A DNA stretch of 64,000 nt from Chitinophaga sp. 180180018-3 (lineage in GTDB: Bacteria; Bacteroidota; Bacteroidia; Chitinophagales; Chitinophagaceae): assembly GCF_037893185.1 (NCBI RefSeq), contig NZ_CP140772.1, positions 992,001-1,056,000 on the forward strand, written 5' to 3'. Under the pieces are notes generated by a model. The model ran no database searches and was not told the DNA's origin. It saw nothing but the letters and a program-made list of their open reading frames with translations. This document shows, one piece after another, positions 1-64,000 of this stretch (the stretch's first letter is position 1; each line of letters begins with the position of its first letter). The translations under genes were made by a program, and so were the position numbers.

Positions 1-102
1 CAGCTGTTCCTGTGCAGCGGCGGTCTGCGAAATCATCAGTCCGGCCATGCCCAGTGCAGTAAAGAAGAAAGTTCGTTTGTTATATGCTGTTTGAATATTC
101 AT
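1..102 (-). CDS. Secreted protein, N-terminal fragment cut by window edge
   Basis: Only the first 34 codons are inside the window. They encode a clear Sec signal peptide: basic MNIQTAYNKR, then a hydrophobic stretch, ending in a TAAAQ-type cleavage site. It starts 47 bp after the stop of the TPR gene on the same strand and is probably its operon partner. The mature protein is not visible, so no function can be given. Confidence 0.7.
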   Translation of the reverse strand, partial: MNIQTAYNKRTFFFTALGMAGLMISQTAAAQEQL

Positions 103-149
103 GCTCTGTTGCGCTTAAAGATCAAAATTCCTGCGTCCTGAAATGACTG

Positions 150-3100
150 TTATTTCTTTGGTTTTTTACCGGCAGCTTTTTCATCTGCTTCTGCTTTTGC
201 CAGTTTTTCTTTTGCTTCCTGTTTCAGCTCAGCAATGGAGCTGTTGGTAACAATACTCTGGTAAGTAGCTTTGGCGTTGAAATAGTCCTTCTGACGGGCA
301 TATACATCACCCAGCAGAATATATGATTTAGCCACCCAGTATTCGTAGGAAGGCGTGTTTTTGATGACATCGAAACCAGCTTTTTCCGCAGCATCCAGCT
401 CATTCTGCTGCAGGTAGCAATCGGCAATGCTGTAGCGGGCTTCCGCACCGGTTTCGGATTTGGTCATTCCCGCAACAGTTTTGAATTCAGCGATAGCGGC
501 AGCATAGTCGTTGGCATGCTGTAAAGATTTACCACGGTAGAAATGGGCGATGATCTGATCGTCGGTACTGATATTGGCGGTAGCCAGCAGCATTTCGGCG
601 TAGTTGGATATTTCGTCCCAGTGTTTCAGCTGATAGTTGCTGCGGAGAAGCCCCCTGGTGGCAGCAAGACTGTTTTCTTTGCTGGTAGCAAGATCCTGCA
701 GCTGCAGGTAATAAGTTCTGGATTTTTCGTAATTCTTAGCCTGGTAGAAGTTGATATTGGCGGCCTGGAGAGCGGCTCTTTCCGCATACAGGCTGCTGTT
801 GCGCGATAACACGTATTCGTAGGCAGGCAGTGCGCTCGTATAGTCTTTACTGTTATAAGCACATTCTGCTTTGTAGAAATAAGCCGGCAGGATAAATTGT
901 CCGTTCGGATATTTCTGGATATAGCTGTTGAACGCCACTGTAGCGCCGCTGCAATCGTTGTTGGTAAACTTCGATTCCGCCGCTGCGTAGGCCAGTGAAT
1001 CTTCTGCAGAAGCGGTCACCGTTTTGCCGCTGGCTTTCAGGAATGCCAGGTAGTCGTCGGTTTTACCCTGGCTCACATAGATCGATTTCATGCTTTGCAG
1101 CGCCTCGTTGGCTTCCGGCGATCCGGGGAATTTTTCTACCACCTGACGGTAGTAGGCCAATGCTTTACTGTCGTTGTCTTTGTTGTAATAGCACAAACCG
1201 AGTTTCAGTAAAGCCCTGGGAGCGTTGGCGCCATTGGGTTGTTTCTGCAGCACGTTTTCCAGAAAAGGAATTGCTTCGGTATATTTTTCCTGCGCCAGGT
1301 AAGTATTGGCGATCTCTATGTCCGTTTCATTATTGAAACCGGAAGAGGGGAATTTGTTGTTCAGTTGTTTGAGCAGGGCGAGTTTGTCGGCCTGTTTGCC
1401 CTGTAATCCCAGAATTACTGCCTTCTGATAAGTGGCGTAATCGGCGCCTGGTTCGTTGTTGCTGATGATATGGTCGTACAACGACAATGCTTTCGGGAAC
1501 TGGCGCATCATGTAATAGCAGTCGGCGCTGCGCAGGGCAGCGTCGGAGGCGAGGCGGGTGGCATTAGGTCCGCTGACATGCTGGGCAGATTCAAAGTAAG
1601 GCAATGCATCTGCGTACTTGTCCTGTTTCAGCAGGCTGTATCCCAGATTGTAGCTGGCTGTTTGCGCATTGGCTTCGCCGGATACAGGAGCAGTAGTGCT
1701 GAGGTATGCTTTGAGGTTAGGGATGGCCACATCAGGTTTGTTCTGACGCAGGGCGATCTCCGCTTTCCAGAAATGTGCGAGTTGTTTGATCTGTGGATCG
1801 TATGGATTCCTGATGGCGATATCCAGCAGGCGGTCGGCTTCACCCAGTTGCTGATCGTTGATCAGCTGAGTGGCACGGCCGAAAGCTACTTTCTGGTAGG
1901 CCTTCAGTACAGTCGGATTTTTATCAGGTATCATTTCAATGGTAGCCAGCCCGTCTTTGTAGTTGTTGCTGTTCATGAAAAGATTTACGAGGATCTCCCG
2001 TGCTTCTTTATTGTAGGGAGATTGGGGGTAGGTTTTCACAAACTGGGTTAGCTCCGTAAGCGCAGCATCCGGGTAGCCCAGCTCGTACGACAGTTTTCCG
2101 TAGTTGAAGCGGGATATTTCCTGTTGTTCCGGATTGGAGCTGTTGCTGGCGCAGAACGCGAAAGCGTTGCGGGCATTGGCTTTCTGACCGGTACGCAGGT
2201 AACAGTCGCCCAGCAGGTACATGGAGTTCTGACCAAGCGAGTCTTTAGAACTACTCAGTCGTTTGAATCCTGAGATAGCCTTGCTGAGGTTATTCGTCTG
2301 GTAATAAGCGTAAGAAAGCTGGTAAATATCTTCATTTCTTACCTCATCGGAATTATCCTGGTAATCCTGCAGGAGAGGCAAAGATTTTTTGTATTGTTTT
2401 TTCTCGAAGTAGGCTTTACCCAGCAGTTGTTTCATCTCTGCTTCATAGTATTGGCCGCCTTTCTCAACCAGGGGCTCTGCGTAGGAGATCAGCTGATCTG
2501 TTTTACCCTGGAAGTAATAAATCTCCGCGATATAGTAAGGTACAACGTTGGCGTATTTGGGCTCTGCCACTACTTTCTGGAAGCTGCTGAGGGCGTCTGT
2601 ATACTGGTGGTTGTAGTAGGAGATGAAACCATAGTAATAGTTAGCGGGGATATTGTATTTACCGGGAATATCCTTGATGGAAGAGAACAGCGGTTGTGCC
2701 TTCTGGAAGTCTTTCACGTTGAAGTAGCAGTAAGCCAGTTCGAACTTTGCTTCAGCGATTTCCGCGTTGGAGAGGTTTTCTATATTGGCTTTCTCGTACA
2801 GCGGAATGGCTTCTTTCAGTTTATTCTGCCGGAAGTAGTACTTAGCCAGCTGATAGCTGACCAGTTCTTCGCGAGCGTTGTTGTTGGCGAGTTTCAGGAA
2901 TTTCAGCGCTTCCTTTTCTGCATCATCCTGTTGCAGCTTCAGTGCACAGATGGTGTAATAGTAGAAAGCATCTGTTTTTACCAGATCGCGGTTAGTTTCA
3001 TGGAAGTAGTCGATGTTATCGATAGTTTGTTTGAAAAGCTGCATAGACACAGCATATTTCTCCTGTTGGAAATACCGTTGTGCGTCTTTGAATACTTTTT

Positions 3101-3227
3101 CCGGATCTGTATAAACGCGGGTTTGCTGCGCCTGCGCGTGAGGCAGTCCTGCCAGACCTGCGCCGGTAAACGCCAGCATGGATACGTACAGATGTCCGGG
3201 AATAAAAACTTTTCTTATGAATTGCAT
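150..3227 (-). CDS. Large periplasmic tetratricopeptide-repeat protein
   Basis: The product is 1025 aa. It has an N-terminal signal peptide (about residues 1-34, ending HAQAQ) and then TPR-like helical repeats along nearly its whole length; A-x-x-x-Y/F and G-x-Y-x-x-A patterns recur about every 34 residues. The last 30 residues are Lys/Ala/Glu-rich and end in KKPKK. TPR arrays are protein-protein scaffolds, and proteins of this size in Bacteroidota are exported cell-envelope scaffolds, but no specific partner is visible. It is followed by the cut gene at the left edge, so the two likely form a unit. A Bacteroidota-type box (TATTTTG, minus strand) lies about 50-60 bp upstream of the start. Confidence 0.85.
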   Translation of the reverse strand: MQFIRKVFIPGHLYVSMLAFTGAGLAGLPHAQAQQTRVYTDPEKVFKDAQRYFQQEKYAVSMQLFKQTIDNIDYFHETNRDLVKTDAFYYYTICALKLQQDDAEKEALKFLKLANNNAREELVSYQLAKYYFRQNKLKEAIPLYEKANIENLSNAEIAEAKFELAYCYFNVKDFQKAQPLFSSIKDIPGKYNIPANYYYGFISYYNHQYTDALSSFQKVVAEPKYANVVPYYIAEIYYFQGKTDQLISYAEPLVEKGGQYYEAEMKQLLGKAYFEKKQYKKSLPLLQDYQDNSDEVRNEDIYQLSYAYYQTNNLSKAISGFKRLSSSKDSLGQNSMYLLGDCYLRTGQKANARNAFAFCASNSSNPEQQEISRFNYGKLSYELGYPDAALTELTQFVKTYPQSPYNKEAREILVNLFMNSNNYKDGLATIEMIPDKNPTVLKAYQKVAFGRATQLINDQQLGEADRLLDIAIRNPYDPQIKQLAHFWKAEIALRQNKPDVAIPNLKAYLSTTAPVSGEANAQTASYNLGYSLLKQDKYADALPYFESAQHVSGPNATRLASDAALRSADCYYMMRQFPKALSLYDHIISNNEPGADYATYQKAVILGLQGKQADKLALLKQLNNKFPSSGFNNETDIEIANTYLAQEKYTEAIPFLENVLQKQPNGANAPRALLKLGLCYYNKDNDSKALAYYRQVVEKFPGSPEANEALQSMKSIYVSQGKTDDYLAFLKASGKTVTASAEDSLAYAAAESKFTNNDCSGATVAFNSYIQKYPNGQFILPAYFYKAECAYNSKDYTSALPAYEYVLSRNSSLYAERAALQAANINFYQAKNYEKSRTYYLQLQDLATSKENSLAATRGLLRSNYQLKHWDEISNYAEMLLATANISTDDQIIAHFYRGKSLQHANDYAAAIAEFKTVAGMTKSETGAEARYSIADCYLQQNELDAAEKAGFDVIKNTPSYEYWVAKSYILLGDVYARQKDYFNAKATYQSIVTNSSIAELKQEAKEKLAKAEADEKAAGKKPKK

Positions 3228-3543
3228 GCTTAAGCTGTTATGTCTCTTTGAATATGCGTTTAAAACGGATTATCGGGCAAAATATTTCCTGCGAAAGATT
3301 TCAACATAGCCGGAAAGCAACGGTGTGGCGCGGAAAATACCGGTTATTCATGTTGTATGGTCCGGCATCACAATGCTCTTTCTCTTCGGTTTCCGGTACG
3401 CTACGGCCCTATCTCAGCAAATATAAAAGTTATATCTTGTCTTTTCCGACCGGGTTTCTAACAATGTGGATAACTCCGGAAAGATGGCATAATCGATTAT
3501 TTTATCTTGCGAAAATAATTTTAGCACAAAAACCTTACCTACT
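3228..3543. other. Divergent intergenic region, no gene seen
   Basis: This 316-bp gap separates the minus-strand TPR gene from plus-strand doxX. A TATCTTG box at 3503-3509 is a plausible -7 element for doxX. An open frame covers the gap, but its product is Arg/Ser/Phe-rich with no domain, so I read the gap as two divergent promoters. Confidence 0.5.
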
Positions 3544-3951
3544 ATGAGGAAACTGTTCTCTACCGGCTATACTAACGGAGCAGTAAGCTTTTCAATGCTG
3601 GTGCTCCGGGTGGTATTCGGCGGTATGATACTGTTGCACGGCTGGCCCAAACTGATCAATTTTACTGCCAAAATGAATTCTTTTCCCGACCCGTTAGGAG
3701 TGGGCCATAAAATTTCGCTGGGAATGACCGTGTTTGCAGAGGTTTTTTGTGCCGTACTATTGATCATCGGACTGCTGACCAGGCTGGCCGCTATTCCGCT
3801 GAGCATTTGTATGGGCGTGATCATCTTTATCATTCAGTCGCACAAACCCATCAATGAAAAAGAGCTGCCATTGCTGTACCTTGCAGCATTTATAACATTG
3901 TTGTTTACAGGGCCTGGTAAGTTTTCGCTGGACGGCGCACTGGGCAAATAA
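3544..3951 (+). CDS. DoxX family membrane protein
   Basis: The product is a 135-aa integral membrane protein with four hydrophobic segments. It shows the DoxX pattern: an N-terminal RVVFGGMILLHGWPK segment with G and HG in the first helix, then an FAEVFCAVLLIIGLLTRLAAIP helix pair. DoxX proteins are linked to redox or thiol stress in membranes, but their biochemistry is unclear. It lies 42 bp upstream of the thioesterase gene on the same strand and may share its transcript. It is not the paralogue used in the RiPP operon at 29.5 kb. Confidence 0.85.
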   Translation: MRKLFSTGYTNGAVSFSMLVLRVVFGGMILLHGWPKLINFTAKMNSFPDPLGVGHKISLGMTVFAEVFCAVLLIIGLLTRLAAIPLSICMGVIIFIIQSHKPINEKELPLLYLAAFITLLFTGPGKFSLDGALGK

Positions 3952-3993
3952 AATTTTCAAGTATCAGTTTAGCATAAAAACAACAGAGGAGCC

Positions 3994-4410
3994 ATGTTTA
4001 TCAGTACTACCACCATTCGTGTACGTTATGGAGAAACGGACCAGATGGGATATCTTTATTACGGCAATTATGGCCTGTATTACGAAGTAGGCAGGGCGGA
4101 AGCCATCAGGGAGCTGGGGTTCAGTTATAAGGAGCTGGAAGACCAGGGCGTTATCATGCCGGTGGCGGAGTTGCATGTAAAGTATTTGCGGCCTGCGTAT
4201 TATGATGACCTCATAACGGTAAAGACTATACTCAAAGAATTGCCTAAAAGCTCTAAGATACAGTTTCACAGCGAGTTGTATAATGAAAAGAACGAGTTGC
4301 TGAATGTGGGCGTTACCACCCTGGTGTTCCTTGATGCCAAAACCAAACAGAAAGCAGGACTGCCTGCAGAGTTGAAAAAAAGGCTGGAACCGTTTTTTGA
4401 ACAGGCTTAA
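3994..4410 (+). CDS. Acyl-CoA thioesterase, 4HBT / YbgC-like hotdog fold
   Basis: The product is 138 aa, the normal size for a single hotdog domain. The N-terminal RVRYGETDQMGYLYYGNY motif is the 4-hydroxybenzoyl-CoA thioesterase signature, with the Asp of ETDQMG as the expected catalytic residue (near residue 15). Members hydrolyse acyl-CoA or acyl-ACP thioesters in the cytoplasm; the substrate here cannot be read from sequence. It sits 21 bp before cinA in the same direction. Confidence 0.88.
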   Translation: MFISTTTIRVRYGETDQMGYLYYGNYGLYYEVGRAEAIRELGFSYKELEDQGVIMPVAELHVKYLRPAYYDDLITVKTILKELPKSSKIQFHSELYNEKNELLNVGVTTLVFLDAKTKQKAGLPAELKKRLEPFFEQA

Positions 4411-4431
4411 TGCCGGGAAAAACAAGCAATT

Positions 4432-5685
4432 ATGGACAAGATCACGACCAGCATCATCACCATTGGCGATGAGTTGCTGATAGGGCAAACGATCGATACA
4501 AATTCTGCCTGGATCGCGCAGCAGTTGAATGCCATGGGCATCTGGGTGCACCGGCGTGTAGCCATAGGCGATGTGAGGGAAGATATACTGGAGGCACTCG
4601 CCAAAGAATCAGCTGTTTCGGATATTGTATTAATCACCGGAGGTTTAGGGCCTACGGCAGATGATATTACGAAGCCTGTGCTGTGCGAGTACTTTAATAC
4701 AAGACTGGTACAGGATCAGGCGGCCCTGCGGAATGTGATACATATTTTCGAGAGCCGTGGTTTGCCGTTGTTGCAGCGGAATATCGATCAGAGCATGGTG
4801 CCGGAAGCCGCTACCATCATTGAAAACCAACGGGGTACTGCTCCGGGGATGTGGTTCGAGAAAGATGGAAAGATCTATGTATCCATGCCGGGAGTGCCGC
4901 ATGAAATGAAGGGAATCATGGAAAACTATGTATTACCCCGGCTGGAAATACACTTCAAAACGCCGGCAGTAGTGCATCAGACGCTGATTACTTCCGGAAT
5001 GGGAGAATCTTTTGTAGCAGAACGGCTGGTTGCATTTGAAGCAAAATTACCGCCACATATCAAACTCGCTTACCTGCCCAGTTACAGCCTGCTGAAGCTG
5101 CGGCTTACAGGGCAGGGAAAAGATAAGGTATCAATAGCAGCAGAGGTGAGTACACATTTTCATCAACTCAAAGAGCTGTTGGCAGATATTACGGTAGCCG
5201 ATCAGGATATCACGATCGGCGAGGTATTGGGCCAAATGTTACTGGAGCGGGGAGAAACAGTGGGTACTGCGGAAAGCTGTACCGGAGGGTTGATAGCCAG
5301 CTGGATTACAGCAGTACCGGGCAGTTCCGCTTATTTCAGAGGAAGCGCCGTCACCTACGCCAATCAGATGAAAGAGAAAATGCTCGGTGTAAAACAGGAA
5401 ACACTGCTGGCGCATGGCGCTGTCAGTGAAGCTACCGTCCGGGAAATGGTGGCAGGCGCCTTATCTTTGCTGGATGTGGATTATGCCATAGCAGTGTCGG
5501 GGATCATGGGGCCTGATGGCGGCACACCGGAAAAGCCGGTGGGTACGGTGTGGATAGCAGTGGCAGCTAAAGAAAAGGAGAAAGTGGTAACAGTTAAATA
5601 TCAGCTGCGTTATGATCGCGAACGGAATACGCAGATGACAGCAGTTTATGCCATGAATGAGTTGCGGAAACTCATTCTGGAATAG
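4432..5685 (+). CDS. cinA: CinA family protein (MoCF domain + nicotinamide-nucleotide amidase domain)
   Basis: The product is 417 aa with both CinA domains. The N-terminal MoaB/MogA-like domain has IITIGDELLIGQTIDTN at the start and TGGLGPTADDITKP near residue 67; it corresponds to the ADP-ribose pyrophosphatase part. The C-terminal PncC-type deamidase domain has GTAESCTGGLIASW (about residue 278) and SGIMGPDGGTPEKPVGTVW (about residue 353). The family recycles NMN to nicotinic acid mononucleotide. The length is normal and no frame defect is seen. It lies directly downstream of the thioesterase gene, and a fresh promoter box follows it. Confidence 0.95.
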   Translation: MDKITTSIITIGDELLIGQTIDTNSAWIAQQLNAMGIWVHRRVAIGDVREDILEALAKESAVSDIVLITGGLGPTADDITKPVLCEYFNTRLVQDQAALRNVIHIFESRGLPLLQRNIDQSMVPEAATIIENQRGTAPGMWFEKDGKIYVSMPGVPHEMKGIMENYVLPRLEIHFKTPAVVHQTLITSGMGESFVAERLVAFEAKLPPHIKLAYLPSYSLLKLRLTGQGKDKVSIAAEVSTHFHQLKELLADITVADQDITIGEVLGQMLLERGETVGTAESCTGGLIASWITAVPGSSAYFRGSAVTYANQMKEKMLGVKQETLLAHGAVSEATVREMVAGALSLLDVDYAIAVSGIMGPDGGTPEKPVGTVWIAVAAKEKEKVVTVKYQLRYDRERNTQMTAVYAMNELRKLILE

Positions 5686-5709
5686 GAATTTGAATTGATA
5701 CAATTCCCT

Positions 5710-5717
5710 TATTTTTG
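5710..5717 (+). promoter_or_regulatory. -7 box TATTTTTG for the E2 gene
   Basis: TATTTTTG fits the Bacteroidota -7 consensus TAnnTTTG. A TTTG lies 17-18 bp upstream at 5690-5693. The start codon at 5746 is 28 bp downstream. This argues against the longer frame that opens at 5695, whose start would lie upstream of the promoter. Confidence 0.5.
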
Positions 5718-5745
5718 TTTCCGCACTAAAACACTATTAAATCTT

Positions 5746-7059
5746 ATGGCCATTGTAGAATTGGTAATGCCAAAAATGGGGGAGAGCATCATGGAAGCCA
5801 CCATTTTGCGCTGGCATAAAAAGGCAGGCGATCACGTAAAAGTAGATGAGACTGTACTTGAAATTGCCACAGACAAGGTGGACAGCGAGGTTCCTTCGAT
5901 TGCGGAGGGAGAAATCACTGAACTGCTCTTCAATGAAAATGACGTGGTGCCGGTAGGTACCGTTATTGCCCGTATTAATACCAATACCGCCGCTCCAACT
6001 GTGGAAGTACCTGTTGCTCCTGCCGCAGCGCCTGCAGCTCCGGAACCGAAGTTCACCGCAGCGCCCGTTCATACGCCAGTGGTGGAAGCTCCTGTTTCCG
6101 GTGGCGCCAGATTTTATTCTCCCCTGGTACTGACTATCGCACAACAGGAAGGCATCAGCTTTGCCGACCTGGAGAAAATCCCTGGTTCCGGCAATGATGG
6201 CCGCGTTACCAAAAAAGACATTCTGCAATATGTGGCCGACCGCCGTGCCGGAAAGGTTGTTCCTGATGTAACACCGGAACCGGTTCCGGCTGCAGCACCT
6301 GCCGCCCGCCAACAGGCAGTAACCACGGTGGCTTCCCCTACCTATAACGGTAATGTGGAGATCATTGAAATGGACCGCATGCGCAAACTGATTGCTAATC
6401 ACATGGTGATGAGCAAGCAAACCAGTCCGCATGTGACCAGCTTTGCCGAAGCAGATGTGACCAACATGGTGAAATGGCGCGAACGCATTAAAGGAGATTT
6501 CGAGAAGAGAGAAGGAGAAAAACTCACCTTTACGCCGCTTTTCATAGAGGCAATCGTAAAATGCATCAAGCGTTTCCCATTGATCAACTGCTCTTTAGAC
6601 GGGGATAAGATCATTATCAAGAAAGATATCAACATCGGTATGGCTACTGCGCTGCCCAGCGGCAACCTGATTGTACCGGTGATTAAGAATGCAGATATGC
6701 TGAATCTGGTGGGATTAACGCGACAGGTAAACAGCCTGGCCAATGCGGCCCGTCAGAATAAGCTGAAGCCGGAAGACACGCAAAGCGGTACATTCACCCT
6801 CACAAACGTGGGTACCTTTGGTAGCCTGATGGGTACACCCATCATCAACCAGCCACAGGTGGCTATCCTGGCGGTAGGTGCTATCAAGAAACGTCCGGTG
6901 GTGATTGAAACGCCCGATGGTGATACTATTGGCATCCGGCACATGATGTACCTCTCTATGTCATATGACCATCGTATCGTAGACGGTTCGCTGGGCGCCA
7001 CTTTCCTGACTGCAGTGGCACAGGAACTGGAGAACTTTGATCCTAAGAAAAGTGTGTAA
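5746..7059 (+). CDS. Dihydrolipoamide acyltransferase, E2 of a 2-oxoacid dehydrogenase complex
   Basis: The product is 437 aa from the ATG at 5746, where the conserved lipoyl domain begins (MAIVELVMPKMGESI). Domains in order: lipoyl domain with the lipoylated Lys44 in ATDKVDSE; an Ala/Pro/Val-rich flexible linker; a peripheral subunit-binding domain (about 122-160, ending GRVTKKDIL); a second linker; and the catalytic core with the SYDHRIVDG motif, whose His is near residue 409. The enzyme moves acyl groups from E1-bound thiamine to CoA. The single lipoyl domain and the MGESI motif suit a branched-chain or 2-oxoglutarate-type E2 better than pyruvate. No E1 or E3 gene is adjacent. Confidence 0.93.
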   Translation: MAIVELVMPKMGESIMEATILRWHKKAGDHVKVDETVLEIATDKVDSEVPSIAEGEITELLFNENDVVPVGTVIARINTNTAAPTVEVPVAPAAAPAAPEPKFTAAPVHTPVVEAPVSGGARFYSPLVLTIAQQEGISFADLEKIPGSGNDGRVTKKDILQYVADRRAGKVVPDVTPEPVPAAAPAARQQAVTTVASPTYNGNVEIIEMDRMRKLIANHMVMSKQTSPHVTSFAEADVTNMVKWRERIKGDFEKREGEKLTFTPLFIEAIVKCIKRFPLINCSLDGDKIIIKKDINIGMATALPSGNLIVPVIKNADMLNLVGLTRQVNSLANAARQNKLKPEDTQSGTFTLTNVGTFGSLMGTPIINQPQVAILAVGAIKKRPVVIETPDGDTIGIRHMMYLSMSYDHRIVDGSLGATFLTAVAQELENFDPKKSV

Positions 7060-7075
7060 TAAACAGCAAAATCAT

Positions 7076-7109
7076 AAAAAAAGGCGCTTAGTTAATGAGC
7101 GCCTTTTTT
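7076..7109. terminator. Bidirectional intrinsic terminator between the E2 and RRM genes
   Basis: The stem GGCGCT (7083-7088) pairs with AGCGCC (7098-7103) around a 9-nt loop. An A-run on the left and a T6 run on the right let it serve both converging genes. Confidence 0.85.
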
Positions 7110-7143
7110 CAATTCCTTGTGCCGAAAAATAAAGGGGAAATTA

Positions 7144-7461
7144 TTAATAACGACGATCGCGGGAGCCATATCCTCCGCCGCCACGGTTGCCACCGCCACC
7201 TTTGAAATTATTATTCGGTTGTTTAGGTCTTGCTTCGTTTACCATTAGTTGCTTGCCTTCGATCTCGCTGCCGTTTAAACTATCCATAGCTTTTGCTCCT
7301 TCTTCCTGATTAGGCATCTCCACAAAGCCAAAACCGCGTGAGCGTCCTGTTTCGTGGTCTTTGATAACTTTGGCAGAGGTAACCTCTCCAAAATCGCTGA
7401 AAATCTGATGGAGATCTTCATCAGTCAACCTATAGTGCAGGTTGGCAACATAAATGTTCAT
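7144..7461 (-). CDS. RNA-binding protein, single RRM with Gly-rich tail
   Basis: The product is 105 aa: one RNA recognition motif plus a short tail. RNP2 is NIYVANL (residues 2-8) and RNP1 is RGFGFVEM (42-49), both with the aromatic residues that stack on RNA. The last 20 residues are Gly/Arg-rich (an RGG-like tail). Such small RRM proteins in Bacteroidota and cyanobacteria act as cold-shock or post-transcriptional regulators. The 250-bp gap upstream is AT-rich and may hold a long 5' leader. Confidence 0.93.
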   Translation of the reverse strand: MNIYVANLHYRLTDEDLHQIFSDFGEVTSAKVIKDHETGRSRGFGFVEMPNQEEGAKAMDSLNGSEIEGKQLMVNEARPKQPNNNFKGGGGNRGGGGYGSRDRRY

Positions 7462-7712
7462 GATAACTGAAATTAAAAAAATGATAAATAATATACTGAA
7501 GTTATGAAAATAAAGCTAATAAATAAGACAGCTTTGAAATCTTTTTTGATCCGACGTTTTTTTTACCAACGCATGACTGCGCGAGGCCTTTATAGTGGGC
7601 CATTTCAGCGTTAATAAATATTTCGTAAAATAGTGTGAAACCTGGTTGCTGACAGTCCGCTTACCGGGTTTTTTTCGTAAATTCAGGATATAATCCATTA
7701 AATTTTATTATT

Positions 7713-8432
7713 ATGGGATCGCTAAGTGAAACCTGGTTTGCGGACGGGTACATAGATTTTGAGCTGAAAAAGTATACGCTATTGGCATATCTGCAGGAAA
7801 TCAACCATTATTTCAATCAGAGTAAGCTTTATCCTCAGTTGTCTGACATCATTTTCCACTACAATAACCTGCTGGCTTTCCGCGATAACAAGCAGTTTTT
7901 ACAGCAGCAGTTTCCCCGCCGTCTGACGGCCGTGAACCTGGAAAAACTGGAATTGCTGTATGAGCAGCTGATAGCAGACGATGAGTTGATGGGAGAACTG
8001 GAAAATATCATCCAGTATTCGCTGCCACAGCTGAACAGCACTATTAAAGAGGGGACGGAGATCTATGAGTATGTGGCGGAGAATCTGAGTATTTTTCCGG
8101 TAGGTTTGATACCGCTGGAAACTGCTGAAGGCTACCTGATGCTGTGTGATGGCCGTTGTACCCAAACGCTGGTGTATGCTTACCGGCTCACTATTTTCGA
8201 ACGGCACGACGAAAAATTCAGAGGTATCCATACCCAATATGTGAGCGCCTACAAAAAGGATCTGGCGCATACCATAGGGCATATCAAAACCATGCTCATC
8301 AGGGAACGGAACAACATGCCAAACCCGGCGGTGTATTGTGCGGAAACTTCACTGGTATTGCCGGTCGATGAAACGTTATTACCCATTGCGAAACGCAGCC
8401 TGGTGAAGTATATTGCTGAACAGGCGGCCTAG
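7713..8432 (+). CDS. Conserved hypothetical protein, alpha-helical, 239 aa
   Basis: I do not recognise a named domain. The protein is cytoplasmic (no signal peptide or membrane span), starts MGSLSETWFADGYIDFELKK, and is mainly helical. It ends in an Ala-rich helix after a short hydrophobic strand region (SIFPVGLIPLETAEGYLML, then LVYAYRL). The strand patch near residues 128-165 could be a small alpha/beta core. Codon use matches its neighbours and the reading frame is intact. It converges on the DUF4230 gene with a 6-bp gap. Confidence 0.75.
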   Translation: MGSLSETWFADGYIDFELKKYTLLAYLQEINHYFNQSKLYPQLSDIIFHYNNLLAFRDNKQFLQQQFPRRLTAVNLEKLELLYEQLIADDELMGELENIIQYSLPQLNSTIKEGTEIYEYVAENLSIFPVGLIPLETAEGYLMLCDGRCTQTLVYAYRLTIFERHDEKFRGIHTQYVSAYKKDLAHTIGHIKTMLIRERNNMPNPAVYCAETSLVLPVDETLLPIAKRSLVKYIAEQAA

Positions 8433-8438
8433 ACCGGA

Positions 8439-9056
8439 TTATTTCAGCGCCGGTGCTTTTGTATCTCCTTCATACTCAATCTCCAGGGTGTGATCTTTCA
8501 GAAATGGGGCATAGTACTGCTCCATCACCTTCTTTATCTTGTCTTTTGATTGTTGTATATAGACAGGGTTATTCTCCAGTTGTGCCCTCGACGTTTTGTA
8601 CAGCGACTTTTGAACATCCGTATACGTTTCATCATCCTGGGACAGGAACCAGCCTTTGCGGTTGGAAGTTTCCATACGATCCATTTTCAATTCATAGCTG
8701 AGCAGGCTGGGTGCTGGCAGGTGAATCAGGATTTTTTTGTCGGTCAGTTGTACTTTAAACAATTTTTCATCCACATTCACCCCATATTTTGCCTCATATG
8801 GAATAGTGACCCATACCGTGTTTTCGAGGAATGCCTTCTTCAGGTTATCTGTCCAGTCGCCACTGTTTTCGATATTACTTCTTTTGATGCTGGCGGAACC
8901 CTGTACATCCAGCGACGACAGCTCGGCAATTTCCCTGACAATTGTGCTGTTGGAGATCACCTGCTGGCTTACGTTGGTAGTGCCAAACCTTTTGCCAAGC
9001 CAGAAGATCAGCCATCCGAGCAATATAGCAGCGATGAGATAGATGATTTTTTTCAT
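8439..9056 (-). CDS. Membrane-anchored DUF4230-like protein
   Basis: The product is 205 aa. One N-terminal membrane anchor (KIIYLIAAILLGWLIFWLGK) is followed by a soluble domain with alternating strands (VWVTIPYEAKYGVNVDEK, KILIHLPAPSLLSYEL). The layout of anchor, VREIAELSSLDV, then a beta-rich half, matches DUF4230 proteins, which have no known function. The assignment rests on pattern, not on a search. The body should be periplasmic. Confidence 0.6.
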   Translation of the reverse strand: MKKIIYLIAAILLGWLIFWLGKRFGTTNVSQQVISNSTIVREIAELSSLDVQGSASIKRSNIENSGDWTDNLKKAFLENTVWVTIPYEAKYGVNVDEKLFKVQLTDKKILIHLPAPSLLSYELKMDRMETSNRKGWFLSQDDETYTDVQKSLYKTSRAQLENNPVYIQQSKDKIKKVMEQYYAPFLKDHTLEIEYEGDTKAPALK

Positions 9057-9106
9057 GCATGCAATTTAGTAAAAAACGTATATCAGGAATCGTATAGTCG
9101 TTACAG

Positions 9107-9610
9107 TTATCTGGTAAGACTTTCGATCAATGCGGCATGTTTCGGATAAGCGGTCAGCAGGGAGGCTTTTTCGGCCAGCTCAAAGTCGGCGAAATCGAAT
9201 CCTGGGGCTACTGTACAACCAGCCAGTGCATAGCCGCCCGGTACTTCTACTCTTGATGCGAACCAGTTGCCGGCCTGTACAACGGCCTGCAGGCTTTCGT
9301 TGTTTTGGATATCGCGGCCCAGGCGGTGGATCCGGAGTGCGCCATCGGGCAGGATCTCGTAGATGGTGAGTGTAACGCCATCATAGAAGTGCCAGATTTC
9401 ATCCGCAGCGATCCTGTGAAAAGCAGAAAACTCGCCGTATTCCAGTAGGAAATAGATGCAGGTAGATGCATTGCGATCCCCGGCCATACCAGCCGGAAGA
9501 GCTGATTTTTCCAGCATCCAGTTGGCCCGGTATGTTTCGCGGAAGGCGCCGCCTTCCACGTGGGATTGTAGTTTGAGATGTGCTCTCCATTTGGCGGCGG
9601 AATGTTGCAT
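9107..9610 (-). CDS. Cupin_5 (DUF985) family protein
   Basis: The product is 167 aa. It carries the cupin_5 pattern: HVEGGAFRETYRANW near residue 17, a STCIYFLL strand, the FHRIAADEIWHFYDG metal-site motif near residues 60-75, and a late GYALAGCTVAPGFDF segment. This family forms a beta barrel with a bound metal ion, and the reaction is not established. It lies downstream of an AraC-type regulator gene, with a large palindrome between them (9615-9747). Confidence 0.85.
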   Translation of the reverse strand: MQHSAAKWRAHLKLQSHVEGGAFRETYRANWMLEKSALPAGMAGDRNASTCIYFLLEYGEFSAFHRIAADEIWHFYDGVTLTIYEILPDGALRIHRLGRDIQNNESLQAVVQAGNWFASRVEVPGGYALAGCTVAPGFDFADFELAEKASLLTAYPKHAALIESLTR

Positions 9611-9614
9611 AGAA

Positions 9615-9747
9615 AGAAATTACGAATCAGGAATGAAGAATTAAGAATTATACGCGAAGATTTTAGCGAAGATAAGGCGTATTAAAGTTTATCCACTTAG
9701 ATCTTCGCGTATAATTCTTAATTCTTCATTCCTGATTCGTAATTTCT
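9615..9747. repeat. Perfect 47-bp inverted repeat with 39-nt loop (palindrome A)
   Basis: The left arm 9615-9661 and right arm 9701-9747 are exact reverse complements over 47 bp. The inner ends carry the motif CGCGAAGAT / ATCTTCGCG, which is shared with the palindromes near 10.7 and 20.3 kb. The arms are built from TTAAGAATT-like text. It lies between the AraC-type regulator and the cupin gene and could form a very stable hairpin in RNA. It is far longer than a normal terminator and has no T-run. Confidence 0.9.
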
Positions 9748-9761
9748 AACAAGGGCGCCAA

Positions 9762-10598
9762 TCAACTTGCTACCGCTACATTTGTAACCGGTAGCTTCGC
9801 TATAGTGGCCGCCGCACTTGGCATAAACCAGGATGCTTCATGATCGAACAGCAGGTAGTCTTTTATGAAACGGGCCTGGTTGTAGTGAGCAGTTGGTGTA
9901 ACAGGTGTTTGCCATTGAGGCAGGTTTAGATTTCTTAACGCGCTAAGCGCAGTTTTGTAACGGATCATCCGGGCATAGAGTTGCGGAGGCAATCCTACAA
10001 TAGTGCTGAAGATCCTTTCCAGCGTGGGGCGGGAAAGTCCGTAGCGGGCAGTCAGATCGTTCATGGCAATATTCCCCTGCATCATCAGCATATAATCAAC
10101 GATATCGTCTATTGTTTTCAAATCGCCGGAGTGAGTAGCAAGCGACTCCAGGCAAGCCTTGTCCAGCACTGCTTCCACAGTAGCCGTATCTTCCGCAGGC
10201 GCAAGGGCATCTGCCAACTGGCTCCAGTGATGCTGACCGGCAGCACAAAGATTACGGAAATAGTTGGTGAAGCCGCCGGCTTCCATACCCAGTAAACGAT
10301 AGCAGCCATAAGCGTTCAGCTGTACCACCACTGCCCTAACCGGCCCCTGTACCTGCAACTGGAATGCGCAGGTCAGATGCCCGAGCACAGAGCAGGCAGG
10401 TAATGTAAACGCCTTGTGATTTACCGGCCGTACTTCCGCCTTCCCTTCAAGCATAAAGATCATGTACTGATCTCCTAATGCAAAAAGGTTTTGTGGCAGC
10501 TGGATAATTCCCCTGGTATCATCTTTCCAGTAATAGTATTGCTTAACAAATGGCCGCAAAGCATCCGCGGGATGACAGATATGGAAGTTCATAGGCAC
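9762..10598 (-). CDS. AraC family transcriptional regulator
   Basis: The product is 278 aa. The N-terminal ligand-sensing part opens with FVKQYYYWKDD, a pattern common in Bacteroidota AraC proteins with a DUF6597-type sensor. The C-terminal DNA-binding region (about 170-235) has two helix-turn-helix units: NIAMNDLTARYGLSRPTLER and the helix after VGLPPQLYARMIRYKTAL. It probably senses a small molecule and controls adjacent genes, the cupin being the nearest candidate. Hairpin repeats lie on both sides of the gene. Confidence 0.88.
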   Translation of the reverse strand: MPMNFHICHPADALRPFVKQYYYWKDDTRGIIQLPQNLFALGDQYMIFMLEGKAEVRPVNHKAFTLPACSVLGHLTCAFQLQVQGPVRAVVVQLNAYGCYRLLGMEAGGFTNYFRNLCAAGQHHWSQLADALAPAEDTATVEAVLDKACLESLATHSGDLKTIDDIVDYMLMMQGNIAMNDLTARYGLSRPTLERIFSTIVGLPPQLYARMIRYKTALSALRNLNLPQWQTPVTPTAHYNQARFIKDYLLFDHEASWFMPSAAATIAKLPVTNVAVAS

Positions 10599-10655
10599 AA
10601 GTTTAGGATATTGTAAATATAAGTAGATTATTTCATATTACGAAATTCTTATTAA

Positions 10656-10766
10656 TGAAGAATAGGGAATGTGGAATTAAGAAAGAAGGCGAAGATAGTA
10701 ACGAAGTTTGATCTTCGCGTTTACTATCTCCGCCTTCTTTCTTAATTCTTTATTCCCTATTCTTAA
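10656..10766. repeat. Imperfect long inverted repeat (palindrome B)
   Basis: The left arm (about 10656-10701) and right arm (about 10721-10766) pair over 46 bp with about five mismatches. The core between them contains CGAAG-TTTGAT-CTTCG and can fold further. The segment 10706-10730 is the exact reverse complement of 25 bp inside palindrome C near 20.3 kb. It lies between the S9 peptidase and AraC genes. Confidence 0.85.
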
Positions 10767-10769
10767 CTC

Positions 10770-13604
10770 CTAAAACCCCCAGTTCACACCCTTTTCCGTT
10801 GCTGGTATGCCGCTTTCCAGCCATTGGGGAGCTGGTTCGCCTTTCAGGAAGTGGTCGAAAAACTGTTGTTCTCTGCGCTGGATATCCTTCCGGTTCTGGC
10901 GCTGTATGAGGTTGTGGGCTTCGTTATTGTAATTCAGCAGCCATACGGGTTTGCCTAAACGACGGAGACCAGTGAATAATTCGATGCCCTGATACCAGGG
11001 TACTGCACCGTCGGCGTCGTTCGACATGATAGCCAGTGGCGTGGTAACTCGCGGAAGGTGGAAGAGCGGAGAATTTTCGATGTATAATTCCGGCTTCTCC
11101 CATAAGGTAGCACCGATACGACTTTGAGAGTGTTCGTACTGAAATTGCCGGTTCATGCCGCTTTCCCAGCGGATACCGCCATAGGCGCTGGTCATGTTGG
11201 CAACCGGTGCCCCAGCCCAGGCGGCTTTAAACAGATCTGTTTGAGTGACGAGGTAGGCCACCTGGTAGCCGCCCCAGCTCTGGCCCTGTATGCCCATATG
11301 TTTGCCATCTGCCCAGGGGTGTCTGGCCAGATCCTGGGCGGCGCTCACGATGTAATCGTAGGCGCTTTTCCCCGGATGCCCGTTTTCGTAGGTGATATCA
11401 GGCGCAAACACGAGGTAACCGCGACTAACAAAGAAAGAAATATTGAGTCGGGATGGGGTAGGCGCGGGTGCCTGGTAGCTGTACAATCCGTCGGTTAATT
11501 TTTCGTAGAAGTAGAAAATAACCGGGTATTGTCTGGTACTGTCGAAGTTCTCCGGTTTATAGAGGATGCCTTCGGAGGGCTTGCCGCTGAAAGTGGTCCA
11601 TTTATACAGCGAAGCAGCACCCCAGTTGTAATCCTGCTGCTGTGGATTGGTATGACTGATTTGCACGGCCGTGGCGATGGCATCTCCCGTAAAAACATCA
11701 GGCGATAATTCATACCTGCTGCGGATATAACTGTATACATTCGCAGTCCTGGCTTTTTGGAGGTCTGTATAGGCATACGGGCCTAACAGGAGCTGTTTGG
11801 GAGCGTTGGTATGATTGCCTTTGCGGGGCAGCTCCAGGGTATAAAAGCCATTGTATCTGGTACTTTCCTGGAAAGCGGAAAGCGTCAGCTGCTGCCCCTG
11901 TGCGAAGAATTTTTCTTCGGGATTCAATCGCAGGTTACGGAAACGGATCTTGTTGTTGCGGCCCTCGCCGTTGGTAATATTGACAGGTGCTGCTTTTCCG
12001 GCGGGATCGGTTTGCCAGATATCGTAGCGGTCATAGAGGTACACATAGCGGTCGTCGGCCAGCCAGCCGGCGAAGCCATATGGTTCGGGCGTATCGGGAT
12101 GATCGTCTTCCTCATCATATACCTTGGTCGGAATACCTTTACTGATGCTGGTTACAGCGCCTGAAGTATTGTTGTAACTGAACCATTCCCGGGCATTCAG
12201 GTCGTACCAGATGATATATTTTCCGGCGGGTGAGATAGTGTAGTCTCCATCCAGTTTATCGTGGATTTGTTTGCGGGATCCGTCGTTTACATTCACGAGC
12301 CAGGCAGTTTTGAGGGTACGGCCAGTCCATTGCAGGGGAATGCGTTCCCCTTTATCGGAATAGCCGAGTGCATAAGCACTGTTACCTTCTGCCGCAGTAA
12401 GGACGTTTTCCAGTTGCTGATCGCCCAGTTGCAGCAGCCGTTTGCTACCGGGATAGTATACGGCGGCATAGCTTCTCTTCAGTTCTTTGTCTGCATTTTT
12501 CAGCTGCATGGGTTGCAGGTAGTCATCTTTGTAATTCCATATATCCACCTTTGCTACTTCAAACTCTACTATGTTGGTGTCTTTCACCGGAGGAACAGGG
12601 CTGGTACCAAAGAACAGGCGCTGACCATCTTTGCTGAAACTGATGGTGCTATTGGGATTGACGGTCCATTTAGCGGGAATACCCGTACTGTTTTTGTCGG
12701 CTACTTCGAATGCACTATCCTGTCCGGGTTTGTAATAATAAAGTTTATAGAATTGTTGCAATGCTTTGGCAGAATCGCGGGTACCGAAATAAGCGGCCTG
12801 TTCTCCTTTTTCGTCGAAGGCCAGCTGTTTGTAGTCGGCGTTGCCTTTACTAATGGTATCCGCTTTACGGGTATCGGTTTGCCAGAGCAGCATTGCATTG
12901 CGGGAAAGAGAATCTTTTTTGTCGGCCGTCAGCTCAATGAGCAGGCGGTTTCCCGGCTTGCTGAAAGCATATTCCGTCACGTTCTTTACAGTATCCTGGA
13001 GGTTGGTGAGCAATTGCCGGATAATGAGCTGGCCGCTTTCATTGGCGGAGCTGTTGCTTTTGTCGTCATCGGCACGGTCGGTATCGTGCGCTTTCTGTGT
13101 TTTAGCACCCTTCCCTTTTGTGGTATCAGCAGGTGGCGCTTCCTGTAGGAAAGCCACTAAGCCGCTGCCTTTTTCCGGTGTTTTAAATGATTTTACGGAT
13201 GGAAATTTCAAGACGTTGGCCTGCCCCAATGTGATCACCGCCAGGGAATCTTTCGGCATTTCCGCCGGTTTTTTCTTCTTGATTTTTGCTTCGCGGGTAT
13301 CTTTAAAAAGCGGTTTAATACTGCATACCAGGTACCGGGAATCATTTGTAATCACCGGGTTACTGCCACGGGGAATGGTTTGATACTGGTTAGTTTTCCT
13401 GTCGTAAATCACCAGGCTTGCATCCCCTTCCTGAGGGGTAATGGTGTAAGCTACCCACTGTCCGTTGTTGCTGATCACTTTGGCGCCGATATTCTGCCAG
13501 CTGTCATATACGCTGTGATCCAGCGGTTTTTTTGCAGGTTGTTGTGCATAGGTTGATAGCGCACCACCGAGAAAAAGGGAGGTCGCGAATAGAATGTTTC
13601 TCAT
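10770..13604 (-). CDS. Secreted S9 family (prolyl oligopeptidase-type) serine peptidase
   Basis: The product is 944 aa from the ATG at 13604. That start gives a good signal peptide (MRNILFATSLFLGGALSTYAQ); the frame extends 18 codons upstream but those codons spoil the signal. The long N-terminal part is a WD/beta-propeller-like region. The C-terminal alpha/beta hydrolase carries the catalytic triad: Ser in GQSWGGYQ (about 770), Asp in NDADGAVPW (about 860) and His in NEAHNL (about 893). S9 enzymes trim oligopeptides; this one is exported, so it probably works in the periplasm. Confidence 0.9.
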   Translation of the reverse strand: MRNILFATSLFLGGALSTYAQQPAKKPLDHSVYDSWQNIGAKVISNNGQWVAYTITPQEGDASLVIYDRKTNQYQTIPRGSNPVITNDSRYLVCSIKPLFKDTREAKIKKKKPAEMPKDSLAVITLGQANVLKFPSVKSFKTPEKGSGLVAFLQEAPPADTTKGKGAKTQKAHDTDRADDDKSNSSANESGQLIIRQLLTNLQDTVKNVTEYAFSKPGNRLLIELTADKKDSLSRNAMLLWQTDTRKADTISKGNADYKQLAFDEKGEQAAYFGTRDSAKALQQFYKLYYYKPGQDSAFEVADKNSTGIPAKWTVNPNSTISFSKDGQRLFFGTSPVPPVKDTNIVEFEVAKVDIWNYKDDYLQPMQLKNADKELKRSYAAVYYPGSKRLLQLGDQQLENVLTAAEGNSAYALGYSDKGERIPLQWTGRTLKTAWLVNVNDGSRKQIHDKLDGDYTISPAGKYIIWYDLNAREWFSYNNTSGAVTSISKGIPTKVYDEEDDHPDTPEPYGFAGWLADDRYVYLYDRYDIWQTDPAGKAAPVNITNGEGRNNKIRFRNLRLNPEEKFFAQGQQLTLSAFQESTRYNGFYTLELPRKGNHTNAPKQLLLGPYAYTDLQKARTANVYSYIRSRYELSPDVFTGDAIATAVQISHTNPQQQDYNWGAASLYKWTTFSGKPSEGILYKPENFDSTRQYPVIFYFYEKLTDGLYSYQAPAPTPSRLNISFFVSRGYLVFAPDITYENGHPGKSAYDYIVSAAQDLARHPWADGKHMGIQGQSWGGYQVAYLVTQTDLFKAAWAGAPVANMTSAYGGIRWESGMNRQFQYEHSQSRIGATLWEKPELYIENSPLFHLPRVTTPLAIMSNDADGAVPWYQGIELFTGLRRLGKPVWLLNYNNEAHNLIQRQNRKDIQRREQQFFDHFLKGEPAPQWLESGIPATEKGVNWGF

Positions 13605-13616
13605 AAATGCTAAAGT

Positions 13617-13650
13617 AAAGAATTCGTAATTCCTAATTCGTAATTCTTCC
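13617..13650. repeat. Single-arm copy of the TAATTC-rich palindrome text
   Basis: The sequence repeats AATTCGTAATTC twice in a row and matches the outer arm text of palindrome A, but no opposite arm is present. It forms the last five sense codons plus the stop of the EamA transporter gene. Confidence 0.55.
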
Positions 13651-14508
13651 CCGCACAACCCTAATCATCTGCAGGCCTACGGACAATATGATACAACCCA
13701 ATCCGGCATAGAATGCGCCGTTCAGGGATTTATTTTCGTGGAAGAGGGCGAATGCCAGGATGATGCTGTAAACAGGTTCGAGGTTGAAACAAAGGTTGAC
13801 GGTGAAGGCAGAGATTTTTTTCAATGCGCTCATACTCAGGAGATACATCAGGATGGTGCAGAACCATGCCAGGATGAAGAGGTAGATAAGATCCATAGTG
13901 GAAGGGAGTATGGAAGCAACGGGGAATGCGCGGAGGTAAAATGGCAGTGCCAGACTTAATACGATAAAGCCTGTAGAAAGTTCGTAGAAGGTGATGCTGT
14001 AGGTATCGAAACGTCTGATCAGCCGTTTATTAAAGACGGTGAACAGGGCGGCGCACATGGCGGAAATCACGCCCAGGATGATACCGGTCTGGTATTGGCT
14101 GTCGAAGTGGAAGATGAGCAGTATCCCGGCCAGCGTGATGAAGCTGAGGAGCATTTCGATGGCATCAAAGCGGCGCCGGTTGATGAGTGGATCAAAGATG
14201 GCAGTGAACAGGCTGGTCAGCGAAAAGCAGACCACCCCGATGGAAACGTTGGAGTACTTAATGCTGCCGTAAAAGAACAGCCAGTGCAATGCAATCACCA
14301 CGCCGGTGCCACCGATAGGAAGAATATCTTTCCAGGGAAGTTTCTTTAAAGTGCCCTGCAACCGGAAGAGGATCAGCAGGGATATGGAGGTAATCATCAG
14401 GCGGTACCATACCAGCAGCCCTTCATTGAGGGTGATGAGTTTGCCCAAGATACCGGTGAATCCAGCCAGGAACACAGAAAGGTGCAGCTGGAGAAATGCT
14501 TTTTTCAT
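13633..14508 (-). CDS. EamA/DMT-family transporter
   Basis: The product is 291 aa with about ten hydrophobic helices in two EamA repeats, the usual drug/metabolite transporter layout. The first repeat runs from FLQLHLSVFLAGFTGILGK to about residue 135, the second from the GIILGVISAMCAALFTVFN helix to near the C-terminus. It probably exports a small metabolite across the inner membrane; the substrate is unknown. The last codons and stop lie in a copy of a dispersed repeat (13617-13650), so the C-terminus may have been replaced. Confidence 0.9.
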   Translation of the reverse strand: MKKAFLQLHLSVFLAGFTGILGKLITLNEGLLVWYRLMITSISLLILFRLQGTLKKLPWKDILPIGGTGVVIALHWLFFYGSIKYSNVSIGVVCFSLTSLFTAIFDPLINRRRFDAIEMLLSFITLAGILLIFHFDSQYQTGIILGVISAMCAALFTVFNKRLIRRFDTYSITFYELSTGFIVLSLALPFYLRAFPVASILPSTMDLIYLFILAWFCTILMYLLSMSALKKISAFTVNLCFNLEPVYSIILAFALFHENKSLNGAFYAGLGCIILSVGLQMIRVVRGRITN

Positions 14509-14526
14509 GGTCTCGCTTAATGTATA

Positions 14527-14567
14527 CAGGGATTTAACCGGGTTAGTCAGATCCGGTTAAATCCCTG
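14527..14567. repeat. Perfect 15-bp stem-loop between the EamA and glycosyltransferase genes
   Basis: CAGGGATTTAACCGG (14527-14541) pairs exactly with 14553-14567 around an 11-nt loop. There is no adjacent T-run, so it is a hairpin of terminator or mRNA-stability type rather than a classic terminator. It ends the transcript of the EamA side or protects the 3' end of the neighbouring minus-strand message. Confidence 0.7.
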
Positions 14568-14588
14568 AAATGTGCTATCGCAATCAGT

Positions 14589-15368
14589 TTAATTCTTTAC
14601 TCTTACTTTGTAGTTCCGGAAAAGGCTTTGCCATTGTATCTTCAGTACCCCCAGGATACCTTCTTTTACAATGCCTTTACTCATTTTTGAATAACCTTCT
14701 TTCCTGTCTTTAAAGGTGATAGGAACTTCTTTGATGTTAAAACCGAGCTTCCAGGCGGTAAATTTCATTTCTATCTGGAAGGCATAGCCTACAAACTGGA
14801 TCTGATCAAGATTGATGGCATCCAGTACAGCAGCGCTATAACATACAAAGCCGGCGGTGGGGTCTTTCACTGGCATCCAGGTGATCATGCCTACGTAAAT
14901 GGAGGCACCGTAAGATAACACCGCCCGGTCCCATGGCCAGTTTTCAGTTTTCCCGCCTTTTACATAGCGGGAGCCTACCGCCACATCTGCTCCTTCTTTG
15001 GTGCAGGCATCATAGAGGCGAACGAGATCTTTCGGATTATGCGAAAAGTCGGCATCCATCTCAAAGATGTACTGGTAGCCTTTTGCAAGGGCCCATTTGA
15101 AACCATGGATATAAGCTGTACCCAGCCCTTGTTTACCTGATCTTTCTTCCAGGAAAAGCTCACGGGGATGTTGTTCCTGCAATCCTTTTACGATAGCGCC
15201 GGTACCATCCGGGGAGCCATCGTCAATGATGAGGACGTGAAAGTTCTCCTGTAGGGAAAATACGGCGTCAATGATATTGCGGATATTATCCTTTTCATTG
15301 TACGTAGGAATGATGACAAGCTTTTCCAATTCAGCAGATGATATTTTTGGACTGCGAAAATAATTCAA
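14589..15368 (-). CDS. Family 2 glycosyltransferase, polyprenol-phosphate mannosyltransferase type
   Basis: The product is 259 aa. It has the GT-A/GT2 features LVIIPTYNEKDNI near residue 16, VLIIDDGSPDGT near 46, and the DxD metal site EMDADFSHN near 104. GSRYVKGG and PTAGFVCY follow, a pattern typical of DPM1-like polyprenol-phosphate mannose or glucose synthases. These make lipid-linked sugar donors at the cytoplasmic face of the membrane. No C-terminal membrane domain is present, as in short bacterial DPM1 homologues. The first Met (MNYFRS) is accepted because no later start precedes the core. Confidence 0.9.
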   Translation of the reverse strand: MNYFRSPKISSAELEKLVIIPTYNEKDNIRNIIDAVFSLQENFHVLIIDDGSPDGTGAIVKGLQEQHPRELFLEERSGKQGLGTAYIHGFKWALAKGYQYIFEMDADFSHNPKDLVRLYDACTKEGADVAVGSRYVKGGKTENWPWDRAVLSYGASIYVGMITWMPVKDPTAGFVCYSAAVLDAINLDQIQFVGYAFQIEMKFTAWKLGFNIKEVPITFKDRKEGYSKMSKGIVKEGILGVLKIQWQSLFRNYKVRVKN

Positions 15369-15401
15369 TTCCGCCGCAAGATATAATCTTCCCCGTTAAC
15401 A

Positions 15402-16175
15402 TTACATTTTTTTTAACATCATATTATGGAAGATCTCAGTGAGTTTCTTTTTCGTGTTAAGCGGGAAGTCAGCTTTCATCATCCAGTCGTAATACTGGGG
15501 CTCTGCTTTCAGTACCTCGCGTACGGAGCGGCCTTTATACTTTCCGAAGTTGAATACCTCTTGTCCGCCCTGCATAACGAGGCGGCGGGCAAAGTCGATA
15601 TAGTCTTCTTCCCGGGTGAATTCGGCCAGTGAATCGATATCCTGCTGGAGGTTATCGTAGCGGCTGAGCTGGGCTTCCAGTATCTCGTAAGTAGCAAGCG
15701 CGTCCGCTTCGGCGCTGTGAGCATTTTCCAGCTGTTTATCGCAATAGAACTTGTAAGCGGCAGCGAGGGTACGTTTTTCCATGAGGTGGAAGATACGCTG
15801 CACATCTACGAATCTGCGTTTGGAAACGTCGAAGTCAACATCCACGCGGAGGAATTCCTCTACGAGCAGGGGAATATCGAAGCGGTTGGAATTATAACCG
15901 GCCAGGTCGCAGTTATCCAGGAATTGTTTGAGTTCATGGGCAGCCTGTTTGAAGGTAGGGGCGTCTTTTATATCCTCGTCCTTGATACCATGAATTGCTG
16001 TGGATCCTGCAGGGATGGGCATTCCCGGGTTAATACGTTTTACTTTCGACTGGGTTGTTTTATCAGGAAACACTTTGATGATAGCAATTTCGATGATACG
16101 GTCAGTGGCCACATTGGTTCCGGTGGTTTCCAGATCTATCACGGCCAGCGGCCTTTTGAGGAGCAAAGAAGGCAT
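15402..16175 (-). CDS. 3'-5' exonuclease of the DnaQ/RNase T superfamily
   Basis: The product is 257 aa. The DEDD-type exonuclease residues are visible: Asp14 and Glu16 in IDLETTG, Asp in YNSNRFDIPLL (about 100), and the His/Asp of AHSAEADA (about 155-160), so it is the DEDDh subtype. The C-terminal extension GKYKGRSVREVLKAEP resembles the DUF3820-like tail of exonuclease X-type proteins. It probably acts in DNA repair or end trimming. It is 22 bp from the end of mpl on the same strand and may be co-transcribed with it. Confidence 0.9.
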   Translation of the reverse strand: MPSLLLKRPLAVIDLETTGTNVATDRIIEIAIIKVFPDKTTQSKVKRINPGMPIPAGSTAIHGIKDEDIKDAPTFKQAAHELKQFLDNCDLAGYNSNRFDIPLLVEEFLRVDVDFDVSKRRFVDVQRIFHLMEKRTLAAAYKFYCDKQLENAHSAEADALATYEILEAQLSRYDNLQQDIDSLAEFTREEDYIDFARRLVMQGGQEVFNFGKYKGRSVREVLKAEPQYYDWMMKADFPLNTKKKLTEIFHNMMLKKM

Positions 16176-16197
16176 TATACAGTATTTAGTTTTTAGT

Positions 16198-17559
16198 TTA
16201 ATTATTGGGCAGCAAAGATTTCAGTCCAGCGAAATCAAGACCATCGTACGTTCCGGAGCTCATCAGCAGCAGGTTAGTTTCGTTATATTGCTGGCTGGAG
16301 AGGAATGCTTCCAGTTTTTCCCGGTCGGTGAAAATCTGCAGATCCTGCCGGGCAAACTGCTGCCGGATCATTTCAGGATCCAGATCGGGCATCCGTTTGA
16401 TTTCCAGGGCGTGTTTGCTGTAGAATACAACCGCTACATCAGCCGGGTCCATGGCGCCTTTGTATTGTTCAAGGAAGGCGGCATTGAGGCTGCTGTAGGT
16501 ATGCAATTCGAGCACCGCAATCAGCCGGCGGCCGGGGAATTGCTGGCGGGTGGCTTCCATGGTGGCTTTCACTTTGGAAGGGGCATGGGCAAAATCGCGG
16601 TAGATCACGCAGTGGTCGTTTTTGGCGACCAGCTCCAGTCGTTTTGCGGCTCCCTTGAAAGAGGCGATGGCGGCCAGGAACTGCGCATCTGACAGTCCGA
16701 GTTCGTTGCAAACCAGTTTCGCCGCGTGAAGATTGAGCAGGTTGTGATCGCCGAATACGAGCAGGCTGGCCTGCTGATCGCCGAATGACACCCGGGTTAC
16801 GCCGTTTTCGATGGCGTGAGCGGGCAGCGCATATGGCAGCAGCTTCAGGTGGCCGGCGTTAGCTGTTACCAGTTGAACAAGCTCCTCATCTGTGCTGTTA
16901 TAGATAAGTACACTGCCAGTTTCCATCTGCCTGATAAATATGGCAAACTGCTCTTTATATATATCGTAAGTCGGAAATACGTTGATGTGGTCCCAGGCGA
17001 TACCTGTCAATACCGCGATCCTGGGATGGAGGAAGAGGAATTTAGGTTTCTTCTCTATCACAGAAGCGGGGTATTCATCCGCCTCACAAACGATGATGGG
17101 GGCGTTGGTGATATTCACGGACTGGGTAAACCCTTCGAGTTTGGCGCCTACGAGATAATCGAACTGCAGGTGATTGAATTGCAGGGCGTGCATGACCATG
17201 GCAGTAGTGGTGGTTTTACCGTGGCTGCCACCGATGGCTACGCGGGTTTTATCGCGGCTTTCCTGGTAGATGTATTCCGGGAAAGAATAAATCTTCAGTC
17301 GCAGCTCCCTGGCCCTGATCAGCTCAGGATTATCATCCCGGGCGTGCATACCGAGGATAACGGCATCCAGGTCGGGTGTTATCCGGCCGGCATTCCAGCC
17401 GGTGCTATCCGGTAAGATTCCTGCCTGCCTAAGGTTCGATAAGGCTGGTTCAAAGATCTCATCGTCGCTGCCGGTTACCTGGTAACCTTTGTTTTTGAGA
17501 GCGATGGCCAGTTGGTGCATTACGCTTCCGCCTATGGCGATAAAATGTACTTTTGTCAT
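16198..17559 (-). CDS. mpl: UDP-N-acetylmuramate:tripeptide ligase (Mpl)
   Basis: The product is 453 aa from the ATG at 17559, where the Rossmann-like motif VHFIAIGGSVMHQLAIAL begins; an in-frame Met 17 codons upstream gives an unlikely start. Mur ligase features are clear: the P-loop GGSHGKTTTTAM (about 105-116), the CEADEYPAS motif (about 170), and the RDFAHAPSKVKATM region (about 310) that distinguishes Mpl from MurC. Mpl attaches recycled L-Ala-D-Glu-meso-DAP to UDP-MurNAc, so it works in peptidoglycan recycling. It precedes the exonuclease gene. Confidence 0.93.
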   Translation of the reverse strand: MTKVHFIAIGGSVMHQLAIALKNKGYQVTGSDDEIFEPALSNLRQAGILPDSTGWNAGRITPDLDAVILGMHARDDNPELIRARELRLKIYSFPEYIYQESRDKTRVAIGGSHGKTTTTAMVMHALQFNHLQFDYLVGAKLEGFTQSVNITNAPIIVCEADEYPASVIEKKPKFLFLHPRIAVLTGIAWDHINVFPTYDIYKEQFAIFIRQMETGSVLIYNSTDEELVQLVTANAGHLKLLPYALPAHAIENGVTRVSFGDQQASLLVFGDHNLLNLHAAKLVCNELGLSDAQFLAAIASFKGAAKRLELVAKNDHCVIYRDFAHAPSKVKATMEATRQQFPGRRLIAVLELHTYSSLNAAFLEQYKGAMDPADVAVVFYSKHALEIKRMPDLDPEMIRQQFARQDLQIFTDREKLEAFLSSQQYNETNLLLMSSGTYDGLDFAGLKSLLPNN

Positions 17560-17663
17560 AACACCGAGGTATCTTCCGGATGGGTAAAACGTGGAAGGTG
17601 TTCCAGGCATGGAGGTCTCCAGTACTGCGGATATCTTCCTGTAAAAATCCGGAAATTACATTG

Positions 17664-17693
17664 TTGTTTTTTTTAATGTAATTTCTATATTTG
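17664..17693 (+). promoter_or_regulatory. Promoter with TTG-N19-TATATTTG
   Basis: TTG at 17664-17666 and TATATTTG at 17686-17693 are separated by exactly 19 bp, the Bacteroidota sigma-ABfr spacing. The first start codon downstream is at 17787. This is the best promoter match noticed in the window and should drive the small lipoprotein and ytxJ. Confidence 0.75.
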
Positions 17694-17786
17694 CAAAATA
17701 ACGTCACAAAAGACGATTAAAAAAGTTGTCGCATCATATTTCCTGTGAAAATCCGTTTTAGTCATAAATTAATTAAAACTGCCAGT

Positions 17787-17936
17787 ATGCAATCTTATGT
17801 CAGAATTTTGGGCTGCACCCTTATGGTTTGTATCTTTGCTGCCTTTTTAACATCGTGCGCAAGCCATCAGAAATTGGGATGTCCAATGAGGGGAATGGCA
17901 AAAGCGCCGGTGACAGTACATCACAAATCCTGTTAA
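17787..17936 (+). CDS. Small lipoprotein, 49 aa
   Basis: From the ATG at 17787 the product has a signal peptide ending in a lipobox-like LTSC (near residues 20-23). The remaining peptide is short and basic, with further Cys residues (GCPMRG and a C-terminal KSC). An in-frame Met 14 codons upstream would give a worse signal. The stop codon is directly followed by the ytxJ start with no spacer, suggesting translational coupling. I know no function. Two exposed thiols beside a thiol-redox gene are suggestive but not proof of a link. Confidence 0.65.
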   Translation: MQSYVRILGCTLMVCIFAAFLTSCASHQKLGCPMRGMAKAPVTVHHKSC

Positions 17937-18269
17937 ATGAATTGGAAAACGTTGACCAGTGAGGAGCAGCTGGAGGAAATCAATACCGCATCCGCCCAGG
18001 AGCCGGTAACTATTTTTAAACACAGTACGCGATGCTCTATCAGCTCCATGGCCAAAGCCAGGCTGGAAAGGGCTGGTGCACCGGAAGGGCTAACGTTTTA
18101 CTACCTGGATCTTATCTCATACCGTTCCGTATCTGATAAAATTGCTGACATGTATGGGGTCGGGCACGAGTCCCCGCAGATACTTCTCATCCGTAACGGC
18201 GAGTGCATCTATCATGAGAGCCATACCGGCATTCTGATGGACGAAATAGCCACACAGGCCGGGTTATAG
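17937..18269 (+). CDS. ytxJ: Bacillithiol-system redox-active protein YtxJ
   Basis: The product is 110 aa, a thioredoxin-fold protein with the monothiol motif FKHSTRCSISSMA, where a single Cys replaces CxxC, and the cis-Pro segment ESPQILLIRNGE. YtxJ proteins are proposed bacilliredoxins, removing bacillithiol from proteins after oxidative stress. Its presence suggests the organism makes bacillithiol, as many Bacteroidota do. It abuts the upstream lipoprotein gene and shares the promoter at 17664-17693. Confidence 0.9.
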   Translation: MNWKTLTSEEQLEEINTASAQEPVTIFKHSTRCSISSMAKARLERAGAPEGLTFYYLDLISYRSVSDKIADMYGVGHESPQILLIRNGECIYHESHTGILMDEIATQAGL

Positions 18270-18346
18270 TTTTTTGTTGCTGTTATGACGTGTGCCTGTT
18301 GCTGCCGGCAGGTATAATTTGCTGTGCTCAATAGCGGAGAATAGGC

Positions 18347-18354
18347 TAGCTTTG
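18347..18354 (+). promoter_or_regulatory. -7 box TAGCTTTG upstream of ubiX
   Basis: TAGCTTTG fits TAnnTTTG and lies 20 bp before the ubiX start codon. No good TTG is found at the 19-bp spacing, so only the -7 element is supported. Confidence 0.45.
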
Positions 18355-18374
18355 CACCAACAACAGCACAGCCA

Positions 18375-18950
18375 ATGAAACATCGTATAGTAGTAGCAGT
18401 TACGGGAGCAAGCGGATCGATTTATGCCCGTCAGCTCTTGCAGAAGCTTGAGGCGGCGCAGGATCAGCTGGACACCGTAGCAGTGGTCATGACCGAGAAT
18501 GCCAAAACCGTATGGGAAACAGAATTAAAAGATGAGGGTTATAAGCAAATCCCTTTCCGCTTTTATACGCAACAGGATTTCCACGCGCCTTTTGCGTCGG
18601 GGTCGGGGCGTTTTAATACCATGATCATTTGCCCATGTTCCATGGGTACACTGGGGCGTATCGCCACCGGTATTTCGAACGACCTGATTACACGGGCGGC
18701 CGATGTGGTATTGAAAGAACGGAGAAAGCTGATCTGTGTAGTACGGGAAACGCCGTATAACCTTATTCATATCAAAAATATGGAAGCCGTTACCCTGGCC
18801 GGAGGGATTATTTGTCCGGCTACTCCTTCTTTTTACAGTTTGCCTGCCAATATGGAGGAAGTGGCAGCTACCGTTGTAGATCGCATCATTGACCTGGCAG
18901 GTATTGAACAGCGAACCTTCCGCTGGGGTAGTGATAATACAAAGGAATAG
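18375..18950 (+). CDS. ubiX: Flavin prenyltransferase UbiX
   Basis: The product is 191 aa, the normal UbiX size. Motifs include the N-terminal VVAVTGASGSIYARQLL (FMN binding), IICPCSMGTLGRIATGISND (about 77-96) and the ETPYN segment (about 124). UbiX prenylates FMN to make the prFMN cofactor for UbiD decarboxylases used in quinone synthesis and aromatic metabolism. No ubiD lies in this window. The reading frame is intact. Confidence 0.93.
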   Translation: MKHRIVVAVTGASGSIYARQLLQKLEAAQDQLDTVAVVMTENAKTVWETELKDEGYKQIPFRFYTQQDFHAPFASGSGRFNTMIICPCSMGTLGRIATGISNDLITRAADVVLKERRKLICVVRETPYNLIHIKNMEAVTLAGGIICPATPSFYSLPANMEEVAATVVDRIIDLAGIEQRTFRWGSDNTKE

Positions 18951-18986
18951 CTATCTTAGCCCATTCTTTTATACATAATCATCGTC

Positions 18987-19409
18987 ATGCAAATAGCAAT
19001 TATCAACGGCCCAAACCTGAATCTGCTGGGCAAGCGGGAAACAGGTATCTATGGCAGTGAATCTTTTGAACATTATTTCGGTCAGCTGCAACAGCAGTAT
19101 CCTGATATCACCCTTACCTATTACCAGAGCAATGTAGAAGGGGAACTGGTAAACTATCTGCATGAAACAGGATTTACGGCAGATGGTATACTGCTTAACG
19201 CTGGCGCCTATACGCACACTTCCGTAGCTATTCGCGATGCCATTGCCGGTATCAGGGCTCCGGTGATAGAAATACATATCAGTAATGTATACGCCCGGGA
19301 GGAATTCCGGCATACATCGCTGATAGCACCCAAATGTGTAGGAGGGATATATGGATTGGGACTGAAGGGATACCGGTTGGGGATAGAGCAGTTCAGAATG
19401 AGCTTTTAG
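18987..19409 (+). CDS. aroQ: 3-dehydroquinate dehydratase, type II
   Basis: The product is 140 aa, the size of the dodecameric type II enzyme. It shows NGPNLNLLGKRE at the start (the Tyr/Arg lid follows), ILLNAGAYTHTSVAIRDAI with the active-site Asn and His, and EIHISNVYAREEFRH. It converts 3-dehydroquinate to 3-dehydroshikimate in the shikimate pathway. It lies 36 bp after ubiX in the same direction, and a terminator follows at 19411. Confidence 0.95.
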   Translation: MQIAIINGPNLNLLGKRETGIYGSESFEHYFGQLQQQYPDITLTYYQSNVEGELVNYLHETGFTADGILLNAGAYTHTSVAIRDAIAGIRAPVIEIHISNVYAREEFRHTSLIAPKCVGGIYGLGLKGYRLGIEQFRMSF

Positions 19410-19410
19410 G

Positions 19411-19439
19411 GGGGAATTCTTAATTCCCCTTTGTTATTT
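19411..19439 (+). terminator. Intrinsic terminator after aroQ
   Basis: GGGGAATT (19411-19418) pairs with AATTCCCC (19422-19429) around a 3-nt loop and is followed by the T-rich TTTGTTATTT. Confidence 0.75.
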
Positions 19440-19500
19440 CCTTGAAATTCATTTAATTGCGGGACTCGTTAAAATAACCGTCATCCAGAAAACCACTTCT

Positions 19501-20268
19501 ATGAAAAGAGTCCCCTTTGGCAAATTATTGCCTTTCATGTGCCTGCTGGCAGCTGTTGCATTTTCCAGTTGTAAGAAGAACGACAACGAAACCCCTCCAC
19601 CGGTGTATAACATGACTGAGTTATATAACCAGGCAGTGGATCAGGCGATGCTTGGCGACAGCAGCAAGATTTCCAATGATCTGTGGCCGATTGCCCAAAG
19701 TAATAACAACCTGCAATGGAAAAATATCAATGGACAGGATTATGTACTGATGGCTACATTTATGCGTTATCCGAGTAGCTATCCTGCGGGAGATTCCATT
19801 ACGAATACCTGGGGAGAGTCGTGGCTCTTTATTCCCCAACAGATGAAAAGCAAGATAGGCCCATCTTTCAAACCAGGATCCGATACAATTATGCGTATCT
19901 GTCAGTTGCTGGGTTTGCCGCCGGTTAACCCGAAAACCAATACGCATATTGCCACCATGTGGGTAAAGGCTTCACAGTTGTATCGTCCGGCAGGTAATCC
20001 GGCTATCGATACCAAAACAACGGGACCGGTATTGGTGAGCGGAGTTTCCACCAATTACGCCAACTGGTTTAACAACTATATCATCTTTGCCTATTACAGG
20101 CCGTTAACATCCGCTACCGATGCACATTATCCGTGGACGAGGATGGGATATACCTATGATTGGGCTCCCGGAGCAGACAGGGTGGGGATGAGCGAGTATG
20201 TGTTGCAGCCCAATTCAGGAGCGTGGGTGGAGAAGACAGTGAGAGCTGCAGACTTCTTTAAGAATTAG
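19501..20268 (+). CDS. Hypothetical lipoprotein, 255 aa
   Basis: The signal peptide ends in a lipobox (AFSSCKK, Cys near residue 24), followed by an acidic/Pro-rich spacer (NDNETPPP). The body is aromatic-rich (Trp/Tyr) with no domain that I recognise. Lys at +2 and +3 after Cys is common in Chitinophaga lipoproteins. The gene stands alone between the aroQ terminator and palindrome C. Confidence 0.8.
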   Translation: MKRVPFGKLLPFMCLLAAVAFSSCKKNDNETPPPVYNMTELYNQAVDQAMLGDSSKISNDLWPIAQSNNNLQWKNINGQDYVLMATFMRYPSSYPAGDSITNTWGESWLFIPQQMKSKIGPSFKPGSDTIMRICQLLGLPPVNPKTNTHIATMWVKASQLYRPAGNPAIDTKTTGPVLVSGVSTNYANWFNNYIIFAYYRPLTSATDAHYPWTRMGYTYDWAPGADRVGMSEYVLQPNSGAWVEKTVRAADFFKN

Positions 20269-20278
20269 GAATATAGGA

Positions 20279-20360
20279 AGAAGAATTAAGAATGCCAGCG
20301 GAGATAGTAAACGCGAAGATCAAATTCGCTAATATCTCTGCTGGCATTCTTAATTTCTTT
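20279..20360. repeat. Imperfect inverted repeat (palindrome C)
   Basis: The left arm (about 20279-20307) pairs with the right arm (about 20332-20360) through the shared text AAGAATGCCAGC with few mismatches. The core contains GCGAA-GATCAAA-TTCGC. A 25-bp part of its core is the exact reverse complement of part of palindrome B. It lies between two convergent genes and may terminate both. Confidence 0.8.
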
Positions 20361-20361
20361 C

Positions 20362-21462
20362 TTAAAGATATTTGAAGTTCGTTTTTGGCGTAATATTCAG
20401 CAAAGCATGATAGATCAGTTCTATCGTGTTTTCGATATCATCTTTCTTCACCATTTCCACGGTAGTGTGCATATAGCGAAGGGGGAGGCTGATCAGCGCC
20501 GAAGGGGTACCGTCGTTGCTGTAGGCAAAGGCGTCGGTATCGGTGCCGGTGCTGCGGCTGACAGCGTGCCGTTGGAAGGGGATATCGTTTTTCTTAGCTG
20601 TTTTGATAATGAGGTCCCGGAGGATGTTATGTACGGCCGGGCCATAAGTGATGGAAGGGCCGGCGCCGCATTTTATTTCGCCCTCGATATTTTTGTTGAT
20701 CATCGGGGTACTGGTATCGTGGGTAACATCGGTGATGATCGCCACATCCGGTTTGATGCGTTTAGCAATCATTTCAGCGCCCCGGAGGCCTACTTCTTCC
20801 TGAACGGCATTGACGATGTACAGGCCGAATGGGAGTTGCTGTTTCCTTTCCTTCAGCAGGCGCGCAACTTCAGCGATCATGAAACCGCCAATTCGGTTAT
20901 CGATGGCGCGGCATACGAAGTAATCGTGGCTCAGTTCCTCGAAGCCATCTTCGAAGGTACATACGCAGCCAACGTGGATACCCAGATCTTCTACTTCTTT
21001 GCGGGTGCGGGCGCCACAGTCGAGGAATATATTATCAACTTTCGGCTGGGGCTCTTTGCCATCGCCGCTGCGGAGGCGGGTATGGATAGCGGGCCATCCG
21101 AATACGGCTTTCACGATTCCTTTTTCTGTATGGATATTTACCCGTTTAGACGGAGCGATCTGCTGATCGGAGCCACCATTACGGATAACGTAGATCAGTC
21201 CTTCCGGTGATATATAATTTACAAACCAGGATATTTCATCAGCATGTGCTTCAATCACCACTTTGAACGCTGCTTTGGGATTGATGATACCCACTGTAGA
21301 GCCGTAGGCATCTACATAATGTTCATCAATATACGGAGTAAGATATTTCAGCCAGAGTTTTTGTCCTTCCTTCTCAAAACCAGTAGGAGATGGGTTATTG
21401 AGGTAGTCTTTCAGGAATGCCATTGATTCCTTGCCGAGTAGTGCTTTTGGTTTTTTAGACAT
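20362..21462 (-). CDS. M42 family aminopeptidase (dinuclear metallopeptidase)
   Basis: The product is 366 aa from the Met at 21462. The M42 metal-site motifs are in order: IEAHADEISWFV (His/Asp), RAIDNRIGG (bridging Asp), AVQEEVGLRGAE (Glu-Glu base and ligand), ITDVTHDT (Asp) and LRYMHTTVEMV (final His). These cobalt- or zinc-dependent TET-type peptidases remove N-terminal residues from peptides in the cytoplasm. The length is typical. It converges on the lipoprotein gene, with palindrome C between them. Confidence 0.93.
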   Translation of the reverse strand: MSKKPKALLGKESMAFLKDYLNNPSPTGFEKEGQKLWLKYLTPYIDEHYVDAYGSTVGIINPKAAFKVVIEAHADEISWFVNYISPEGLIYVIRNGGSDQQIAPSKRVNIHTEKGIVKAVFGWPAIHTRLRSGDGKEPQPKVDNIFLDCGARTRKEVEDLGIHVGCVCTFEDGFEELSHDYFVCRAIDNRIGGFMIAEVARLLKERKQQLPFGLYIVNAVQEEVGLRGAEMIAKRIKPDVAIITDVTHDTSTPMINKNIEGEIKCGAGPSITYGPAVHNILRDLIIKTAKKNDIPFQRHAVSRSTGTDTDAFAYSNDGTPSALISLPLRYMHTTVEMVKKDDIENTIELIYHALLNITPKTNFKYL

Positions 21463-21507
21463 AATGATCACAGATTGATCTGATAAAGGTAATAAAAAAT
21501 GTGCCAG

Positions 21508-22344
21508 CTAAAGGCTCATGAGCACATATAGCGCGGCTGAGAGGGCCATGAATCCGTCGAGTACGAAATAAAAGAGGTAATCGGATTTGGTTCGCTGGGC
21601 TTTCCGGGTGATCAGCGCGGTAGCGATCACGGGGATGATCAGGGAAATGAGGGCTGGCCAGCTGATATAAGGTTTCATCAGGAACGCAGCAATGGCGGCC
21701 ACCAGCAGGGACAGGAAATAGAGCCTGTCGAGGTTTTTTGGATCCAGTGCTGTGATCAGGCTGCGAATGCCTTCTTTTCTGTCGGATTCAATGTCGCGGT
21801 AATCGAAGAGGATACAGATAGCGTATATCAGCGCGAAACGATGTATAGTCAGGAGTATGGCCGGAGCGTTGAAAGGCTGACCGGCTACGAGGGCCGGGAG
21901 CGGGGTGGTAACGTAGGTCCATACGAAGGTCAGGAACAGGGTTTTACCGATCGCAATCCTGCTCAGCCAGCGAAAGGCTTTGTGCGGCACTTTGGGGGCG
22001 GAATAGAGAAAGGTCAGGAACGCGCTGCCGCTGAGTACGAACCAATGTTCGCGGAGTTGCCAGAAATACCATAACGACCCAACCACTCCAATGCCGCAAA
22101 GAAACAGCATCAGCGTGCGGTGCCTGTCGCCCCAGCGTATTCTTTCCGACGATGAATAAGATCCCGGGGTAAGATACCAGTGAAAATTATAACTGCAGAT
22201 AGTAGAGAAAAATACAAACAGGTAAAAGCTTTGCTGGTTGTAATGAAGGTGCAGTAACTCGTTGGTTTGCCATATCATTAGCAAAGCACATCCTGTGATG
22301 TAGATGGATGTAAACAGCAGAAAATTAAAAATGCTACGAAGCAT
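21508..22344 (-). CDS. UbiA-like prenyltransferase superfamily membrane protein
   Basis: The product is 278 aa with seven to nine hydrophobic helices. The second Asp-rich motif of UbiA proteins is present (LFDYRDIESDRKEGIRSL, about 189-206). The first motif (NDxxD) is not: the equivalent loop reads SYNFHWYL. This loss suggests an altered or inactive enzyme rather than a standard MenA/UbiA. Such divergent UbiA-like proteins are frequent in Bacteroidota. It lies between the M42 peptidase gene and the carboxylase gene on the same strand. Confidence 0.7.
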   Translation of the reverse strand: MLRSIFNFLLFTSIYITGCALLMIWQTNELLHLHYNQQSFYLFVFFSTICSYNFHWYLTPGSYSSSERIRWGDRHRTLMLFLCGIGVVGSLWYFWQLREHWFVLSGSAFLTFLYSAPKVPHKAFRWLSRIAIGKTLFLTFVWTYVTTPLPALVAGQPFNAPAILLTIHRFALIYAICILFDYRDIESDRKEGIRSLITALDPKNLDRLYFLSLLVAAIAAFLMKPYISWPALISLIIPVIATALITRKAQRTKSDYLFYFVLDGFMALSAALYVLMSL

Positions 22345-22365
22345 GATCGTGTGAGTATGGAGCAG

Positions 22366-22390
22366 CCAGCAGCTAGCAGCTAGCTGCTGG
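22366..22390. repeat. Perfect 11-bp stem-loop between the UbiA-like and carboxylase genes
   Basis: CCAGCAGCTAG pairs with CTAGCTGCTGG around a 3-nt loop. It lies just downstream of the carboxylase stop codon and is probably its transcript end, although no T-run follows. Confidence 0.6.
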
Positions 22391-22397
22391 TAGCTTA

Positions 22398-23936
22398 TTA
22401 CAAAGGTATATTGCCGTGTTTTTTTCTCGGCATATTTACCACTTTATTTTCAAGCATTTTAAATGCTTTAATCAGTTTGATCCGTGTCTGGTCCGGTTGG
22501 ATAACCTCATCGATATAGCCTTTTTCCGCTGCCAGGTATGGATTGGCGAACCGTTCTGTATAATCGGCCACCAGTTCATTCATGCGGGTTTCAGGATCGG
22601 GAGAGGCATCTATTTCTTTTTTGAAGATAATTTCCACGGCTCCTTTAGCGCCCATCACAGCAATTTCAGCCTGGGGGAAGGCGAGGTTGATATCGGCGCC
22701 GATGTGTTTGGAGTTCATTACGCAATAGGCTCCGCCGTATGCTTTCCGGGTGGTGACGGTCAGCTTGGGCACCGTGGCTTCACTGAGCGCATAGAGCAGT
22801 TTAGCGCCGTTAGTGATGATGCCGTTCCATTCCTGGTCGGTGCCGGGCAGGAACCCGGGTACATCTACCAGTACCAGCAGGGGAACATTAAATGCGTCGC
22901 AGAAGCGGGTGAAGCGGGCTCCCTTAACGGAAGCGTGGATATCCAGTACTCCGGCCAGATGTGCCGGCTGGTTAGCCACTACGCCGATGCTGCGGCCGGC
23001 GATGCGGGCGAAGCCAACGATCATATTTTCGGCGAAGTTCTTATGCACTTCGAAGAAGCTATCCGGATCTGTGATCTCGGCGATCACCTCCTTCATATCA
23101 TAGGGCTGGTTCGGGTGCGCAGGTATCATGTTATTCAGCGCTTCCCTTGTTTCATTGCCCGGCTGGTAGGGATATACCGGCGCTGTTTCCTCACAGTTCT
23201 GCGGTATATAGCTTAGCAGCTGCTTGATATACTGGATACATTCAATTTCATTGGCGCAGGCAAAATGGGTAACCCCGCTTTTAGCGGCATGGGTTTGTGC
23301 GCCGCCCAGCTCCTCGGAGGTTACTTCTTCATGTGTGACGGTTTTAACCACGTTAGGTCCGGTTACGAACATATAAGAGGTTTGTTCTACCATCAGGATA
23401 AAGTCGGTAATAGCCGGAGAATACACCGCACCACCGGCACAGGGGCCCATGATGGCAGAAATCTGAGGTATTACGCCGGAGGCCCTGGTATTGCGATAGA
23501 AGATATCGGCATAGCCGCCCAGGCTTACCACCCCTTCCTGTATACGCGCACCGCCACTGTCGTTCAGGCCTATAACCGGAGCGCCGTTCTGCATGGCGAG
23601 GTCCATGATTTTGCAAATCTTGCGTGCATGGGGTTCCGACAGGCTACCGCCGTAGACGGTGAAGTCCTGGGAAAAAACGTAAGTAAGCCGTCCGTTGATA
23701 GTGCCGTAACCGGTCACTACGCCATCGCCGGGAAATTGTTCCTGATCGGAGGTCAGTCCGCGGTTGCGGTTCATGACCAGCATATCCAGTTCCTCAAACG
23801 ATCCTTCATCCATCAATAGTTGCAGGCGTTCCCGGGCAGTGAGCTTTCCTTTTTTATGCTGGGAGGCAATACGTACATCGCCTCCACCCAGCAGGGCTTC
23901 GGCTTGTTTTCCCTTTAATTCGTCTATTTTATCCAT
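22398..23936 (-). CDS. Acyl-CoA carboxylase carboxyltransferase (beta) subunit
   Basis: The product is 512 aa from the ATG at 23936. It has the two crotonase-like halves of a PccB/MccB-type carboxyltransferase: [19 protein letters not shown] and [16 protein letters not shown] (about 117-175) in the first, and [15 protein letters not shown] with [17 protein letters not shown] (about 355-410) in the second. It transfers CO2 from carboxybiotin to an acyl-CoA, most likely propionyl-CoA. The biotin carboxylase subunit is not adjacent. The frame is intact. Confidence 0.92.
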
Positions 23937-23961
23937 ACACATGAAATAAGGTGATAAAGCT

Positions 23962-23997
23962 AAAAATAAAAAGGATTCCTTTAATGAAAAGGAATCC
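23962..23997 (-). terminator. Intrinsic terminator of the lipoprotein gene at 24.0 kb
   Basis: GGATTCCTTT (23973-23982) pairs with AAAGGAATCC (23988-23997). On the minus strand a T-rich run follows (A-run at 23962-23972 on plus). It separates the lipoprotein gene from the downstream carboxylase gene. Confidence 0.8.
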
Positions 23998-24023
23998 GGT
24001 GATATGTAAATGTAAGATATTAA

Positions 24024-24458
24024 TTATTGTCTGTTAAACGGGATCTTGGGTGTGTAAATGGTATCGCTGATGTTACCGGCATTATCTACAATGTAGATCC
24101 CGAAACGAAGGCTGTCTTTAGGAGGTGTAACGGTACCCACTACGAAGTCATTTGATTGCAGCAGCACCCTTACTTCCGCGTTTACATTGGAGCCTTTGTT
24201 AGCGCCGATGCCTGGCATCTTGCGTTTTATGTAAGGGGTATCCTGGCGGCTGTTACGGATAGGCGCGAGATTTACAAGATTTTCAATGTCTCCGTCACCG
24301 TCCTTTACATTCAGGGTGATCATCAGCATATCGGTATTTTTGCCGATGGAATCGGTGGAATAGCTGATAAATGATACCACCGGCTTACTGCCAACACCAT
24401 CTTTCTTACAGGCGTAAAAAAGGATTGCTAACGGGACTAAAAACAGAATTTTCTTCAT
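24024..24458 (-). CDS. Hypothetical lipoprotein, 144 aa
   Basis: A short signal peptide ends in FYACKKDG (Cys near residue 16). The mature part is a small beta-rich domain with the acidic stretch VKDGDGDIENLVNL and the late strand LRFGIYIVDNAGNISDTIY, the pattern of an Ig-like or cadherin-like fold in Bacteroidota lipoproteins. Function unknown. It has its own terminator, so it appears to be monocistronic. Confidence 0.8.
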   Translation of the reverse strand: MKKILFLVPLAILFYACKKDGVGSKPVVSFISYSTDSIGKNTDMLMITLNVKDGDGDIENLVNLAPIRNSRQDTPYIKRKMPGIGANKGSNVNAEVRVLLQSNDFVVGTVTPPKDSLRFGIYIVDNAGNISDTIYTPKIPFNRQ

Positions 24459-24578
24459 AAAACAAACCTACATTAATTTAGGTAATATACAAATAATCGC
24501 TTATCTCTCCCCTGCCATGATAGAAACGTTTTTTTAGGTACAATTGTTACTTACCACGGCTGGTTTTATTCTTCTCCC

Positions 24579-24586
24579 TAACTTTG
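24579..24586 (+). promoter_or_regulatory. -7 box TAACTTTG upstream of the LuxE-like gene
   Basis: TAACTTTG matches TAnnTTTG and lies 23 bp before the start codon. No convincing -33 TTG at the right distance was found. Confidence 0.5.
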
Positions 24587-24609
24587 TGCGGTTTTAAAGA
24601 CAGAGATAC

Positions 24610-25593
24610 ATGACTGCCATTTCACCGGATCATATATTTTCCCTGAAGGAAGGAGAGCTGGAAGCCGCCGCACTGGAGATGTTCAGGTACCAGTACGGGG
24701 CAAATGAACTTTACCGGGCTTATACAGATGCTCTGCGGATAGCGCCTGCATCCGTGAGGGATATAACGCAAATACCCTATCTGCCTATACAATTCTTCAA
24801 ATCGCACCGGGTAGCATGCGGGCAATTTGAGCCCGAACTTGTATTTGAGAGCAGCGGTACTACACAAACAGTGAATAGCCGGCACCTGGTGAGATATTCG
24901 GATATCTATACCCGTAGTTTTATGACGGCCTTCGAGCAGTTTTACGGGCCGGTGAGCGATTACGTGATCCTGGGATTACTTCCCTCTTACCTGGAGCGAC
25001 AACATTCGTCTCTCGTGAGGATGGTGCAGGAAATGACCATTCGCAGCCGGCATCGGGAAAGCGGGTTTTATTTGTATGAACATGATAAGTTATACCAGCA
25101 GTTGCAGGAGCTGGAGAACCGGGGGCAGAAAGTGCTGCTGATAGGGGTTACATTCGGATTGCTCGATTTTGCCGAAAAGTATGAGCTTTCGCTGGAGCAT
25201 ACCATTGTGATGGAAACCGGCGGAATGAAAGGAAGGAGGGAGGAATGGACAAGAGAGGAAGTACATGCTTTCCTGAAGGAGCGGCTGGGCCCTTCCTGTA
25301 TACATGCGGAATATGGAATGACGGAGTTGTTGTCGCAGGCTTATTCGAAGTGCAACGGTTTCTTTGAAACGCCTTCCTGGATGAAAGTGCTGCTGCGCGA
25401 TGAAAACGACCCTTTCCAGATCACAACCGGAAAAGGCGCCGGGGTAATGAATATCATCGATCTGGCCAATATCCATTCGTGTGCCTTCATTGCAACGGAC
25501 GACATAGGCCGTATGCATGCCGATGGTAGTTTTGAAGTACTGGGCCGGCTGGATAATTCTGCACTCAGAGGCTGTAGCCTGATGGTGAGTTAG
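24610..25593 (+). CDS. LuxE-like acyl-protein synthetase / acyltransferase
   Basis: The product is 327 aa with the LuxE pattern: the ANL-type loop FESSGTTQTVNSRHLV (about 78-93), METGGMKGRREEW (about 205) and the late AEYGMTELLSQAYS (about 233). ANL enzymes activate a fatty acid as acyl-AMP; LuxE then moves it to a Cys or a carrier. It lacks the full C-terminal domain of acyl-CoA synthetases, as LuxE does. No luxCD or reductase is adjacent, so the acyl acceptor is unknown. A Ser-Gly-Thr-Thr P-loop is present. Confidence 0.8.
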   Translation: MTAISPDHIFSLKEGELEAAALEMFRYQYGANELYRAYTDALRIAPASVRDITQIPYLPIQFFKSHRVACGQFEPELVFESSGTTQTVNSRHLVRYSDIYTRSFMTAFEQFYGPVSDYVILGLLPSYLERQHSSLVRMVQEMTIRSRHRESGFYLYEHDKLYQQLQELENRGQKVLLIGVTFGLLDFAEKYELSLEHTIVMETGGMKGRREEWTREEVHAFLKERLGPSCIHAEYGMTELLSQAYSKCNGFFETPSWMKVLLRDENDPFQITTGKGAGVMNIIDLANIHSCAFIATDDIGRMHADGSFEVLGRLDNSALRGCSLMVS

Positions 25594-25596
25594 CGA

Positions 25597-26325
25597 TCAG
25601 GCTTCTTCCATGGCTGCTATTTTCAGCAGGGCGGGCAATTTGCCTGGTTCGTGCATGATGGCAGCGAGGGACGACATGTACGGAAAGGAGTGATGGTCCA
25701 TGCCGAATTTATTCAGCAGGTATACATCCAGTTGTTCGGGGGAGGTATGCCCCTGAATATAATCTCCCAGGTAGAAGAGAAATCTTTGTTTTTCCTTTTC
25801 GGAAAGGAGTACCAGGGCCACTTTGTCTTTCAGGCTGTTATGATGGCCGGACCGGAATATTTTAAGGGCTTGTTTGTAGTGGGCCAGGGTGAGCTCGCCG
25901 GCGGCGGCCGGGAGTAGCTGGGTACAGAAATAGTCTACTGCTATATCATCAAAAAAGCCGGCGCCTTCTTCATCGGTGCCAGGTTCGTTGTGCCAGGTAG
26001 CCCACTGGTAGAGCTGTTCGGTGGTGATATGCCCGGTAAGCATCGCTTCCAGCTGATGTATCGTTCCTTCCCGGGTGGGAGTAGTATCAGCGGCATGGGA
26101 AATGGTGGTGACAATTTCCCCGTAGTAATCTTCATTGATATCCCGGGCCACTTTAAACACCAGCCTGCTTACTTCCGTGTGCGTATTTTCTTCCTCCTTA
26201 TGTTGCAACGGGGTAACACTACGTAACTCTTCAATCACTTCCGGCCTCGTTTTAGTACCATGTAGATATGCTTTTAATAATGTTACGAAATAAACAGCCG
26301 TTGTTGGCGACATTTCATTTTTCAT
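25597..26325 (-). CDS. Hypothetical protein with three GHxTxEQL-like repeats
   Basis: The product is 242 aa, helical and cytoplasmic. It has three similar short segments: AYLHGTKTRPEVIEEL (about 19-34), AMLTGHITTEQLYQWA (about 93-108) and DYIQGHTSPEQLDVYL (about 187-202). Each is a helix, a Gly turn, Thr/Ser-x-Glu, then another helix, so the protein may have arisen by triplication of a helical hairpin. I do not recognise the family. It converges on the LuxE-like gene with only a 3-bp gap. Confidence 0.7.
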   Translation of the reverse strand: MKNEMSPTTAVYFVTLLKAYLHGTKTRPEVIEELRSVTPLQHKEEENTHTEVSRLVFKVARDINEDYYGEIVTTISHAADTTPTREGTIHQLEAMLTGHITTEQLYQWATWHNEPGTDEEGAGFFDDIAVDYFCTQLLPAAAGELTLAHYKQALKIFRSGHHNSLKDKVALVLLSEKEKQRFLFYLGDYIQGHTSPEQLDVYLLNKFGMDHHSFPYMSSLAAIMHEPGKLPALLKIAAMEEA

Positions 26326-26474
26326 GGGCCGAAATTGTTACATTTTCATTGGGTACTGGGTCAAAATTAGTATAAAATGACGAATAGTAACCAATAGTCA
26401 ACTACCAATTACCATTCCACATCACCCACTTATCCGCCTTTAACATTTTTTTGGGCTCAAAAGAAAACTAAAAC

Positions 26475-26487
26475 CGGTAATTTACCG
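26475..26487 (+). promoter_or_regulatory. Perfect short palindrome CGGTAA-T-TTACCG upstream of the sigma gene
   Basis: This 13-bp symmetric site lies 53 bp before the start codon of the ECF sigma gene. Its size fits an operator. No known regulator is implied by its sequence. Confidence 0.35.
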
Positions 26488-26540
26488 TATGCTTCCATTG
26501 AGGGGCCTGCCCGAATGGCTATTTAACCAGAAGATGAACC

Positions 26541-27116
26541 ATGGCAACCTGTAATCCAAAAGAATGGGTACGGCTATACGCTGATGATCTGTTCCGATTT
26601 GCCTGCAGCAAAATAGCTGATACCACGCAGGCGCAAGACCTTGTTCAGGATACTTTTCTCAGCGCTTTACAGGCCGCAGACAGCTTCCGGGGAGAGAGCA
26701 GCGAAAAGACCTGGCTGACGGCGATACTTAAAAATAAAATAACAGACCATTACCGGAAAGCAGAGAAAACCATATTTACAATCAGCCTTGAAGAGGCCAG
26801 GAATACCGATAGCGATCCTCTGGAGGTATTTTTTAATGAGAAAGGGCACTGGAAAAAGGAAGCCGGCCCAAAAGCCTGGACAGATGATATCAGCAGTAAG
26901 CAGGAGCGGATGGATTTTCTCAGTATATTACGTGCCTGCATGAATAAACTGACCGGATTAGGGAAAACGGTTTTCCGGCAAAAATACCTCGAAGAAAAAA
27001 AATCTGAACTGATCTGTAAGGAACTGACTATTACTACGTCCAATTACTGGGTAATCGTCCATCGCGCAAAACTGCAGCTGAGGGCCTGCCTGGAAAAAAA
27101 CTGGTTCAGTAATTGA
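26541..27116 (+). CDS. ECF-type sigma-70 factor of the RiPP operon
   Basis: The product is 191 aa. Region 2 has DDLFRFACSKIADTTQAQDL and DTFLSALQAADSFRGES with TWLTAILKNKITDHYRK (about 13-75). Region 4 is at about 125-185 (FRQKYLEEKKSELICKEL and a helix-turn-helix). A 30-residue linker separates them (FFNEKGHWKKEAGP). No region 3 or extra C-terminal domain is present. It lies just upstream of a zinc-finger protein gene and the hvf-like genes, as in gig and bufferin operons. It likely activates these genes under metal or thiol stress. Confidence 0.88.
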   Translation: MATCNPKEWVRLYADDLFRFACSKIADTTQAQDLVQDTFLSALQAADSFRGESSEKTWLTAILKNKITDHYRKAEKTIFTISLEEARNTDSDPLEVFFNEKGHWKKEAGPKAWTDDISSKQERMDFLSILRACMNKLTGLGKTVFRQKYLEEKKSELICKELTITTSNYWVIVHRAKLQLRACLEKNWFSN

Positions 27117-27118
27117 GG

Positions 27119-27382
27119 ATGGGAAAAAGTCGCACATTAATGCCCTGTTGTAAAGAAGCCACCATGCTGGTGGAAAAGCAGTTGCAACATCCATTGCCTT
27201 TTATGCAGTGGATCGGTTTGAAGATGCATTTGCTGATGTGTGTACTGTGCAGACGATATGAAAAACAAAGCAAGGCCATCGATAGGTACCTGAAGGCACT
27301 GACCCTGGAGGAAGCAACCACACTTCCGGAAGAATTGAAAAAGCAATGGGAAATACTGATTGATTCAAAGCTGAAAAAATAA
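27119..27382 (+). CDS. Small zinc-finger protein, probable anti-sigma factor
   Basis: The product is 87 aa from the ATG at 27119, two bases after the sigma stop codon; a TTG start at 27113 is possible. It shows the zf-HC2-type pattern: an N-terminal Cys-Cys-x-x-Ala followed by MHLLMCVLCRRYE (H-x3-C-x2-C) near residues 36-48. Such small ZAS-like proteins bind their cognate ECF sigma and release it when thiols are oxidised or metal is bound. It has no obvious membrane span, so it may be soluble. The function is inferred from position and motif. Confidence 0.75.
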   Translation: MGKSRTLMPCCKEATMLVEKQLQHPLPFMQWIGLKMHLLMCVLCRRYEKQSKAIDRYLKALTLEEATTLPEELKKQWEILIDSKLKK

Positions 27383-27394
27383 TTTCAGTTACCT

Positions 27395-27421
27395 GTAAGG
27401 ATACTCCAACTACCACGTCTA
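27395..27421 (+). promoter_or_regulatory. Candidate ECF promoter upstream of hvfA
   Basis: GTAAGG at 27395-27400 and CGTCTA at 27416-27421 are separated by 15 bp and end 44 bp before the hvfA start. The -10 CGTC is typical of ECF promoters. The partner site upstream of the sigma gene was not found, so this is a suggestion only. Confidence 0.3.
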
Positions 27422-27465
27422 TTCCATTGAACACATATTTTTTCATTCAATTAAATTTTCAAAAG

Positions 27466-27822
27466 ATGAAAAACAACAATCCCATCAACAAAAAAGTTTT
27501 GTTATCAGGTTCGCTGGTTGCAGGTGCTATCCTGGGCCTGGCATCATTGCAGGTAAATGCCAAACCGGTAAGTTACACTAACCTGGGTTCCGGTGCTGCA
27601 GTAAGAGGTGCGTTGACTGGTGCTTCCGGCGCTGCCGCAAATGCCATTGAATTATCCTGCGGCGCTAAGAAAGACAGCGCTATGGCTGGAAAATCCAAAG
27701 AAGGTAAATGTGGCCAGGGCAAATGTGGTGAAGGCAAATGTGGTGATAAGAAGGGGCACAAAAGTGGTGGAAAGAAAGGTGCTGCCAAGCCTAAAGCAGA
27801 TTCATCTAAATCCGGCAGGTAA
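27466..27822 (+). CDS. hvfA: HvfA-type RiPP precursor peptide (metallophore family)
   Basis: The product is 118 aa from the ATG at 27466. A Sec signal peptide (about 1-32, ending VNAK) is followed by the conserved NLGSGAAVRGALTGASG and ELSCGAKK segments. The core then has KEGKCGQGKCGEGKCGDKK, which holds three GKCG motifs (Cys82, Cys87, Cys92), plus a Lys/Gly-rich tail. In HvfA proteins such Cys residues in EGKCG repeats are turned by a DUF692 enzyme into oxazolone/thioamide groups that bind copper. It is followed by a terminator and the maturase genes. The first Cys (65) is in the SCG motif of the leader region. Confidence 0.88.
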   Translation: MKNNNPINKKVLLSGSLVAGAILGLASLQVNAKPVSYTNLGSGAAVRGALTGASGAAANAIELSCGAKKDSAMAGKSKEGKCGQGKCGEGKCGDKKGHKSGGKKGAAKPKADSSKSGR

Positions 27823-27832
27823 GCTTACATCG

Positions 27833-27869
27833 AAAAGACCGGTAGTAGATATAGCCGCCGGTCTTTTTT
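27833..27869 (+). terminator. Strong hairpin between hvfA and hvfB
   Basis: AAAAGACCGG (27833-27842) pairs with CCGGTCTTTT (27858-27867) around a 15-nt loop, with the T-run continuing to 27869. It lies 10 bp after the hvfA stop codon and 30 bp before hvfB. Partial read-through would give more precursor mRNA than enzyme mRNA. Confidence 0.8.
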
Positions 27870-27899
27870 CCGTTTTCCTAACAAACTAAATGTATCATC

Positions 27900-28727
27900 A
27901 TGGTAGGAGTTGGTTTTCGAAGGGAGTTCGCGGAGGAGTTGATCAGCGGCGAACATATCAGGCCGGATTTCGTAGAGTTTGCTCCCGAGAACTGGATGAA
28001 TATAGGTGGGTATTGGAAGAAGATATTGCACCAGGTGGTCGACAAATACCCGGTGCTGTGCCATGGGCTTTCGTTGTCGATCGGCAGTCCCGAGGAACCT
28101 GACCGGGAATTTCTACAGTATCTGAAAACTTTTCTCAACGAATATAAAGTGCAGTTGTATTCGGAGCATCTGAGTTATTCCAAATGCGACAATGCACATA
28201 TGTACGACCTGTTACCGATACCTTTCCGCATGGATGCGGTGAAACATATTGCAGCGCGTATACAGGAAGTACAGGATTTTCTGCAGCGGCCGATGGCGAT
28301 GGAGATCGTATCGTATTATACGCCGGTAGCAGCAGAGATGAGTGAAGCTGAATTCATCCGGGAAGTGGTGGAGCGTTCCGGTTGTCAGTTGTTGCTGGAT
28401 GTTAACAATATTTATGTGAATGCCTTCAATCATCAGTATGATGCCAAAGCATTCATACAGCAGCTTCCGCTGAACAAGGTAGCTTATATACACATGGCCG
28501 GCCATGAGCAGGTGGCGCCGGATCTGATTATAGATACACACGGAGAACCTATTATTGATCCTGTATATGATTTGTTTGAATGGACGCTTCAGCATCTGCA
28601 ACCTGTGCCGGTATTGCTGGAACGGGATTTCAATATCCCTGAGATGAGCGAATTGCAGGGAGAGTTAGTGCGGTTGAAAAGTATCTGTCAAAAACAATGG
28701 AAACTGAAAAATGAGCTTGTTGCCTGA
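27900..28727 (+). CDS. hvfB: DUF692 multinuclear non-heme iron oxidative enzyme (HvfB/BufB type)
   Basis: The product is 275 aa, a TIM-barrel enzyme of the MNIO (DUF692) family that includes MbnB. Expected iron-site residues are visible: His55 in LCHGLSLS, Glu89-His90 in YSEHLSY, Glu135 in MEIVSYYTP, the Asn/Asp of LLLDVNNIYVNAFNH (about 165-178), His198 in YIHMAGH, Asp212/His214 in DTHGEPI, and Glu241 in LLERDFNIP. MNIOs modify precursor Cys residues using iron and oxygen. The start is the ATG at 27900. Its 3' end overlaps the DUF2063 gene by 17 bp, so the two are coupled. Confidence 0.93.
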   Translation: MVGVGFRREFAEELISGEHIRPDFVEFAPENWMNIGGYWKKILHQVVDKYPVLCHGLSLSIGSPEEPDREFLQYLKTFLNEYKVQLYSEHLSYSKCDNAHMYDLLPIPFRMDAVKHIAARIQEVQDFLQRPMAMEIVSYYTPVAAEMSEAEFIREVVERSGCQLLLDVNNIYVNAFNHQYDAKAFIQQLPLNKVAYIHMAGHEQVAPDLIIDTHGEPIIDPVYDLFEWTLQHLQPVPVLLERDFNIPEMSELQGELVRLKSICQKQWKLKNELVA

Positions 28728-29460
28728 CACCCGTCAAATACAGCAGACTTTTTCCGCGTACTGCCGTACCGGAAAGCCTGTAAAGCTGCCCGGCCTCACA
28801 CCTGGCCGCATACAGCATTACCGGCAGTTGGTGTTTAATGTGATCTGCGATACAATGGAGAGCGCATTTCCCATTACATTCAGCAGCATTCCTGCCGGGA
28901 AATGGAACAGGATGGTGAAGGAGTTCTTCGCCCGTCACGCGTGTAAATCGTACCAGGTATGGAAACTGCCGCTTGAATTTTATACCTATGCCGTAGAAAA
29001 TAACTGGGAAGAAGTGCATGCTATTCCTTACCTGAATGACCTCCTGGCCTTTGAATGGGCAGAAATGGAGGTATATAATATGGAAGATATTATGCCGGCG
29101 CCTTATCAGATGTCCGGCAGCTGGACAGACGATCCGCTGGTACTTAATCCGGAGCATCGCCTGTTGCAGTTTGCTTATCCGGTTCACCTTACTTCTGAGA
29201 AGAAAGCATTGCTTTCCCGCAAGGGAACCTACTTTGTATTGCTGCACCGGCATCCGGATACCGGCAACGTGGAATTCACGGATTTGTCGCCCTGGCTGGC
29301 ACTGGTAACAGAGCAAATGGTGCACGGACTAACATTAAAGGATATACTGGAATATGCCCCTCAACTGAATATAACGGTGACGGATATATTGGAGAAAGAT
29401 ACGCTTGCTTTTTTACAACACATGCAGCAGCAACAATTTGTATTGGGGTTTCAAAGATAG
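28711..29460 (+). CDS. hvfC: DUF2063 protein (HvfC/BufC type)
   Basis: The product is 249 aa. The N-terminal QIQQTFSAYCRTG... region and the YRQLVFNVICDTMESAFP helix match DUF2063. The later ILEYAPQLNITVTDILEKDT segment and the acidic, Trp-rich middle fit the HvfC/BufC C-terminal region. In this family the protein is the RRE-like partner that docks the precursor peptide to the DUF692 enzyme. It overlaps the end of hvfB by 17 bp. The DoxX gene follows after 9 bp. Confidence 0.85.
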   Translation: MSLLPDTRQIQQTFSAYCRTGKPVKLPGLTPGRIQHYRQLVFNVICDTMESAFPITFSSIPAGKWNRMVKEFFARHACKSYQVWKLPLEFYTYAVENNWEEVHAIPYLNDLLAFEWAEMEVYNMEDIMPAPYQMSGSWTDDPLVLNPEHRLLQFAYPVHLTSEKKALLSRKGTYFVLLHRHPDTGNVEFTDLSPWLALVTEQMVHGLTLKDILEYAPQLNITVTDILEKDTLAFLQHMQQQQFVLGFQR

Positions 29461-29469
29461 CATAAGCAT

Positions 29470-29889
29470 ATGAGAGCATTCCTGAAAGACCTGCCTTTAT
29501 TGGCGATGCGGCTGGTGCTAGCCTATGGGTTTTATGCGCCGGCTATGATGAAATGGAAAGATATACATGGTATTGGCGACTGGTTCGCGCAGTTGCAGAT
29601 TCCATTACCTTATATCACTGCCTGGGTAGTAGCCATCACGGAGTCGGCAGGGATCATATTGCTGGTAACAGGGTTGTTTGTACGTTTTATAACCCCCTTG
29701 CTGATGGTTAGCATGTTGGCAGCGATATTTACCGTGCATTGGAAGAATGGTTTTGCAGCGGGAGATAATGGCTTTGAGATACCATTGTATTACCTCATTA
29801 TGTTATTTACCTTACTGGTTTATGGAAGCGGGAGGATAGGTCTGGATTATTTCATTCAATTAAAGAAGCGCCGCCGCCCCCGGTATTGA
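29470..29889 (+). CDS. DoxX-family membrane protein of the RiPP operon
   Basis: The product is 139 aa, a four-helix membrane protein (first helix AMRLVLAYGFYAPAMMKWKD). It is in the DoxX family. A DoxX gene is the last member of hvf/gig/buf operons, so it probably works with the RiPP at the membrane. It may assist export, redox exchange or copper handling, but the role is not established. It shows less similarity to the DoxX at 3.5 kb than to the operon-type members, judging from the KWKDIHGIGDW motif, which the other lacks. Confidence 0.85.
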   Translation: MRAFLKDLPLLAMRLVLAYGFYAPAMMKWKDIHGIGDWFAQLQIPLPYITAWVVAITESAGIILLVTGLFVRFITPLLMVSMLAAIFTVHWKNGFAAGDNGFEIPLYYLIMLFTLLVYGSGRIGLDYFIQLKKRRRPRY

Positions 29890-29969
29890 TATATCTGTCG
29901 AGTAGTATTCTTTTTATCATCTTTCCCCCGGAAGTGCTAATTTCGCCGCTGTTCTGAGACTATACCTGT

Positions 29970-30932
29970 ATGCAATTAGCACGAAAAATCATTGGCGCCG
30001 AATTACAACTGTTCGAAGAAAAGTTTGCCAGTACTATGACGAGCGACCTCGTGTTGCTCGACCGGATTATGTCGGATATTATCGCGCACAAAGGGAAGCA
30101 GATGCGACCTATGTTTGTGCTGTTGTGCGCCAGGTTATGCGGAGAGATAGGCGAGGCCAGCTACCGGGCTGCACTGCTGGTAGAAATATTACATACCGCT
30201 TCGTTGGTGCACGACGATATGATAGACGATGCCATGAAGCGGAGAAGTGCATTTTCCGTGAATGCACTATGGAAAAACCGGGTATCCGTTAGCGTGGGAG
30301 ATCAGTTATTTACCAAAGGTGTTTTACTGGCATTGGACAACAACGAGCCTGAACTGCTCAAAATTTATTCTTCCGCCATACAGCAAATGATAGAGGGTGA
30401 ATTATTGCAGATGACAAAATCCAATAAGCTGAGCTTTGAAGAAAAAGACTATTACGATCTGATTCATGCAAAAACTGCGTCGTTCCTTGCCGCAGCCTGC
30501 GCAGCAGGAGCTGCTTCCGCTTCGGGTACACCGGAGATGGTGCAGTTGATACATGACTTCGGACAAAAAACAGGTATGGCCTTTCAGCTGAAAGATGATC
30601 TGTTTGATTATGGGAATGCAGATGTAGGTAAACCTACGGGTAATGACATCAAGGAAAAGAAAGTGACGCTTCCCTTAATTTATACGGTGAAGCAAGCAGA
30701 CCCGGTATTACGAAGAAAGATACTTCATATTGTGAAGCATGAGTATACCGATAAAGACAAAGTGAATTTCGTTATAGGGGAAGTAAAGCGTTTGGGAGGG
30801 TTGCAGTATGCAGAGGGGAAAATGATGGCTTTCCGGGACGAAGCTATTGAAATTTTATACAGATTCCCTGAATCGCCTGCCAGATCTGCATTGGAGGAGT
30901 TGGTACGTTATACTACTGACCGGGCTTATTGA
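29970..30932 (+). CDS. Polyprenyl diphosphate synthase
   Basis: The product is 320 aa. The first Asp-rich motif is DDMIDDAMKRRS (about 79-90) and the second is LKDDLFDYGNADVGKPTGND (about 208-227), the classic all-trans prenyl synthase pair. The chain-length region before the first motif has small residues, so a longer product such as octaprenyl diphosphate is plausible. It supplies quinone side chains. It is 80 bp after the DoxX gene; this and its unrelated job suggest it is a separate unit. Confidence 0.93.
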   Translation: MQLARKIIGAELQLFEEKFASTMTSDLVLLDRIMSDIIAHKGKQMRPMFVLLCARLCGEIGEASYRAALLVEILHTASLVHDDMIDDAMKRRSAFSVNALWKNRVSVSVGDQLFTKGVLLALDNNEPELLKIYSSAIQQMIEGELLQMTKSNKLSFEEKDYYDLIHAKTASFLAAACAAGAASASGTPEMVQLIHDFGQKTGMAFQLKDDLFDYGNADVGKPTGNDIKEKKVTLPLIYTVKQADPVLRRKILHIVKHEYTDKDKVNFVIGEVKRLGGLQYAEGKMMAFRDEAIEILYRFPESPARSALEELVRYTTDRAY

Positions 30933-31044
30933 GTGTTATTCAAAGCTTGTTGTGACACTAATCATACAGGATGTCTTTTTATTAATCCCGCATTATTTTT
31001 CAAAAAAATTTCTTGAAAAACTATGAAAAATCCATTTAGCTAGT

Positions 31045-31052
31045 TACATTTG
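31045..31052 (+). promoter_or_regulatory. -7 box TACATTTG of the SusC/SusD operon
   Basis: TACATTTG matches TAnnTTTG. The start codon is about 455 bp downstream, so the transcript would have a long leader. No clear TTG is found at the -33 position. Confidence 0.4.
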
Positions 31053-31059
31053 AATTAGT

Positions 31060-31153
31060 AGCGTTAATAGTACAACCAGAATTTAAATAGCGTTGGTAGT
31101 ATTGATGATTGTAGAGCCCCGTGTAAGCTGTAGTTAACAAGCGTCGTTAGTAC
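31060..31153 (+). repeat. Three imperfect 14-bp direct repeats
   Basis: The copies begin at 31060, 31089 and 31140: AGCGTTAATAGTAC, AGCGTTGGTAGTAT and AGCGTCGTTAGTAC. Spacing start to start is 29 and 51 bp. They lie just after the -7 box and may bind a regulator. Confidence 0.5.
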
Positions 31154-31386
31154 TAGCAATTATTGAAAAACGAGCATCGTTTCAGGATTTAAATTTCACG
31201 TTAAACAACTTGTCCATGACTCATCGATCGTTAGAACCTGATAGGGTTTCGAGGTGCCCTTAGTATTTCCGGTACGTATTTTTTTTGGAGGTGAACAATT
31301 CCAATGCACTGCTGATGCCATGTCCGGCGTCAGACAGCGGTGTTATTGACTACCTGTTACCGTAACGTACATCATTTACGCCGTAG

Positions 31387-31433
31387 AGACATTCCTGAAA
31401 AAGGAAGCGGGAGTGCTATGCCCGCAAATGTCT
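31387..31433 (+). other. Predicted three-way-junction RNA structure in the SusC leader
   Basis: An outer stem AGACATT/AATGTCT encloses two hairpins: TTCCT/AGGAA and GCGGG/CCCGC. It ends 66 bp before the SusC start codon. The fold is read by eye only. Confidence 0.45.
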
Positions 31434-31499
31434 GTAATACTCCACGTTTCAATGCAAATCATTTTGCGTTGCGGGGATCTCATTCCTAAAATTTCATGT

Positions 31500-34400
31500 A
31501 TGAAGCACATTTACATTTTCCTGTACAGGGGAGTTTATCTGTTGGCGGCTGCGTGTATGGTTTGTAACTATGCCAGTGCCCAGAATGTCTTGTACAAAAG
31601 TAAGCAGGACACGGGGAACAAGGCTTCCGTGGATTCTGCTGCAATTTTTTCCAAAGTGGTATCCACACACAGGGATACTTTGGGTTATGTTCCCAACAAC
31701 GAGCTTATTTTCAGACCCGGCAGGAATGGCGCTATTTCCTCCGTAGAGATGTCTGAAGTAAGAAAGCTGCCGTATATCAGTATCGATCAGATGCTGATAG
31801 GACGGGCAACCGGCGTGGATGTACGCACACCTACTGCAGAGCCGGGGAAGCGAAACTCCGTTTTCATACGTGGTACTTCTTCGCTGTTACTCAGTAACCG
31901 GGATCTGTTTTACGCTCAGCCGGCCTACGTAGTGGATGGAGTGCCGCTTATCCTGGATCATGCTTTTGCGTATGATATACAGCGGTTCGACTTTAACAGG
32001 ATGGGCACAGAAACTAACCTGCTGGCCTTTCTGGATGTAAATGATATTGAAAGTATAGAAGTACTGAAGGATTTTGCGGCGAGTGCAAAATACGGACCGA
32101 ATGCCGCTAACGGCGTTGTGAATATCACTACCAGGGCGCCGAGGGTAGGCACTATGAAAGTATCAGTGAACGGGTATGTGGGGCTTTCATTGAAGCCCGC
32201 CGTAGATGCTGTGAACGGGCGTTACGAGAGTGATTTCAGGCTGCCGTTTTACCAGAAGTATGCCGACGAAACACAATGGCGCAACTTCCCCCGTTATCTG
32301 GCGGATTCGTCGCAGGCGCGTTATTACGGCCCTGCAAACTGGGACGATCTCTTTTTCAGGAACGGATTTTCAGATGGTATACAAGCCGCAGTCAGTGGAG
32401 GAACGCCGTTCACCAACTTCAGGTTTAGTGTCGGGCAATCGTCGCAACAGAGCGTGTACGATAAAACGGGCATCAAGCGCTATGATGTGAACTTTGGCCT
32501 CAACATTCAGCCGATCAGGAATTTAAGGATAACTACCTATGTGGCAGTAGCGAACCTGAACCGTAAAAGGAATGAATTCATACGCGACCGCGCTGGTGAT
32601 GAAGACTATCTCTTTAACTATTCTTCGCCGTTGTCGCCCAACAAGGATTACCTGCAACAGTATTACACGGATCTGAATAATACCATCAATCGCAATAAGA
32701 ATAACTCGGCCAGGATCATTGCCAATGCGCAGTATAATTTTCTCTCGCACTGGTCGTGGAATACCCGCTTTGCGATCGACTACGGACAGAACTTCCGCGA
32801 CTTCTTCGTACCCACCGCATTAGGCGAAGGGAACAGCTATGTTTCCAACTTTGATGGTTTGAACAAACGCCTGGTGCTGGATAACTCACTGCGTTATGAA
32901 ACTGACCTGAAGAACGGGCATCATGTGGATGTTACCCTCGGTGCTTATGGTCAGTGGGACAAATGGCGCTATGATTACGGACGTGCTTATAAAGGATCCA
33001 GTGATTATGTGAAGATATACCAGCCCGGGACAGATGATCAGAAACAAGGCCGTTTCGGCAACTTCCGGTTGATGTTCAATACAAAAGATTTTACTGTTTC
33101 CAACCTGGCATCTTTTTATGGTAACATCGGTTATAATTTCCAACAGAAATATTTTGTGAACTTCTATCTCAGAAGAGATGGCACCTCTTATCTGAGCAAC
33201 AGTCAGCGTTGGCTGATATCGCCCACACTGTCGGCTTCCTGGAAAGTATCCAGGGAAGATTTCCTGAAAGAATCCGACTGGCTCAGCAACCTGAATGTGC
33301 GCGCCAGCTGGGGCCGGGTAGGCCGGCTGGTAATGGATGAATTTTACAGAAACGGCCCTGTTTATAACGTAGATGCAGGCTGGAACGGCGTGCCTAATAT
33401 GTCTACCTATAATGGCTTCCCGGTTATTAACGCCGCCTACGGTAACGGCTATATTGTTCCGGGTACTTCCTGGCCGGTAGTAGAACAGATGAACGGAGGA
33501 ATAGATCTCGGCTTATTCCACGACAGGGTAAGGCTTTCACTGGATGTATACTCTAAAACAGATAAGAACCTGCTGGTAAAAATACCTACACTGGAAGAAG
33601 AAGGTTATACCGGTATTGTGAAAAATGGAATGAGTATACGTAACTACGGATATGAACTGGCGATTGATGCAGATGTAGTAAAGGATAAAGCATTTCAGTG
33701 GTCGACCGGCCTCAGCGTATACACCAACCAAAACAAGCTGATGGCATTGCCAGACGGGCTTACAGACCTGGTGATCGGTAACCGCCGGTTCCTGGTAGGC
33801 AAGCCAACAGACCGATACTGGCTGCTGATTAACGAAGGAATTTATAATTCAGATGCTGAAGTTCCGGTGAACCCGGGAACCGGCAGGAAGATGACTTACC
33901 AGGGAGTAACCATGCGTAAAGGAGATCCTAAATGGAAAGACCTGGACGGTAATTATGACATCAACGATAAAGACAGGATCATGACTGGCCGTATATCGCC
34001 TGCAGCCACGGGAGGATTCAGTAATACATTCCGGTACAAAAACTGGGAGATGAATGTGTTGATCAATTATGCATTCGGACGTAAGATCATTAACCAGGTA
34101 TTAGCCAATCGTTTTGATTTTGCCAACCGTGAAGGCATTGATGACCCGAAAGCGATCAAAGAAATCACCTGGTGGTCAAAGGTTCCCGGCGATTACAGCA
34201 AAATTCCCCAATACAATCCCTGGAGCGCAGTATATGCTTATCAGCCTGATCAGACATTATTCCTTGAAAACGGATCTTATGTAAAGCTACGATCAATGAC
34301 ACTGGCGTACAATATTCGGACAGAACGTATGAAGCGCGCCGGGATAGATCAGCTGAGAGTATATGCAACGGGCAATAACCTCTTTACATGGACGAAGTAC

Positions 34401-34505
34401 AAAGGCGGTGATCCCGAAGCAGTCAGCTATTTCGGCTATGATGAGGGATACTATAACTGGGCCGCCCCGAGAGCATTCACTCTGGGCTTCAATTTTCAAT
34501 TCTGA
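31500..34505 (+). CDS. SusC/RagA-type TonB-linked outer-membrane protein, first of two
   Basis: The product is 1001 aa from the ATG at 31500, where a signal peptide begins (MKHIYIFLYRGVYLLAAACM to SAQ). The plug domain (about 65-200) includes SSVEMSEVRKLPYISIDQML, VFIRGTSS and IESIEVLKDFAASAKYGPNAANG. A TonB-dependent beta-barrel follows and ends in FTLGFNFQF with the aromatic C-terminus needed for insertion. The usual N-terminal carboxypeptidase-regulatory domain is absent; about 60 residues precede the plug. It forms a complex with SusD to import a large substrate. The upstream frame overlaps a structured leader, which supports this start. Confidence 0.92.
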   Translation: MKHIYIFLYRGVYLLAAACMVCNYASAQNVLYKSKQDTGNKASVDSAAIFSKVVSTHRDTLGYVPNNELIFRPGRNGAISSVEMSEVRKLPYISIDQMLIGRATGVDVRTPTAEPGKRNSVFIRGTSSLLLSNRDLFYAQPAYVVDGVPLILDHAFAYDIQRFDFNRMGTETNLLAFLDVNDIESIEVLKDFAASAKYGPNAANGVVNITTRAPRVGTMKVSVNGYVGLSLKPAVDAVNGRYESDFRLPFYQKYADETQWRNFPRYLADSSQARYYGPANWDDLFFRNGFSDGIQAAVSGGTPFTNFRFSVGQSSQQSVYDKTGIKRYDVNFGLNIQPIRNLRITTYVAVANLNRKRNEFIRDRAGDEDYLFNYSSPLSPNKDYLQQYYTDLNNTINRNKNNSARIIANAQYNFLSHWSWNTRFAIDYGQNFRDFFVPTALGEGNSYVSNFDGLNKRLVLDNSLRYETDLKNGHHVDVTLGAYGQWDKWRYDYGRAYKGSSDYVKIYQPGTDDQKQGRFGNFRLMFNTKDFTVSNLASFYGNIGYNFQQKYFVNFYLRRDGTSYLSNSQRWLISPTLSASWKVSREDFLKESDWLSNLNVRASWGRVGRLVMDEFYRNGPVYNVDAGWNGVPNMSTYNGFPVINAAYGNGYIVPGTSWPVVEQMNGGIDLGLFHDRVRLSLDVYSKTDKNLLVKIPTLEEEGYTGIVKNGMSIRNYGYELAIDADVVKDKAFQWSTGLSVYTNQNKLMALPDGLTDLVIGNRRFLVGKPTDRYWLLINEGIYNSDAEVPVNPGTGRKMTYQGVTMRKGDPKWKDLDGNYDINDKDRIMTGRISPAATGGFSNTFRYKNWEMNVLINYAFGRKIINQVLANRFDFANREGIDDPKAIKEITWWSKVPGDYSKIPQYNPWSAVYAYQPDQTLFLENGSYVKLRSMTLAYNIRTERMKRAGIDQLRVYATGNNLFTWTKYKGGDPEAVSYFGYDEGYYNWAAPRAFTLGFNFQF

Positions 34506-34522
34506 TGTTAAAAATTATGTTT

Positions 34523-36007
34523 ATGAAGAATATAGTTGTTGCCGGCATGTTCCTGCTACTGGCCACAGGTATGCTGTCGTGTAAGAAAATGCTGGATGTG
34601 CCCTCGCACCGGTCGCTGACGGAGGATAATATGTGGCAGACGAAGAGTGATGCCCGGGCGGGTTTATCGGCCTGTTATGCACTGATGAGAGCTGCTATGG
34701 CCAATGAAAATGCACATTGGATATACGGAGAACTCAGGGCCGGAGATTTCCAGGCTACGAAGCGTGGAGATATTAAAGCCGTGGTGGAAAGCAATCTGAA
34801 CGCCAGCTTTTCCACAATGGATGAATGGCGCGACTGGCGCAGGTTTTATGCAGCCATCGCACAATGTAATCTTACGATCGCCAAATTACCACAGATCACC
34901 ACCACCGATTATCGCTATTCAAAAAATGATCTGACGCTCGACCGCGCACAGGCGATTTATATCAGGGCCTTTCTTTATTACTACATTGTAAGAATCTGGG
35001 GAGATGTACCATTAGTAACGGCGGTAGCAGATGGTACCGTCAAGAATATTACCCGCGAGAAATGGGATAAGGTACTGGACTATGCCGCATCAGAAGCACT
35101 ATCCTGCATTGACGGGCTTCCGTGGAAGTATGACGGAAAATCACCGGAACAACAAGGGTTGTACCGTGGTCAGGGAGAGTCGCACCACAAGTCTATCACC
35201 ATCACTAAAGGTATGGCCTATACGTTGCTGGCGCATATTTACAACTGGAAGAACGATCATGCGAAAGCCTTGCAATATGCAGATATCGTGATTAACAACC
35301 AGTCGAACGAAGGATATGATTTTGTAGGGCTCGATGAACTTACCCGGTTGGATGGTGCTTTCCGTGGCCGTATCAATGCTAATATTTTCCAGGTAGATAT
35401 GAACTTCGACCACGCGGAAATATCTTCTACCGGCCAGCTGGAAGACTGGACACTGCGGGACCCTTATATACCCCGTCGGGAATCGGAAATATACGTACCT
35501 AAAGACAGCGTATTAAAAATCTACGGAGAGCCTCATGAGCAGCGTCCTAATTACTTCTTTACAAAGATGGAGGACACTTACCCGATCTTCTTCAAAATGA
35601 AGCAGATTAATAGTGCAGTGAAGGATCCGGTATTGAAGATGTATGCCTCCTGTATCATCGTATTCCGTTATGAAGAACTTTTCCTGCTGAGGGCGGAAGC
35701 AAAAGCCAGGCTGGGCAGAACAGCTGATGCGCAGGCAGATCTGAACAAGATCCGTAACAACCGTTCCCTGAAGAGTGTGCCCGTTACCACGGCCGGACAG
35801 GATCTGCTGGATATGATTTTGTTGGAGCGCAGGCGGGAGCTGATGGGAGAGGGCTGGTTCTGGTACGACATGATACACTTCAGCAAGATACCGGAGCACA
35901 GCCGCTTCACACAGGCTGATGTGAATGCCGGCGCCGCTTACTGGCCACTGTCGCAGGATGCGCTGGCGAACAACCCGGCATTGATTCAAAATTCTTATTG
36001 GAAATAA
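34523..36007 (+). CDS. SusD-like surface lipoprotein, first of two
   Basis: The product is 494 aa from the ATG at 34523 with the lipobox GMLSCKK (Cys near residue 20). The SusD/RagB N-terminal domain starts with DVPSHRSLTEDNMW; the TPR-like helices follow, and the conserved LLERRRELMGEGWFWYDMIHF segment (about 435-455) lies near the end. SusD proteins cap the SusC barrel and capture substrate. The alternative ATG at 34505 overlaps the SusC stop codon. It lies between SusC and the FAS1 lipoprotein. Confidence 0.92.
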   Translation: MKNIVVAGMFLLLATGMLSCKKMLDVPSHRSLTEDNMWQTKSDARAGLSACYALMRAAMANENAHWIYGELRAGDFQATKRGDIKAVVESNLNASFSTMDEWRDWRRFYAAIAQCNLTIAKLPQITTTDYRYSKNDLTLDRAQAIYIRAFLYYYIVRIWGDVPLVTAVADGTVKNITREKWDKVLDYAASEALSCIDGLPWKYDGKSPEQQGLYRGQGESHHKSITITKGMAYTLLAHIYNWKNDHAKALQYADIVINNQSNEGYDFVGLDELTRLDGAFRGRINANIFQVDMNFDHAEISSTGQLEDWTLRDPYIPRRESEIYVPKDSVLKIYGEPHEQRPNYFFTKMEDTYPIFFKMKQINSAVKDPVLKMYASCIIVFRYEELFLLRAEAKARLGRTADAQADLNKIRNNRSLKSVPVTTAGQDLLDMILLERRRELMGEGWFWYDMIHFSKIPEHSRFTQADVNAGAAYWPLSQDALANNPALIQNSYWK

Positions 36008-36019
36008 TAATACACTCCC

Positions 36020-37156
36020 ATGAAAAAATATTTATCGCTACTGCTGGTGATCGCCTGTTTTGCCTGTAAAAAGGGAATGCAGGACTATCGCAATGCCAAG
36101 CCTTTGTCGGAAGTGAAAGTCAGCACCTACGATTTTCTGAAACAACAGGGAGGGCTATACGATACTTTGCTGCTGCTGATAGACAGAGCAGGACTGGCAG
36201 ATACGCTAAGAAGCAACCGTGTCACGTTTTTTGTGCCGCAGGATAATAGTATACAGACGGCTATCCGCAACGTAAACTTTGCGAGAGCGCGCCTGGGCGA
36301 TGCCCCCAACTGGACGCTGGACAGCATTCCGGTGAAGGTATGGGACAGCCTCCTGCGCCGGTACATGATACCAGGAATTGTAACAGCGGATTCGCTGCGT
36401 TATGCAGATGGAACAGAGCTGGTATCGCTATATGGTCATAAGATGAATGGAAAGGCAGCAGCTACCAATGCTTCTGGTGCAGTGGGGGGAGGAACACAGG
36501 TATTGCAATACAGTGATATGAATGATTCGAGGTTTACGAAAGACTGGGTTACAGCGCTTACACAGAATGTGGATATCAAATCAAAGAACGGGCTTATGCA
36601 TATCCTGGAAGAGCGGCATGTATTCGGTTTCAATTCCTTTGTAGGCAAGGCGTATCCAAGATCGCTGGAACCATTACAGGGGCCTTACCTGGGGTATCCG
36701 CTGGATATACCAGGCATTGTGAACGCAGCTGATTATGATGAAGGACCGAAAGAAGTAGCTTTTCACTATCGTAACCCGAATGGTAATCATCAGTACCGGC
36801 CGGATGCTCCGGGAACAGAAAACTGTTCAGACGGCGACAACCAGGTCAGTGCAGGAGGGGGCTATAATATCGGATGGACCAGTGATGGAGATTGGGTACG
36901 TTATACCGTGAATGTGAAAGTAGCCGGCACCTACAAAGTAGATCTGAGAATCGCCGGTAACGGAGGTGGCCTCATCTACCTGATGATGGATGATGTGAGG
37001 GTATGCGACGACATTCCGATACAAGGTACCGGCGGATGGCAGAAATGGCAGAGTGCAGTAGGGTCGGCAGAGCTCCCGGCAGGAAAGCACCTGATGAAAG
37101 TGATGATCAAGAAAGCTAACCTCAACCTGCACCGCGTCATCTTCACCAAACTTTAA
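36020..37156 (+). CDS. FAS1 (fasciclin) lipoprotein with C-terminal carbohydrate-binding module
   Basis: The product is 378 aa with a lipobox (CFACKKG, Cys near residue 16). The FAS1 domain (about 30-215) includes NRVTFFVPQDNSIQTAI and the NGLMHILEERHVFGF end. It is followed by a beta-sandwich of CBM6/35 type (about 235-378), shown by PGIVNAADYDEGPKEVAFHY, NIGWTSDGDWVRYTVNV and the Trp-rich GTGGWQKWQS. FAS1 mediates adhesion and CBM6 binds sugar chains. A fusion of the two in a SusCD operon suggests a surface glycan-binding accessory. It starts 12 bp after the SusD gene. Confidence 0.85.
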   Translation: MKKYLSLLLVIACFACKKGMQDYRNAKPLSEVKVSTYDFLKQQGGLYDTLLLLIDRAGLADTLRSNRVTFFVPQDNSIQTAIRNVNFARARLGDAPNWTLDSIPVKVWDSLLRRYMIPGIVTADSLRYADGTELVSLYGHKMNGKAAATNASGAVGGGTQVLQYSDMNDSRFTKDWVTALTQNVDIKSKNGLMHILEERHVFGFNSFVGKAYPRSLEPLQGPYLGYPLDIPGIVNAADYDEGPKEVAFHYRNPNGNHQYRPDAPGTENCSDGDNQVSAGGGYNIGWTSDGDWVRYTVNVKVAGTYKVDLRIAGNGGGLIYLMMDDVRVCDDIPIQGTGGWQKWQSAVGSAELPAGKHLMKVMIKKANLNLHRVIFTKL

Positions 37157-37167
37157 AAAGCATAATC

Positions 37168-38202
37168 ATGAATAAGCGTATATACGTTCACGTAATAACA
37201 GGTATACTGGCCATTGCCACCACCAGTTGTTACAAACAGATGGTACCAAAGGAAAAGGAGCATTTCAGTAACAACGCCAATTTCGACGGAGATACCTATA
37301 ATGCCAATTTCGGACGTACCAACGTGTTTTATGGAAAATTTAATCCCGACTATTCCACACAGCCGCTGACCTTTACGTTGCAGAATATACAGCGCCCGGA
37401 TGGTACGCCCGCTACGGAATTGCAGGAACAGATCAATACCCTGCAGTGGAAAGCGTATTACAGCGGAACGGAAACATCCGTGGCAGAAATAGATGCCAAG
37501 CGTATACCGGTGAAACGTACCGTACTGGATATCAGGGAAACATCCGGTGATCTTGTATTCTGGGCCACAGATACCACGAAGATCAAACCTGGTACCTATA
37601 CATTCGACATCTTCGTGAAGAATAACGGCGGGCAGAAAACTTTTCAAAAGAGGAAGCTGGTATTGCGCCTTCCTAAGCCGTATGAGCCTTATGAATTCGA
37701 TGATATCACTGGTAAACGTAAGGACCCCAACAATGGCGGTATCATTCGTCCGAATTTGTCTAATGTGAAGGACATGCAGAACAATCCGCTGGCACCCGAG
37801 AATGTAACCGTATATTTTAAGAAAACAGGTACTGCGAAGAATTCGGTTTCCTTTAAATTCTTTGATAAGGACTCGCTGCCGATCCGGCTGTCGTCGTTTA
37901 ATATCACCCGTTGGGATAGTCTTAGTTACTTCAGCAATACCATACAGCAGAAAGTGTTTTTCGGGTTTAACCGGAAGATGACTCAGGACAGCACAGTGGT
38001 AACATGGGATATCACTAACCCTTATCCGGTGCTGGCAGATGTAGGTATTAATGAACAGGCTACGATAGGATTTACTTACGAAAGGGTTTCCTATGGTATA
38101 CGCACACAGGCGAGCATAGGACTGTCGTTTGCCATATTTGAAGCCGGTAGCTGGGATATCATCATGAAGTTTAAAGTGAATCCCAGGTTCATTAATGACT
38201 AA
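37168..38202 (+). CDS. SusCD-associated lipoprotein, possibly DUF5007
   Basis: The product is 344 aa with a lipobox (TTSCYKQ, Cys near residue 21). The body is beta-rich with aromatic-rich strands (NANFDGDTYNANFGRTNV, NGGQKTFQKRKLVLRLP). It follows a FAS1 lipoprotein in the operon and resembles the DUF5007 proteins often found beside SusC/SusD. That name is a guess from context. It is probably a surface accessory for substrate binding. Confidence 0.6.
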   Translation: MNKRIYVHVITGILAIATTSCYKQMVPKEKEHFSNNANFDGDTYNANFGRTNVFYGKFNPDYSTQPLTFTLQNIQRPDGTPATELQEQINTLQWKAYYSGTETSVAEIDAKRIPVKRTVLDIRETSGDLVFWATDTTKIKPGTYTFDIFVKNNGGQKTFQKRKLVLRLPKPYEPYEFDDITGKRKDPNNGGIIRPNLSNVKDMQNNPLAPENVTVYFKKTGTAKNSVSFKFFDKDSLPIRLSSFNITRWDSLSYFSNTIQQKVFFGFNRKMTQDSTVVTWDITNPYPVLADVGINEQATIGFTYERVSYGIRTQASIGLSFAIFEAGSWDIIMKFKVNPRFIND

Positions 38203-38241
38203 CCAGGTAACCTTATTCCGAAACATTTAAAAATTCGTGCC

Positions 38242-41200
38242 ATGAGTAAACGGTACATAAACATATTGGCCCTGCTGCTGTTGTTACTAACGGGAACGGA
38301 CATACTATATGCCCAGCAGGCCATCACCATCAAAGGCAGGGTTACTGATGCGGGCAGTAAAGAGGGGATACCGGGCGTGACCATCATCGACATAAAAAAT
38401 AACAAAGGACTTGGTGTAACAGATGCCTCCGGCCGTTTCACCATTACTACAGATCCGGAACGTACCATACAGTTCAGGTATATCGGATACCGGTTTGAAA
38501 CGCTGAAAGCCGGCAAAGCAACTACATTGAATGTGACGCTAACGCCGGAAAATAAATCGCTGAAAGAGGCGGTAGTAGTAGGTTATCAGAAGCGTACCAA
38601 AGAAACGGTATCGGGATCCGTGGCCGTTATTTCCGGGAAAGATTTGCAGGATGTGCCTGTGTCCAATATACAGGAACTGCTGCAGGGTAAAGTAGCCGGT
38701 CTGAATATCCAGAATAATACCGGCGCGCCCGGTTTTCGTGGTACCATTGCCGTTAGAGGCGTTTCGCAGCTGAACGTAAGCGGTAGTGGTGATCAGACTT
38801 ACCTTGCTACCAACAACCCCTTGCTGGTAATCGATAACGTACCGGTAGATTTTGACGGCGGTATTTCGCAATCTATGCTGCAGCCGGGAGCCGCTACTGG
38901 TCCGCTGGCGCTGATACCTCCTGAGGATGTACAATCGATCGAGGTAATGAAGGATGCCCAGGCAACAGCGCTGTACGGCTCCCGTGGCGCCAATGGGGTA
39001 ATAGTAGTGACTACAAAAAGAGGTAATTCGCCCACTCCGATCATAGACGTTAATAGCAGTATTTTCGTGAACTTTCCGCCCCGTCTGCGGCCTACTATCG
39101 GAGGAAACGGGGAACGGTTGTTCCGTATCAACTCTATCCTGAACAATTCAGTAGATGATCATCAGGCCCGGGATATCCTGTCGAACGCCCAATTCCTCAC
39201 AGATAGTCTGAACCCGTTTTACAATAATTCCACCGACTGGCAAGGGTTGTTTTACCGGACTACGGTTAACACCAATAACAATATCCAGATCAGTGGTGGT
39301 AATATAAAGATGAACTACAAGGCCAATTTCGCTTATCAAAAGAACCAGGGCGTAATCAAGAATACAGGGTTTAATAAATACAGCCTGAATATGCAGTTAT
39401 ATATGCAACCTATACCCAGGCTGCGTATCGGGGCGCAGTTGTTTAGTGCATTGGGGCAAAAACAAAGAGGCAACGGGGGAGGGTTGACGGGTAATGGTGC
39501 CGGAAATGCATTTACATCATCGCTATTGCCTGGTCCATCGAAGTTCGTAGGCAGTCCGCAACTGACAGGATATGAGAATAACATTGACGACAACAACACC
39601 CTGAATATACGTGGCTTCCTGGATGTAGATTATGAGATATTAAAGGGATTACGGCTCAACTCTACTACTTCTTACGATTATTATACAGATACCCGCGACC
39701 GTTTTAACCAGGCATTTGCCAATAATAACGTTACCGGTTTGTATGGTTTTGTAGGAAGACATGATGAGCTGAATACCCGTAATGGTGTGAACTATAGCTA
39801 CAGCAGCAATGTCAGCAATCTGGAAAAAGGGCATAACTTTTACGCCAGTTTTTTCAGTGAGATTAATATCAAATCGGATGATCAGCATGTGCGTGATGTT
39901 CGTAATGGCCCTAATGATTACTACTGGGGCCCTCGTGGATATTCGCCCCGTTTCTATCCGGGTAACCCCTGGAATAATGCGGACGAAGTGAACGTGAATG
40001 GTACACCTGTATCGTTTGTATATCATGCCGCTTCATGGGCAGGTTTCCTGTCGTACAACTACCGCACAAAGTATAGCGTGGACCTTGCTTACAGACTTGA
40101 TGGAAACTCTGCAGCAGGTATCAATAACCCCTATACGAAAAACCCATCTGTAGGTTTCCGCTGGAATTTCAATAAGGAAAATCTGATGCGGCGTATGAAC
40201 TGGCTGGACTATGGATCTGTGCGTGTTACATACGGACTTAACAGCCGTCCGTCGGCTACCATCCTTAACTCGCTTGGGATGTACACTACTACAACACCGT
40301 ACAATAACAACGTATCCATTATTCCTGATTTCTCCATGTTGGCCAATCCCAATATGCAACCGGAGAAATCGTCGCAGTTCAACTTCGGTGTGGACCTGGG
40401 GTTATTCAAAGGCAGGTTAGAGATTATCTACGATACTTACTATAAGGATAACTACAACATCGTGCGGGATAACTATCTTCCGAACTCCATCGGCTATAAC
40501 AAGGTACAGGTGAATGGAGGAGCGGTAGTAAACTACGGACATGAATTGTCGATCACTGCGCGACCGATTGTGCATACGAATCCCAAAGGTCTGCAGTGGA
40601 CATTCTCTGTTAACGGCGCCTACAATAAGAGTGTGCTGACGGCGCTGCCGGGAGGAACACAGTTTTACCTGAGCTACGATAACAATACGTATCAGTCAGT
40701 AGCGCTGAAAGTTGGCCGTAATCCGCAAAGCAACTTCCTGTATCAGACAGATGGGGTGTACAGAACAACTGCGGATGTGCCGGTTGATCCGATCCGTGGA
40801 GTACGTTACAAAGCATTCGTTGGCCCAGGTACACAGTTTTTCCAGGGAGGCGATCCTATCTGGCGTGATCTGAACGGGGATTACGCGCTTGGTGCCGCCG
40901 ATTATTTTATCATGGGCAACCCGGAGCCGTCAGTAACAGGAGGTCTCAACAACACAGTCAGCTACCGGAACTTTTCGCTGAATATATTCTGCTCTTATCT
41001 GATCGATCGGAGTATTCTCAACAATGCTGTAGCAGCGAGGATCTGGCGGTTGCAGTATCCTGATGTACTGACGTTGTCGTCCGGTACAGCAGCTGGCCCG
41101 ATCAATCTTTATGATGTGAGCCTGATCGATTACTGGAAAAAATCGGGCGACAATGCCACGCATCCTGCATTGGTAGGATCATTCCTGCATGACAGGGCAG

Positions 41201-41475
41201 TGGCGCCTAACAGGCTTGATCAGAGCCTGTATATGGAAGATGGTTCTTATTTCAAGATCAACCAGGTAACGTTGGCGTACCAGTTCCGCGACTTCAACTT
41301 TATGAAGCGTTTGAAACTGCGCGTGCTGAGAGCTTACCTGACAGCATATAACGTAGCCATATTTTCCAAATATTCAGGCCCTAACCCCGAAACCGTTACG
41401 CCGCTCGGAAGAGACGATATCAATGGATATCCGGCAGCTACCAGCTTTACATTCGGTATAGGCGCTCAGTTTTAA
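38242..41475 (+). CDS. SusC/RagA-type TonB-linked outer-membrane protein, second of two
   Basis: The product is 1077 aa. A signal peptide (about 1-25, ending LYAQQ) is followed by a carboxypeptidase-regulatory-like domain (VTDAGSKEGIPGVTIID, about 35-115) and a TonB box region (KEAVVVGYQKRTKET). The plug (VSNIQELLQGKVAGLNIQN, about 150-270) and a long barrel ending FTFGIGAQF come next. It starts 40 bp after the previous lipoprotein. Unlike the first SusC it has the full N-terminal domain, so the two receptors differ and are not simple duplicates. Confidence 0.95.
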   Translation: MSKRYINILALLLLLLTGTDILYAQQAITIKGRVTDAGSKEGIPGVTIIDIKNNKGLGVTDASGRFTITTDPERTIQFRYIGYRFETLKAGKATTLNVTLTPENKSLKEAVVVGYQKRTKETVSGSVAVISGKDLQDVPVSNIQELLQGKVAGLNIQNNTGAPGFRGTIAVRGVSQLNVSGSGDQTYLATNNPLLVIDNVPVDFDGGISQSMLQPGAATGPLALIPPEDVQSIEVMKDAQATALYGSRGANGVIVVTTKRGNSPTPIIDVNSSIFVNFPPRLRPTIGGNGERLFRINSILNNSVDDHQARDILSNAQFLTDSLNPFYNNSTDWQGLFYRTTVNTNNNIQISGGNIKMNYKANFAYQKNQGVIKNTGFNKYSLNMQLYMQPIPRLRIGAQLFSALGQKQRGNGGGLTGNGAGNAFTSSLLPGPSKFVGSPQLTGYENNIDDNNTLNIRGFLDVDYEILKGLRLNSTTSYDYYTDTRDRFNQAFANNNVTGLYGFVGRHDELNTRNGVNYSYSSNVSNLEKGHNFYASFFSEINIKSDDQHVRDVRNGPNDYYWGPRGYSPRFYPGNPWNNADEVNVNGTPVSFVYHAASWAGFLSYNYRTKYSVDLAYRLDGNSAAGINNPYTKNPSVGFRWNFNKENLMRRMNWLDYGSVRVTYGLNSRPSATILNSLGMYTTTTPYNNNVSIIPDFSMLANPNMQPEKSSQFNFGVDLGLFKGRLEIIYDTYYKDNYNIVRDNYLPNSIGYNKVQVNGGAVVNYGHELSITARPIVHTNPKGLQWTFSVNGAYNKSVLTALPGGTQFYLSYDNNTYQSVALKVGRNPQSNFLYQTDGVYRTTADVPVDPIRGVRYKAFVGPGTQFFQGGDPIWRDLNGDYALGAADYFIMGNPEPSVTGGLNNTVSYRNFSLNIFCSYLIDRSILNNAVAARIWRLQYPDVLTLSSGTAAGPINLYDVSLIDYWKKSGDNATHPALVGSFLHDRAVAPNRLDQSLYMEDGSYFKINQVTLAYQFRDFNFMKRLKLRVLRAYLTAYNVAIFSKYSGPNPETVTPLGRDDINGYPAATSFTFGIGAQF

Positions 41476-41496
41476 TGACACCAAAATTATTGTCAG

Positions 41497-42966
41497 ATGA
41501 AAAAATGGTATAGAATAGGAATTCTGATCTGCGTGTTACTGGGTGCAGGATCCTGTAAGAAGTTCCTGCAAGTAAAACCTTTAGATACGCTCTCCGGAAA
41601 TGATTTCTGGAAAACCAGGGGAGATGCACAAAAAGCAGTGAGTGGTGCTTATGCCATCCTGCTCGATAAATTCACCAGAAGCGTGTTATATAACGTAGGT
41701 GATTTCCGGGCGGGAAACTGGAACTGGTTTAATAAAACCAATCTTCGTGCAATAGGTAATAACCAGATGCTGTCGACTGGCGGCGGTGATGGCGCCAATG
41801 ATCCGCAGGACTGGCAGCAGTTTTATAAAGCCATAGCTGCAGCTAATCTTTGTATCGACAGGATAGGAGGTATTCCTGATCCGACTTTTAGTTCGAAGGA
41901 AAAGAAATCATTGGTGGCGGAAGCCCGGTTTGTCAGGGCGTTCACTTATTTCTTTATTTGCCGGATGTATGGAGATGTGCCTTTGCAAACCGATCCGTAC
42001 GATATCTCATTGCGGCCGAGAGAGAAGATGCTGACAGTACTGGATTTTTGTTTGAAAGATCTGGCAGCCAGCAAAGATGATCTGCCTATTTCCTACGACG
42101 ATCCTACCTACCGGGCAGTGCGTGGCACCCGTGGTGCAGCCCTTGCATTAATGGCACATATCAACATGTGGTCGGCCGGATTTGATAAGGGAAATCAAAA
42201 GAACTACTGGACACAGGCTGCGGCTCTTGTAAAGGAACTGATGGACCTGAACGAGTATAAGCTAATACCTTATACTCCGGAAACATTCAAGACGATCTTC
42301 AAAGGCCGTTCAGAGGAAGGCATATTTGAGTTATCGCTGAATGCCAACTACGGCGGAAAATTTCACTCGCTGATTTGTCAGTGGACGCTGCACGCGCCCT
42401 ATATCATAGATGCGCTGGGTGGCAGAAGTGAAATTACACCAATGGTGAAGCATCTGGACAGAGTGTATCCGCGAGGGGAGTCGGACAAGAGAATGGATCT
42501 CTGGTTTGATGATCCTTATGCAGCAAAAGATCCGCAATCGCCCATGTTCCTGAAATTTTCCTCTATTACAGATCCGGTATCGAGGGATTATGACGCCAAC
42601 TTCATTTTCTTCCGCTATGCAGATGTGATACTGTTGAGAGCAGAAGCGCTGGCTTACCTTGATAACACGGCAGAGGCGATAACAATGCTGAATATGATCC
42701 GCGATCGTGCCGGTGCGAAGGTGTACAACGGCGGCGGTGGTAAGGCGTTACAGGATGCCATCTTCTATGAAAGGGAAAAAGAGATGATGGGAGAAGGACA
42801 TTTGTGGTATGACCTGGTACGTACAGGAAGAGTGATGGATAAGAATGTAACAGAAGATCCACTCACGCAGGATCAAATGGATAAAGGCGCCTGGACATGG
42901 CCCATTTCACAATCAGCTGTTACCAACAACCCGTTAGTAACCAGGAACCAATACTGGATTCAATAA
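41497..42966 (+). CDS. SusD-like surface lipoprotein, second of two
   Basis: The product is 489 aa with the lipobox AGSCKKF (Cys near residue 20). The N-terminal motif LQVKPLDTLSGNDFWKTRGD and the late IFYEREKEMMGEGHLWYDLVRTGRV (about 425-448) are the SusD/RagB marks. It pairs with the second SusC. The stop codon falls 17 bp before the next gene's true start, so the genes do not overlap. Confidence 0.93.
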   Translation: MKKWYRIGILICVLLGAGSCKKFLQVKPLDTLSGNDFWKTRGDAQKAVSGAYAILLDKFTRSVLYNVGDFRAGNWNWFNKTNLRAIGNNQMLSTGGGDGANDPQDWQQFYKAIAAANLCIDRIGGIPDPTFSSKEKKSLVAEARFVRAFTYFFICRMYGDVPLQTDPYDISLRPREKMLTVLDFCLKDLAASKDDLPISYDDPTYRAVRGTRGAALALMAHINMWSAGFDKGNQKNYWTQAAALVKELMDLNEYKLIPYTPETFKTIFKGRSEEGIFELSLNANYGGKFHSLICQWTLHAPYIIDALGGRSEITPMVKHLDRVYPRGESDKRMDLWFDDPYAAKDPQSPMFLKFSSITDPVSRDYDANFIFFRYADVILLRAEALAYLDNTAEAITMLNMIRDRAGAKVYNGGGGKALQDAIFYEREKEMMGEGHLWYDLVRTGRVMDKNVTEDPLTQDQMDKGAWTWPISQSAVTNNPLVTRNQYWIQ

Positions 42967-42983
42967 CCGCAAAACTAATCACT

Positions 42984-43682
42984 ATGCGAAAGCTATTGTA
43001 TATATATGGCACATTGCTGATAGCCGGCATATTATTATCTGCCTGTAAGAAAAATTATTATGTAGATACTGGTATTGCCAATCCCAAGTATAATGGAACT
43101 ATTTATGATTACCTCGTAAAGAATCCATATCTGTTTGATACGGTGGCATATATCGTAGAAAAAGCAGGATTAAAGGAAACGCTGCAAAATGATTCTATCA
43201 CCTTCTTCAGCCCTACAGATGAGAGTATCGGTATTGCTATGAATGAACTGAATAGTTACCGTTATATGATGGTAGAAGACAGTGTACGTTTGGGTGACAT
43301 ACCGGGCAGCGTATGGAAAAAGTTCCTCGAGCGTTATATTCTGCCGGGCAAATATAAAGCAGACCGTTTCGCAAGGATAGATCCGGTTAACTTTTATGCC
43401 TATCCGGGTATCAATTATGTGATGAAGAATGGATACATATTGAACATAGGGCTGATCTACCAGGATTATAACGGCGTAGAGGCGGTAGGGGCGCGTGTGT
43501 TGTTGCTGACCGATATTACTTTTGATCCGGTGACGTTCCTGAATAATCCCAGTTCGGTGGTTGCCTCTTCAGACATACAGCCAACAAACGGTGTGATGCA
43601 TGCACTGAATACCAAGCATAAGTTTGGATTCAGGCCGGGAGAGTTTCTGAGAGTGGCAGAAGAAACATTGCGTAATAAGTAA
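42984..43682 (+). CDS. FAS1 (fasciclin) lipoprotein without CBM
   Basis: The product is 232 aa from the ATG at 42984, which gives a signal peptide with lipobox LLSACKKN; a frame opening at 42897 overlaps the SusD gene and lacks a signal. The FAS1 domain shows KNDSITFFSPTDESIGIAM-type text at about 60-80 and PTNGVMHALNTKHKFGF near the end. It corresponds to the first half of the FAS1/CBM protein at 36.0 kb. It probably binds the same surface complex. Confidence 0.85.
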   Translation: MRKLLYIYGTLLIAGILLSACKKNYYVDTGIANPKYNGTIYDYLVKNPYLFDTVAYIVEKAGLKETLQNDSITFFSPTDESIGIAMNELNSYRYMMVEDSVRLGDIPGSVWKKFLERYILPGKYKADRFARIDPVNFYAYPGINYVMKNGYILNIGLIYQDYNGVEAVGARVLLLTDITFDPVTFLNNPSSVVASSDIQPTNGVMHALNTKHKFGFRPGEFLRVAEETLRNK

Positions 43683-43701
43683 TCAAGTAAAGCATTTTAT
43701 T

Positions 43702-45288
43702 ATGAAAAGATATTTCTATTTATGCCTGGTGCTTGCTGTATTGAATGCCTGTACGAAGGACAAGGTAAGCAGGAGCGGGAAGAATCCTTATCAGGAAACA
43801 GTGTTGCCGGCAATATATCTGACAAAGAATGGTATCAATCCGGCCAGTGGAAAAGTAGGAGATGAAGTAACGATCAGCGGAAAGGGATTTGATAAGAATA
43901 AAGACAAGATGGCGGTATTGTTCAATGGCGTTAAGGCGACAGTTGTTGCACTAACGGATACGACTGTACGTGTTAAAATACCACTGCAGGCAGCTACGGG
44001 TAACGTATCTGTGCAGGTGGACCAGCAGTATTTTTTCGGCCCTTTTTTTCGTGTATTTGGCGTGTTTGAGATGGATACATTGTATCCGAGCCTGACGGGG
44101 GCGAATGGCACCATCGGGAACATCATAGCTGTAAGAGACGGCAAATATCTGATCACCGGTGATTTTACCTCTTATGGTGGTACATCCAGAAACCGCGTAG
44201 CAAGGCTCAATCACGATGGCACACTCGATGGAAGTTTTGCTTCCGGATCGAAGAATGGTACCAATTCATATGTGAGTACAGCGGTGTTGCTGAAAGATGG
44301 GAAATACCTGGTTGCCGGCGCCTTTAACAGTTATGAAGGAGTTAGTTATGTAAACAGCATTGCAATGTTGAATAGCAATGGTTCTATGGCTGCGGATAAA
44401 GCGCAGACTCCGTCGAATAACCTCGTTACCGTATCAGCGCTGCAGGGAGGCGTATCCGGTCAGGTGGGGGATCTGAATGTACAGCCAGATGATAAGATAT
44501 TGCTCTCAGGATATTTCCGTTTTTTCGTGCGACCTAATTTCAAACTCACTGGTTCAGCAGGGCAGGATTCTGTACATCTGGATTCTATACAGATGAATGG
44601 TTTGCTACGCCTTAACAAAGACGGCAGCCTGGACAGCTCTTTTAACTATGACCTCGTGAATCACATGGGGAAAGAAGGGCCAAACGGTTTTATCGCCCGT
44701 TCCATGTTAATGCCGGATGGCAAGCTGCTTATTGTAGGCTCATTTACAAAGTACAACGGGCAGACAGCGAATCACATCGCCCGCCTGAACCCTGATGGAT
44801 CGCTGGATCCCACCTTTACGGCCGGTTCCGGGGCAGATTTGACTATTAGTAATATCGCGCAGCAACCCGATGGTAAATTTATTATAGTAGGGTCCTTCAA
44901 TAATTATGGTGGAACAAAAATGGCACATGTAGCCCGTATTGACGCCAATGGTGTGATAGATCCGACGTTTAACGTAGGAGCCGGAGCGGATGGTTACATT
45001 TACAACGTAGCCATTATGCCGGGAGGTCAGGTGATTCTCAGTGGAGCGTTTACTCAATTCGGTAATCTGCAGCGCAATAATTTCATCGTATTGAATGCAG
45101 ATGGAACTATTCACCCTACATATAACAGCTTTGGTGGTATCAACCCTGTTTATAATGGTTCTTCTTCCAATTTCAACGTTGGCCAGATCGTTCAGCAACC
45201 CGGTGAAAACGCCATGCTGGTGGTAGGTGCGTTTACGCGTTTCGATTTCCGGACTGCGAACAGGATTGTGAGGATTAAGTGGCAATAG
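43702..45288 (+). CDS. Lipoprotein with IPT/TIG domain and delta-60 repeats
   Basis: The product is 528 aa with a lipobox (LNACTKD, Cys near residue 17). An IPT/TIG domain (about 35-130) shows NPASGKVGDEVTISGKGFDK. At least four delta-60 repeats follow, each with RLNxDGxLDxxF and then xPDGKxxIVGxF (for example LNPDGSLDPTFTAGSGAD). These form a beta-propeller-like array. It fits the DUF5008-type context of SusCD operons, though that label is not verified. It ends the operon before the 71-bp palindrome. Confidence 0.85.
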   Translation: MKRYFYLCLVLAVLNACTKDKVSRSGKNPYQETVLPAIYLTKNGINPASGKVGDEVTISGKGFDKNKDKMAVLFNGVKATVVALTDTTVRVKIPLQAATGNVSVQVDQQYFFGPFFRVFGVFEMDTLYPSLTGANGTIGNIIAVRDGKYLITGDFTSYGGTSRNRVARLNHDGTLDGSFASGSKNGTNSYVSTAVLLKDGKYLVAGAFNSYEGVSYVNSIAMLNSNGSMAADKAQTPSNNLVTVSALQGGVSGQVGDLNVQPDDKILLSGYFRFFVRPNFKLTGSAGQDSVHLDSIQMNGLLRLNKDGSLDSSFNYDLVNHMGKEGPNGFIARSMLMPDGKLLIVGSFTKYNGQTANHIARLNPDGSLDPTFTAGSGADLTISNIAQQPDGKFIIVGSFNNYGGTKMAHVARIDANGVIDPTFNVGAGADGYIYNVAIMPGGQVILSGAFTQFGNLQRNNFIVLNADGTIHPTYNSFGGINPVYNGSSSNFNVGQIVQQPGENAMLVVGAFTRFDFRTANRIVRIKWQ

Positions 45289-45296
45289 CCGGTGGT

Positions 45297-45367
45297 TTTT
45301 AGTAAAAATGCAGAGAAGATTATATTGTATTAAATACAATGTAATCTTCTCTGCATTTTTACTAAAA
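45297..45367. terminator. 71-bp near-perfect palindrome ending the SusCD operon
   Basis: Left arm 45297-45331 and right arm 45333-45367 are 35 bp each with one mismatch and a 1-nt centre. An outer TTTT/AAAA pair closes it. It is much longer than a normal terminator, but the T-rich flank suits that job on either strand. It separates the long SusCD operon from the next sigma gene. Confidence 0.8.
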
Positions 45368-45404
45368 GCTAACAGCTATTAACATTGATATAACATTAGC
45401 CTCC

Positions 45405-45412
45405 TATGTTTG
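45405..45412 (+). promoter_or_regulatory. -7 box TATGTTTG of the ECF sigma gene
   Basis: TATGTTTG fits TAnnTTTG, 28 bp before the start codon at 45441. A TTG lies 17 bp upstream (45385-45387), two bases short of the ideal 19. Confidence 0.5.
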
Positions 45413-45440
45413 CAGAGCGAAAACATACCCATCAGGAACT

Positions 45441-45974
45441 ATGTCTGCTGATACCCCTGAGGCCCTTTTTGAAAGAATATTTGAGGCGAACAAGACTAAG
45501 ATCTACCGGTTTGCGTATAAGCTCACAGAAGACGCAGCCAGGGCAGAGGATATCACACAGCGATGCTTTGTGCGCCTTTGGGAAAACCTGCATCTGGTAA
45601 AAGAGGGGCAGGATGTATTTCCATTGTTGTTTGTGTACGTCCGGCACCTGGTAATAGATGAAACACGGAAATTATACCGGGAGAAAAAAGTGCTGGCGCA
45701 GGTAGCTAAATCCGCGGAGCGGCCGGAGACTGACGACAGTGGAGAAAGCATGCTGATGCAAAAAGAATTCCGTGCCCACCTGAGTGATATCGTGAAGAAA
45801 ATGCCTGAACAACGTCGTCTTGTTTATGAACTCAGCCGTTATCATGGTTATAGTCATAAAGAGATTGCGTTGCAAATGTCGATATCTACGGCCACTGTAA
45901 AGAACCACTTAACCATTGCGTTGCAGTTCATCCGGCGTGAGCTGACAACGCTTTATGATACTGATACCCAATAA
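45441..45974 (+). CDS. ECF sigma-70 factor, Bacteroidota expansion type
   Basis: The product is 177 aa. Region 2: RIFEANKTKIYRFAYKLTED and EDITQRCFVRLWENLH. Region 4: MPEQRRLVYELSRYHGYSHK and EIALQMSISTATVKNHLTIA (about 116-158). This is the sigma type that works with FecR anti-sigma and SusC or TonB receptors. The only FecR nearby is on the opposite strand at 53.8 kb. It may control that unit, the S41 gene just after it, or both. Confidence 0.92.
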   Translation: MSADTPEALFERIFEANKTKIYRFAYKLTEDAARAEDITQRCFVRLWENLHLVKEGQDVFPLLFVYVRHLVIDETRKLYREKKVLAQVAKSAERPETDDSGESMLMQKEFRAHLSDIVKKMPEQRRLVYELSRYHGYSHKEIALQMSISTATVKNHLTIALQFIRRELTTLYDTDTQ

Positions 45975-46008
45975 TCTGTTTTAATACAGCCCAAAAAACA
46001 GACCTTTT

Positions 46009-47382
46009 ATGCGATTTACTGTAACATTACCACTTCTCTGTACAATAGCATTGTTAGCCGCATGCAGTAAGAAGGATGACACGCCTCCACCGCTCACCGG
46101 ACCTGTTACACAACAGGAAATCAACAACTGGATACTGGATAGTATGCGTGTGTTCTATCTCTGGAATCGTCAGCTCCCGGAGAAGCCTGATCATTCGCTA
46201 GAAACACAGGCTTTCTTTAGTAGCATCAGGAATGCGGAGGATAAATACTCCATCGTCTACAATCCGGATGATGCTTCTTCAGCGGGCGGAACCGATCTGC
46301 TTTACAAATACGGGCTGGACTTCAGCATTATCAGCTGGCCGCAGGCTGCCGGAAGTGTGATGGGGGTAGTGCAAATTGTTATACCTGGTTCGGGAGCAGA
46401 ACAGGCTGGTTTCAAAAGGGGAGATTACTTTACCCGTATCAATGGTACGTTGCTTACCAGCGCAAATGCTGTTCAGCTTTCAGAAGAGATGAAAAAGGCT
46501 GGCAGTAGTCGTCTTACAAAAGCGAGTATAAACGGAGGGACAATTACAGAAGATATGACTATCACCTTACAGGGAGGAAGTGTCAATGAGAACCCGATGT
46601 ATTTGTCGACAGTATTTGACGCCGGTACAAAAAAGGCCGGCTATATTTTTTATAATGCATTTGTTGACCGATACGACCGGAATGTATTAGCAGCTTTCAA
46701 CGATTTTAAACGGGCAGGTATCAGCGATCTGGTAATGGATATCCGCTATAATTCAGGCGGAAGTCTGGCTGCCGCAGCCATGATCACTGTTATTACCGCG
46801 CCGGGTACAACAGCATCGGGGCCATATGTCAGGTACACGGGGAATGACAACCAGGGTACGCGGATGCTTGATTTTTCGACTACACTTGCCTATCCTGAAA
46901 GTGGTGGCCCGATCCGGTTTGCGGATCTTGTGCCCAGCCAGCTGATGTTGCCCAGGGTGTATATTCTTACAGGCAGGCGTACGATATCTGCAGCAGAGCT
47001 GCTTATCAATAACCTTAAACCCTATACGCAGGTGATACAGATCGGAGCCGTAACGGCGGGCAAAGACAAAGGAGCTGTGATTATTGAAGATACGCATACA
47101 CCACGGCGTATACCCTGGGTGATAGTGCCACTCACTTACCGGCTTGCCAATGCTAACGGAGAAGGTAATTATGATAAAGGTATTACTCCTCAGTACCTGG
47201 TTGATGAAATGGGCAGTCTGCCATTGTTGCCAATAGGAGATCCTAAGGATCCGCTTATTGCTAAAGCATTGGCGCTGATTGGTGGTAATGGAAGAGCAGG
47301 AACAGAAAGCAGGCAGCAGGTAACAAGGGTTTATGAAGCGGGTAGTAACAAGATGTTGATCATTCCGAATGTGAAGAGATAA
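46009..47382 (+). CDS. S41 family (C-terminal processing) peptidase lipoprotein
   Basis: The product is 457 aa with a lipobox (LLAACSKKDD, Cys near residue 20). An N-terminal helical part is followed by a PDZ domain (GAEQAGFKRGDYFTRINGT, about 125-145). The S41 core has DLVMDIRYNSGGSLAAA (about 240) and TGRRTISAAELLIN with the catalytic Ser (about 325), then AVTAGKDKGA with the Lys (about 347). Such enzymes cleave proteins near their C-termini in the periplasm or at the surface. It follows the sigma gene by 34 bp and converges on the next gene. Confidence 0.9.
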   Translation: MRFTVTLPLLCTIALLAACSKKDDTPPPLTGPVTQQEINNWILDSMRVFYLWNRQLPEKPDHSLETQAFFSSIRNAEDKYSIVYNPDDASSAGGTDLLYKYGLDFSIISWPQAAGSVMGVVQIVIPGSGAEQAGFKRGDYFTRINGTLLTSANAVQLSEEMKKAGSSRLTKASINGGTITEDMTITLQGGSVNENPMYLSTVFDAGTKKAGYIFYNAFVDRYDRNVLAAFNDFKRAGISDLVMDIRYNSGGSLAAAAMITVITAPGTTASGPYVRYTGNDNQGTRMLDFSTTLAYPESGGPIRFADLVPSQLMLPRVYILTGRRTISAAELLINNLKPYTQVIQIGAVTAGKDKGAVIIEDTHTPRRIPWVIVPLTYRLANANGEGNYDKGITPQYLVDEMGSLPLLPIGDPKDPLIAKALALIGGNGRAGTESRQQVTRVYEAGSNKMLIIPNVKR

Positions 47383-47384
47383 GA

Positions 47385-48086
47385 TCAATGAAGCCCTGAA
47401 GTTTTTAATAGTGTCTTTTTTACAGGTAATATTTTTTCGGTGTTATGTTCAACAATAGTTTTGCTTCCGGTTCCGAGTAATAGTAGTCCTCCCCTGAAAC
47501 TCCTTCCTGTAGCGGGATAGTAACTGATATGAAGATGGGTTATAAGCCCGGAACTATCGTTGGGAAGCTCGCCTCCGTAAGTCAGATAGCCGGATAAAGA
47601 TGGTCCGGGATCCGCAGTGGTTTTTTCTTTTTTCCCGACAGGAGCTTTACCTAATATAATGACGCCGCTACCGCCGTTCCTACCGGTACTGTCAACGATG
47701 ATATGCACCGGCAGGGAAGAAGTGCCTGCGGCATGCAGGCGCGCACCGCGGGTAATCACAAGTCCACCGCTGAGTTGCTGATGGTTATTGAGGGAAGTAG
47801 GTAATACTTTGAGTACAGCGCCTGGTTCCAGGCGAAGGGTAGCTTCATTGGTCACATACACCCATCCATCGATGTACCAGGGATGGGTGGCAGTCAGCAA
47901 CGTATTAGAGGTGATAATATGACGGATGGTATCAGTAACAGGGATAGTTTCCATTTTTGTTTCCGGAGAAGCAGCAAGGTTGATCTTCTCGTGTTTTTCG
48001 CAACTGGAAAAGACCAGGGAAAGGCTACCCAGCGTGCATAGCAGCAGGGAAGAAAATGGATGGATATATTTCCTGTAGTAATACAT
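47385..48086 (-). CDS. Short paralogue of the beta-helix lipoprotein
   Basis: The product is 233 aa with a lipobox (VFSSCEK, Cys near residue 30). Its middle matches the protein at 48.9 kb: LSGGLVITRGARL against PGGGLVITRGSKI, VIILGKAPVGK against VVLLGKAPTN, and LTYGGELPNDSSGLITHLHI against ATYGGPANNLPGDNSGILRYVKI. It covers only the first half of that longer protein. It is a truncated paralogue, probably still folded. It lies 3 bp downstream of the next lipoprotein gene and 2 bp from the S41 gene. Confidence 0.85.
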   Translation of the reverse strand: MYYYRKYIHPFSSLLLCTLGSLSLVFSSCEKHEKINLAASPETKMETIPVTDTIRHIITSNTLLTATHPWYIDGWVYVTNEATLRLEPGAVLKVLPTSLNNHQQLSGGLVITRGARLHAAGTSSLPVHIIVDSTGRNGGSGVIILGKAPVGKKEKTTADPGPSLSGYLTYGGELPNDSSGLITHLHISYYPATGRSFRGGLLLLGTGSKTIVEHNTEKILPVKKTLLKTSGLH

Positions 48087-48089
48087 GGA

Positions 48090-48854
48090 TCAGAGTTCAG
48101 TTTGTTTAGTAGTGAATTCCCCGAGGTTATTCGAACCAATGTTGATGATCCAGAACTTGCCTGCATAGTCGGGCGACAATGGCAGATTAAGGAATTCGAA
48201 GCCATCGGGTTGGGTGACCACATTGCCTGTTTCCGGGTCGATGAGGTGGCCGGCGTAAGAGATCGGGTTCCCGTCTTTATCCAGCAGATCCTTTACCGCA
48301 AATTTCAGTACCTGAGGGTTTAGTTTACCTCGTTCCCAACCTTTTATTTCTGTTGGTGTAGTAACTATTTCGCCGGTGGCCGGATCGAGGTAGATTACCT
48401 GGAGCGTATATTTTTCTTTAGGATAGAAATCTGCTCCAAGCCCATTATATACCTGGAAGTAGATAGAGTCCTGTGGTATTTTCATACCATTGGGGCCTGT
48501 GAATGTTTTCAATCCGAATTCCTTGCTATAAACGAAGCGTAAGTTCAGTGCGGAATCGGGTAATATGTTAATCAGCGTATCGGCGAGGAATTCATTTTTT
48601 TCTGCATCATAGGCTTTCAGGCGGCCACTTTGTCCGGCCTGCAGGAGGAAGCTGGTGTTGTTGCCAGCGGGTTTCAATGTGTCCAGCCGTTTATCCCCGA
48701 AATACATTAGGATCTTTGGTGTGCCTGGAAGCTCCATCAGTGTTACATTTACCTTGCCGAAGTAATGTGGTTCGGGCAGGCTGCCTTTGCGACAGGAAGC
48801 AATTGTTGTGAATGCGAGAACGGAGAAAATAAATTGTCTGATAGATAAGTGCAT
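48090..48854 (-). CDS. Hypothetical lipoprotein with two beta domains, 254 aa
   Basis: A signal peptide ends in a lipobox (TIASCRKG, Cys near residue 21). The first half is a small beta-sandwich (PKILMYFGDKRLDTLKPAG), like DUF4397-type domains. The second half has the repeat-like stretches VIYLDPATGEIVTTPTEIKG and HLIDPETGNVVTQPDGFEF, which look like a tandem duplication. I recognise no function. It is in the unit FecR-TonB receptor-lipoproteins, so it is probably a surface accessory. Confidence 0.75.
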   Translation of the reverse strand: MHLSIRQFIFSVLAFTTIASCRKGSLPEPHYFGKVNVTLMELPGTPKILMYFGDKRLDTLKPAGNNTSFLLQAGQSGRLKAYDAEKNEFLADTLINILPDSALNLRFVYSKEFGLKTFTGPNGMKIPQDSIYFQVYNGLGADFYPKEKYTLQVIYLDPATGEIVTTPTEIKGWERGKLNPQVLKFAVKDLLDKDGNPISYAGHLIDPETGNVVTQPDGFEFLNLPLSPDYAGKFWIINIGSNNLGEFTTKQTEL

Positions 48855-48884
48855 ATTCAGCGGATTGAAGATATTAGCTGTCTG

Positions 48885-48927
48885 AAAAAAAAGGTAACGT
48901 ATAGAGGAAGTATCCTCTATACGTTAC
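48885..48927 (-). terminator. Intrinsic terminator after the beta-helix lipoprotein
   Basis: A perfect 15-bp stem (48894-48908 with 48913-48927) with a 4-nt loop is followed on the minus strand by a T8 run (48885-48892 on plus). It separates the beta-helix gene from the two smaller lipoproteins. Confidence 0.85.
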
Positions 48928-48938
48928 AGGGAAAAGAT

Positions 48939-50324
48939 TTAGAAAGTTACCCAACCATCAGCCCAGGTAGTGTTTCCTGTAGGGAAAGCACCAGCCGTTC
49001 TCGCAGGAGAAGTCAGCTGTGGTTTATAGTTCGCAATAGTACGTGTAGCTGCGAACGGATTCGCCAGTTTGATATCAGCATTCGGCAGTGTATTCGTATA
49101 TGCTTTATTAGTAGTGCCCAACGGAGTGAAGCAGGCAAATGAAGTGAAGTTTACTTCAGTTGAGTAAGGGCATACATAAGCATGTACGTAGTTACCGGTC
49201 AGCGTTGAAGTACCGTTATCGTACTTGGTTTTAGTGTTATCACCTGTAGCTGGTTTCTGGGTATCCAGAGAGATACCGTAGTTGAAGCCCAGGAAGATAG
49301 AGTTGTTAACGGCAAACTCAGCATTTCTTCTCAGGTGAGCAGCACGACCATATTTACCAGTACCGGAAGGCTGTCCGTTAGTGATGGAAGCAGCTGCAGC
49401 AGTAGGCTGACCGATGATGGTGATATAGTTGTAAGTAGGATGTGTGTACGGAGTCCAGGTAAGACCATCAGCGTTGTTGTCGCTTTCGAAACCATTTGAC
49501 TGGCTCTTATCGGCACGGGTCAGATCAGAGATACCCAGCGCATAGGAAATAGTACCGGAATAACCGTTGTCAGTATCAAACATATCATCCAGCGGATCGA
49601 TAGCTACGAGGTGAGAAGCATTAACAGTACCACCGAAGAATTCGAAAGCATCATCGTTGGATTTGTATACTTCGATATAATCCAGGATAGTACCGTTACC
49701 AACGCCACCCAGTGTAAGACCATTCAGTTCGTTGTCTGTAGACAGTTCGAAACCTGCATATTCGATCTTAACATATCTGAGGATACCGGAGTTATCGCCG
49801 GGGAGGTTGTTGGCAGGTCCGCCGTAAGTGGCATCAGCAGGAGGATTGTCAGCAATACCTTCAATTCTTACAGCAGTAGGGTGGTTGGTAGGTGCTTTAC
49901 CGAGCAATACCACACCAGCCCAGTCGCCTGATTTAGGAACGGCTTCATTAGAGCTGAATACGATAGGACGTGCAGCAGTACCGTCAGCAATGATTTTAGA
50001 ACCGCGTGTGATCACGAGGCCACCGCCGGGTATACCAGCAGTAGCGCTTTTGATACCGCCGATCCATACACCTGGCTTAATGGTTAAAGTTGCATTGCTG
50101 GCAACGTATACCAGTCCGCTAAGCAGATAGTTTTTAGCGGTATCCAGCGTCAGGTTGCTGTTAATAACACCGCTGATAGTGCTGTCTGTTTTGGCAGGTT
50201 TTCCGGCTAATACAGTACGGTTGTCGCCTACGTTAGCAACATTTTCTTTTTTGCAGGAAGTTCCTAACATCATGCCTATGGCTGCTGCCGACATGAGGGT
50301 TACCGCTAAGGGCTTCTTGTTCAT
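48939..50324 (-). CDS. Beta-helix lipoprotein, 461 aa
   Basis: The N-terminal signal peptide has a lipobox (GTSCKKEN, Cys near residue 24). The body is Gly/Asn-rich with repeated turns typical of a right-handed beta-helix (GLVYVASNATLTIKPG, GGLVITRGSKIIADG, ILRYVKIEYAGFEL, ILDYIEVYKSNDDAFEFFGG). This type is often encoded just after a TonB receptor with an STN domain in Bacteroidota and is thought to be its surface partner. It lies 116 bp from that receptor gene. It has a truncated paralogue at 47.4 kb. Confidence 0.8.
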   Translation of the reverse strand: MNKKPLAVTLMSAAAIGMMLGTSCKKENVANVGDNRTVLAGKPAKTDSTISGVINSNLTLDTAKNYLLSGLVYVASNATLTIKPGVWIGGIKSATAGIPGGGLVITRGSKIIADGTAARPIVFSSNEAVPKSGDWAGVVLLGKAPTNHPTAVRIEGIADNPPADATYGGPANNLPGDNSGILRYVKIEYAGFELSTDNELNGLTLGGVGNGTILDYIEVYKSNDDAFEFFGGTVNASHLVAIDPLDDMFDTDNGYSGTISYALGISDLTRADKSQSNGFESDNNADGLTWTPYTHPTYNYITIIGQPTAAAASITNGQPSGTGKYGRAAHLRRNAEFAVNNSIFLGFNYGISLDTQKPATGDNTKTKYDNGTSTLTGNYVHAYVCPYSTEVNFTSFACFTPLGTTNKAYTNTLPNADIKLANPFAATRTIANYKPQLTSPARTAGAFPTGNTTWADGWVTF

Positions 50325-50440
50325 GGGATTCTTTTTTAGGTTTAAATAATCTGGAAGAATAAAAAAATGGATACAATACCTGATCAGGATATATGTTTGT
50401 TTACGCGTAAAAAAGTTGAGCCTTCCCTGCTGTATGTTTG

Positions 50441-53400
50441 TCAGAATCTGTAACTCACAGTAGCACTGTAAGTGCGGCCGGGAGAGGCTTTGTAATTCAA
50501 TAGATCTACTCCGGATTTATAATTCATCTGTGATTTACCTGGTGTTTTTCCGTCTTTGAAAGCATTATATTCTTCTTCTGTAAATGATTTCCTGTAGATG
50601 ACCGCGTAGCTATTGAGAATATTGGCAATGTTCAATTTTATTTCAGCCTTGTTTTTAAACAATCTTACCCCGACCTGCGCATCCATTGATTGCAGGGGTT
50701 TTTCCATCAGCGACTGATAATAAACAAGGTTTGGCAGGTAAACACGGTTAGTGACACTGTTATATAACAGACTTGCGAATAAGTATTGCTTGTCGTAGTA
50801 TATGCCGGCATTGAACATGAAGTTGCTGGCGCCCATCTGTGGACGTTTTTCTTCTTTTTCTACTTTTTCTTTCATTACTACTTTGTTGGGATTAACAGAG
50901 TCCAGTCCGATTTCCGTCAGCATGGGCTTTACACTGGCGTCGAGATAAGTAAAGTTCGCATATAGGGTGATGTCGCGCAGTACCGGAACATTGGTGAAGC
51001 GTAGTGATTTTCGCATCTCCAGTTCAATACCATAATTTTTGGCAGATTTACTATTCTTCAGTTCAAACAGTTTGTTGAGCGCTTCCTGGTATATCTCCAT
51101 AGGATAATTAAGATGCTTGTAAAAAAAGGAAGCAGAAAGTATTTCTCCCGGGCCCGGATACCACTCATAGCGGAAGTCGTAATGCCTGATGGTAGTAGAT
51201 CGTACGATGTTGCCGAGATACATTCCACCAAGTTCAAAATCATATTCCCTGAAATAAGAAAGGTCTCTGAGGTCCGGCCGGATGATACTTTCTGAATAGG
51301 CCAGCCGCAGGTTCATGGACGGAGTTAGCGAGTAGGTGAGATTCGCAGAGGGAAAGAAACGCCAGTTGGGTTCTCTGTTCATCAGGTCTGAAAAGTCGAG
51401 CCCCTGGCCGCTACGACTGAACTGCGCTACTGTACTATCGAGGTTATCATTTACCTTATTCAGATTGTAGAACTCGGCCCTCAGGCCCCAGACCAATCTG
51501 AATTTATCGCCGATTTTGTTATCCAGCATTGCATACATGGCATGAAGTGCAGCTGTTCTTTTTTTGAAATTATCACCGAACGGACTGATGGAAACACTCA
51601 CATTATGTTCCGGCGTGAAGGCCTGCGCGAGGGGAATATAGTTCTGTGAGTGATTCTCAAAGTTCGTAGTGGCATTCACTACAAAAAAGAGCCTGTCTTT
51701 ACTCCAGCCTGCATATCCGGCTTTCAGCGTGTTGCTGAGGAATACATTACCGGCGTTGAATTTGAAAGGAACCGACAGGGAAACATCCCAGTTATAATTG
51801 TTTTCCAGGGCCCTGCTCCACCAGCGTACTGCTCCTTCCGAAAAGTTGCTGGTAACGTTTCTGATGTTGTATTCATTTTTTGGTGCGCCCTCTACCTGTT
51901 TAACTTCTTCTGCCAGCAGCAAATGATTATCGGGTTTCTGCCGGTCGAGCTTCAGGTAGCTCCCCATCCATTTCAATTTGATGCCTTTCTGCCCGATAGC
52001 ATGCTCGCCTCTGAGCTGGTTTTGCCACAATGTAGTTTGCATGGCAAGATCATATAACCCGAGTGTGTTAGCGCCTTTGTCGTTGGCACCTACGCCGAGG
52101 ATGAATTGCTGATCGAGTGTGCGCAGGTACATAGATTGGAAAGCCAGTCTGCTCTTTTCCGTCCGGTAACCTACGCCGATCATTCCGCCGAGGTTGGTAG
52201 TGAGGCCATAGCGGCTTCCTTTGAAGATCATGCTGTCAGTAGCACTACCGGCCAGTTCGTGAAAACCATCGCGGCCGAGAATCACATCCTGTGTGGCCAT
52301 TGTATTACGATAAGAAGCGGAAGCGATCACACCCAGCTGCCGCCCGCCACCGAGGCGGAATACATGTCCGAAGCCTGCCTGATAGTTTGGTGATACCGGT
52401 GCATTAAACCTGGTAATGCCCCAGTTATTGCTGAATTGATCGGGCGCGTTTTTACCTTCGTTATTGAACTTATTAACAATATCGGATCTGTCTTTCCAGT
52501 CAAGCGTACCCAGCAGGAAACGGTTTTTAGCCACCTTGCCATAGTACTCGCCTCCACTGAGCGGGAGCGACAGGAAGTCTTTTCCGGTAGTTTTATCATT
52601 ATAGCTGACGCCTGCACTGATATTCAAAAAATTCTCCGTGGGGATATCGAGGGTATTTACTTCCACCAGACCGCCGCCGAATTCGGCGCTGCGATCAGGC
52701 GTGATTGTTTTCACCACCGTGATGTTTTCAATCATGTTGGAAGGAATGATATCGAAGCTGAAGTTTTTTCTGTTCAGCTCTGTGCTGGGCATGACCTGTC
52801 CGTTTAGTACTGCCTGGTTATAACGTTCGCTGAGGCCGCGTACAACTACATATTTGTTATCTACAGTGGCAAGGCCGCTTACACGCTTTAATACTTCACC
52901 GGTGTTCTTATCCGGTGTACGGGCTATCTGTTCGGCACTGATACCATCGGTAATGGATGGGTTGTTTTTTTGCAGGGCGTAGAGGCCTTCCACGGAAGCT
53001 TTGCGGTAGTTGGCAGTTACGGTTACTTCTTTCAGGCGGGATCCGCTGCTTTTCATCACCACATCCAATGGTGTGATACCTTTTTCCTTTACGATGACGT
53101 CGGTTATCTTACGGGATTCAAAAGAAATAAAGCTGAAAGTAAGGCTGTAGGTACCGGGAGCGAGTGCGAGTTCATAAGTACCATCTACGCTGGTAGTAGT
53201 GCCCTGGCCGCCTGGTACCATCACGGTTACGCCAGGCAGGGGCTCGTTCTTACCGTCAACAACCTTGCCCGCAATGCGTCCGCTGCTTCTGCCGGTTTGC
53301 CGTTCCTGCGTGCCTTTCCGGAGGGCGATGATGTTGTTCGGTGTGAGTTCCACATCCAGTGGCGTATTGTTATCTATATAGCTAAGTACTTCACCAAGAG

Positions 53401-53662
53401 GTGTACCCGGGAATTTAATTTCCTGTAAAGTGCATTCCCGGAGGTATTCCGGATCGTAGATGAAAGTGTAACTGGTTTGTTGTTGCAATGATTTTACAAC
53501 GGCGGCTACGTTGGTATTACCTGAGAAGAGCTGCACCTTGTCTTTGAGCGACCGGTAAGACTGTGCCCGGAGCAGCTGTGGCGACAGCCCTGATAAAAAA
53601 ACTAACAGGATCACTATACGACGTGACATGCCAGTACAAAATCTGCTTGTAGATTTTTGCAT
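50441..53662 (-). CDS. TonB-dependent receptor with STN domain
   Basis: The product is 1073 aa. After the signal (MSRRIVILLVFLSG region; the start could be the Met at 53629) comes an STN domain (about 35-115, VVKSLQQQTSYTFIYDPEYL), then a carboxypeptidase-regulatory domain (KVVDGKNEPLPGVTVMVPGG). The plug (about 220-340, VVRGLSERYNQAVLNGQVMP) and barrel end in YSATVSYRF. An STN domain signals to a FecR in FecA-like systems, and a FecR gene lies just upstream. It differs from SusC proteins and has no SusD partner. The ligand is unknown. Confidence 0.93.
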   Translation of the reverse strand: MQKSTSRFCTGMSRRIVILLVFLSGLSPQLLRAQSYRSLKDKVQLFSGNTNVAAVVKSLQQQTSYTFIYDPEYLRECTLQEIKFPGTPLGEVLSYIDNNTPLDVELTPNNIIALRKGTQERQTGRSSGRIAGKVVDGKNEPLPGVTVMVPGGQGTTTSVDGTYELALAPGTYSLTFSFISFESRKITDVIVKEKGITPLDVVMKSSGSRLKEVTVTANYRKASVEGLYALQKNNPSITDGISAEQIARTPDKNTGEVLKRVSGLATVDNKYVVVRGLSERYNQAVLNGQVMPSTELNRKNFSFDIIPSNMIENITVVKTITPDRSAEFGGGLVEVNTLDIPTENFLNISAGVSYNDKTTGKDFLSLPLSGGEYYGKVAKNRFLLGTLDWKDRSDIVNKFNNEGKNAPDQFSNNWGITRFNAPVSPNYQAGFGHVFRLGGGRQLGVIASASYRNTMATQDVILGRDGFHELAGSATDSMIFKGSRYGLTTNLGGMIGVGYRTEKSRLAFQSMYLRTLDQQFILGVGANDKGANTLGLYDLAMQTTLWQNQLRGEHAIGQKGIKLKWMGSYLKLDRQKPDNHLLLAEEVKQVEGAPKNEYNIRNVTSNFSEGAVRWWSRALENNYNWDVSLSVPFKFNAGNVFLSNTLKAGYAGWSKDRLFFVVNATTNFENHSQNYIPLAQAFTPEHNVSVSISPFGDNFKKRTAALHAMYAMLDNKIGDKFRLVWGLRAEFYNLNKVNDNLDSTVAQFSRSGQGLDFSDLMNREPNWRFFPSANLTYSLTPSMNLRLAYSESIIRPDLRDLSYFREYDFELGGMYLGNIVRSTTIRHYDFRYEWYPGPGEILSASFFYKHLNYPMEIYQEALNKLFELKNSKSAKNYGIELEMRKSLRFTNVPVLRDITLYANFTYLDASVKPMLTEIGLDSVNPNKVVMKEKVEKEEKRPQMGASNFMFNAGIYYDKQYLFASLLYNSVTNRVYLPNLVYYQSLMEKPLQSMDAQVGVRLFKNKAEIKLNIANILNSYAVIYRKSFTEEEYNAFKDGKTPGKSQMNYKSGVDLLNYKASPGRTYSATVSYRF

Positions 53663-53736
53663 AAGGTTACACTTTGTTTTTTGAATTAGCGGATACCTAT
53701 GGGTTCCTGTGAATAGCGTTTATTTTTAGCGTGATA

Positions 53737-53782
53737 CCGGTTCTGCTCCGGAAGTATGAATATTTGCTACAGGCAGAACCGG
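53737..53782. repeat. 10-bp stem-loop between fecR and the TonB receptor gene
   Basis: CCGGTTCTGC (53737-53746) pairs with GCAGAACCGG (53773-53782) around a 26-nt loop. No T-run follows, so it may adjust mRNA stability between the two genes rather than end transcription. Confidence 0.6.
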
Positions 53783-53787
53783 AAAGG

Positions 53788-54756
53788 TTAATGCGTATTT
53801 TTTCTTTTCACCAGGTAGGTGCTATCACTGGTACGTATATACGTAAAGTCGTGTACGTAACCCAGTGTTGCCAGTACCTGATCTAACGGCAGGCTCATTT
53901 TAAATTCACCAGCCACCCGTTTTCCGGCCAGGCCGGAGTCGGCCAACAATATTGTGGTACCCCAGCGGCTTTGCAGTTCAGCGAATGCATCTGATAGCTT
54001 AGTATTGTCGAATACGATCTTTCCTGACATCCAGTCGAGTGTAGTGGCGGTATTGAGTTGTTGCACAACCGGCTTTTCGTTGTGTTTGTAATGAAGCGTT
54101 TGTCCGGGTGCGAGCAGCTGTGTAAACGGATACGGGCCGGATACCATGCTCACATTCACTTTACCGGACACCAGTCCCACTTCAATGCTGCCATCGGCCC
54201 GGTTGGAGGTAGCGATATTGAATTCGGTACCAAGTACTGTAGTGGTTAACGGTCCCGCATGTACGATAAATGGGCTGGCATCGTTTTTCACAACTTTGAA
54301 ATAGCCTTCTCCGCTGAGCCATAGTTCACGGTGCTGTTGGTTGTAGCCCTCATTATATATCGCGTAGGAATGGGCGTTGAGCCAAACTTCCGAGCCATCG
54401 GGCATGGTATACAGCTGAACCTTATTACCGGTATTGTACATAGTGTCGGGCCGGTTTGCCGCGGCGAGCTTATTGTTCAGCTTATGTGGCTGCCACAGCC
54501 AGGCGATCAGTCCCAGCACGCCCACGATGGCCGCAGCGGCGGTATACCAATATCTCAGCGCTACTATTTTTGTTTTTCTCTTGGGGGCGGGTGCAGTATC
54601 AGCATCAGTTGTTGCAACCTCCAGCCAGGTGGCCATCAGATAGTTATCCAGCGCTTCAGTTTCCGGATGGGAAAGATATGCTTCTACGAGCTCCTGCTCA
54701 GCATCAGTACATTTTCCTTTAAAATATTTTTCCAGTAACTGTTGATCGATATTCAT
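53788..54756 (-). CDS. FecR-family anti-sigma factor
   Basis: The product is 322 aa from the ATG at 54756 (MNIDQQLLEKYF). Cytoplasmic N-terminal segment, one membrane helix (AAAAIVGVLGLIAWLW, about 75-90), then the periplasmic FecR domain (MPDGSEVWLNAHSYAIYNEG, about 130) and the DUF4974 domain (DNTKLSDAFAELQSRWG, about 250-320). It relays the signal from an outer-membrane receptor to an ECF sigma factor. The cognate sigma gene is not adjacent; the closest is at 45.4 kb on the other strand. Confidence 0.92.
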   Translation of the reverse strand: MNIDQQLLEKYFKGKCTDAEQELVEAYLSHPETEALDNYLMATWLEVATTDADTAPAPKRKTKIVALRYWYTAAAAIVGVLGLIAWLWQPHKLNNKLAAANRPDTMYNTGNKVQLYTMPDGSEVWLNAHSYAIYNEGYNQQHRELWLSGEGYFKVVKNDASPFIVHAGPLTTTVLGTEFNIATSNRADGSIEVGLVSGKVNVSMVSGPYPFTQLLAPGQTLHYKHNEKPVVQQLNTATTLDWMSGKIVFDNTKLSDAFAELQSRWGTTILLADSGLAGKRVAGEFKMSLPLDQVLATLGYVHDFTYIRTSDSTYLVKRKNTH

Positions 54757-54883
54757 AGATAACCTTATTCCCGTTGATGTTTCATGTTTGATTGGTGGCA
54801 TCAACAATAAGAGTACGTTTGAGGGTAGGGGGTATTCCTAATCGTTTTTTAGAGTTAACAGTTTGGTAACATGGAGCTGTCAG

Positions 54884-55903
54884 CTAGCGGCTAACAGTTG
54901 TTGTTGATTTTCGTTTGATCAGGATAGAAGGGATCTCCTGCTGTTGGTCGCGGAGCTGGAAGCGGTTACTTTTCAGTGCTTTGAAAAGGAGCGTAGCAGC
55001 TGTTTTACCCATGTCGAAGGCCGGTTGGGTGATGGTGGTGAGAGAGGGATTGAGAAAGCGGGCGGTGGAAAGATTGGAGAAGCCAATGACCTGTACATCG
55101 TTGGGGATGTGTAGCTGAAGCTCGTCGCAGGCCTGATATACAGCGGTAACAAGTTTTTCGGTAGTGGCAATGAGTCCGTCGTAATGGTGGCGTTGGAGAG
55201 CTGTTTTCAGCCTGGTGACGGTAGCAGCGATATCGTTTGTACCATAGATAATAGCAGATTCCTTTACCGGATACTTGTGGGCGGCCATTGCCTGGCGGAA
55301 GCCTTCCGCTCTTTTATTGCTGATAGAGAGATGGCGGGAGGGAGACAGGAGCGCGATGTTTTTGCAGCCGCCTGCAATCAGGTGATCAGTGGCTTTGCTG
55401 GCAGCCGCTGTATCGTTGGTGGTGACCTGTGCGGCGGCGACGCCTTCACAGATGCGGTCGAAGAAAACGATGGGGATTCCGCGCGACAGCTGTTCCAGCC
55501 CCTGAGGCGCCATCGCTGTTTCGGTAGTAACGGAGATCAGCACTCCATCGACACGGCCGCTCTGGAAATCCTTCAGGATAGTTTTTTCTTTATCTGCGCT
55601 TTCGTGGGTAAGATAGATCAGTACGTGGTATCCCTTTTCCCGGGCTACCGATTCGATGCCGTTAATGGCCTCGGCGAAAAAGCTGTCGGCCACCTCGGGG
55701 ATCACTACGGCAATTGTACGGCTCGACTTTTTCCTCAGGCTGGCCGCATAGAGGTTGGGGACATAGTTCAGCTCCCTGGCCAGCGCCAGCACCCGCTGCC
55801 TTGTTTCTTCACTGATCTCATGGCTGTTGTTCAACGCCTTTGAAATGGTAGCGGTAGATAACTGCAGCTTCTCAGCAAGCATCCTGATAGTTACATTCTC
55901 CAT
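54884..55903 (-). CDS. LacI family transcriptional regulator
   Basis: The product is 339 aa. The HTH has VTIRMLAEKLQLSTATISKALN with the hinge helix after it (about 5-60). The periplasmic-binding-type sensor runs from about 65 to the end, with VVIPEVADSFFAEAINGIE and NDVQVIGFSNLSTARF. It is divergent from the myo-inositol oxygenase gene, and the gap has a LacI-type site. It probably represses the inositol genes and itself. The inducer is not known. Confidence 0.93.
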   Translation of the reverse strand: MENVTIRMLAEKLQLSTATISKALNNSHEISEETRQRVLALARELNYVPNLYAASLRKKSSRTIAVVIPEVADSFFAEAINGIESVAREKGYHVLIYLTHESADKEKTILKDFQSGRVDGVLISVTTETAMAPQGLEQLSRGIPIVFFDRICEGVAAAQVTTNDTAAASKATDHLIAGGCKNIALLSPSRHLSISNKRAEGFRQAMAAHKYPVKESAIIYGTNDIAATVTRLKTALQRHHYDGLIATTEKLVTAVYQACDELQLHIPNDVQVIGFSNLSTARFLNPSLTTITQPAFDMGKTAATLLFKALKSNRFQLRDQQQEIPSILIKRKSTTTVSR

Positions 55904-55940
55904 TAATTCTTAATATATCTTCTTAATTTCTTAATTTTCA

Positions 55941-55956
55941 ACTTAATCGGTTAAGT
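55941..55956. promoter_or_regulatory. LacI-type operator ACTTAATCGGTTAAGT
   Basis: The 16-bp site has CG at its centre and half-sites ACTTAATC / GGTTAAGT that match at seven of eight bases when one is inverted. It lies 38 bp from the LacI start and 100 bp from the oxygenase start. A central CG is typical of LacI-family operators. Confidence 0.75.
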
Positions 55957-56056
55957 AAATAAAGTTATTCTATTATATGGAAGATTTTTAAAAAGATCGC
56001 ATATTTAGAGTAGGATATTTTTCCTGATTTTCCACGACCACTTAAAATCTGATATT

Positions 56057-56926
56057 ATGGATAATGTAAATCCTGCGCCGCTTCAATCGCTGGATCGATG
56101 GGAAGACGATCTGCTTCAGCGCTATCCTGATCCGGCCAATATCAACAAAGAGAAGAGCACCAGCGAATTCCGCAACTATGAGGCACCTCCCCGCGATACC
56201 GTGAGAGAGTTTTACCGCCTGAATCATACATACCAGTCGTATGCTTTTGTAAAAGAAAGAGAAATGGAATTTCTTTCTTTCGATAAAAAAGAAATGTCGG
56301 TTTGGGATGCCTTCGATTTCCTGAACCAGCTGGTAGATGATTCCGACCCTGATACGGACCTGGACCAGTTCCAGCATCTGTTGCAAACAGCAGAGGCCAT
56401 CCGTGCCGATGGGCACCCCGACTGGATGGTACTCACCGGTTTGTTCCATGATATGGGCAAGGTACTGTGTCTGTTCGGGCAACCTCAATGGGCAGTGGTG
56501 GGAGATACCTTCCCCGTTGGCTGCGCTTTTTCCGATAAGATCGTTTTTCACGAGTTTTTTAAAAATAATCCGGACATCAACAACCCGGATTATAACACCA
56601 AATATGGCGTATACGAGCCTAATTGCGGTCTTGATAACGTACATCTGAGCTGGGGTCATGATGAGTATATCTATCAGATGATGAAGCCTCATTTACCCGA
56701 GCCAGCCTTGTACATGCTGCGATACCATTCTTTTTACCCACAGCACAGGGAGCACGCTTACGGCCACCTCATGAACGCGCATGATGTGGAAATGTTCAAA
56801 TGGGTAGATCTTTTCAACCCATATGATCTTTATTCGAAAAGCCCTGTACCACCCGATTGGAAAGTATTGAGGCCCTATTATGAAGACCTGGTCGCCAAGT
56901 ATTTACCATCTACGTTGAAATTCTGA
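56057..56926 (+). CDS. Myo-inositol oxygenase
   Basis: The product is 289 aa, the normal size of MIOX. All six iron ligands are in place: His107 (QFQHLLQTAE), His131 and Asp132 (LFHDMGKV), His201 (WGHDEY), His224 (RYHSFYP) and Asp257 (NPYDLYSK). The enzyme opens myo-inositol with oxygen to D-glucuronate in the cytoplasm. It is the only inositol catabolic enzyme here; glucuronate would be used by genes elsewhere. Bacterial MIOX genes are much rarer than the dehydrogenase route. It precedes the symporter gene. Confidence 0.95.
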   Translation: MDNVNPAPLQSLDRWEDDLLQRYPDPANINKEKSTSEFRNYEAPPRDTVREFYRLNHTYQSYAFVKEREMEFLSFDKKEMSVWDAFDFLNQLVDDSDPDTDLDQFQHLLQTAEAIRADGHPDWMVLTGLFHDMGKVLCLFGQPQWAVVGDTFPVGCAFSDKIVFHEFFKNNPDINNPDYNTKYGVYEPNCGLDNVHLSWGHDEYIYQMMKPHLPEPALYMLRYHSFYPQHREHAYGHLMNAHDVEMFKWVDLFNPYDLYSKSPVPPDWKVLRPYYEDLVAKYLPSTLKF

Positions 56927-56940
56927 CCAGTTCAATATTG

Positions 56941-56980
56941 AAAGGATTACCCGATGCACGTCATCCGGTAATCCTTTTTT
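56941..56980 (+). terminator. Intrinsic terminator after myo-inositol oxygenase
   Basis: AAAGGATTACC (56941-56951) pairs with GGTAATCCTTT (56967-56977), followed by a T6 run to 56980. It separates the oxygenase and symporter genes, so the symporter may have its own promoter or read-through supply. Confidence 0.8.
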
Positions 56981-57062
56981 AGTATCCGGGAAAGTATTAT
57001 CTTCTATCCACGTATTAACCATTCCACCACGTTATTAAAACTGCCGATCAACAGATCCACTT

Positions 57063-58754
57063 ATGAGTAATCAACTTGTTCAGAAAGACTACCTGGTATT
57101 TGCATTATATTTTGTGATAGTAGCCGGATATGGTTACTGGATTTATAAAAGAAAGAAAAGGGATGCCGCGAGTGCTTCCCGGAATTTTTTCCTTGCCGAA
57201 GGTTCGCTGACCTGGTGGGCGATAGGTGCCTCCATCATTGCTTCCAATATTTCCGCTGAGCAATTCATCGGCATGAGCGGCGATGGTTTTTTTGTGGGGA
57301 TAGCGGTATCTGTTTATGAGTGGGTAGGAGCCGCAGCATTGATCATTGTGGCGGTTTTCCTGATGCCGGTGTACATCAGGAATAAAATATACACCATGCC
57401 GCAATTCCTGAAAACACGTTACAACGAAACGGTGGCGCTGATCATGTCGGTTTTCTGGTTATTCCTGTATGTATTTGTGAACCTGACATCCATCCTGTAT
57501 CTGGGGGCACTTGCCATCAACGGATTACTGGGCGGGGCTTACTTTCATGAAGTAATGGTGGCGTTGGCCATCTTCTCGGTAATCATTACCCTGGGTGGGA
57601 TGAAAGTGATCGGATATACCGATGTAATTCAGGTAGGGGTATTGATCATAGGTGGTTTGGCTACTACCTGGATGGCCTTAACAGTAGTGAGTGAAAAGTT
57701 TGGTATGGGGAAAGATGTGTTGGCGGGGTTCAATATATTGATGCGGGAAGCGCCGGATCACTTTCATATGATGCTGGCTAAACCGGCTACCGGAGCCTCG
57801 CAGGAGTATGTGAATAAATATCTTATTCTTCCTGGTTTCGGGATGTATGTAGCCGGGCAGTGGATCAGCAACCTGAATTATTGGGGCTGTAATCAGTATA
57901 TTACACAACGTGCGCTGGGAGCGGATCTGAAGACAGCCCGTACAGGTATACTTTTCGCCGGACTGTTGAAGATACTGATGCCGGTGATTGTAATGTTGCC
58001 GGGGATAGTAGCTTTCGTGCTGTATAAGAACGGACATCTTCCGCAGCTGGAAGGCGGGCATAAAGATGGTGCATATGCCGCGATCCTCACCTTGCTGCCA
58101 TCGGGGCTGAAAGGGCTGGCAGTGGCGGCACTTACCGCAGCTATTGTGGCTTCACTGGCAGGTAAATCGAACAGCATCTCCACTATTTTTACGCTGGATA
58201 TTTACAAGAAGTATATTAACAGTCGTGCTGATGAAAAACAGTTGGTTTGGATCGGGCGTTTAACCATTGTAGTGGCCATTATACTGGGTGTTTTATTCAC
58301 CTGGAATGATCTGCTGGACATTGGCGGCGCCGGAGGTTACACCTTCGTGCAGAAGTATTCGAGTTTTATTAGTCCTGGTGTATTCGCCACTTTTATACTG
58401 GGCATGTTCTGGAAGCGTACCAGTGGGGCAGCGGCAGTAGCAGGCATCATTACAGGTTTTGCGGCTTCCCTGTTTTTTAACCAGGCGGCGGTGAAGTTGT
58501 TTGGTCCGGAAACAATGTTGTATTCAGCTTTTCCGAATGCAAGAGGTGAAATGGAAATTCCTTTCTTTATCAGTTTGGGATGGTCGTTTCTGACTACTAT
58601 ACTGGTGATGGCAGGTATTAGTCTTGCAGGGCCGGCAGTAAGCCCGAAAGCTTTTGAGCCGGATAAAGAGATGTTCCGGCTGCAGCCATCATCTATCATA
58701 TTGATCGTCACCATTCTGGTATTACTATCGGCTATCTATATACGTTTTTGGTAA
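57063..58754 (+). CDS. Sodium/solute symporter (SSS family)
   Basis: The product is 563 aa with about 13 hydrophobic helices. The SSS signature is seen in ASNISAEQFIGMSGDGFF (about 60-77) and GGMKVIGYTDVIQVGVLIIG (about 180). This family co-transports sugars, amino acids or polyols with sodium. Next to myo-inositol oxygenase it most likely imports myo-inositol, but sequence alone does not prove the substrate. It lies 136 bp after the oxygenase gene with a terminator in between. Confidence 0.9.
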   Translation: MSNQLVQKDYLVFALYFVIVAGYGYWIYKRKKRDAASASRNFFLAEGSLTWWAIGASIIASNISAEQFIGMSGDGFFVGIAVSVYEWVGAAALIIVAVFLMPVYIRNKIYTMPQFLKTRYNETVALIMSVFWLFLYVFVNLTSILYLGALAINGLLGGAYFHEVMVALAIFSVIITLGGMKVIGYTDVIQVGVLIIGGLATTWMALTVVSEKFGMGKDVLAGFNILMREAPDHFHMMLAKPATGASQEYVNKYLILPGFGMYVAGQWISNLNYWGCNQYITQRALGADLKTARTGILFAGLLKILMPVIVMLPGIVAFVLYKNGHLPQLEGGHKDGAYAAILTLLPSGLKGLAVAALTAAIVASLAGKSNSISTIFTLDIYKKYINSRADEKQLVWIGRLTIVVAIILGVLFTWNDLLDIGGAGGYTFVQKYSSFISPGVFATFILGMFWKRTSGAAAVAGIITGFAASLFFNQAAVKLFGPETMLYSAFPNARGEMEIPFFISLGWSFLTTILVMAGISLAGPAVSPKAFEPDKEMFRLQPSSIILIVTILVLLSAIYIRFW

Positions 58755-58845
58755 GCGGGTCTTGCTGTTGAAATTATCAAGTATGGTTGAAATTGGATAA
58801 TTATTAAACTGCTTTATATCTTTATTACAACTATAAACTGTACCT

Positions 58846-59319
58846 ATGGAATTAACAGACGAATCCTTTCTTAAAGACGAGTATCATTTTGCAATGGCTG
58901 GCAATGGAAAGCGGCTGGCTAATTATTTTATTGATCTCTTTATCTTTTACATTATTGCCATACTTTTCTTTGCAGTATTGGCGATTGTGAATCCGGGTTC
59001 CCGGGTTTTTAGTGATAACCCTTCACAGGGAGAACAATATCTGTTACGGTTGATCTCTATGGTGTTCTATGGAATTATAATGGGGATTATAGAAGGGTTG
59101 TTCAAAGGCAGAACGTTGGGGAAGCTGATTACGGGTACTAAAGCGGTGAATGAAGATGGTACGTCCATTGATTTTATGACAGGTTTTAAGCGGGGGCTTT
59201 CGCGGATGGTGCCTTTTGAGGCATTCAGCGCGTTGGGGTCTCCGTGTTATCCCTGGCACGACAAATGGACTAACACGCAGGTAGTGGTGTTAAAGGATTC
59301 GATATTGCCGGAGGGGTGA
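58846..59319 (+). CDS. RDD-family membrane protein
   Basis: The product is 157 aa. The RDD pattern is seen in ANYFIDLFIFYIIAILFF (first helix with the Arg/Asp side), GRTLGKLITGTKAVNEDGTSI (about 87-107) and the FKRGLSRMVPFEAFSAL segment. RDD proteins may be sodium/proton or other transporters, but their role is not settled. It has its own terminator at 59.35 kb. Confidence 0.88.
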   Translation: MELTDESFLKDEYHFAMAGNGKRLANYFIDLFIFYIIAILFFAVLAIVNPGSRVFSDNPSQGEQYLLRLISMVFYGIIMGIIEGLFKGRTLGKLITGTKAVNEDGTSIDFMTGFKRGLSRMVPFEAFSALGSPCYPWHDKWTNTQVVVLKDSILPEG

Positions 59320-59342
59320 TTACTTATTGGAAAAGATGATAT

Positions 59343-59378
59343 AAAACGCTGCAGGTGTTACCTGTGGAGTTTTTTTTT
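59343..59378 (+). terminator. Intrinsic terminator after the RDD gene
   Basis: An imperfect stem with CAGGT/ACCTG at its top and CGC/GAG and AAAA/TTTT pairs below is followed by T9 (59370-59378). Confidence 0.7.
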
Positions 59379-59480
59379 AGACGGGTGTGGGGAAAATAAT
59401 TTCATTTGAGGAAAGAAGAATAGTTTATCTTAGTTGATGTTAACCACGATTTAATTGGACCCTTTTCAAACCTATAGACT

Positions 59481-60347
59481 ATGAAGAAAATTTTTGTTTT
59501 GTTGACTGTAGTTATTTTGTTGCAATGTACAATTGTACATATCGCAATAGCGCAGGCCCGGGATTATTTCACCAACTACCTGATTCCTGGTCAGACTGAA
59601 GATTCCAAAGGTGTTAATTATTTGATATTGCATCGGATATATAGCGGAACGCTGATGCCCGATAATTTTATCATGGGAAAGATCACCGCGGTAAGAGGAG
59701 GAGTGGCTGCGTGGAACAGAAAATGGGTGGTAGAAGTGAATACTTCGTCTGCCTATAATGCAAACAGAGGGAGTATTATCTGCTATAATGAACCGGCTAC
59801 ATTGGTCACGCTTACTTATAATGGAATGAGTTATCTGGCAGTGAGCGTAACGAATAGTTCATCCCTGTATAGTTTTTCCTTTACAGGGTATGCCCAGAAT
59901 GTAAGCCTGGCTATTGCATATCACGATCAGGTCAGCAATGTGCAGCCGTTTACAGACTTTGACCCTGTTACGATACAGGGGAATGTGGGAATAGGCACCA
60001 CGTCTACAGGGGTGCATAAACTGGCCGTGGAAGGCTCTATCGGCGCTAGGAAGGTGAAGGTAGCAGCAACTGGCTGGGCGGATTATGTGTTTGAGGAAAA
60101 TTATGCGCTGCCGTCGTTACAGGAGCTGGAGCGTTATGTAAAGGAGCATAAGCATTTGCCTGAGATTCCGACGGCGGTGGAGGTGGAGCGTGAGGGGATT
60201 GATTTGGGAGAGATGAATAAGAAGTTGTTGCAGAAGGTGGAGGAGTTGACGTTGTATCTGATAGAGGAGAGGAAGGTGAATGAGGCGCAGGAGGAAAGGA
60301 TTAGGAGGATGGAGGAGGAGATGGGGAGGATGAAGAGGGAGAAATAA
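59481..60347 (+). CDS. Secreted protein with tail-fibre-like C-terminus
   Basis: The product is 288 aa. A signal peptide (about 1-25, ending AIAQ) precedes a beta-rich domain (GKITAVRGGVAAWNRKWVVE). The C-terminal 100 residues have the text GNVGIGTTSTGVHKLAVEGS and LPSLQELERYVKEHKHLPEI, the pattern of phage-tail-like proteins common in Bacteroidota, then a charged coiled coil (about 245-288). Coding bases of the last 230 bp are almost all purines. It sits just before the RHS gene and could be a partner, but this is not shown. Confidence 0.75.
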   Translation: MKKIFVLLTVVILLQCTIVHIAIAQARDYFTNYLIPGQTEDSKGVNYLILHRIYSGTLMPDNFIMGKITAVRGGVAAWNRKWVVEVNTSSAYNANRGSIICYNEPATLVTLTYNGMSYLAVSVTNSSSLYSFSFTGYAQNVSLAIAYHDQVSNVQPFTDFDPVTIQGNVGIGTTSTGVHKLAVEGSIGARKVKVAATGWADYVFEENYALPSLQELERYVKEHKHLPEIPTAVEVEREGIDLGEMNKKLLQKVEELTLYLIEERKVNEAQEERIRRMEEEMGRMKREK

Positions 60348-60703
60348 TGGAGGAGATTGCACGGATAATTTACAGCACTTTTGGAGCGCGTATATAGGCT
60401 GCGTAGCTGATAGTTATTTTAGTATAAATATTAAAAACTGATTTTTAAATTGAGTATATTACACCAGTAACCCGGAGTTGTTAGAGGAAGATATTTGCTG
60501 CTGTAGATATAATAGCATTTCCTAACCGATAATAAATTTTTGTACCTATGAGAAGTTACATAGAATATTTAACATAGTCTCGACAGTTAATCAGTATTTA
60601 GAAGCGTCTGTGTGTTTGTTGACTGTAATTCAGCAGGAGAATGCTCTTGATAAGGCTGCTGAATTGCCAGGCGTTGTTTCCCCGTAAACCAAAATCGCCG
60701 TCA
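60348..60703 (+). other. Leader before the RHS gene, no gene seen
   Basis: This 356-bp AT-rich gap holds TTTTTG at 60537-60542 and a 9-codon reading frame (MRSYIEYLT) at 60548-60577 that ends in a stop. It could be an old start of the RHS gene or a leader peptide. A loose CAGCAG/CTGCTG stem lies near 60630-60660. No functional element can be named. Confidence 0.4.
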
Positions 60704-63700
60704 ATGGCTATTGTAAATTCAATAGATAATAAAGCAATGGTTAGTTATCCAAAGCACAATAACAGGTTGTGCTGCACTTTGATTATGTGGAGATTGGTTT
60801 TATTTCTTGCCGTTTTTCTATGGCAGGCTGTTAGTGCACCTGCTCAGTCAAGTTACGTGCCCAATCTCGAGCCCAATCGTATTTTGCAGCCTTCACCTAA
60901 TGCGGCTACAATCAACAAAGGTGGGGATGTAAATGTAAACATGGCAACAGGCACTCCCAGTGTAAACATTCCTTTTTATACAATCAGCTCCAGGTTCCTG
61001 AGCCTGCCGATATCTATCAATTATGCCTCCAATGGGATAAGGGTAAACGACCTGGCATCTAACGTAGGATTGGGGTGGAGTCTTAACTGTGGTGGTGCGG
61101 TTTCGAGAATTGTATTGGGAAAGCCTGATGAAAAAAGGGCAGAATGGGGCCAGGTACTAACTAATTTCAATACTAACTTCAGTACATTGACCAGGCCCGT
61201 TTTTGATTTTGCCATGGAGCAAACATTGGCCGACAAAGAGTCGGACCTTTTTTCTGTTAGCGTAAATGGTCTGGATGCGAAGTTTATTATGAATGAGAAT
61301 AATGAACCCGTCTGCCTGAATACTACAAATTTGCGAATAAAGAAACTGGGTGCTATACTTACCAGTGGCTTTCAGATAACAGATGAGAATGGTATTGTGT
61401 ATACATTTGATGCAGCGGAAACTTCTGCTACTATCGAGAGGGGCTATCAGGGGCCAAAGCCGTTTCCAGACCCGGTTGTTACCTCCTGGTATCTGACGTC
61501 GATCATCAAGCCCAATCAGGATACAATCCAGTTGAGCTACGCAAATTATTCCTATACCTATCTGGCAAGTTTGAACGAATTCTTTAGTATTCTGTGGGAT
61601 ATCAGCGTTACCGATAATGCTCTTTGTCCGCCTCCACTGCTGAAGTCAAATACTTATACATGTGGTATCACATCAAATAAGATTGAAGGTAAAGCTTTGA
61701 GTCACATTACGTTTGCTAATGGTAGTATTGATTTTAGTTATGCGGATAGAATGGATGGAGGTGGACTTGCCTTAAATGGAATCTATTTAAAAAATAATCA
61801 GGGGCAAATAGTAAGACAAATGTCGCTGGTGCAGGATTATTTTTTGAGTACTGACGTTAATGATGCATTTCTCCGGGGAGAAAAGAAGTTGATATTGGAT
61901 AGTACCTTACGATATCGGTTATACCTGAAAGAATGTAAAATTGCCGGCAGTAGTCTGACTGATACAAGTAAGGTGCTTAAATATAAATTCGATTATATAC
62001 TGGGTAATAGCCTTCCTCAGCGGCTGTCCGGAGCACAGGACTATTATGGTTATTATAACGGTAAACTGACAAATAAGTATTTGATGCCTGATGTCGGCGA
62101 CCAGTATCCAGGAATTTATAATAATCTGGTTAGCGGATGGCCCAGGTTTGGAGATCGTACACCTGATACCACACTGATGACTTATGGGTTGCTGAAAAAG
62201 ATAAGCTATCCGACCGGAGGTTATGATTCGATCAGTTATAGTTATAATAAAGGACCAGATATTAAGATAGTTAAGCATTTAAAGCATGAATACCTGGGAA
62301 CTCAGGGTACTGGTCTGACGGGAATTGTAACTGTTACTCAAAATATAGTTAATCCTTTCCATCAGGTAGTGAATGCGTATACCAGTGTTAACTTCGATAG
62401 TAATAACCCTGATTGTACCCGCGATCAGATTCACCAGATGGCTACATTCCGTATTGTAGACGCAGTCACCTCAAAGGAAATAGTGAGGAAAGTAACCCGT
62501 CTTGACCAGGCAGACTCATTATCAGCGCCCCTCGACTCCGGCCAGTATATTTTAAGCCTGGCTGTGGTAGGCGGCTGTACAAATGGAGCGGTGGATTTTA
62601 TTATGGAGAACCAGGTGGCGGATACTATTCCAATAGTTGTGGCTATCGGAGGTGTAAGTGTTGCCGGCGTTTCTTCTTATACTGTGGATGGCGCGAAAGC
62701 GCTTAATCGGACATTTAAGTATATGAATCTAAAAGATTCTTCTATTTCTACATTTGGAATTTCTTCCAGCAGGGATATGTTTGAACGCGTAAAGACTCCC
62801 TATTTTCCTACCTGCAATGGGTCAACTCCATGTAGGTCACAGGCTACGTTGTGGTATGTAAATATTGGGAACAGCATTATAACGCCTACTACAATTCTGG
62901 GAGGATCTGGTACTTATCACAAATCCGTTATTGAAACTACAGACGGATCGGGCGACGTGCAGACAACTGAGCATATATTCTCTTATAATGATATTTATGA
63001 CCCATACGGAGTATGGGGTAATACAATATTGGGAACTCCACGTTGTGCATACGGAGATTTCATGATAGGAGAAACCCGGACAAATATGTATAAGCAGGTT
63101 GCTACCGCTGGTGTTTCCTCCCGGCGACCTATAAAGTCAGTTGAAAATACCTATGATTTATTTATCAAATCCAGGGTATTTAATTACAATGTCAGAAGGC
63201 TGGCTACTCCGCCGTGTGCAACTCCTGAGCCTAATGATCAGGATCTTATGAGTCTGGATATAGAAAAATACCCGCTTATTTTTATGCGGAAATCCCTATC
63301 GTCAACAACGGAGAGAACATATGTCAGTGATAACTCCGATAGCCTGATGGAGAAAAAGGTTAACTATACCTATATCAGTGATTCTAATTACGTATTAATA
63401 AGGAATGTATCGGAGAATCAAAGCGACGGGAAGATTAACGCACTGGCATATACTTATCCGTTAGACCGTAAAGGGCAGGGAGGCGCATACGACAGTATGG
63501 TTAACAGAAATATGATTGCACCGGTTTTATCATTGACAAAGACTATAGGAGCTGGTCAGGTAGATCAGAAAACTGTGTCTTATATGTTTACAAGGCCAGA
63601 TCAGCAGATCATCGCATTTCAAAACCTGAAGGAACAGATATTAAATAATCCTGTAGAAGATAAGGTAAGCGTTATCAGCTATACGCCCATGGGAAATATA

Positions 63701-64000
63701 CAGGAGAAAGCCAATGCCAATGATGTACGGGAAGTGTATCTCTGGGGGTACAATGAGCAGCTCCCCGTGGCAAAGATTGTCGGCAGTGATTATTCGACTG
63801 TCATACAAAACATCAACCCGGATATCCTGATAAATACGGATAATTATACACCTGATCAGATACGTGCGGCCTTAAATAGTATCCGCGCAAATCTTACTCA
63901 GGCGATGGTTACGACATTCACTTATACTCCCCTTGTTGGTATGACCAGTGAAACAGATCCCACGGGAAAAACTACCTATTATGAATATGATGAGCTGGGG
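60704..64000 (+). CDS. RHS/YD-repeat protein, N-terminal 1099 codons (cut by window end)
   Basis: An open frame runs from the ATG at 60704 to the last base of the window. A Met at 60785 gives the best signal peptide (MWRLVLFLAVFLWQ to SAPAQ); the earlier Met is possible. The mature start has PNAATINKGGDVNVNMATGT and GVGLGW-type text, like the SpvB-like N-terminus of RHS proteins. The window ends in DPTGKTTYYEYDELG, a YD repeat. RHS proteins form a shell around a C-terminal toxin or enzyme, which is beyond the window. Its effector therefore cannot be named. Confidence 0.85.
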   Translation, partial: MAIVNSIDNKAMVSYPKHNNRLCCTLIMWRLVLFLAVFLWQAVSAPAQSSYVPNLEPNRILQPSPNAATINKGGDVNVNMATGTPSVNIPFYTISSRFLSLPISINYASNGIRVNDLASNVGLGWSLNCGGAVSRIVLGKPDEKRAEWGQVLTNFNTNFSTLTRPVFDFAMEQTLADKESDLFSVSVNGLDAKFIMNENNEPVCLNTTNLRIKKLGAILTSGFQITDENGIVYTFDAAETSATIERGYQGPKPFPDPVVTSWYLTSIIKPNQDTIQLSYANYSYTYLASLNEFFSILWDISVTDNALCPPPLLKSNTYTCGITSNKIEGKALSHITFANGSIDFSYADRMDGGGLALNGIYLKNNQGQIVRQMSLVQDYFLSTDVNDAFLRGEKKLILDSTLRYRLYLKECKIAGSSLTDTSKVLKYKFDYILGNSLPQRLSGAQDYYGYYNGKLTNKYLMPDVGDQYPGIYNNLVSGWPRFGDRTPDTTLMTYGLLKKISYPTGGYDSISYSYNKGPDIKIVKHLKHEYLGTQGTGLTGIVTVTQNIVNPFHQVVNAYTSVNFDSNNPDCTRDQIHQMATFRIVDAVTSKEIVRKVTRLDQADSLSAPLDSGQYILSLAVVGGCTNGAVDFIMENQVADTIPIVVAIGGVSVAGVSSYTVDGAKALNRTFKYMNLKDSSISTFGISSSRDMFERVKTPYFPTCNGSTPCRSQATLWYVNIGNSIITPTTILGGSGTYHKSVIETTDGSGDVQTTEHIFSYNDIYDPYGVWGNTILGTPRCAYGDFMIGETRTNMYKQVATAGVSSRRPIKSVENTYDLFIKSRVFNYNVRRLATPPCATPEPNDQDLMSLDIEKYPLIFMRKSLSSTTERTYVSDNSDSLMEKKVNYTYISDSNYVLIRNVSENQSDGKINALAYTYPLDRKGQGGAYDSMVNRNMIAPVLSLTKTIGAGQVDQKTVSYMFTRPDQQIIAFQNLKEQILNNPVEDKVSVISYTPMGNIQEKANANDVREVYLWGYNEQLPVAKIVGSDYSTVIQNINPDILINTDNYTPDQIRAALNSIRANLTQAMVTTFTYTPLVGMTSETDPTGKTTYYEYDELG

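Follow-up and report, generated by a model that had tools for sequence, protein, structure and literature searches.

The locus between positions 26541 and 29889 of the window (a stretch of 64,000 nucleotides from a Chitinophaga genome) raises the question of how a peptide-modifying cassette is switched on and off, and whether part of that switch is written inside the gene of its own sigma factor. Six co-directional open reading frames lie here on the plus strand, encoding an ECF sigma factor, a ZAS anti-sigma factor, an HvfA-like precursor, HvfB, HvfC and HvfX. An earlier note had named these six genes in this order and read them as an HvfA-type operon that brings its own sigma/anti-sigma pair, and both points are borne out by the open reading frames and profile matches; promoters, the intragenic site, msr members, a fourth precursor cysteine and switch-less relatives were absent from it. 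The grouping of genes is not due to chance, since HvfB scores above its profile cut-off in 36 of 79 genomes of the genus, the window's own among them, and precursor and HvfC matches adjoin it at all 36 of these loci. Judged by gene content, the set is a member of the captophorin/oxazolin class from Bacteroidota. Both the gene set and its switch are of a known kind, and what is new is a promoter-like site within the sigma gene.

The sigma factor (26541..27116, 191 aa) matches Sigma70_r2 with 59.5 bits and TIGR02943 with 156.8 bits, slightly below the cut-off of 162.2. The anti-sigma factor (27119..27382, 87 aa, with an alternative TTG start at 27113) scores 51.9 bits against NF052368 (cut-off 50), has no membrane stretch that we could see, and carries C11, H37, C41 and C44 at the positions of RsrA C11/H37/C41/C44, as printed in the accessible part of PMC2893595; comparison with solved structures gave weak matches only, mostly to repeat proteins. 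An ECF sigma factor adjoined by a ZAS anti-sigma factor without a membrane part is also the arrangement of sigmaE/MseR and RpoE2/HrsE. The earlier proposal that a soluble zinc finger is a distinguishing mark is therefore not supported, and a trigger of another kind was rejected on the same ground, as MseR and HrsE are described in the available portions of PMC2893595 and PMC7907618 as small ZAS anti-sigma factors lacking a membrane part.

Upstream of the precursor gene stands an ECF promoter-like site, TGTAAGG-N15-CGTCT (27394..27420, plus strand). It agrees in 15 of 17 letters (GTAAGGATA, spacer 12, CGTCTATT) with the Neisseria consensus GTMAGBWTT-N12/13-CGTCTAAH, whose regulon includes msrA/msrB (PMC2893595 and PMC3240639, in the parts available). 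The site is present at 17 of 21 sigma-positive cassette loci and at 0 of 20 sigma-less loci of the genus, and this tracking supports the suspected link between sigma factor and cassette. The same site precedes msrB or msrA in 10 of the 12 sigma-positive genus genomes examined (nine exact, one with 2 mismatches), and in another family it stands before msr genes in 2 of 4 genomes; with up to 2 mismatches allowed, none was found before msrB in 17 sigma-less genomes. These 12 were drawn from 16 sigma-positive genus genomes (without G421, G427, G438 and G456), the 17 exclude G402, G418 and G428, and msrA in the sigma-less genomes was judged only through exact sites. The genome-wide site scan covered 16 of 21 sigma-positive genomes and 17 of 20 sigma-less genus genomes. 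The 17 sigma-less genomes contain six exact sites: one lies at the cassette remnant of G423, and none of the other five is followed by an msr gene. In the window's genome neither msrB nor msrA is preceded by the site, G424 likewise has no msr site, and exact sites are not commoner than in the reversed control (2 vs 2); the second of them (L116) was rejected as a target, having only a 73-aa open reading frame behind it.

The locus is probably a captophorin (oxazolin/HvfA-type) cassette governed by a thiol-sensing sigma switch of its own. Gene content, promoter-like sites, their conservation and switch-less relatives are read from the sequences; the steps of the mechanism are inferred. At rest, sigma would be held in the cytoplasm by the ZAS anti-sigma factor. 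Oxidation of the anti-sigma cysteines by reactive chlorine, disulfide stress or perhaps thiophilic metals would free it, and free sigma would then act at the site before hvfA to yield a large amount of precursor and smaller amounts of MNIO, partner and DoxX, whose genes lie beyond a partial terminator. At the site within its own gene it would raise fresh anti-sigma without extra sigma, a built-in off switch.

Such a switch is not a new kind, as both sigmaE/MseR of Neisseria and RpoE2/HrsE of Haemophilus regulate genes of this sort together with methionine sulfoxide reductases. The Neisseria operon NMB2140-2145 (NGO1943-1948), whose product is gonophorin, has the same gene types; its gonococcal record holds DoxX, an EGKCG precursor, an MNIO, an open reading frame in the DUF2063 place (by position), sigma and a ZAS anti-sigma. 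It differs in that sigma and anti-sigma come last and a single site stands before doxX; the Neisseria sigma factor is 37% identical to that of Chitinophaga and, unlike it, contains no internal site. Haemophilus influenzae resembles our locus in pairing an ECF sigma factor with a small cytoplasmic ZAS anti-sigma factor, although the pair is encoded away from the doxX cluster. According to the available text of PMC7907618, RpoE2 controls four hvf-type genes and msrAB, and all four doxX-cluster genes are induced by HOCl in an RpoE2-dependent manner; that this cluster corresponds to the hvf operon is a likeness that we draw by joining two papers. With this locus, a captophorin stress regulon so far described in proteobacteria associated with humans would extend to soil Bacteroidota.

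One possible objection is that copper or gold itself is the trigger, as in gig operons, with oxidants secondary. Thiophilic metals could strip the ZAS site, but in Haemophilus RpoE2 governs these four types of gene during exposure to HOCl, and the promoter is common to msr genes in relatives, so that we regard a metal trigger as somewhat unlikely. The case against it is qualified by meningococci, in which sigmaE expression was unchanged by the oxidants tried, as far as the accessible part of PMC2893595 reports. If the thiol-sensing reading holds, the primary cue of such copper peptides may be envelope oxidation, not copper alone.

The product can be approached through the precursor and its modifying enzymes. 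The precursor (27466..27822, plus strand, 118 aa) has a hydrophobic N-terminus, called by eye as a signal peptide, followed by an LGSGAAVR block, ELSCG and EGKCG-QGKCG-EGKCG; predicted export and repeated Lys-Cys 5-mers are what is expected of the class. The three KCG units described before are present, although of the four cysteines (65, 82, 87 and 92) only the three in GKCG had been counted. Compared with the HvfA family, as the earlier note had proposed, it scores 16 bits against NF050188 (cut-off 95) and 14.2 against KCGExKCG (cut-off 19.5); it is below both, so the term used here is HvfA-like rather than HvfA equivalog. In the gap before the MNIO gene, a hairpin runs into a T run (27832..27868, plus strand; -18.1 kcal/mol, z -3.6) and is a probable partial terminator; it was not among the hits of a simple scan for terminators, and hairpins precede a T run in 31 of 41 such gaps, a count without shuffle control. 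The predicted DUF692 and DUF2063 genes have held up. HvfB, the MNIO (27900..28727, plus strand, 275 aa), matches PF05114 with 335 bits and NF003818 ('HvfB family') with 380 (cut-off 360), and was aligned to 3BWW. HvfC, the DUF2063 partner or PME1 (28711..29460, plus strand, 249 aa), matches PF09836 with 56.5 bits, above cut-off, and NGO1945_C with 34 bits; it scores 119.7 against the equivalog NF050145 (cut-off 142) and matches no solved structure. HvfX (29470..29889, plus strand, 139 aa) matches DoxX with 56.9 bits and NF050144 with 105.6 (cut-off 80).

HvfB and HvfC would convert the three GKCG cysteines, and perhaps Cys65 too, into 5-thiooxazoles, and the modified peptide would be exported to the periplasm and bind Cu(I) there. 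The oxazolone/thioamide group named earlier beside thiooxazole is outdated, since the HvfA modification is now given as 5-thiooxazole in the available sections of PMC13097082 and PMC13419390. The same sections report this group and copper binding for the captophorins fontiphorin and oxazolin, which share the MNIO, the DUF2063 partner and EGKCG repeats with our locus; the peptide product of this locus probably binds copper. The Chitinophaga precursor has fewer repeats (three GKCG) than these, and the fon cluster consists of MNIO, partner and precursor only. Bufferin 1 is likewise an MNIO copper peptide with an ECF sigma factor, but has a DUF2282 precursor and an NrsF-type anti-sigma (PMC12452194). 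Chryseobasin/DybA-type clusters are MNIO RiPPs of Bacteroidota, Chitinophaga included (PMC12636315, in the part available), and differ by a CPACGMG precursor; one forms a separate locus (L003) in the same genome. A chemically different Bacteroidota product (partial modification, another heterocycle, or Cys65 as an extra site) seems improbable to us. In its favor, 33 of the 34 listed precursors of the genus have a cysteine in E[LM]xC context ahead of the repeats (those of L069 and L078 are missing from the list, since the extended frame has no ATG), and two clades have KC[ASTV], with the Phe250 counterpart changed in 4 of 10. Against it, HvfB exceeds its equivalog cut-off with residues of the Lys-Cys class: the FonB substrate-class residues Arg15/Arg16 and Asp249/Phe250, given in the portion of the source available, correspond to R7, R8, D243 and F244 (FRRE 6-9, ERDFN 241-245; matched by motif, not by structure-based alignment). 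Moreover, FonB itself, according to the same portion, preferred a small residue at position five.

The site within the sigma gene, TGTAAGG-N15-CGTCC (27015..27041, plus strand), lies in the codons of region 4.2, 104 nt ahead of the anti-sigma ATG, and its -10 reads CGTCC, not CGTCT. From its sequence, we think it likely to be an intragenic promoter for the anti-sigma gene, recognised by the sigma factor itself; active sigma would then make its own inhibitor and not more sigma. In the full reading, to which we assign a probability of about 0.68, an old self-recognised promoter in the codons of sigma's -35-reading domain drives the anti-sigma gene, and because the two overlap, residue 160 is restricted to K (AAG) or Q (CAG). 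One clade would have swapped the site to upstream of sigma, tilting the circuit to self-amplification and freeing the residue. Alternatively, the conserved letters could reflect protein or RNA constraint, with no promoter and an incidental match to ECF sites. Region 4.2 is indeed conserved as protein, with C159 and N168 near-fixed in all sigma classes, and 67 of 107 sigma genes have no internal site, 40 of which have no upstream site either. However, among 20 sigma genes the third base is invariant in only 3 of 137 codon columns, exactly the three motif codons (L106, with no internal site and its anti-sigma after doxX, was omitted). Synonymous shuffling argues in the same direction: 40 of the 107 sigma genes carry the internal site, whereas 500 shuffles gave 2.4 on average and never more than 8; among 29 gammaproteobacterial sigma genes 11 carry it, against 0.8 and at most 4 in shuffles. 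The xCG motif codon keeps its G while the encoded residue varies between T, P, S and A, position 160 is usually occupied by T, S, A or other residues where the class has its site upstream instead, and the -35 letters of internal and first downstream sites agree in 21 of 21 cases. Constraint without a promoter therefore appears distinctly improbable. If the promoter reading is true, the overlap would be a rare case of a DNA signal determining a residue of the very protein by which it is read.

The internal site occurs in Bacteroidota, and in single bins labelled Ignavibacteriota, Chlorobiota, Thermodesulfobacteriota and Methylococcaceae with its class, and on the tree its label requires 20 changes, at least 12 of them forced. 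For the L306-class sigma, 29 of 30 loci taken from 39 genomes were used; L244 and L321, which repeat the place of L146 and the gene of L306 respectively, were dropped before counting, and the cassette tree was built without loci of other MNIO types (L097-L099, L107-L114). In the 107-gene set, V at residue 171 of the recognition helix goes with A at the -35 and Q with C, with no exception among 40 internal and 44 first downstream sites, a rule that amounts to one deep split on the tree; at L290, a locus of the Q class, a TGTAAGG site lies at a greater distance. The gammaproteobacterial set of 29 genes breaks this pairing (V with C in 3 of 8, T with both letters), which weakens a one-residue code as a general rule, and the independence of the internal letter from residue 171 there speaks for the constraint explanation. 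Within the mainly Bacteroidota set, the V171-A and Q171-C pairing is simple and can be tested with reporters.

Relatives without the switch bear on whether it matters at all. Of the 36 genus cassettes, 20 have no sigma gene; 16 of these 20 occupy the same chromosomal site and keep its upstream flanks, which indicates that sigma is absent from a locus that has not moved. Harmless Chitinophaga species, some with and some without the switch at this locus, offer a natural experiment. Relocation of sigma was considered and rejected, as only 2 of the 20 genomes (G402 and G423) encode a relative at another place with an E value of 1e-30 or lower, among at most 42 candidates scored per genome, a depth at which a weak one could escape; one of the two is of the upstream class and the other has neither site. 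That the cassette is constitutive in practice, with sigma and anti-sigma merely neighbours, is very improbable: the 20 sigma-less loci fit it, as does a block normally upstream of sigma that stands upstream of hvfA in 12 of them, but the promoter tracks sigma and the flanks stay in place where sigma is gone. This block, AAAACTAAAAC...CCGTATGC (26464..26492, plus strand), is present with one or both halves at 24 of the 36 loci in the genus (12 of the 16 sigma-positive ones and the 12 sigma-less), and is a candidate promoter or operator of sigma that is not of sigma's own type. A sigma-70 promoter scan found 5 against 7.5 in shuffles. Three sigma-less loci (L062, L071 and L072) retain near or displaced sites.

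Six genes, all reading in one direction, occupy 26541-29889 of the window, and profiles name them, in order, as an ECF sigma factor, an anti-sigma factor, a precursor left without a name, an HvfB-type MNIO, a DUF2063 partner and an HvfX-type DoxX. The precursor scores 16 bits against the HvfA profile, far below the cut-off of 95, and because of this wide margin we call it HvfA-like. Three of its four cysteines lie within EGKCG-QGKCG-EGKCG. The MNIO carries HGLS (residue 55), SEHLS (88), MEIVS (134), LDVNN (166), HMAGH (198), DTHGE (212) and ERDFN (241), aligned in 3BWW with HGLS, SDHLS, VENTS, LDVNN, HIAGH, DTHGE and ERDFN; we take these stretches to be the location of the iron ligands. A hairpin and T run sits between precursor and MNIO, with a similar element in 31 of 41 such gaps, and would allow the precursor to be made in excess over the enzyme.

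Counting the window genome in each case, HvfB exceeds the cut-off in 36 of 79 genomes of the genus and 7 of 395 of the phylum. The sigma and anti-sigma genes lie directly upstream in 16 of the 36 genus loci (sigma+) and are absent there in 20 (sigma-less). Seven further loci from the phylum, with HvfB over the cut-off except in L106 (just under), include five with the sigma gene (L100, L101, L103, L105 and L106, the last with its anti-sigma after doxX) and two without (L102, L104). A luxE-like gene and the gene at 25597-26325 are found upstream in 12/16 sigma+ and 16/20 sigma-less genus loci, and these common neighbors indicate that the sigma pair was lost or gained in place. Sigma-less L071 retains an anti-sigma fragment, and sigma presence requires nine changes on the HvfB tree, at least six of these forced by well-supported branches. 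L102 (genome G012) has an EGKCG-type precursor preceded by a different ECF-like ORF that does not match the window's sigma factor.

A promoter-like site, TGTAAGG-N15-CGTCT, lies upstream of the precursor at 27394-27420, and with 13-17 N allowed the window holds one exact copy against 0.05 expected. Among sigma+ cassette loci, 17 of 21 (all save L066, L078, L079 and L106) carry the pattern TGTNAGG-N15-CGNC[TC] ahead of the precursor; among sigma-less loci of the genus, 0 of 20 do. Sigma-less L062, L071 and L072 retain a near or displaced site. Genome-wide, exact sites number 41 versus 12 in a reversed control for 16 sigma+ genomes, 6 versus 14 for 17 sigma-less genomes, and 2 versus 2 for the window genome (8.13 Mb, one contig). 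The consensus given for Neisseria is GTMAGBWTT, 12-13 nt, CGTCTAAH (PMC2893595), and its counterpart here is GTAAGGATA, 12 nt, CGTCTATT. A gonococcal record has TGTCAGT...CGTCT before doxX with spacing equal to that of the window's site. L351 (NZ_CP119142.1), labelled a gonococcal plasmid, looks chromosome-sized at 2.17 Mb and has 17 annotated features in total. By eye, five loci missing the usual site (L078, L079, L065, L087, L089) have in common a TTAGGAATCC/TTAGGATTCC-like element upstream of hvfA, which raises the question of a second regulatory input. Upstream of sigma, 26464-26492 holds a conserved block, AAAACTAAAAC...CCGTA[AT]GC; in 12 of the 20 genus loci without sigma, one or both of its halves precede hvfA.

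In 9 of the 16 genomes the genome-wide scan also found a second exact site, 355-387 nt ahead of the first and inside the sigma gene, at its 3′ end. The window's version of this internal site (TGTAAGG-N15-CGTCC, 27015-27041) lies 104 nt from the anti-sigma ATG, or 98 nt from an alternative TTG, and the distance to the first possible anti-sigma start is 71-109 nt across the 20 loci measured. Of the 21 sigma+ cassette loci, 18 have the internal site; L083 and L105 miss it by the last base alone and L106 has none. Among 137 scorable codon columns of 20 sigma genes (L106 left out), the third base is invariant in exactly three, the motif codons TGT, [A/C]AG and xCG, a coincidence expected once in 419,220 with kinship ignored. 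The xCG codon always ends in G although it encodes T, P, S or A. The result listings of a literature search over openly accessible papers showed no anti-sigma-driving promoter inside a sigma gene.

We then assembled 107 sigma loci from the best 80 of 492 relatives in the genome collection, the 21 cassette loci and 7 other Chitinophaga loci, less one duplicate. The site is internal only in 40, upstream of sigma only in 27, in both places in 0 and in neither in 40 (Fisher 3e-7, kinship ignored), and 500 synonymous shuffles within each gene gave a mean of 2.4 and a maximum of 8 internal sites against the 40 observed. The class of L306, presumably Gammaproteobacteria since its bin is named Methylococcaceae, has the internal site in 11 of 29 sigma genes versus a shuffle mean of 0.8 and maximum of 4; two loci of this class that have the site, L321 and L325, also encode an MNIO and an EGKCG-type precursor downstream of sigma. 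Since an HvfB-like gene occurs near sigma in just 8 of the 80 relatives in the stretch examined, the internal site looks, from sequence comparison, like a property of the sigma family rather than of the peptide.

The -35 letter pairs with residue 171 in the recognition helix. In the 107 loci, V171 accompanies every TGTAAGG site (26/26 internal, 27/27 upstream) and Q171 every TGTCAGG site (14/14, internal). Within 900 nt beyond sigma, the nearest additional site follows suit (V171 with A, 34/34; Q171 with C, 10/10), and the letter is the same in internal and downstream sites in 21/21 cases; the opposite-strand control had a site in 1 of 108 stretches. L290, of the Q class, has one TGTAAGG site farther from sigma. 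The pairing fails in the 29 gammaproteobacterial genes (V-A 5, V-C 3, T-C 2, T-A 1), and V and Q form opposite sides of a single split in the sigma tree, so that the V/Q difference counts as a single event. In the internal class the motif itself restricts residue 160 to K or Q; in the upstream class this position is usually T, S or A. The 30 rows of the upstream class, 27 of which have the site, form a single clade within the V side. The internal label requires 20 changes on this tree, at least 12 of them forced. Repeated gain is one possible account; our preferred reading is an old internal site that has often been lost.

Other sites in sigma+ genomes sit before methionine sulfoxide reductases. 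Twelve of the 16 sigma+ Chitinophaga genomes were examined: the site precedes msrB in seven (six exact; G454, two mismatches) and msrA in three more, and neither gene in the window genome and G424; before the best msrB of 17 sigma-less genomes the closest site has at least four mismatches. In another family, G082 has the site before msrB and G019 before msrB and msrA, while G361 and G035 hold just the two cassette sites. Neisseria sigmaE and Haemophilus RpoE2 likewise control msrA/B and a doxX cluster, and in H. influenzae 4/4 doxX-cluster genes are described as HOCl-induced in dependence on RpoE2 (PMC7907618). On a conjugative Klebsiella quasipneumoniae plasmid (pKAM645_4, L354), genes for sigma, a zf-HC2 protein, MsrPQ, DoxX and a DUF2063-like protein cluster, the last annotated 'DNA-binding domain-containing protein', a name borne by DUF2063 genes. 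An 11-kb plasmid of Moraxella sp. DOX410 (L352) has DoxX, DUF692, sigma and a similarly annotated DUF2063-like gene; an IS4 transposase separates DUF692 from the last of these.

Most likely, oxidation of the ZAS anti-sigma factor releases sigma; C11, H37, C41 and C44 of the window's protein are the positions given for RsrA (PMC2893595). Free sigma would switch on the peptide genes and also, from the site within its own gene, the anti-sigma. At L066, L078 and L079 the internal site is the only one found, and so may there serve the entire unit. For the peptide, 5-thiooxazole formation and Cu(I) binding would be carried over by analogy from captophorins, the MNIO-made EGKCG-type class for which both are described (PMC13097082). 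At position five FonB, the fontiphorin MNIO, favors small residues (PMC13097082), so the 10 sigma-less loci in two clades (L087, L089; L088, L090-L096) where KC[A/S/T/V] replaces KCG may be natural enzyme-substrate pairs with altered preference. The Phe250 counterpart is altered in four of these ten (Y, L, N, N), and is Y also in sigma+ L078 and L079, outside these clades, L079 having KCG.

The MNIO landscape paper assigns sigma and NrsF to Buf1 and describes EGKCG clusters chiefly in Pseudomonadota; no word starting 'bacteroid' occurs in its main text as available (PMC12452194). Our literature search, again over openly accessible papers, found no report on captophorins of Chitinophaga or Bacteroidota. 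The window genome has two more MNIO loci. One (L003, G000:C1:7582095-7582724) has a ChrH/DybH-like MNIO and a lipoprotein-like precursor with a CPACGMG end resembling ChrA/DybA (PMC12636315). The other (L002, G000:C1:7236596-7237363) has an 80-aa ORF with GCQACLSG before it, a possible partner after it and no Cys repeat. Other Bacteroidota MNIOs (L110-L113, L097-L099, L114) have long Cys-rich upstream ORFs unlike HvfA (e.g. CMGLNACKG...GQGGCG).

Two Chitinophaga loci (L145 in G415, L146 in G463) have a sigma paralog with a CGACT-type site upstream and a ZAS anti-sigma. Behind this pair lies a short peptide that looks secreted, is rich in Met, His and Lys and contains no Cys (MHHKMDKMHKMDKK...); no MNIO ORF was noted at these loci. 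The peptide is reminiscent, in our view, of methionine-rich hypochlorite scavengers such as MrpX. At L147 (G460) and L149 (G426), the genes after a sigma of the same paralog class encode small proteins that look secreted and contain GYDPV[AS][FY]F, which we take to be YHS-like.
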